Of a stretch of DNA of 14,100 bases, positions 1-14,100 are shown piece after piece (within the stretch, counting starts at the first letter, position 1; every line of letters begins with the position of its first letter). Source of the stretch: Sulfitobacter sp. (GTDB lineage Bacteria > Pseudomonadota > Alphaproteobacteria > Rhodobacterales > Rhodobacteraceae); assembly GCA_024636405.1 (NCBI GenBank), contig JAGXHC010000039.1:1-14100 (forward strand), given 5' to 3'. The position numbers were made by a program, and so were the translations under genes. The notes beneath the pieces were generated by a model. That model was not told the DNA's origin. It did no database searches and saw only the letters and a program-made list of their open reading frames with translations.

Positions 1-145
1 ACCCGACCTTGGTCAGGCTCACCGCATCCCGCGGGCTCCAGGCAACGCGGCCGGAGCTCTGATACGCCACAACCGGTCCCGCCGCCGACGCTTTGCGTTC
101 AGGCAGCTCTGCCACCGCCCCACGTCGTAGAAAATCAAAAACCAT
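1..145 (-). CDS. GTA/HK97-type portal protein, N-terminal fragment
   Basis: The first 48 codons of a gene that runs off the left edge of the window. The protein starts MVFDFLRRG and continues through an Ala/Pro-rich stretch to a segment reading VAWSPRDAVSLTKVG. Portal proteins of the HK97 family form the dodecameric ring at the capsid vertex through which the terminase pumps DNA. The start at 145 is preceded by a clear GAGGAG ribosome binding site 7-8 bases upstream; an in-frame ATG at 160 has no such site. The call rests mainly on position, because in Rhodobacter-type GTA clusters the portal gene (g3) follows the large terminase (g2), and on the resemblance of the N-terminus to such proteins. 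Too little is visible to check any portal motif. Confidence 0.7.
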   Translation of the reverse strand, partial: MVFDFLRRGAVAELPERKASAAGPVVAYQSSGRVAWSPRDAVSLTKVG

Positions 146-309
146 GTCGTCGCTCCTCATCTGCTCCGCCAACCCGGCACTCGAACACTTTGCCTAAAAC
201 TTCTTAAGGTCTCCCGACCACGCCGCGCGGTGCCCCCTCAGCCCGCGCAACACCCATTCCAAATGGAAAAAAATCCCCCTGGAGGGCCGATTGGTAACGC
301 GCGCTCCGC
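146..309. other. Non-coding gap between large terminase and portal genes
   Basis: I see no convincing gene in these 164 bases. On the minus strand a run of seven T (267-273) follows a very weak CCC/GGG hairpin (about 276-286), so a partial transcription stop inside the GTA unit is conceivable but poorly supported. The portal ribosome binding site lies at its left end. Confidence 0.5.
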
Positions 310-1722
310 TCACAGATACCGCACCCCCGGCGACCGCCAATGGGCGGCAGGCTCGATCATCAACTCATGCAATGCCCAGACCAGCGCATCGACACGGTCA
401 GGCGATCCCCCGCCTTCAAATCCGCGCGCCGTCATCCGGCACATCTGATCCTCCAGCGCGTCCAACCCAGCAACATGTTGCACGCGCCCCTGCTCGTAAA
501 GTGCGGCAACCGGTTCGGCCCGCGCCACCTTGCCCCGGCTGGCATGCACAGATTTCAGCGGCACCAGCGGATCAATGCCGCGAATGACCTCGCCCACCAT
601 CTGTCCGCCCTGGTTGACCTCTGCCACCAACTTGTCAGCCCCAAACCGCTCCATCGCGGTGATTGCTGCCCGCGCCCAGCCGGTCGGCGTTGCCCCTTGC
701 ACCGTGCAATCGGCCAGCACCACCGCGCGCCAGTCCTGCGGCGGACCTTGGGTCTGCGCGCCGACCACCACGATGCCGCATTCATCCGAATCGGCCCCGC
801 TGGTCGTCGCCGGATCAAGCCCCACCACAATTCGGTCGAACGTCGGCAAATCGCTGACCCGCGCTCCTTCAAGCAGGGCACTGGTCCACAGCGCCCCTTC
901 GGCATCCGCCAGCAACACACCGTCCAATTCCTGCCGTCCCAGCCGCGTGCCACGGTATCTCGTGCGTACCTCCTCAAGAAAGGAGGCCGCCAAATGCGCC
1001 GCGTTTGCCTCTGTCGGTGCATGGGTCACGACCGTTGAAGGCGCCTTCAGCAATTCCTTGAGCACCCCCACATTGCGCGGCGTTGTCGTCACGCAAACCT
1101 GCGGACGTTCCCCCAGCCGCAACGCAAACTGCAACTGGTCCCAGGCATCCTGCCCGCGCTTCCACTTGGCCAACTCATCCACCCAGGCTGCATCAAACTG
1201 CGGCCCACGCAACCCTTCGGGATCATGTGCGGTATGCACCGTCGCAATCGCTCCGTTGGGCCAGACCAATCGCTTGCGCGTCGCCTCCCAGTCCGGCCTG
1301 CGATCCTCCGGGCTACACGCCAGAATACCGCTGTCGCCAAAAATCATCACCTCGCGCACCTGCTCGATGGTTTCTCCCACCAACGCCACGCGACGGCAGC
1401 GCCCCGGATCAAGCGGCATGCTGCCTTCTACCATCGACCGCACCCATTCCGCGCCCGCGCGCGTCTTGCCCGCGCCCCGCCCCCCCATGATCACCCAAGA
1501 GCGCCAATCGCCTTCGGGCGGCAACTGGTGTGGCATCGCCCAAAACTCGAACAAAAAAGGGAGAGCACGAAGCTCTCCCTCATCCAACTCATTCAGGAAC
1601 CTGGTCTGCACCGCAGCATCGGCGGAGCCGATCCAGCTTGCACCCGATCTCAGCCCTTGCGCAGTCGAGATCGAGGGCAAATCCCCCGCGTGCAATTCCG
1701 GCTTGTTTGTTTCCACGCTCAT
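310..1722 (-). CDS. terL: GTA large terminase subunit (TerL), DNA packaging ATPase/nuclease
   Basis: A 470-residue two-domain packaging motor protein that pumps host DNA into GTA proheads and cuts it. The ATPase half has a Walker A motif GGRGAGKT at residues 80-87, a Walker B-like segment ending VDE at 181-183, and a TTT coupling segment near 212-214. The nuclease half has GLDPA with D303, an AEVN segment with E368, and SPDRVDALVWA near 440-450, which carries the last acidic residues. Gene order (small terminase, TerL, portal) and the motif style match Rhodobacter capsulatus GTA g1-g3. I chose ATG 1722, which has GGAG about 10 bases upstream. It overlaps the small terminase gene by 134 bases in another frame. 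A TTG at 1680 is an alternative, since clear family similarity seems to begin only near residue 27. A longer reading to 1905 is unlikely. Confidence 0.92.
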   Translation of the reverse strand: MSVETNKPELHAGDLPSISTAQGLRSGASWIGSADAAVQTRFLNELDEGELRALPFLFEFWAMPHQLPPEGDWRSWVIMGGRGAGKTRAGAEWVRSMVEGSMPLDPGRCRRVALVGETIEQVREVMIFGDSGILACSPEDRRPDWEATRKRLVWPNGAIATVHTAHDPEGLRGPQFDAAWVDELAKWKRGQDAWDQLQFALRLGERPQVCVTTTPRNVGVLKELLKAPSTVVTHAPTEANAAHLAASFLEEVRTRYRGTRLGRQELDGVLLADAEGALWTSALLEGARVSDLPTFDRIVVGLDPATTSGADSDECGIVVVGAQTQGPPQDWRAVVLADCTVQGATPTGWARAAITAMERFGADKLVAEVNQGGQMVGEVIRGIDPLVPLKSVHASRGKVARAEPVAALYEQGRVQHVAGLDALEDQMCRMTARGFEGGGSPDRVDALVWALHELMIEPAAHWRSPGVRYL

Positions 1723-1933
1723 GCAGCAAAGTCTCCACTTTCTGGCAGCGCCCAATTGCGTCAGAAAGACTCTGCGCACATTTGACCACTGCGGTTGAAT
1801 TGATTTCCCCCCCGAATTCGGCCTGTTCCTTGAGGCTCTCCATTTCGCGACGCAGGTCGCTGATAGACTGCTTGACCGATGCAAAAAGCTCATCGGTTTC
1901 GGCAATCTGTTGCTCCGGGGTAATCATAATCAT
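1589..1933 (-). CDS. terS: GTA small terminase-like protein (TerS, g1-type)
   Basis: A 114-residue protein beginning MIMITPEQQ. It has a charged helical, probably coiled-coil N-terminal region (residues about 8-40) and a Cys/Arg-rich C-terminal part. In the Rhodobacter GTA, g1 is the small terminase. It forms an oligomer, lacks the DNA-binding helix-turn-helix of phage TerS, and fits the sequence-independent packaging of these particles. The present gene matches in position, size and absence of an obvious helix-turn-helix. An alternative ATG lies two codons in, at 1927. The ribosome binding site GAGAGG is about 11 bases from the first ATG. Its 3' third is shared with the start of terL in a different frame, so the odd, Arg/Cys-rich C-terminus may be shaped by the terL reading frame. 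The function rests on context and general form, not on a conserved motif. Confidence 0.72.
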   Translation of the reverse strand: MIMITPEQQIAETDELFASVKQSISDLRREMESLKEQAEFGGEINSTAVVKCAQSLSDAIGRCQKVETLLHERGNKQAGIARGGFALDLDCARAEIGCKLDRLRRCCGADQVPE

Positions 1934-1950
1934 CGTTGCTCATACCTCTC

Positions 1951-1967
1951 GTTGGTGTTCCCCCAAC
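1951..1967 (-). other. Small hairpin just before the TerS ribosome binding site
   Basis: GTTGG at 1951-1955 pairs with CCAAC at 1963-1967 around a 7-base loop, directly upstream of the GAGAGG ribosome binding site of the small terminase gene. It may influence translation of the first GTA gene. The stem is only 5 bp. Confidence 0.3.
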
Positions 1968-1978
1968 CGAGCAGACAC

Positions 1979-2015
1979 AAAAAAACGACCACCGGGATCT
2001 AACCCGGGGCCGTTT
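1979..2015 (-). terminator. Intrinsic terminator upstream of the GTA genes
   Basis: On the minus strand a GC-rich stem of about 12-13 pairs (arms 1983-1996 and 2003-2015, one bulged base, 6-base loop) is followed directly by seven T (1979-1985 read on the minus strand; the first pairs of the stem overlap the tract). This is a textbook rho-independent terminator. It lies downstream of the promoter at 2041-2069 and upstream of terS, so it stands in the path of any transcript from that promoter into the GTA genes. Confidence 0.8.
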
Positions 2016-2040
2016 GCCCACGTCTTCTAGCATGTCACAA

Positions 2041-2069
2041 GGTGTAGTTCAGACCGTTCGCAAAGTCAA
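2041..2069 (-). promoter_or_regulatory. Candidate sigma70-type promoter for the GTA genes or a leader RNA
   Basis: On the minus strand TTGACT (2064-2069) and TACACC (2041-2046) are separated by exactly 17 bases, close to the sigma70 consensus. The predicted start is near 2035. The first gene downstream is terS at 1933, with an intrinsic terminator in between. Two CtrA-like boxes sit just upstream of the -35 element. Confidence 0.6.
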
Positions 2070-2080
2070 GCGAAATAGAG

Positions 2081-2125
2081 TTAACGAAACCTTACAAGCC
2101 CTTACGATAGTTAACTAAATCCTAA
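2081..2125 (-). promoter_or_regulatory. Two CtrA-like binding boxes in direct repeat
   Basis: Two boxes of the type TTAA-N7-TTAA are seen on the plus strand: TTAA-N7-TTAC at 2081-2095 and TTAA-N7-CTAA at 2111-2125. Each has one complete half and one half with a single mismatch. They are exactly 30 bp apart and in the same orientation; on the minus strand both end in GTTAACT. Centred about 54 and 84 bases upstream of the predicted start, they lie where an activator would touch RNA polymerase. CtrA controls GTA production in Rhodobacterales, directly or through other regulators, so the context fits. Binding here is inferred. Confidence 0.5.
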
Positions 2126-2145
2126 CATGATCGTATTCTGGCGAC

Positions 2146-2176
2146 GTTTGCGGGGCGCACATAAGCCCCCGCAAAC
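2146..2176 (-). terminator. Hairpin directly after mltG, possible terminator
   Basis: A perfect 10-bp inverted repeat (2146-2155 and 2167-2176) with an 11-base loop starts 8 bases after the mltG stop codon. On the minus strand it lacks a T tract, so it may be an imperfect terminator or an mRNA 3'-end stabiliser. On the plus strand four T follow it, but there is no plus-strand gene. Confidence 0.45.
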
Positions 2177-2183
2177 TTTTCGT

Positions 2184-3368
2184 TCAATTGCCCCCGGTCG
2201 ACGCATTGCCCGCAGCCTCGGCGCCCTTTTCGGCTTCAATCTGCCGCCAGCGTGCGACGTTCTTGTTGTGCTCTTCCAAGGTCTTGGCAAAGGCATGACC
2301 GCCGGTGCCATCGGCAACGAAGAACACAAAATCTGTCTCCGCCGGCTGTGCCGCGGCCATCAGGCTTGCCCGGCCGGGGTTGGCAATCGGCGTCGGCGGG
2401 AGGCCCTCCACGACGTAGGTGTTCCAGGGCGTCTCCTTGCGCAACTCGGACTGTCGCAGCCCGCGTCCCAGCACGCCCTGCCCTTTGGTAATTCCGTAGA
2501 TCACTGTGGGGTCGGTTTGCAGCCTCATTCCCTGATTCAGACGGTTGACGAACACGCTGGCAACCTGCCCCCGCTCTTCCGCCACACCGGTTTCCTTTTC
2601 AACAATGGAGGCCAACACCAGCAACTCTTCCGGCGATCCCACCGGCAGCCCCGGATCACGTGCTTCCCATGCCGCTGCCAGCAGTACCTCCTGCGCAGAT
2701 GCCATGCGCGCCAGAACGCCGGCACGGTCATCGCCGGGCCGCACCTCGTAGCTGTCTGGCGCCAGCACGCCTTCGGCCGGCACCTCGTCCACTGTGCCGT
2801 CCAACAATTCAGTACCCTTCAGCGCTTCGACCACCTGCCAGCTTGTCACGCCCTCGGCCATGGCAACGCGGAACCGGGTGTCTGCCTTTTCCTTGATGGA
2901 TACATAAACCGGGGGCACGTCATCCTCACCCGGTGTGAACTCTGCGCGTTCCACAAACTTGCTTGTTGCGGGATCCAGTTCGCGGACCAAAACACTTACA
3001 CGGTTTACCCCGATGCGGTATACCACCTCGGTGCCACAGGTACTGGCGCCGCCGCGCGTTACGACATCCACAATCTCGCTCATGGTGGCATTCGGTGGCA
3101 CCAGAAAACTGCCGGCTTTCAGATCGCCGGTCTTCTCGGTGTAGTCCGCACCAACCCGAAAGATCGCACCGGATGTCACAGCACCCTGTTCTTCCAGGTC
3201 CTTGCTGACACTGCGCATATTGGCACCGCGGTTGACCTGTACGCAGATCGCCTGCTCCAGCGGGCCTTCGGCCACATATTGGGATTTCCCCCAAAGGATG
3301 ACACCGCCCAGCAGGAACAGCGCCACCATCAAAAACGTCACTGCATTGGACGCGATGTTACGCCACAT
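2184..3368 (-). CDS. mltG: Endolytic murein transglycosylase MltG (YceG-like)
   Basis: A 394-residue inner-membrane protein that cleaves nascent peptidoglycan strands inside the chain and so sets glycan length. One membrane helix lies at residues about 10-27, followed by a LysM-like region (about 38-105) and the YceG catalytic domain. The hallmark ASIVEKETG at 253-261 contains the catalytic glutamate E257, which corresponds to E218 of E. coli MltG. It is followed by VFVNRL and LQTDPTVIYG, both typical of the family. The extra C-terminal tail is Ala/Gly-rich. Its start codon shares one base with the fabF stop (TGATG), which implies translational coupling. Family identification is firm. Confidence 0.96.
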   Translation of the reverse strand: MWRNIASNAVTFLMVALFLLGGVILWGKSQYVAEGPLEQAICVQVNRGANMRSVSKDLEEQGAVTSGAIFRVGADYTEKTGDLKAGSFLVPPNATMSEIVDVVTRGGASTCGTEVVYRIGVNRVSVLVRELDPATSKFVERAEFTPGEDDVPPVYVSIKEKADTRFRVAMAEGVTSWQVVEALKGTELLDGTVDEVPAEGVLAPDSYEVRPGDDRAGVLARMASAQEVLLAAAWEARDPGLPVGSPEELLVLASIVEKETGVAEERGQVASVFVNRLNQGMRLQTDPTVIYGITKGQGVLGRGLRQSELRKETPWNTYVVEGLPPTPIANPGRASLMAAAQPAETDFVFFVADGTGGHAFAKTLEEHNKNVARWRQIEAEKGAEAAGNASTGGN

Positions 3369-4627
3369 CAGGAAACTTTCCCAAACAGAACGCTTGCGTT
3401 GGTGCCGCCAAATCCAAACGAGTTCGAGAGCGCCACGTCGATCTTGCGCGCAACCTTCTTGTTGGGCGCAAGATCAATCTTGGTCTCGACCGCCGGATTG
3501 TCCAGATTGATCGTCGGCGGCGCCACCTGATCGCGTATCGCGAGGATCGAAAAGATAGCCTCAATCGCACCCGCCGCACCCAGAAGGTGCCCGGTGGCCG
3601 ATTTTGTCGAAGACATCGTCACCTTGTTCGCGGCGTCGCCCATCATCCGCTCGACAGCGCCCAGTTCGATGGTATCTGCCATAGTCGAAGTACCATGGGC
3701 GTTGATATAATCCAGATCCTTGGGTTCCAAACCCGCCCATTTCAAGGCCGACCGCATGGACCGCTCGCCGCCCTCGCCGGTCTCTGACGGTGCGGTGATG
3801 TGATAGGCATCGCCAGACAATCCATACCCCAGAACTTCGGCATATATCTTGGCGCCGCGCGCTTTGGCATGCTCATATTCCTCAAGCACAACAATGCCGG
3901 CACCTTCGCCCATAACAAAACCGTCACGGTCGACATCATAAGGGCGGCTGGCCTTTGTGGGGTCGTCACCCCGCTTTGTCGACAGCGCCTTGCAGGCATT
4001 GAACCCGGCAATCCCGATCTCACAAATCGCAGCCTCTGCGCCGCCGGCAACCATCACATCGGCATCGCCGTGCATAATCAACCGCGAGGCATCTCCGATG
4101 GCGTGCGCACCGGTCGAGCACGCGGTCACAACCGAATGGTTCGGTCCGCGAAAACCATAGCGGCTCGACACCTGACCGGAGATCAGGTTGATCAGCGCTC
4201 CTGGCACAAAAAACGGGCTGACGCGGCGCGGACCTTTTTCCTTCATCATAATGGCCGTGTTCGCAATGGAATTGAGCCCCCCGATGCCCGATCCGATCAG
4301 CACACCTGTGCGTTCTTGATCTTCGCGCTCGGTGGGCATCCAGCCACTGTCCTCGACCGCCTGCTGCGCCGCGGCCATTCCGAACAGGATAAAAGTGTCG
4401 ACCTTGCGCTGGTCCTTGGGCTCCATATAGGTATCAGCATTGAAGGTTCCGTCGCTGCCATCGCCAAGCGGCACCTCGCAGGCATATTGCGTGACCAGAG
4501 CGCTGGCATCGAAACCGGTGATCGGACCTGCGCCCGATTGGCCGTCTAATATGCGCGCCCAACTTGCCTCGACCCCGTCGGCCAGCGGCGTCACCATCCC
4601 CAATCCCGTCACGACCACTCTGCGCAT
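3368..4627 (-). CDS. fabF: Beta-ketoacyl-ACP synthase II (FabF)
   Basis: A 419-residue condensing enzyme that elongates acyl-ACP with malonyl-ACP in fatty acid synthesis. The catalytic triad is visible: C170 in VTACSTGAH, H311 in NAHGTST and H347 in SATGHLLGAAG. The C-terminal SFGFGGTNA loop (403-411) is typical of KAS II. ATG 4627 is chosen because the protein then starts MRRVVVTGLGMVTP, as family members do, and an AAGGGG site lies about 8 bases upstream. The open frame continues to 4771, but that part is not conserved. A candidate promoter of its own lies just upstream, and mltG follows with a one-base overlap. Confidence 0.97.
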   Translation of the reverse strand: MRRVVVTGLGMVTPLADGVEASWARILDGQSGAGPITGFDASALVTQYACEVPLGDGSDGTFNADTYMEPKDQRKVDTFILFGMAAAQQAVEDSGWMPTEREDQERTGVLIGSGIGGLNSIANTAIMMKEKGPRRVSPFFVPGALINLISGQVSSRYGFRGPNHSVVTACSTGAHAIGDASRLIMHGDADVMVAGGAEAAICEIGIAGFNACKALSTKRGDDPTKASRPYDVDRDGFVMGEGAGIVVLEEYEHAKARGAKIYAEVLGYGLSGDAYHITAPSETGEGGERSMRSALKWAGLEPKDLDYINAHGTSTMADTIELGAVERMMGDAANKVTMSSTKSATGHLLGAAGAIEAIFSILAIRDQVAPPTINLDNPAVETKIDLAPNKKVARKIDVALSNSFGFGGTNASVLFGKVS

Positions 4628-4663
4628 ATCCAAGCCCCTTGGTATTCTTTCGTGTTTCATAGA

Positions 4664-4693
4664 GCTATACCTTGGCGGGGTGCTGCAATTCAA
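4664..4693 (-). promoter_or_regulatory. Candidate promoter of fabF-mltG
   Basis: On the minus strand TTGAAT (4688-4693) and TATAGC (4664-4669) are separated by 18 bases. The predicted leader is about 30 bases before the fabF start. With the acpP terminator upstream, this would make fabF-mltG an independent transcription unit. Confidence 0.5.
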
Positions 4694-4808
4694 GGGCACT
4701 TGGACCGGCCCCTTTTTTGCGTCGGCGAAAGCTGTCCGAGACGATTTGACTGCCAGTATTTTTTGGCACATACGGTCAGCGCCGATCGGATAGGGCAGCG
4801 TTTTGACC

Positions 4809-4830
4809 TCGGATCGCTGACGCGATCCGA
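4809..4830. repeat. Perfect 9-bp inverted repeat
   Basis: TCGGATCGC at 4809-4817 pairs with GCGATCCGA at 4822-4830 around a 4-base loop. Neither side has a T tract, so it is not a standard terminator. It directly adjoins the repeat-like element at 4834-4880 and may be part of the same unit. Confidence 0.5.
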
Positions 4831-4833
4831 CCG

Positions 4834-4880
4834 GCCGGGGCGCTGCCCCAGACCCCGGGATATTTTCGGCCAGAAGAAAT
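4834..4880. repeat. Probable dispersed Rhodobacterales intergenic repeat
   Basis: The plus-strand sequence contains a GGGGC-GCT-GCCCC hairpin (4837-4849), then ACCCCGGGATATTTTCGG and CCAGAAGAA. From memory, very similar G/C-rich blocks ending in GATATTTTTGGCCAGA-type sequence are scattered between genes in many Rhodobacteraceae genomes. I cannot check copy number here. It lies in non-coding DNA between the GNAT gene and fabF. Confidence 0.45.
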
Positions 4881-4957
4881 AGGCGGGCAGGTCTGCGAAC
4901 CCATGGAACGGTCGTGCACTGGTTCGGGCAAGGTTGCCCCGACCTTACGGGCTGACC

Positions 4958-5491
4958 CTAGACCGGCGGGCCTTTTCGCGTCATCAGTTGTGCGGCCGCG
5001 CCTTCAACGTCAACCGTGCGCAGGGCGGTGTATCCCAGCGCGTCTGCTATGCGCAGCGATCCCTGGTTTTCAGGCGTGATCATGCACACCGTGCGCCCCG
5101 CGACGATACGGTCAAACCAGTCGTGCGCTGCTCGCGCCGCTTCCAGCCCCAGTCCCATGCCATGTACCTGCGGTTCCAGCACCCAGCCTGCTTCCGGGAA
5201 GGGGTCAAAATCCTCTCCCAGCCCCCGCGCGCCGAAGAAAAACCCGGTCTGACCAGCCATATCCCGCGCGCCATGGATCTGGACCGCCCACTGCCCGAAA
5301 CCGACCACCTGCCAATGTCCCGCATTGCGCAGGAACGCATCCCAGGACCGCGCCTTTGGCCAGGGCTTGCCGCTGATGTGAGTTACCACTTCCGGTGTTG
5401 CCCAAATTTGTGCAAATCGCTCAAAATCTTCGGCCCGCATGCCCCGCAGGGTCAGACGGGCGGTGTTGATGGTCGGGATATTTCGCGCCAT
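4958..5491 (-). CDS. GNAT-family N-acetyltransferase (RimJ/RimL-like)
   Basis: A 177-residue protein with the layout of the Acetyltransf_3 group: an N-terminal strand with TARLTLRGM (residues 10-18), an acetyl-CoA binding turn HGMGLGLEA (110-118), and a C-terminal block with ENQGSLRIADALGY (141-154). Such enzymes acetylate protein N-termini or small amines; the substrate cannot be told from the sequence. ATG 5491 is chosen because it just includes the conserved first strand, although no good ribosome binding site precedes it. The frame is open to 5563. It sits between acpP and fabF but is separated from acpP by a strong terminator and from fabF by 330 bases, so a link to lipid synthesis is doubtful. 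Confidence 0.85.
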   Translation of the reverse strand: MARNIPTINTARLTLRGMRAEDFERFAQIWATPEVVTHISGKPWPKARSWDAFLRNAGHWQVVGFGQWAVQIHGARDMAGQTGFFFGARGLGEDFDPFPEAGWVLEPQVHGMGLGLEAARAAHDWFDRIVAGRTVCMITPENQGSLRIADALGYTALRTVDVEGAAAQLMTRKGPPV

Positions 5492-5588
5492 GGGAGGTGA
5501 ATTGCTTTCACTCTGGAATCTCTGCCTGGCGCCACCATGAAGTGTCAGCCGCCAAAGGAGCAACCCCCGGTAGCACCCCTCAAACGCA

Positions 5589-5622
5589 AAGCGGCGTCAT
5601 TCCGCTAAGAATGACGCCGCTT
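5589..5622. terminator. Strong terminator after acpP
   Basis: A perfect 14-bp inverted repeat (5589-5602 and 5609-5622) with a 6-base loop. On the minus strand, the direction of acpP, it is followed by TTTGCGTTT. On the plus strand it is followed by a looser T-rich stretch. It lies about 45 bases past the acpP stop and probably ends the acpP transcript, which would explain the very high, separate expression usual for acpP. Confidence 0.75.
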
Positions 5623-5667
5623 CAGAATTTTTCCGCTGTTCGCCCGCAGGCAAACCGCTTTTTTGGT

Positions 5668-5901
5668 TCAGGAAGCTTCCTTGATGAACTTCACCGCATC
5701 ACCGAACGTCTGGATGTTCTCCGCCGCGTCGTCAGGGATTTCGATGCCGAATTCTTCTTCAAACGCCATCACCAACTCGACAGTGTCAAGGCTGTCAGCA
5801 CCAAGATCGTCGATGAACGACGCATTCTCGGTAACTTTGTCCTCTTCCACACCCAAGTGCTCTACAACGATCTTTTTCACGCGGTCTGCGACGTCGCTCA
5901 T
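5668..5901 (-). CDS. acpP: Acyl carrier protein
   Basis: A 77-residue acidic helical protein that carries growing acyl chains as thioesters. The phosphopantetheine attachment serine is S37 in the motif [18 protein letters not shown] (residues 34-51). Length and sequence are those of standard bacterial AcpP. The start has an AGGA ribosome binding site. It is preceded by fabG and a 199-base structured leader and followed by a strong terminator, so it can be expressed alone. Confidence 0.98.
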
Positions 5902-5930
5902 AATAAGTCCTCATGTCTTCGGGCCATTTG

Positions 5931-5987
5931 GCCCCTTTTGGTTTCCGCCCACCCCGAGGGGAGATTGGAGGATGCCCCAAAAGGGGC
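5931..5987 (-). other. Long inverted repeat in the acpP leader
   Basis: GCCCCTTTTGG (5931-5941) and CCAAAAGGGGC (5977-5987) form a perfect 11-bp stem around a 35-base region that itself holds a CCCC/GGGG mini-hairpin. A GGCCAAATGGCC palindrome (5923-5934) overlaps the arm nearer the gene. All lie between fabG and the acpP start, in the likely mRNA leader. No T tract follows on the minus strand, so it is not a simple terminator. Confidence 0.55.
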
Positions 5988-6100
5988 GGCTATTGTCCTT
6001 GTTCGCACAAGGGTCAGGGGGCAATCAAGCACCTTTACAGGTATATCTTCGCCTCCTTTATCATATGCCGCAAGCTTGGCAAACGCTATTGCATCGACCG

Positions 6101-6838
6101 TTACAACATGGCCATACCGCCATTCACATGCAAGGTCGCCCCGGTGACATAGGCCGCCTCGGTGCTCGACAGATATACGACAGCGGCTGCAATTTCGCTT
6201 GGCTCCCCCATCCGACCGGCGGGAATTTGCCCCATGATTCCAGACTTCTGATCATCGGTCAGCTTTTCAGTCATCGCCGTCGCGATAAAGCCAGGCGCAA
6301 TGGCGTTGACAGTGATGCCACGGCTGGCCACTTCATAGGCAAGCGATTTGGACATCCCCACCATGCCAGCCTTACTTGCTGCATAATTGGCCTGGCCGGG
6401 ATTTCCAGTGGCACCGACGATGGACGATATGTTCACGATCCGACCCCAACGCGCCTTCATCATGCCCCGCATCACGCCTTTGCACAGCTTGAAGGTTGCT
6501 GTGAGGTTCACGTTGATGACACTGTTCCATTCATCGTCCGACATCCGCATAAAAAGGTTGTCGCGGGTGATTCCCGCGTTGTTGACCAGAATATCGACTG
6601 ATCCCATCGCCTCAGTTGCCTGCTTTGGCAACGCCTCCACCGCCTCCATGTCGCTCAGATTGCACGGCAGAACATGCGCACGCGCACCAAGTTCCGCAGC
6701 CAGCGCCTCAAGCGGTTCAACGCGCGTGCCCGACAGAGCCACAGTGGCGCCCTGCGCATACAGAGCACGGGCAATATCAGCACCGATGCCACCGGATGCG
6801 CCTGTTATCAGCGCGTTTTTTCCTGTCAGATCAAACAT
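6101..6838 (-). CDS. fabG: 3-oxoacyl-ACP reductase FabG
   Basis: A 245-residue short-chain dehydrogenase that uses NADPH to reduce beta-ketoacyl-ACP to the 3-hydroxy form. The Rossmann motif TGASGGIG is at residues 12-19, NNAG at 86-89, and the catalytic S139-Y152-K156 set in NISSIVG and YAASK. The C-terminal VTGATLHVNGGMAML ending is typical of FabG. ATG 6838 has an AAGGAAG ribosome binding site. It lies between the ClpP-like lipoprotein gene and acpP in the usual fabD-fabG-acpP order. Confidence 0.97.
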   Translation of the reverse strand: MFDLTGKNALITGASGGIGADIARALYAQGATVALSGTRVEPLEALAAELGARAHVLPCNLSDMEAVEALPKQATEAMGSVDILVNNAGITRDNLFMRMSDDEWNSVINVNLTATFKLCKGVMRGMMKARWGRIVNISSIVGATGNPGQANYAASKAGMVGMSKSLAYEVASRGITVNAIAPGFIATAMTEKLTDDQKSGIMGQIPAGRMGEPSEIAAAVVYLSSTEAAYVTGATLHVNGGMAML

Positions 6839-6900
6839 GTGTCTTCCTTTGGTCAGTTACGTCAGAGCGGCCGCATTCATGTGCCTCGGCCCGGAAACAC

Positions 6901-6940
6901 GGCCGCCGTTCAGCCAACTATCCCGCCCACAACGGCGGCC
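6901..6940 (-). other. Inverted repeat between the lipoprotein gene and fabG
   Basis: GGCCGCCGTT (6901-6910) and AACGGCGGCC (6931-6940) form a perfect 10-bp stem with a 20-base loop in the 155-base gap upstream of fabG. On the minus strand the sequence after it is GTGTTTCC, too weak a T tract for a clear terminator. It may attenuate or process the transcript. Confidence 0.45.
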
Positions 6941-6993
6941 TGCAAGCGAAAGCTGCGCAGCGCACCGCCGCCCCTACCGCGCGACAGCCCCCA

Positions 6994-7575
6994 TCATGGC
7001 GCCATGATCGGTCGTGTCAGCAGACCAAACCGGGCAATCTCGCGGTCTGTCATCACATGAATCAGTTCCGAAGGTGCCGCCTGCAGCGTGAACCAGTAAA
7101 AGGCGTCATCGCCCAGCATATCCTCGACATATTGCCGGTTAAGCGCGTGCTCACGGGAATCGCGGGGATATTCGGCACCGTCCCGACGGCTGTTGCGCCA
7201 CGAATGCACACCAATAACCGCCCCCCGGATCATCGACCGCTCGACCCCGGCCAAAAACAACTGCACCGCGCCCGAGAAAATCTCGCTGTCAGCGTAAAGG
7301 CGGGTCTCAAGCCCCAGCTGTCGGACACGGTAGCCCATGCGGATCATTGCCGCATCGTCCACCGATCCCTCGACATCGGTCTCCACCAAGGTTCTGATCT
7401 GAGGATTGGCGCGGATGATCTGCTCAAATTCACGCGGCGTCGCGCTGGTAATTACGCCCGACATCAGCAGGACTGTACCCGCGACCCTGAAATTGGTGGT
7501 CTCGACAAAGTTCGCACGGTATCCGCACCCCACCAGCCCAAGCAGGAAAACCGCAACGACGACCCGGCGCAGCAC
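6994..7575 (-). CDS. Predicted lipoprotein with ClpP/crotonase-like fold (COG3904-like)
   Basis: A 193-residue protein with an export signal ending in a lipobox LVGC (lipid-modified C17). The rest resembles periplasmic proteins of the COG3904 type, which share the ClpP-like serine hydrolase fold: a strand-turn ETDVEGSVDDA (65-75), a helix with RVRQLGLETRLY (83-94), a segment FSGAVQLFLAG (100-110) whose S101 sits where the nucleophile would be, and IGVHSW (121-126) with H124 at the histidine position. The start is GTG 7575, two bases after the fabD stop, with AAGGAAA at good spacing inside the fabD end, so the two are co-translated. Substrate and activity are unknown. The fold assignment is by eye and moderately sure. 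Confidence 0.6.
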   Translation of the reverse strand: MLRRVVVAVFLLGLVGCGYRANFVETTNFRVAGTVLLMSGVITSATPREFEQIIRANPQIRTLVETDVEGSVDDAAMIRMGYRVRQLGLETRLYADSEIFSGAVQLFLAGVERSMIRGAVIGVHSWRNSRRDGAEYPRDSREHALNRQYVEDMLGDDAFYWFTLQAAPSELIHVMTDREIARFGLLTRPIMAP

Positions 7576-7577
7576 GC

Positions 7578-8510
7578 TCAGCTTTCCTTAAGCGCGGCCA
7601 CGTCTGCCGATGTGCCGATGGTGCGGCTGATTGCGGTCTTATCGATCCGCCGGATCATGCCAGTCAGCGCCTTGCCTGCGCCGATTTCCCAAAATTCGGT
7701 CACGCCATTCTGCACCATCCATTCCACGGACGTCCGCCAGCGGACGCGGCCCGTGACCTGATCAACCAGAAGCGAGCGGATCAGATCTGCCGATTCCACT
7801 CCGGCGGCCAACACATTGGCCACCAGTGGCACCACGGGGTCATTGAATTCGACATCCTCCAATGCGCGCGCCATCTCCTGCGCGGCGGGCGCCATCAGGT
7901 TGCAATGGAATGGCGCTGAGACCGGCAACATCAACGCGCGTTTTGCGCCTGCCGCCTTGGCCAGTTCCACCGCACGCTCAACCGCGCCAAGATTGCCGGA
8001 CACAACATTCTGCGCCGGATCGTTTTCATTCGCCACGTCGCAGACTTCGCCCATCGACGCATCACGCGCGATCTGCTCCGCTTGTTCAATGCTCAACCCC
8101 AGCAGGGCCGCCATCGCGCCGACACCCACAGGCACCGCCGCCTGCATCGCCTTGCCACGTATCCGCAGCAGCCGCGCCGTATCCGCGATGGAAATTGCCC
8201 CGGACGCACAAAGCGCAGAATATTCGCCCAACGAATGCCCGGCCACAAATGATGCGCGCTCAATGCCAATACCTTCGGCCTTCATCGCGGCGATCGCGGC
8301 CATAGATGTCGCCATCAACGCCGGCTGCGCATTCTGCGTCAGGGTCAGCGTTTCAATGTCGCCGTTCCAGATCACATCGGAAAGCTTTTCGCCAAGTGCG
8401 GCGTCAACCTCATCGAATACCGCCTTTGCCGCCGGATAAGTCTCCGCCAGATCGCGACCCATGCCGATGGTCTGCGCGCCCTGCCCGGGAAATACGAATG
8501 CTATGCTCAT
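7578..8510 (-). CDS. fabD: Malonyl-CoA:ACP transacylase FabD
   Basis: A 310-residue enzyme that moves malonyl from CoA to the acyl carrier protein, the feed step for fatty acid elongation. It shows the N-terminal FVFPGQGAQ (residues 5-13), the nucleophile S93 in GHSLGEYSAL, R118 in RIRGKAMQ and H202 in SAPFHCNLM, all at the positions expected from E. coli FabD. ATG 8510 has GAGG 6-7 bases upstream and gives the conserved MSIAFVFPGQG start; the frame is open to 8522. It is the first gene of the fab block and is divergent from the cytochrome b561-YceI gene. Confidence 0.97.
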   Translation of the reverse strand: MSIAFVFPGQGAQTIGMGRDLAETYPAAKAVFDEVDAALGEKLSDVIWNGDIETLTLTQNAQPALMATSMAAIAAMKAEGIGIERASFVAGHSLGEYSALCASGAISIADTARLLRIRGKAMQAAVPVGVGAMAALLGLSIEQAEQIARDASMGEVCDVANENDPAQNVVSGNLGAVERAVELAKAAGAKRALMLPVSAPFHCNLMAPAAQEMARALEDVEFNDPVVPLVANVLAAGVESADLIRSLLVDQVTGRVRWRTSVEWMVQNGVTEFWEIGAGKALTGMIRRIDKTAISRTIGTSADVAALKES

Positions 8511-8602
8511 GGCTGACCTCACCTTTGTTGTACTTTATCCACGATGTAGCCCGCGCCTGCATGCCAAACAAGTCCGCACCAGGTCTGTGTGCGTATCCGC
8601 AA

Positions 8603-8630
8603 TTGCCGCCCCGTCGCACTATGTTAGGTA
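8603..8630 (+). promoter_or_regulatory. Weak candidate promoter for the cytochrome b561-YceI gene
   Basis: TTGCCG (8603-8608) and TAGGTA (8625-8630) with a 16-base spacer lie about 30 bases before the start codon, in the 148-base divergent region shared with fabD. I did not find a convincing fabD promoter on the other strand. Confidence 0.3.
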
Positions 8631-8658
8631 TCGCCGGATAATTTTGCGGAGCGCGCCA

Positions 8659-9861
8659 ATGACGATGTCAAATACCACCACCCGTTACGGCGCGGTCACG
8701 AAAAGCTTTCACTGGCTGACCGCCTTGCTGATCCTGACGCTGATCGGGCTGGGCATTTTCGCCAGCGATCTGCCCCATGACACGGCGCAACAGGTGGCGC
8801 GCAAGGCGTGGCTTTTCTCATTGCACAAGACGTTGGGCGTAACGGTTTTCCTTGTTGCGCTGCTGCGTATGCTCTGGGCCGTGACGCAAGCCAAGCCACG
8901 CCTGCTGAATGCAGAGCATAAACTGGAAAGCTGGCTGGCGGAAACCGTGCACTGGGTGCTGTACGCGGCGCTGGTGATCGTGCCGCTTGCGGGCTGGATC
9001 GGACATGCCGCCGCGTCTGGATTTGCGCCGATCTGGTGGCCGTTCGGCCAGGGTCTGCCGCTGGTGCCAAAAGACACGGGCGTAGAACACGCCTTTGTCA
9101 CGCTGCACCAGATCGCCGGCAAGGTTTTGATTGGCGCCGTTGTGCTGCATGTGGCAGGCGCGTTGAAGCATCATTTCATTGACCGGGACGCCACGTTGCT
9201 GCGGATGCTGCCAGGGACGCCTGTGATCGGCCCTGTGCCCAATCTGCGCCAAGGCCATGCATCGATTGTCGCAGCAGTTGCAATCTGGGTCGGTGCGATT
9301 GCCCTCGGGTTGGGTCTGGGCCTTGGTGAAACGCAGAGTACCCAAGCGGCAACGCCCCCCGCGCTGGAGCAGGTAACCTCCGATTGGGAGGTACAGTCCG
9401 GTGATATCTCTCTCACGGTAGTCCAATTCGGCTCGGAGGTTACAGGCAATTTTGCCGACTGGACCGCCGCAATTCAATTCGACGATGACATCCCCACGGG
9501 CAAGGCCGGATCCGTTACCGCGACCGTTTCCATTCCTTCGCTGACGCTGGGTTCCGTCACTGATCAGGCGAAAGGCCCCGATTTTCTGGATGCCACGACC
9601 CATCCCACCGCAGTGTTCAAAGCGGACATTCTGCATGACGTCGAGAATTATCTGGCGCGTGGGACGTTGACGATCAAAGGAAATACGGTGCCGGTCACGC
9701 TGCCCTTTGCGCTGTCAATCAAGGACGGTATCGCCGAGATGCGCGGCCTTGTGGCGCTGGATCGGCGCGATTTTGGCGTGGGCGATAATATGGCGGACGA
9801 GCAAAACCTTGGATTTGAGGTGATGATCAAGCTCACTTTGCGCGCAACCCGCGCCGAATGA
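8659..9861 (+). CDS. Cytochrome b561 domain fused to a YceI domain
   Basis: A 400-residue fusion. Residues about 12-185 are a cytochrome b561 (CybB/YceJ-like) di-haem membrane domain with four helices and candidate haem ligands H18 (SFHWLTA), H56, H98, H150 and H164. An extra hydrophobic helix at about 202-222 follows, then a YceI-type lipocalin-like domain (about 238-398) with VQFGSEVTGNF, TATVSIPSL, FLDATTHPTAVFKA and RRDFGVGD. CybB-type proteins pass electrons to quinone, and E. coli CybB has been described as a superoxide:ubiquinone oxidoreductase. YceI proteins bind isoprenoid/lipid ligands in the periplasm. The fifth helix would carry the chain back out so that the YceI part faces the periplasm. 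Start ATG 8659 has GCGGAG upstream; ATG 8665 is possible. Confidence 0.9.
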   Translation: MTMSNTTTRYGAVTKSFHWLTALLILTLIGLGIFASDLPHDTAQQVARKAWLFSLHKTLGVTVFLVALLRMLWAVTQAKPRLLNAEHKLESWLAETVHWVLYAALVIVPLAGWIGHAAASGFAPIWWPFGQGLPLVPKDTGVEHAFVTLHQIAGKVLIGAVVLHVAGALKHHFIDRDATLLRMLPGTPVIGPVPNLRQGHASIVAAVAIWVGAIALGLGLGLGETQSTQAATPPALEQVTSDWEVQSGDISLTVVQFGSEVTGNFADWTAAIQFDDDIPTGKAGSVTATVSIPSLTLGSVTDQAKGPDFLDATTHPTAVFKADILHDVENYLARGTLTIKGNTVPVTLPFALSIKDGIAEMRGLVALDRRDFGVGDNMADEQNLGFEVMIKLTLRATRAE

Positions 9862-9875
9862 CATTTGACCACGCA

Positions 9876-9908
9876 AAAAGCCGCCAGAGCAACACTCCGG
9901 CGGCTTTT
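9876..9908. terminator. Bidirectional terminator between convergent genes
   Basis: AAAAGCCGCCAGAG (9876-9889) and CTCCGGCGGCTTTT (9895-9908) form a 14-bp stem with one mismatch (a wobble pair on the minus strand) and a 5-base loop. A/T runs at both bases let it work in both directions. It lies between the fusion gene and the convergent yceI-like gene and probably stops both transcripts. Confidence 0.85.
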
Positions 9909-9928
9909 GTCTGACGCGCGCGGAAAGC

Positions 9929-10498
9929 CTATTCAGCCTTCATCGCTTCGATGGAAATCGCGATCTGTACTTCGTCGCTGACGTAGGGCGCGAATTTGCC
10001 CAGGTTATAATCTGACCGCACGACAGTGGTGGTCGCATCAAATCCCGCCCAGGGCTTGTTCTCCATCGGATGCTGGCCCAACTGGTTCAGCTTTGCATCC
10101 AGCACCACGGATTTGGTGACGCCGTTCATCGACAGATCGCCGGTGATCATCGCAGTGTCATCGCCCGTCACCTCAATCGACGTGGAGGCAAAGGTGATCA
10201 TGTCGCCGTCCTTGGCGCCAAAGAAATCGCCGGACATAAAGTGATCCGTGCGCGCCTGCCAGCCGGTGAACATGCTCATCACAGGCATGGAAACGGTCAC
10301 AGAGGACTTTGCCGGGTCAGCCTCATCAAAGCTGATCTCACCCTCAAAGCCACCAAAAACACCGCTTGTTGTTGAAAAGCCAAGGTGGTTGTAGCTGAAG
10401 ACAACCTGCGAATGGCTGGGGTCAAGCGTGTAAGTGTCAGCAGCGAACGCGCCAGTGGCGCCAAGGGCAAAAACAGATGCAAGAAGTATGGATTTCAT
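9929..10498 (-). CDS. Secreted YceI-family protein
   Basis: A 189-residue protein with a clear Sec signal peptide (residues 1-19, cleavage after AFA) and a full YceI domain: YTLDPSHSQVVFSYNHLGFS (23-42), GFEGEISFDEADP, SVTVSMPV, FFGAKDGDMITFAS, GDLSMNGVTK and the C-terminal strand DEVQIAISIEAMKAE. YceI proteins are periplasmic lipocalin-like barrels that bind polyisoprenoid or amphiphilic ligands. It is a paralogue of the YceI half of the convergent fusion gene. A GGAG ribosome binding site lies about 10 bases before the start. It has its own candidate promoter. Confidence 0.93.
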   Translation of the reverse strand: MKSILLASVFALGATGAFAADTYTLDPSHSQVVFSYNHLGFSTTSGVFGGFEGEISFDEADPAKSSVTVSMPVMSMFTGWQARTDHFMSGDFFGAKDGDMITFASTSIEVTGDDTAMITGDLSMNGVTKSVVLDAKLNQLGQHPMENKPWAGFDATTTVVRSDYNLGKFAPYVSDEVQIAISIEAMKAE

Positions 10499-10534
10499 TG
10501 TGGTTAGCTCCGGTTAGGTCAATCAATGTCTTCA

Positions 10535-10564
10535 CTGATATGTCTGCGGAGTGAGAATGAACAA
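10535..10564 (-). promoter_or_regulatory. Candidate promoter of the secreted YceI gene
   Basis: On the minus strand TTGTTC (10559-10564) and TATCAG (10535-10540) are 18 bases apart, about 37 bases before the start codon. The rest of the 212-base gap up to 10710 shows no supported gene. Confidence 0.4.
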
Positions 10565-10710
10565 GTGCACGCGCTTACACAGGGTCTGCGCGATGGCGAA
10601 CATGAGTTTGAAATGGCGATACGTGGGCGCCGCGCAATAAACGCGGACGCCACTATCCTCCACCTGCTGCGCGCATATACTTCAGGCTTTGGTCTGGTCG
10701 TCGCGCAGTG

Positions 10711-11205
10711 TCACGCGATCTTGCCCGCGTCGCGCAGTCCCGCAAGCAGGCTGTTCATGGTGGCGCGGTCTGGCAAGCTGACTTCGGCCAGGAAATCACC
10801 CGCCTGGTCCCAAAGGCGCAGATGCGCGCCCTTCTGTTCTGCCCGCGAAAGATCTTTGAATGCACTGCGTTGCAACACCACCGCAGTACCGCCATGACCG
10901 CGACGCACCAGACGGATTTCACGGCGGATCGTGTCGATCTCCATTTCCGGCATTTGCGGTGTTCTGCCTGCCAACATCAATGCAGCACCTGCAAGACCGG
11001 CCGCCGCCGACAGCACCAACTTGAACAGCAGGATATCCGCGTCCCATGCAGCGCCGGGCGATATCCACAGACCAATCGCCGCAATTGCCAGCGCCGTACC
11101 CGCCAACCGCTGCGTGGCGCGTACCATCATCCGGCCGCCGTGGGCGACACGAACCGAAGCCCTTGTTGCGCTATCAACGGCGATGAGTTCTGCGGTGGCT
11201 GTCAT
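10711..11205 (-). CDS. Conserved-looking membrane protein of unknown function
   Basis: A 164-residue protein that I do not recognise. An N-terminal soluble part (1-30) is followed by two hydrophobic segments (about 34-50 and 57-79) with a short loop, probably a membrane hairpin. Then comes a basic C-terminal part with IDTIRREIRLVRRG (90-103), a strand-rich middle and LRLWDQAGDFLAEVSLPD (129-146). The alternating strands after the membrane hairpin resemble a small cytosolic domain, but I assign no family. AAGGGA is well spaced before the start. The gene is divergent from the rpsF operon and stands alone. Confidence 0.75.
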   Translation of the reverse strand: MTATAELIAVDSATRASVRVAHGGRMMVRATQRLAGTALAIAAIGLWISPGAAWDADILLFKLVLSAAAGLAGAALMLAGRTPQMPEMEIDTIRREIRLVRRGHGGTAVVLQRSAFKDLSRAEQKGAHLRLWDQAGDFLAEVSLPDRATMNSLLAGLRDAGKIA

Positions 11206-11431
11206 GATCTTGTCCCTTCGGTGCCAACAGCGTCACATTGCGCTGTTTGTTAAGGTTAAGATTGGTTAATGATCGTGGCGACAAAGCGGCAGACGCGCGT
11301 CACGCGCAGGACCATGTTGCGGCCCTTTTCCGGTCGCATCTGCGCAGACATATCCTTGGCGCACCGACCTGCGCCCTATGGTCGATCCGCCATCGCCGAT
11401 GGGCTGCAACGTCCTGTGTGTCCACAAGGCC
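11206..11431. other. Intergenic region upstream of the rpsF promoter
   Basis: No gene is supported here. The region holds three TTAA motifs (11250-11253, 11256-11259, 11266-11269) and a 7-bp inverted repeat AACAGCG/CGCTGTT (11226-11232 and 11241-11247), which would lie in the leader of the minus-strand membrane-protein gene. Confidence 0.45.
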
Positions 11432-11459
11432 TTGCCCCGATGGCCAAAGCGTGTATATC
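11432..11459 (+). promoter_or_regulatory. Candidate promoter of the rpsF operon
   Basis: TTGCCC (11432-11437) and TATATC (11454-11459) are separated by 16 bases. The resulting leader would be about 100 bases and would contain the stem described at 11467-11517. Confidence 0.45.
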
Positions 11460-11466
11460 GACCATT

Positions 11467-11517
11467 CCTTTGCAAATCGTTTGAACCGCGCAGACTCTCG
11501 TGGTGGGGCCGCAAAGG
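11467..11517 (+). promoter_or_regulatory. Structured rpsF leader, possible S6:S18 autoregulatory element
   Basis: CCTTTGC (11467-11473) pairs perfectly with GCAAAGG (11511-11517). Inside, ACCGCG (11485-11490) pairs with CGTGGT (11499-11504). An unpaired GGCC with a CCG step (11509-11511) lies at the inner edge of the outer stem. Many bacteria control rpsF operons by S6:S18 binding to a leader hairpin with a bulged CCG. The resemblance here is suggestive only. Confidence 0.4.
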
Positions 11518-11564
11518 ACACTGCCCCGCCTATGAAATGCGCCTTGATATAAACAGGAGAGCAC

Positions 11565-11927
11565 ATGCCGTTATATGAGCATGTCATGATTGCGCGTCAG
11601 GATTTGTCCAACACGCAAGCTGAAGGCCTTATCGAACATTTTGGCACCGTCCTCGCGGACAACGACGGCAAACTCGTCGACAGCGAGTACTGGGGCGTCA
11701 AGACGATGGCCTATAAGATCAACAAGAACCGCAAGGGCCACTATGCCTTTCTGCGCTCGGACGCACCTGCGACCGCCGTTCAGGAAATGGAACGCCTGAT
11801 GCGCCTGCATGATGACGTGATGCGCGTGCTGACCATCAAGGTCGACGCACACGCCGAACTGCCTTCCGTGCAGATGCAGAAACGCGATGAGCGCCCGGAC
11901 CGTGGCGAACGCCGCGAACGCCGTTGA
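11565..11927 (+). CDS. rpsF: 30S ribosomal protein S6
   Basis: A 120-residue protein of the small-subunit platform, where it pairs with S18. The N-terminal MPLYEHVMIARQDLS and the block WGVKTMAYKINKNRKGHYAF (44-63) are typical of S6. The C-terminal tail after residue 100 is Arg/Glu/Asp-rich (RDERPDRGERRERR), a common extension in alphaproteobacteria. AGGAG precedes the ATG at good spacing. It is the first gene of the rpsF-rpsR-rplI operon, with 29 bases to rpsR. Confidence 0.98.
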   Translation: MPLYEHVMIARQDLSNTQAEGLIEHFGTVLADNDGKLVDSEYWGVKTMAYKINKNRKGHYAFLRSDAPATAVQEMERLMRLHDDVMRVLTIKVDAHAELPSVQMQKRDERPDRGERRERR

Positions 11928-11956
11928 TCATCAGCTTGAAGAAAAGGACATAACCC

Positions 11957-12184
11957 ATGGGAACGAAACCGTTTTTCCGCCGCCGCAAGGTCTGCCCCTT
12001 CTCGGGCGACAATGCACCGGCCATCGATTACAAAGACACACGTCTGCTGCAACGCTACATTTCAGAGCGTGGCAAGATCGTGCCGTCCCGCATCACCGCA
12101 GTCTCTGCGAAAAAGCAGCGTGAATTGGCCCGTGCCATCAAACGCGCCCGCTTTCTCGCCTTGCTGCCTTACGCCGTAAGATAA
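11957..12184 (+). CDS. rpsR: 30S ribosomal protein S18
   Basis: A 75-residue basic protein that binds 16S rRNA together with S6. It has the typical [12 protein letters not shown] start (residues 6-17), [19 protein letters not shown] (23-41), and the ending [15 protein letters not shown] ribosome binding site AAGGA precedes the start. Only 12 bases separate it from rplI. Confidence 0.98.
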
Positions 12185-12196
12185 GGAGCAAAACAC

Positions 12197-12835
12197 ATGC
12201 AAGTTATCCTTTTGGAACGTGTGGCCAAACTGGGCCAGATGGGCGAAGTCGTGGACGTGAAGTCTGGATTTGCCCGCAACTACCTGCTGCCGCAAGGCAA
12301 GGCGCTGTCAGCCTCCAAGGCCAACATCGAAGCTTTTGAGGGCCGCAAGGCCCAGCTTGAGGCCGATAACCTCGAGACCAAAAAAGAAGCCGACAAGATG
12401 GCTCAGAAGCTGAATGGCCAGCAGTTTGTCGTGATTCGCTCCGCCTCCGATGCGGGCGCGCTTTATGGCTCCGTCACCACCCGTGACGCCGCCGAAGCCG
12501 CGACGGCCGAAGGCTTTACCGTGGACCGCAAGCAGGTCGTACTGGGCCAGCCGATCAAAGAGCTGGGTTTGCACGACGTCCTTATCGTTCTGCACCCCGA
12601 AGTCGAAGCGACGATCCAACTGAACGTTGCCCGCTCCCCCGAAGAGGCCGAATTGCAGGCTTCCGGCAAGTCCATTCAGGAAATGGCAGCCGAAGAGGAA
12701 GCCGCAGCAGATTTCGAGATCTCGGAGCTTTTCGATGATATCGGCGCTGCCGCTGGGGACGATGACGACCTGCCGGATGCTGGTCGGAACCAGTCGGAAG
12801 GTGCAGACCAAGAGGACGATTCGGCCAACAGCTGA
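12197..12835 (+). CDS. rplI: 50S ribosomal protein L9
   Basis: A 212-residue protein, clearly longer than the roughly 150 residues of E. coli L9. The N-terminal rRNA-binding domain has [19 protein letters not shown] and the signature [13 protein letters not shown] (28-40). A long connecting helix (about 41-75) and the C-terminal domain (to about 150) follow. The last 60 residues are highly acidic, with [16 protein letters not shown] and DDDD. AAGGAG gives a strong ribosome binding site. It is the last gene of the operon, before a strong terminator. Confidence 0.97.
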
Positions 12836-12862
12836 TCCTCCTCCAAACAAATTCGACACAAA

Positions 12863-12897
12863 ACGCCGCGCAGCACCCCTGCGCGGCGTCTTGTTTT
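12863..12897 (+). terminator. Terminator of the rpsF-rpsR-rplI operon
   Basis: ACGCCGCGCAG (12863-12873) and CTGCGCGGCGT (12879-12889) form a perfect 11-bp stem with a 5-base loop, followed by CTTGTTTT. It lies 28 bases after the rplI stop. Confidence 0.85.
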
Positions 12898-13010
12898 GGG
12901 CAGAACCTCGCGCAGTGACGCGCGGGTTCCTGCGCACTTGCCTGCCCGGCGGTTGCGGGCTTAGCCGCGTTGGGTAAGGGTCGCGCACCATCAACAACCC
13001 TTGGTCCAAC

Positions 13011-13493
13011 ATGCCCCAAACATCCCGCCGCTCGTTCCTGGCCATTGCCGTCGCCTTCGCTCTGACGGCCTGCAATGCCGCCCCTGCCCTTACCCCTGCG
13101 GCCGCCCCTGTCGGCCCGCCGCTTTATCCAAACGAGACGCCGGAACTGCGGCAGCTTATCAACAAGTGGGCCGACCATTACGAAGTGCCCCGCCCGCTTG
13201 TGCATCGCCTTGCAATCCGCGAAAGCACCCACCGCCCTGATGCGCGCAACGGTCCTTATTTTGGCCTCATGCAAATCTTGCCTGCCACGGCACGCGGGAT
13301 GGGCTTCAAAGGTCAGGCGCAGGACCTGCTGAACCCGGATGTGAACCTGAAATATGCGGTAAAGTATCTGCGCGGAGCCTGGCTTTTGTCGGACGGTGAT
13401 CAGGGTACAGCGGTCAAGTGGTATTCGCGCGGCTATTACTACGAAGCCAAAAAGCGCGGCATGCTGGTCAAGACCGGACTGCGCAGTGGCTGA
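13011..13493 (+). CDS. Small lytic transglycosylase lipoprotein (SLT family 1)
   Basis: A 160-residue peptidoglycan lytic transglycosylase. The signal region has SRRSFLA (residues 5-11), a twin-arginine-like motif, a hydrophobic core and the lipobox LTAC (C21), so it is probably an exported, lipid-anchored protein. After a Pro/Ala linker comes the catalytic SLT domain: E71 in AIRESTH, YFGLMQILPATARGMGF (83-99) and NPDVNLKYAVKYLRGAW. The GLMQI motif and the ES glutamate are the family hallmarks. Such enzymes cut glycan strands with formation of anhydromuramic ends. The domain is compact compared with MltE or Slt70. The ATG lacks a good ribosome binding site; it is kept because it gives the complete signal peptide. 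Confidence 0.92.
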   Translation: MPQTSRRSFLAIAVAFALTACNAAPALTPAAAPVGPPLYPNETPELRQLINKWADHYEVPRPLVHRLAIRESTHRPDARNGPYFGLMQILPATARGMGFKGQAQDLLNPDVNLKYAVKYLRGAWLLSDGDQGTAVKWYSRGYYYEAKKRGMLVKTGLRSG

Positions 13494-13627
13494 GACTGTC
13501 TGCGGAAGGGCAAAAGGATTGTGCATTCAGCGCTATCCAAGTTAGCATTGAAGACGCACCGAAGTGCGACATATGCGGCCGCTCGTCCTCCGTCGGAGCC
13601 ATGCAGTCAGGCGGGAGAGACGTAGAC

Positions 13628-14100
13628 GTGACTTTGGATCATCTGGACCCTTATACCAACCGGCTGGATCTGGATGCGGCAACGTCACAGATCGGCGTGT
13701 GGGAAATTGATGTCGCCACCGGCCAGGCCCGCCGCAATCTGCGCCACGATCAGGTGTTTGGCTATATCAATACGCTCGATAGCTGGAACCAGAAGCTTTT
13801 CCTGTCCCATGTGGTTGAGCGTGACCGAAACCGCGTCTCCGAGATCATGAAAAACGCCGAAGCGACGGGAAGCCATTTCTCATTTGAGACGGAAATCACC
13901 AGCGCCCAAGGGGACCAACGGTGGATTTCGGCAATGGGCCAGCCGAAATTGGACGCGCAGGGCAAACTTACCCATCTTCTTGGCCATGTTATCGACATCA
14001 CGGCAACGCGACGCCGCGAAGAAGAAATCAGGAAACTTACCGAAGAACTTGGGCACCGCGCTGCCAACACGGTTGCAGCAATTCAGGCCATGGTGCGCAC
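13628..14100 (+). CDS. PAS-domain sensor histidine kinase, HWE/HisKA_2 type, N-terminal fragment
   Basis: An open frame that runs past the right edge; 157 codons are visible. Residues about 13-120 form a PAS domain of the PAS_3 type: IGVWEIDVATG, DRNRVSEIMKNAEATG, FETEITSAQGDQRWISAMG and HVIDITATRRREEE. A helix leads to the phosphorylation box ELGHRAANTVAAIQAMVR, with H143 as the likely phosphoacceptor, characteristic of HWE/HisKA_2 kinases. The ATP-binding part lies outside the window. GTG 13628 is preferred because GGGAG lies about 10 bases upstream. An in-frame ATG at 13601 would add nine residues but has a GGAG only two bases away. What it senses and its response regulator are not visible. 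Confidence 0.85.
   Translation, partial: MTLDHLDPYTNRLDLDAATSQIGVWEIDVATGQARRNLRHDQVFGYINTLDSWNQKLFLSHVVERDRNRVSEIMKNAEATGSHFSFETEITSAQGDQRWISAMGQPKLDAQGKLTHLLGHVIDITATRRREEEIRKLTEELGHRAANTVAAIQAMVR

Follow-up and report, generated by a model that had tools for sequence, protein, structure and literature searches.

A conserved terminator-like hairpin just past the GTA promoter of Rhodobacteraceae, a candidate gate for GafA-modified RNA polymerase

The promoter and the hairpin ahead of terS

How does RNA polymerase that starts at the GTA promoter reach the GTA genes when a terminator-like hairpin stands in its path? The question is raised by the minus strand of the window (the whole stretch of 14,100 nucleotides analysed here), on which two genes that are, judging by their translations, a fabF-like gene and mltG are followed by the start of an RcGTA-type cluster (terS, terL). 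Between the promoter and terS lies T1, a hairpin with a U7 run (minus strand, 2015-1979), which lies ~20-56 nt into the predicted transcript and is separated from terS by 45 nt. A sequence-only reading of this DNA had placed a strong rho-independent terminator here, about 20-55 bases past the start and about 45 bases from terS; both the sequence features and the distances held up on re-examination. T1 has the makeup of an intrinsic terminator, with a GC-rich hairpin, a U-run directly after it and both on the transcribed strand. The features of the region are as follows (A1 and A2 are the leader alignments described below).

2069-2064, minus strand: -35 element of the GTA promoter, TTGACT; TTGAC unchanged in all 54 A2 leaders
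2063-2047, minus strand: 17-nt spacer, TTGCGAACGGTCTGAAC, with a CGnACGGTC-like element conserved in the A2 alignment
2046-2041, minus strand: -10 element TACACC, weak; mostly TATAGG, TATAAC or similar in relatives
~2034-2033, minus strand: predicted transcription start
2033-2024, minus strand: conserved initially transcribed element, ATGCTAGAAG, just past the predicted start
2024-2019 (GACGTG) with 1979-1974, minus strand: P0, a basal stem around the hairpin and U-run
2015-1983, minus strand: P1, the T1 hairpin (5' arm AAACGGCCCCGGG 2015-2003, loop 2002-1997, 3' arm 1996-1983)
1985-1979, minus strand: U7 tract closing T1, where a ~56-nt RNA is predicted to end
1971-1963 (CTCGGTTGG) with 1955-1948 (CCAACGAG), minus strand: P2, a tentative hairpin by the Shine-Dalgarno sequence
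1950-1944, minus strand: Shine-Dalgarno sequence of terS, GAGAGGT
1933-1589, minus strand: terS, RcGTA g1-like small terminase, 114 aa, ATG at 1933
1722-310, minus strand: terL, GTA large terminase, 470 aa
1581-1552, minus strand: T2, a terminator-like hairpin (1581-1557) and T-run inside terL
288-267, minus strand: weak T3-like site after the terL stop, GGCCCTCCAGGGGGA followed by T7

A GC-rich inverted repeat also lies between mltG and the promoter (~2173-2135, plus strand); its CTTTTCG is found on the plus strand and not on the minus, which suggests a plus-strand terminator rather than that of mltG.

The window by itself made T1 only moderately unusual. A loose terminator pattern occurred 21 times, compared to 15.2 ± 4.1 in shuffles, which is not unusual, and the 101-nt stretch 1960-2060 folded no better than its shuffles (z = -0.17). 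Under a strict rule (hairpin ≤ -18 kcal/mol and at least 6 T in 7), with both strands searched, the window held two sites, compared to nine in total in 100 dinucleotide shuffles, eight of which had one or more. T1 was the stronger of the two (-21.2 kcal/mol), and the other was T2 (-18.3 kcal/mol). The decisive evidence is comparative.

Conservation of the unit and constraint on its RNA

A terL search of a species-genome collection gave 571 confirmed candidate loci, the best 80 of which were kept (terL identity 70-86%). In 78 of 81 sequences, window included, tblastn at a permissive E-value placed terS no more than 500 nt from terL. One locus (L016) ends before the leader region and was excluded, leaving 79 usable leaders plus the window. 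Of these 80, 73 could be aligned on the hairpin (A1, window included); L007, L008, L045, L060, L066, L072 and L080 were left out with the hairpin absent, degenerate or unalignable, and at the last four of these the hairpin or U-run is lost. A1 retains three leaders with a poor U-run (L030, L048, L075) and three with the promoter consensus absent or varied (L006, L009, L022). A2 was made of 54 of 70 leaders after reduction of near-duplicates and removal of the latter three. Invariant in A2 are TTGAC, the spacer G at A2 position 11, the A of the -10 element and, within ATGCTAG, the G and T of GCT, this last pair within the ATGCTAGAAG element being invariant across A1 as well; the C at A2 positions 10 and 14 is conserved to at least 90%. 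The spacer element stands where Q or GafZ would bind and may likewise bind a protein, and the ATGCTAGAAG element, judged by eye, is a candidate sigma-pause (-10-like), loading or second activator site.

T1 follows the -10 element by ~25 nt at near-constant spacing, and a covariance model spanning the -35 element to P0 (R1; cut-off E ≤ 0.01) found this arrangement throughout the family. R1 matched in 213 of 295 Rhodobacteraceae genomes, once in 206 and twice in seven (G028, G106, G132, G198, G214, G252 and G264). An RcGTA-like capsid was present in 232 of the 295, 183 of which also had an R1 match and 49 of which had the capsid only; 30 genomes had the leader only and 33 neither. Five capsid-only genomes were inspected: three had diverged leaders with weak R1 scores (L093-L095), and the other two gave no R1 match at E ≤ 1 (L092, L130). 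All 16 loci taken from the genus of G052, which includes SB1003 and has 17 capsid-positive genomes, were matched. In an independent set of 27 IMG/VR contigs (23 distinct) retrieved by an 18-base leader string, TTGAC stood at the expected distance in 25 and the hairpin and T rule was passed by 22. The T1-promoter unit thus belongs to the GTA promoter and is conserved as a unit.

The stems have also changed in a compensatory manner. P1 (13 pairs) was paired in 94.9% of cells over 72 distinct leaders, with double changes at 10 of its 13 pairs, and P0 (six pairs) in 94.7%, with double changes at two pairs, one of them in 21 sequences; P2 (eight pairs) was paired in 75.4%, with double changes at six. 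For the whole structure 89.0% of cells were paired, compared to 83.0% in shuffled and 38-51% in slid controls, and 113 cells carried double changes compared to 27.3 and 30-51, respectively, counts that are inflated by shared ancestry. All five whole-structure measures exceeded every one of 500 shuffles. The slid controls were far below the real alignment in paired percentage, double-change cells and covariation score, but only somewhat below it in further pair types (55 vs 36-45) and double-change pairs (18 vs 12-17). When wobbles were read on the terS strand, P1 had 79 G-U and 6 A-C combinations and P0 122 and 2, respectively, while the asymmetry of P2 was weak (81 and 48). This combination of compensatory changes with wobbles of the G-U rather than the A-C kind indicates that the terS-sense RNA is constrained. 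The sequence-only reading had asked whether the hairpin, compensatory changes included, is conserved upstream of terS in relatives, and the 73 of 80 leaders with their covariation answer that it is. The T1 loop had also been considered as a tRNA T-arm (CCGGGTTAGATCCCGG), an idea that we rejected with the loops being unrelated in relatives.

RNAalifold, run on the same alignment, predicted P1 and a version of P0 that shares four of its six pairs and adds two inner ones; it did not predict P2 on the leader alignment. The 3' strand of P0 is made after the U-run, so that P0 is complete only in read-through RNA. RNA released at the U-run is too short to form P0. Termination there therefore leaves the conservation of P0 unaccounted for, and P0 may have a role in the read-through RNA or in a second-chance release. 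At one diverged locus (L095, 1446-1579) P1 has been replaced while the P0 strands are kept (GACGTGAG/CTCACGTC), which suggests an independent role of P0. P2, which reads CTCGTGCG/CGCATGAG in many relatives, may modulate translation.

More distant loci were taken from a class-wide draw of 20 regions upstream of terL. Two of these were already in the family draws (G216, where R1 matched L129 at 2e-5, and G300, where L130 gave no match), leaving 18 with a terL identity of 48-56%. R1 was weak in these (L113, 0.0017; L117, 0.013; L128, 0.52; L122, 0.59). A scan of the 500-nt stretch upstream of terS/terL (hairpin ≤ -13 and a T-run) found a sense hairpin and T-run before terS in five of the 18 (L116, L117, L122, L127, L128) and none in antisense; the other 13 had no such site in the stretch scanned. 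In L116 and L117 the site directly follows a GTGACACGCTGAGAG block much like the start region of the family, in L122 and L127 it directly follows AT-rich promoter-like sequence, and in L128 it lies ~160 nt past a TTGACA promoter-like site. With these five sites, the weak R1 hits cannot be taken to mean that the arrangement is restricted to Rhodobacteraceae. In L113, L120, L126 and L128 the GTA promoters have TTGAC, an ACGSTC-like spacer element and an AYGCTC-like motif ~24 nt later, a pair that is possibly a direct-repeat activator site.

Downstream terminator-like sites and the start in R. capsulatus

T1 is not the only terminator-like site in the path of transcription. We scanned 72 of the 73 leaders (L018 being too short) from the -35 element over up to 6.5 kb, 453,323 bases in all, for a hairpin ≤ -15 with at least 6 T in 8. 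T1 passed this rule in 68 of the 72 sequences; the T2 window contributed 26 sense sites and the remainder 22, compared to four sites in antisense. Nineteen of the 22 lie at 1800 to 1940 nt past the -35 element, just past terL (T3).

T2 lies ~450-480 nt past the predicted start in the window, within codons for ..EGELRALPFLF... At 59 of the 97 loci compared, its hairpin was stronger than 95% or more of 40 synonymous recodings (mean -15.8 vs -9.2 kcal/mol), and in the main register all 10 positions were paired in 45 of 97, with one pair seen as A-U, G-C and C-G. By a separate rule, 37 of 75 loci have a T-rich tail after T2, chiefly those of Sulfitobacter, Roseobacter, Ruegeria and Tateyamaria. 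The synonymous null was beaten in none of four Rhodovulum loci, in one of 10 Roseovarius loci and in three of 15 loci of the SB1003 genus (L102, L103, L105), each of these three without a T-run. Under a looser rule that admits doubtful hairpins, 44 of 95 loci had a T3 no more than 140 nt past the terL stop, and some relatives have strong T3 terminators between terL and the next gene (L046, L071, L105, L110). T2 with a T-run is therefore lineage-restricted and T3 patchy; the window has T1 and T2, and its T3 is weak. A polymerase that met such terminators one after another would need processive antitermination to make the long operon.

The SB1003 genome of R. capsulatus, whose capsid is 100% identical to PDB 6tb9, has the promoter-T1 unit (R1 E = 4e-18) and, upstream of its GTA promoter, a separate terminator-like hairpin and T-run of mltG. 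The distances below assume that g1 starts at ATGGACATGGGG, as implied by the primers given in PMC6854486.

R. capsulatus promoter, relative to the g1 ATG: -35 element from -129; -10 element at -106 to -101; ATGCTAGGAG from -94
R. capsulatus T1, relative to the g1 ATG: hairpin from -76; U-run from -51

The predicted -10 element, an RNA-seq-supported start and GafA binding of RcGTA have been placed 76-125 bp upstream of g1 (Fogg 2019, PMC6363796), and binding of GafA-C in the same region (Sherlock and Fogg 2022, PMC9638019). The hairpin begins at -76, which puts the published start ahead of T1 and makes the DNA bound by GafA-C border directly on the hairpin. The prior claim that transcription from the GTA promoter must pass the terminator is thereby supported. 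It would have been refuted by a transcription start lying between T1 and terS, which the published start contradicts in R. capsulatus (PMC6363796).

A candidate GafA-dependent gate and its alternatives

We consider it fairly probable that T1 is a promoter-proximal gate of the Q/GafZ kind, passed only by polymerase that is modified there, probably by GafA. Polymerase that started without the activator, or that leaked in from upstream, would halt at T1 and release the ~56-nt RNA. The activator, most likely GafA, would bind the spacer and start region and load onto the early elongation complex, and the loaded complex would then be able to pass T1 as well as terminators further on, T2 and T3 among them. 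We infer both termination at T1 in vivo and antitermination by GafA. GafZ is an antiterminator in Caulobacter, the C-terminal half of GafA is homologous to it, and its authors suggest that GafA may be an antiterminator too (PMC11150451); the proposal of the sequence-only reading that read-through would call for antitermination thus has a precedent. The arrangement that GafZ/GafA-type antitermination calls for, a terminator between the promoter and the bulk of the GTA genes, is what we found. Q depends on two sites, one in the DNA between -35 and -10 and one, resembling a -10 element, in the initially transcribed region (PMC6606751). Conserved blocks stand at both of these places here; by eye, the resemblance of ATGCTAGAAG to a -10 element is moderate. 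It is the serial terminators, the absence of a visible RNA switch, the GafZ and Q precedents and the blocks at both places that together favour a GafA-loaded, Q-like gate. A more specific version, in which GafA is initiator and processive antiterminator in one, loads within the first 20 nt and alone lets polymerase pass T1, T2 and T3, with P0 as part of the checkpoint and with validity for the RcGTA family and some distant GTAs, appears plausible to us at somewhat below even chances.

The alternative that deserves most weight, although we regard it as unlikely, makes T1 a passive brake or insulator against mltG read-through and weak initiation, with GafA only raising initiation and a fixed fraction of polymerase reading through. 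This would agree with the reported action of GafA through the RNAP omega subunit (PMC9638019) and with the place of mltG directly upstream on the same strand, where 38 of 58 loci show no terminator-like site belonging to mltG. However, T1 lies inside the transcript, ~25 nt past the -10 element, while the distance from the mltG stop to the -35 element varies from 24 to 303 nt; T1 is also kept in the 20 loci where mltG has a terminator-like site, and the extra sense terminators would lower the yield further without antitermination. The same 20 of 58 loci (by a loose rule; R. capsulatus included, 13 of the 20 in the SB1003 genus) bear on the simpler idea that T1 is just the terminator of mltG, the next gene upstream on the same strand. 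Because mltG has a separate site ahead of the promoter in these loci, pure mltG read-through is unlikely as what the hairpin ends, a possibility that would have undone the earlier reading, and the position of the hairpin tracks the promoter and not mltG; we give this idea almost no credence.

Other alternatives place the function in the RNA. The hairpin could be mainly a 5' structure of the read-through mRNA, serving stability or RNase III processing, with the U-run secondary. P0 pairs across the U-run and co-varies, and L095 retains the P0 strands with P1 replaced, as such a role would predict, but most leaders retain a U-run (68 of 72 by the strict rule) that would be dispensable for processing, which leaves this improbable. 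We hold it still more improbable that promoter and T1 form a small-RNA gene, with the GTA genes relying on read-through: its own promoter, a conserved start region and a strong terminator would indeed yield a defined ~56-nt RNA, but Rfam gave no match above the gathering score in the window, L041, L064 or L096, and the conserved bases ahead of the hairpin may equally be DNA sites. An attenuator had been part of the earlier proposal; attenuation by RNA only, through a riboswitch or leader peptide, found no support. In 49 of 73 leaders an ATG coincides with the predicted start and could hint at a peptide, but the other 24 have AAG, ACG or GTG; the leader with the 5' arm folds no better than mononucleotide shuffles (mean -6.67 vs -7.61 kcal/mol), and neither an alternative RNA antiterminator pairing nor a conserved translated leader peptide was found in the 73 leaders. 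Such a mechanism is very improbable.

Returning to the GafA-dependent gate, its nearest known counterpart is PgtaT of Caulobacter crescentus, where GafY resembles the N-terminal part of GafA and GafZ its C-terminal part, an element lies between -35 and -10, and one or more early-operon terminators must be passed (Tran and Le 2024, PMC11150451). The Caulobacter terminator terGTA consists of three 150-bp repeats downstream of the first gene, with the start codon at +251 (PMC11150451), whereas T1 is a compact U7 hairpin ~20-56 nt past the start and has a basal stem, P0, that spans the U-run. The spacer element here also differs from the published palindrome GCGCCCG-CTGGCGC, and activator-dependent read-through has been measured for Caulobacter GafZ (PMC11150451), while here the gate is proposed from sequence. 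Lambdoid late promoters under lambda Q or 21Q likewise combine spacer and initial-transcript blocks with an intrinsic terminator before the late genes (PMC6606751), although the GafZ models are reported to have no similarity to known antiterminators (PMC11150451). Antitermination also controls the Bartonella BaGTA, judging by the title of Korotaev, Niggli and Dehio (2025).

GTA antitermination and Q-like gates are thus already known as a kind. The lambda terminator tR' is much further from its promoter than T1 is from the GTA promoter. Among the hits inspected in full-text searches of open-licence papers, we found no description of a promoter-embedded, family-wide leader terminator with P0, or of the T2/T3 series. 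Activation by GafA of RcGTA, the model gene transfer agent, has been described as promoter activation through RNAP omega (PMC9638019); since a conserved terminator follows the start in R. capsulatus itself, the 2024 suggestion of antitermination by GafA is directly testable there. If true, a lethal operon would be kept tightly off by two locks, initiation and termination, both opened by one protein, and GTA control in Rhodobacterales and Caulobacter would be unified. For expression that differs from cell to cell, the strong positive feedback reported at gafA itself (Fogg 2019, PMC6363796) is a more direct candidate than T1.

GafA homologues are annotated as DUF6456 (PMC9638019). This domain was found in five of six relatives searched, the sixth being a MAG without it, and in the Caulobacter control. 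Among the genomes of the four T1-losing loci (L060, L066, L072, L080), three keep DUF6456, and none was found in the fourth, a MAG. GafA therefore does not require T1, and the gate can be lost.
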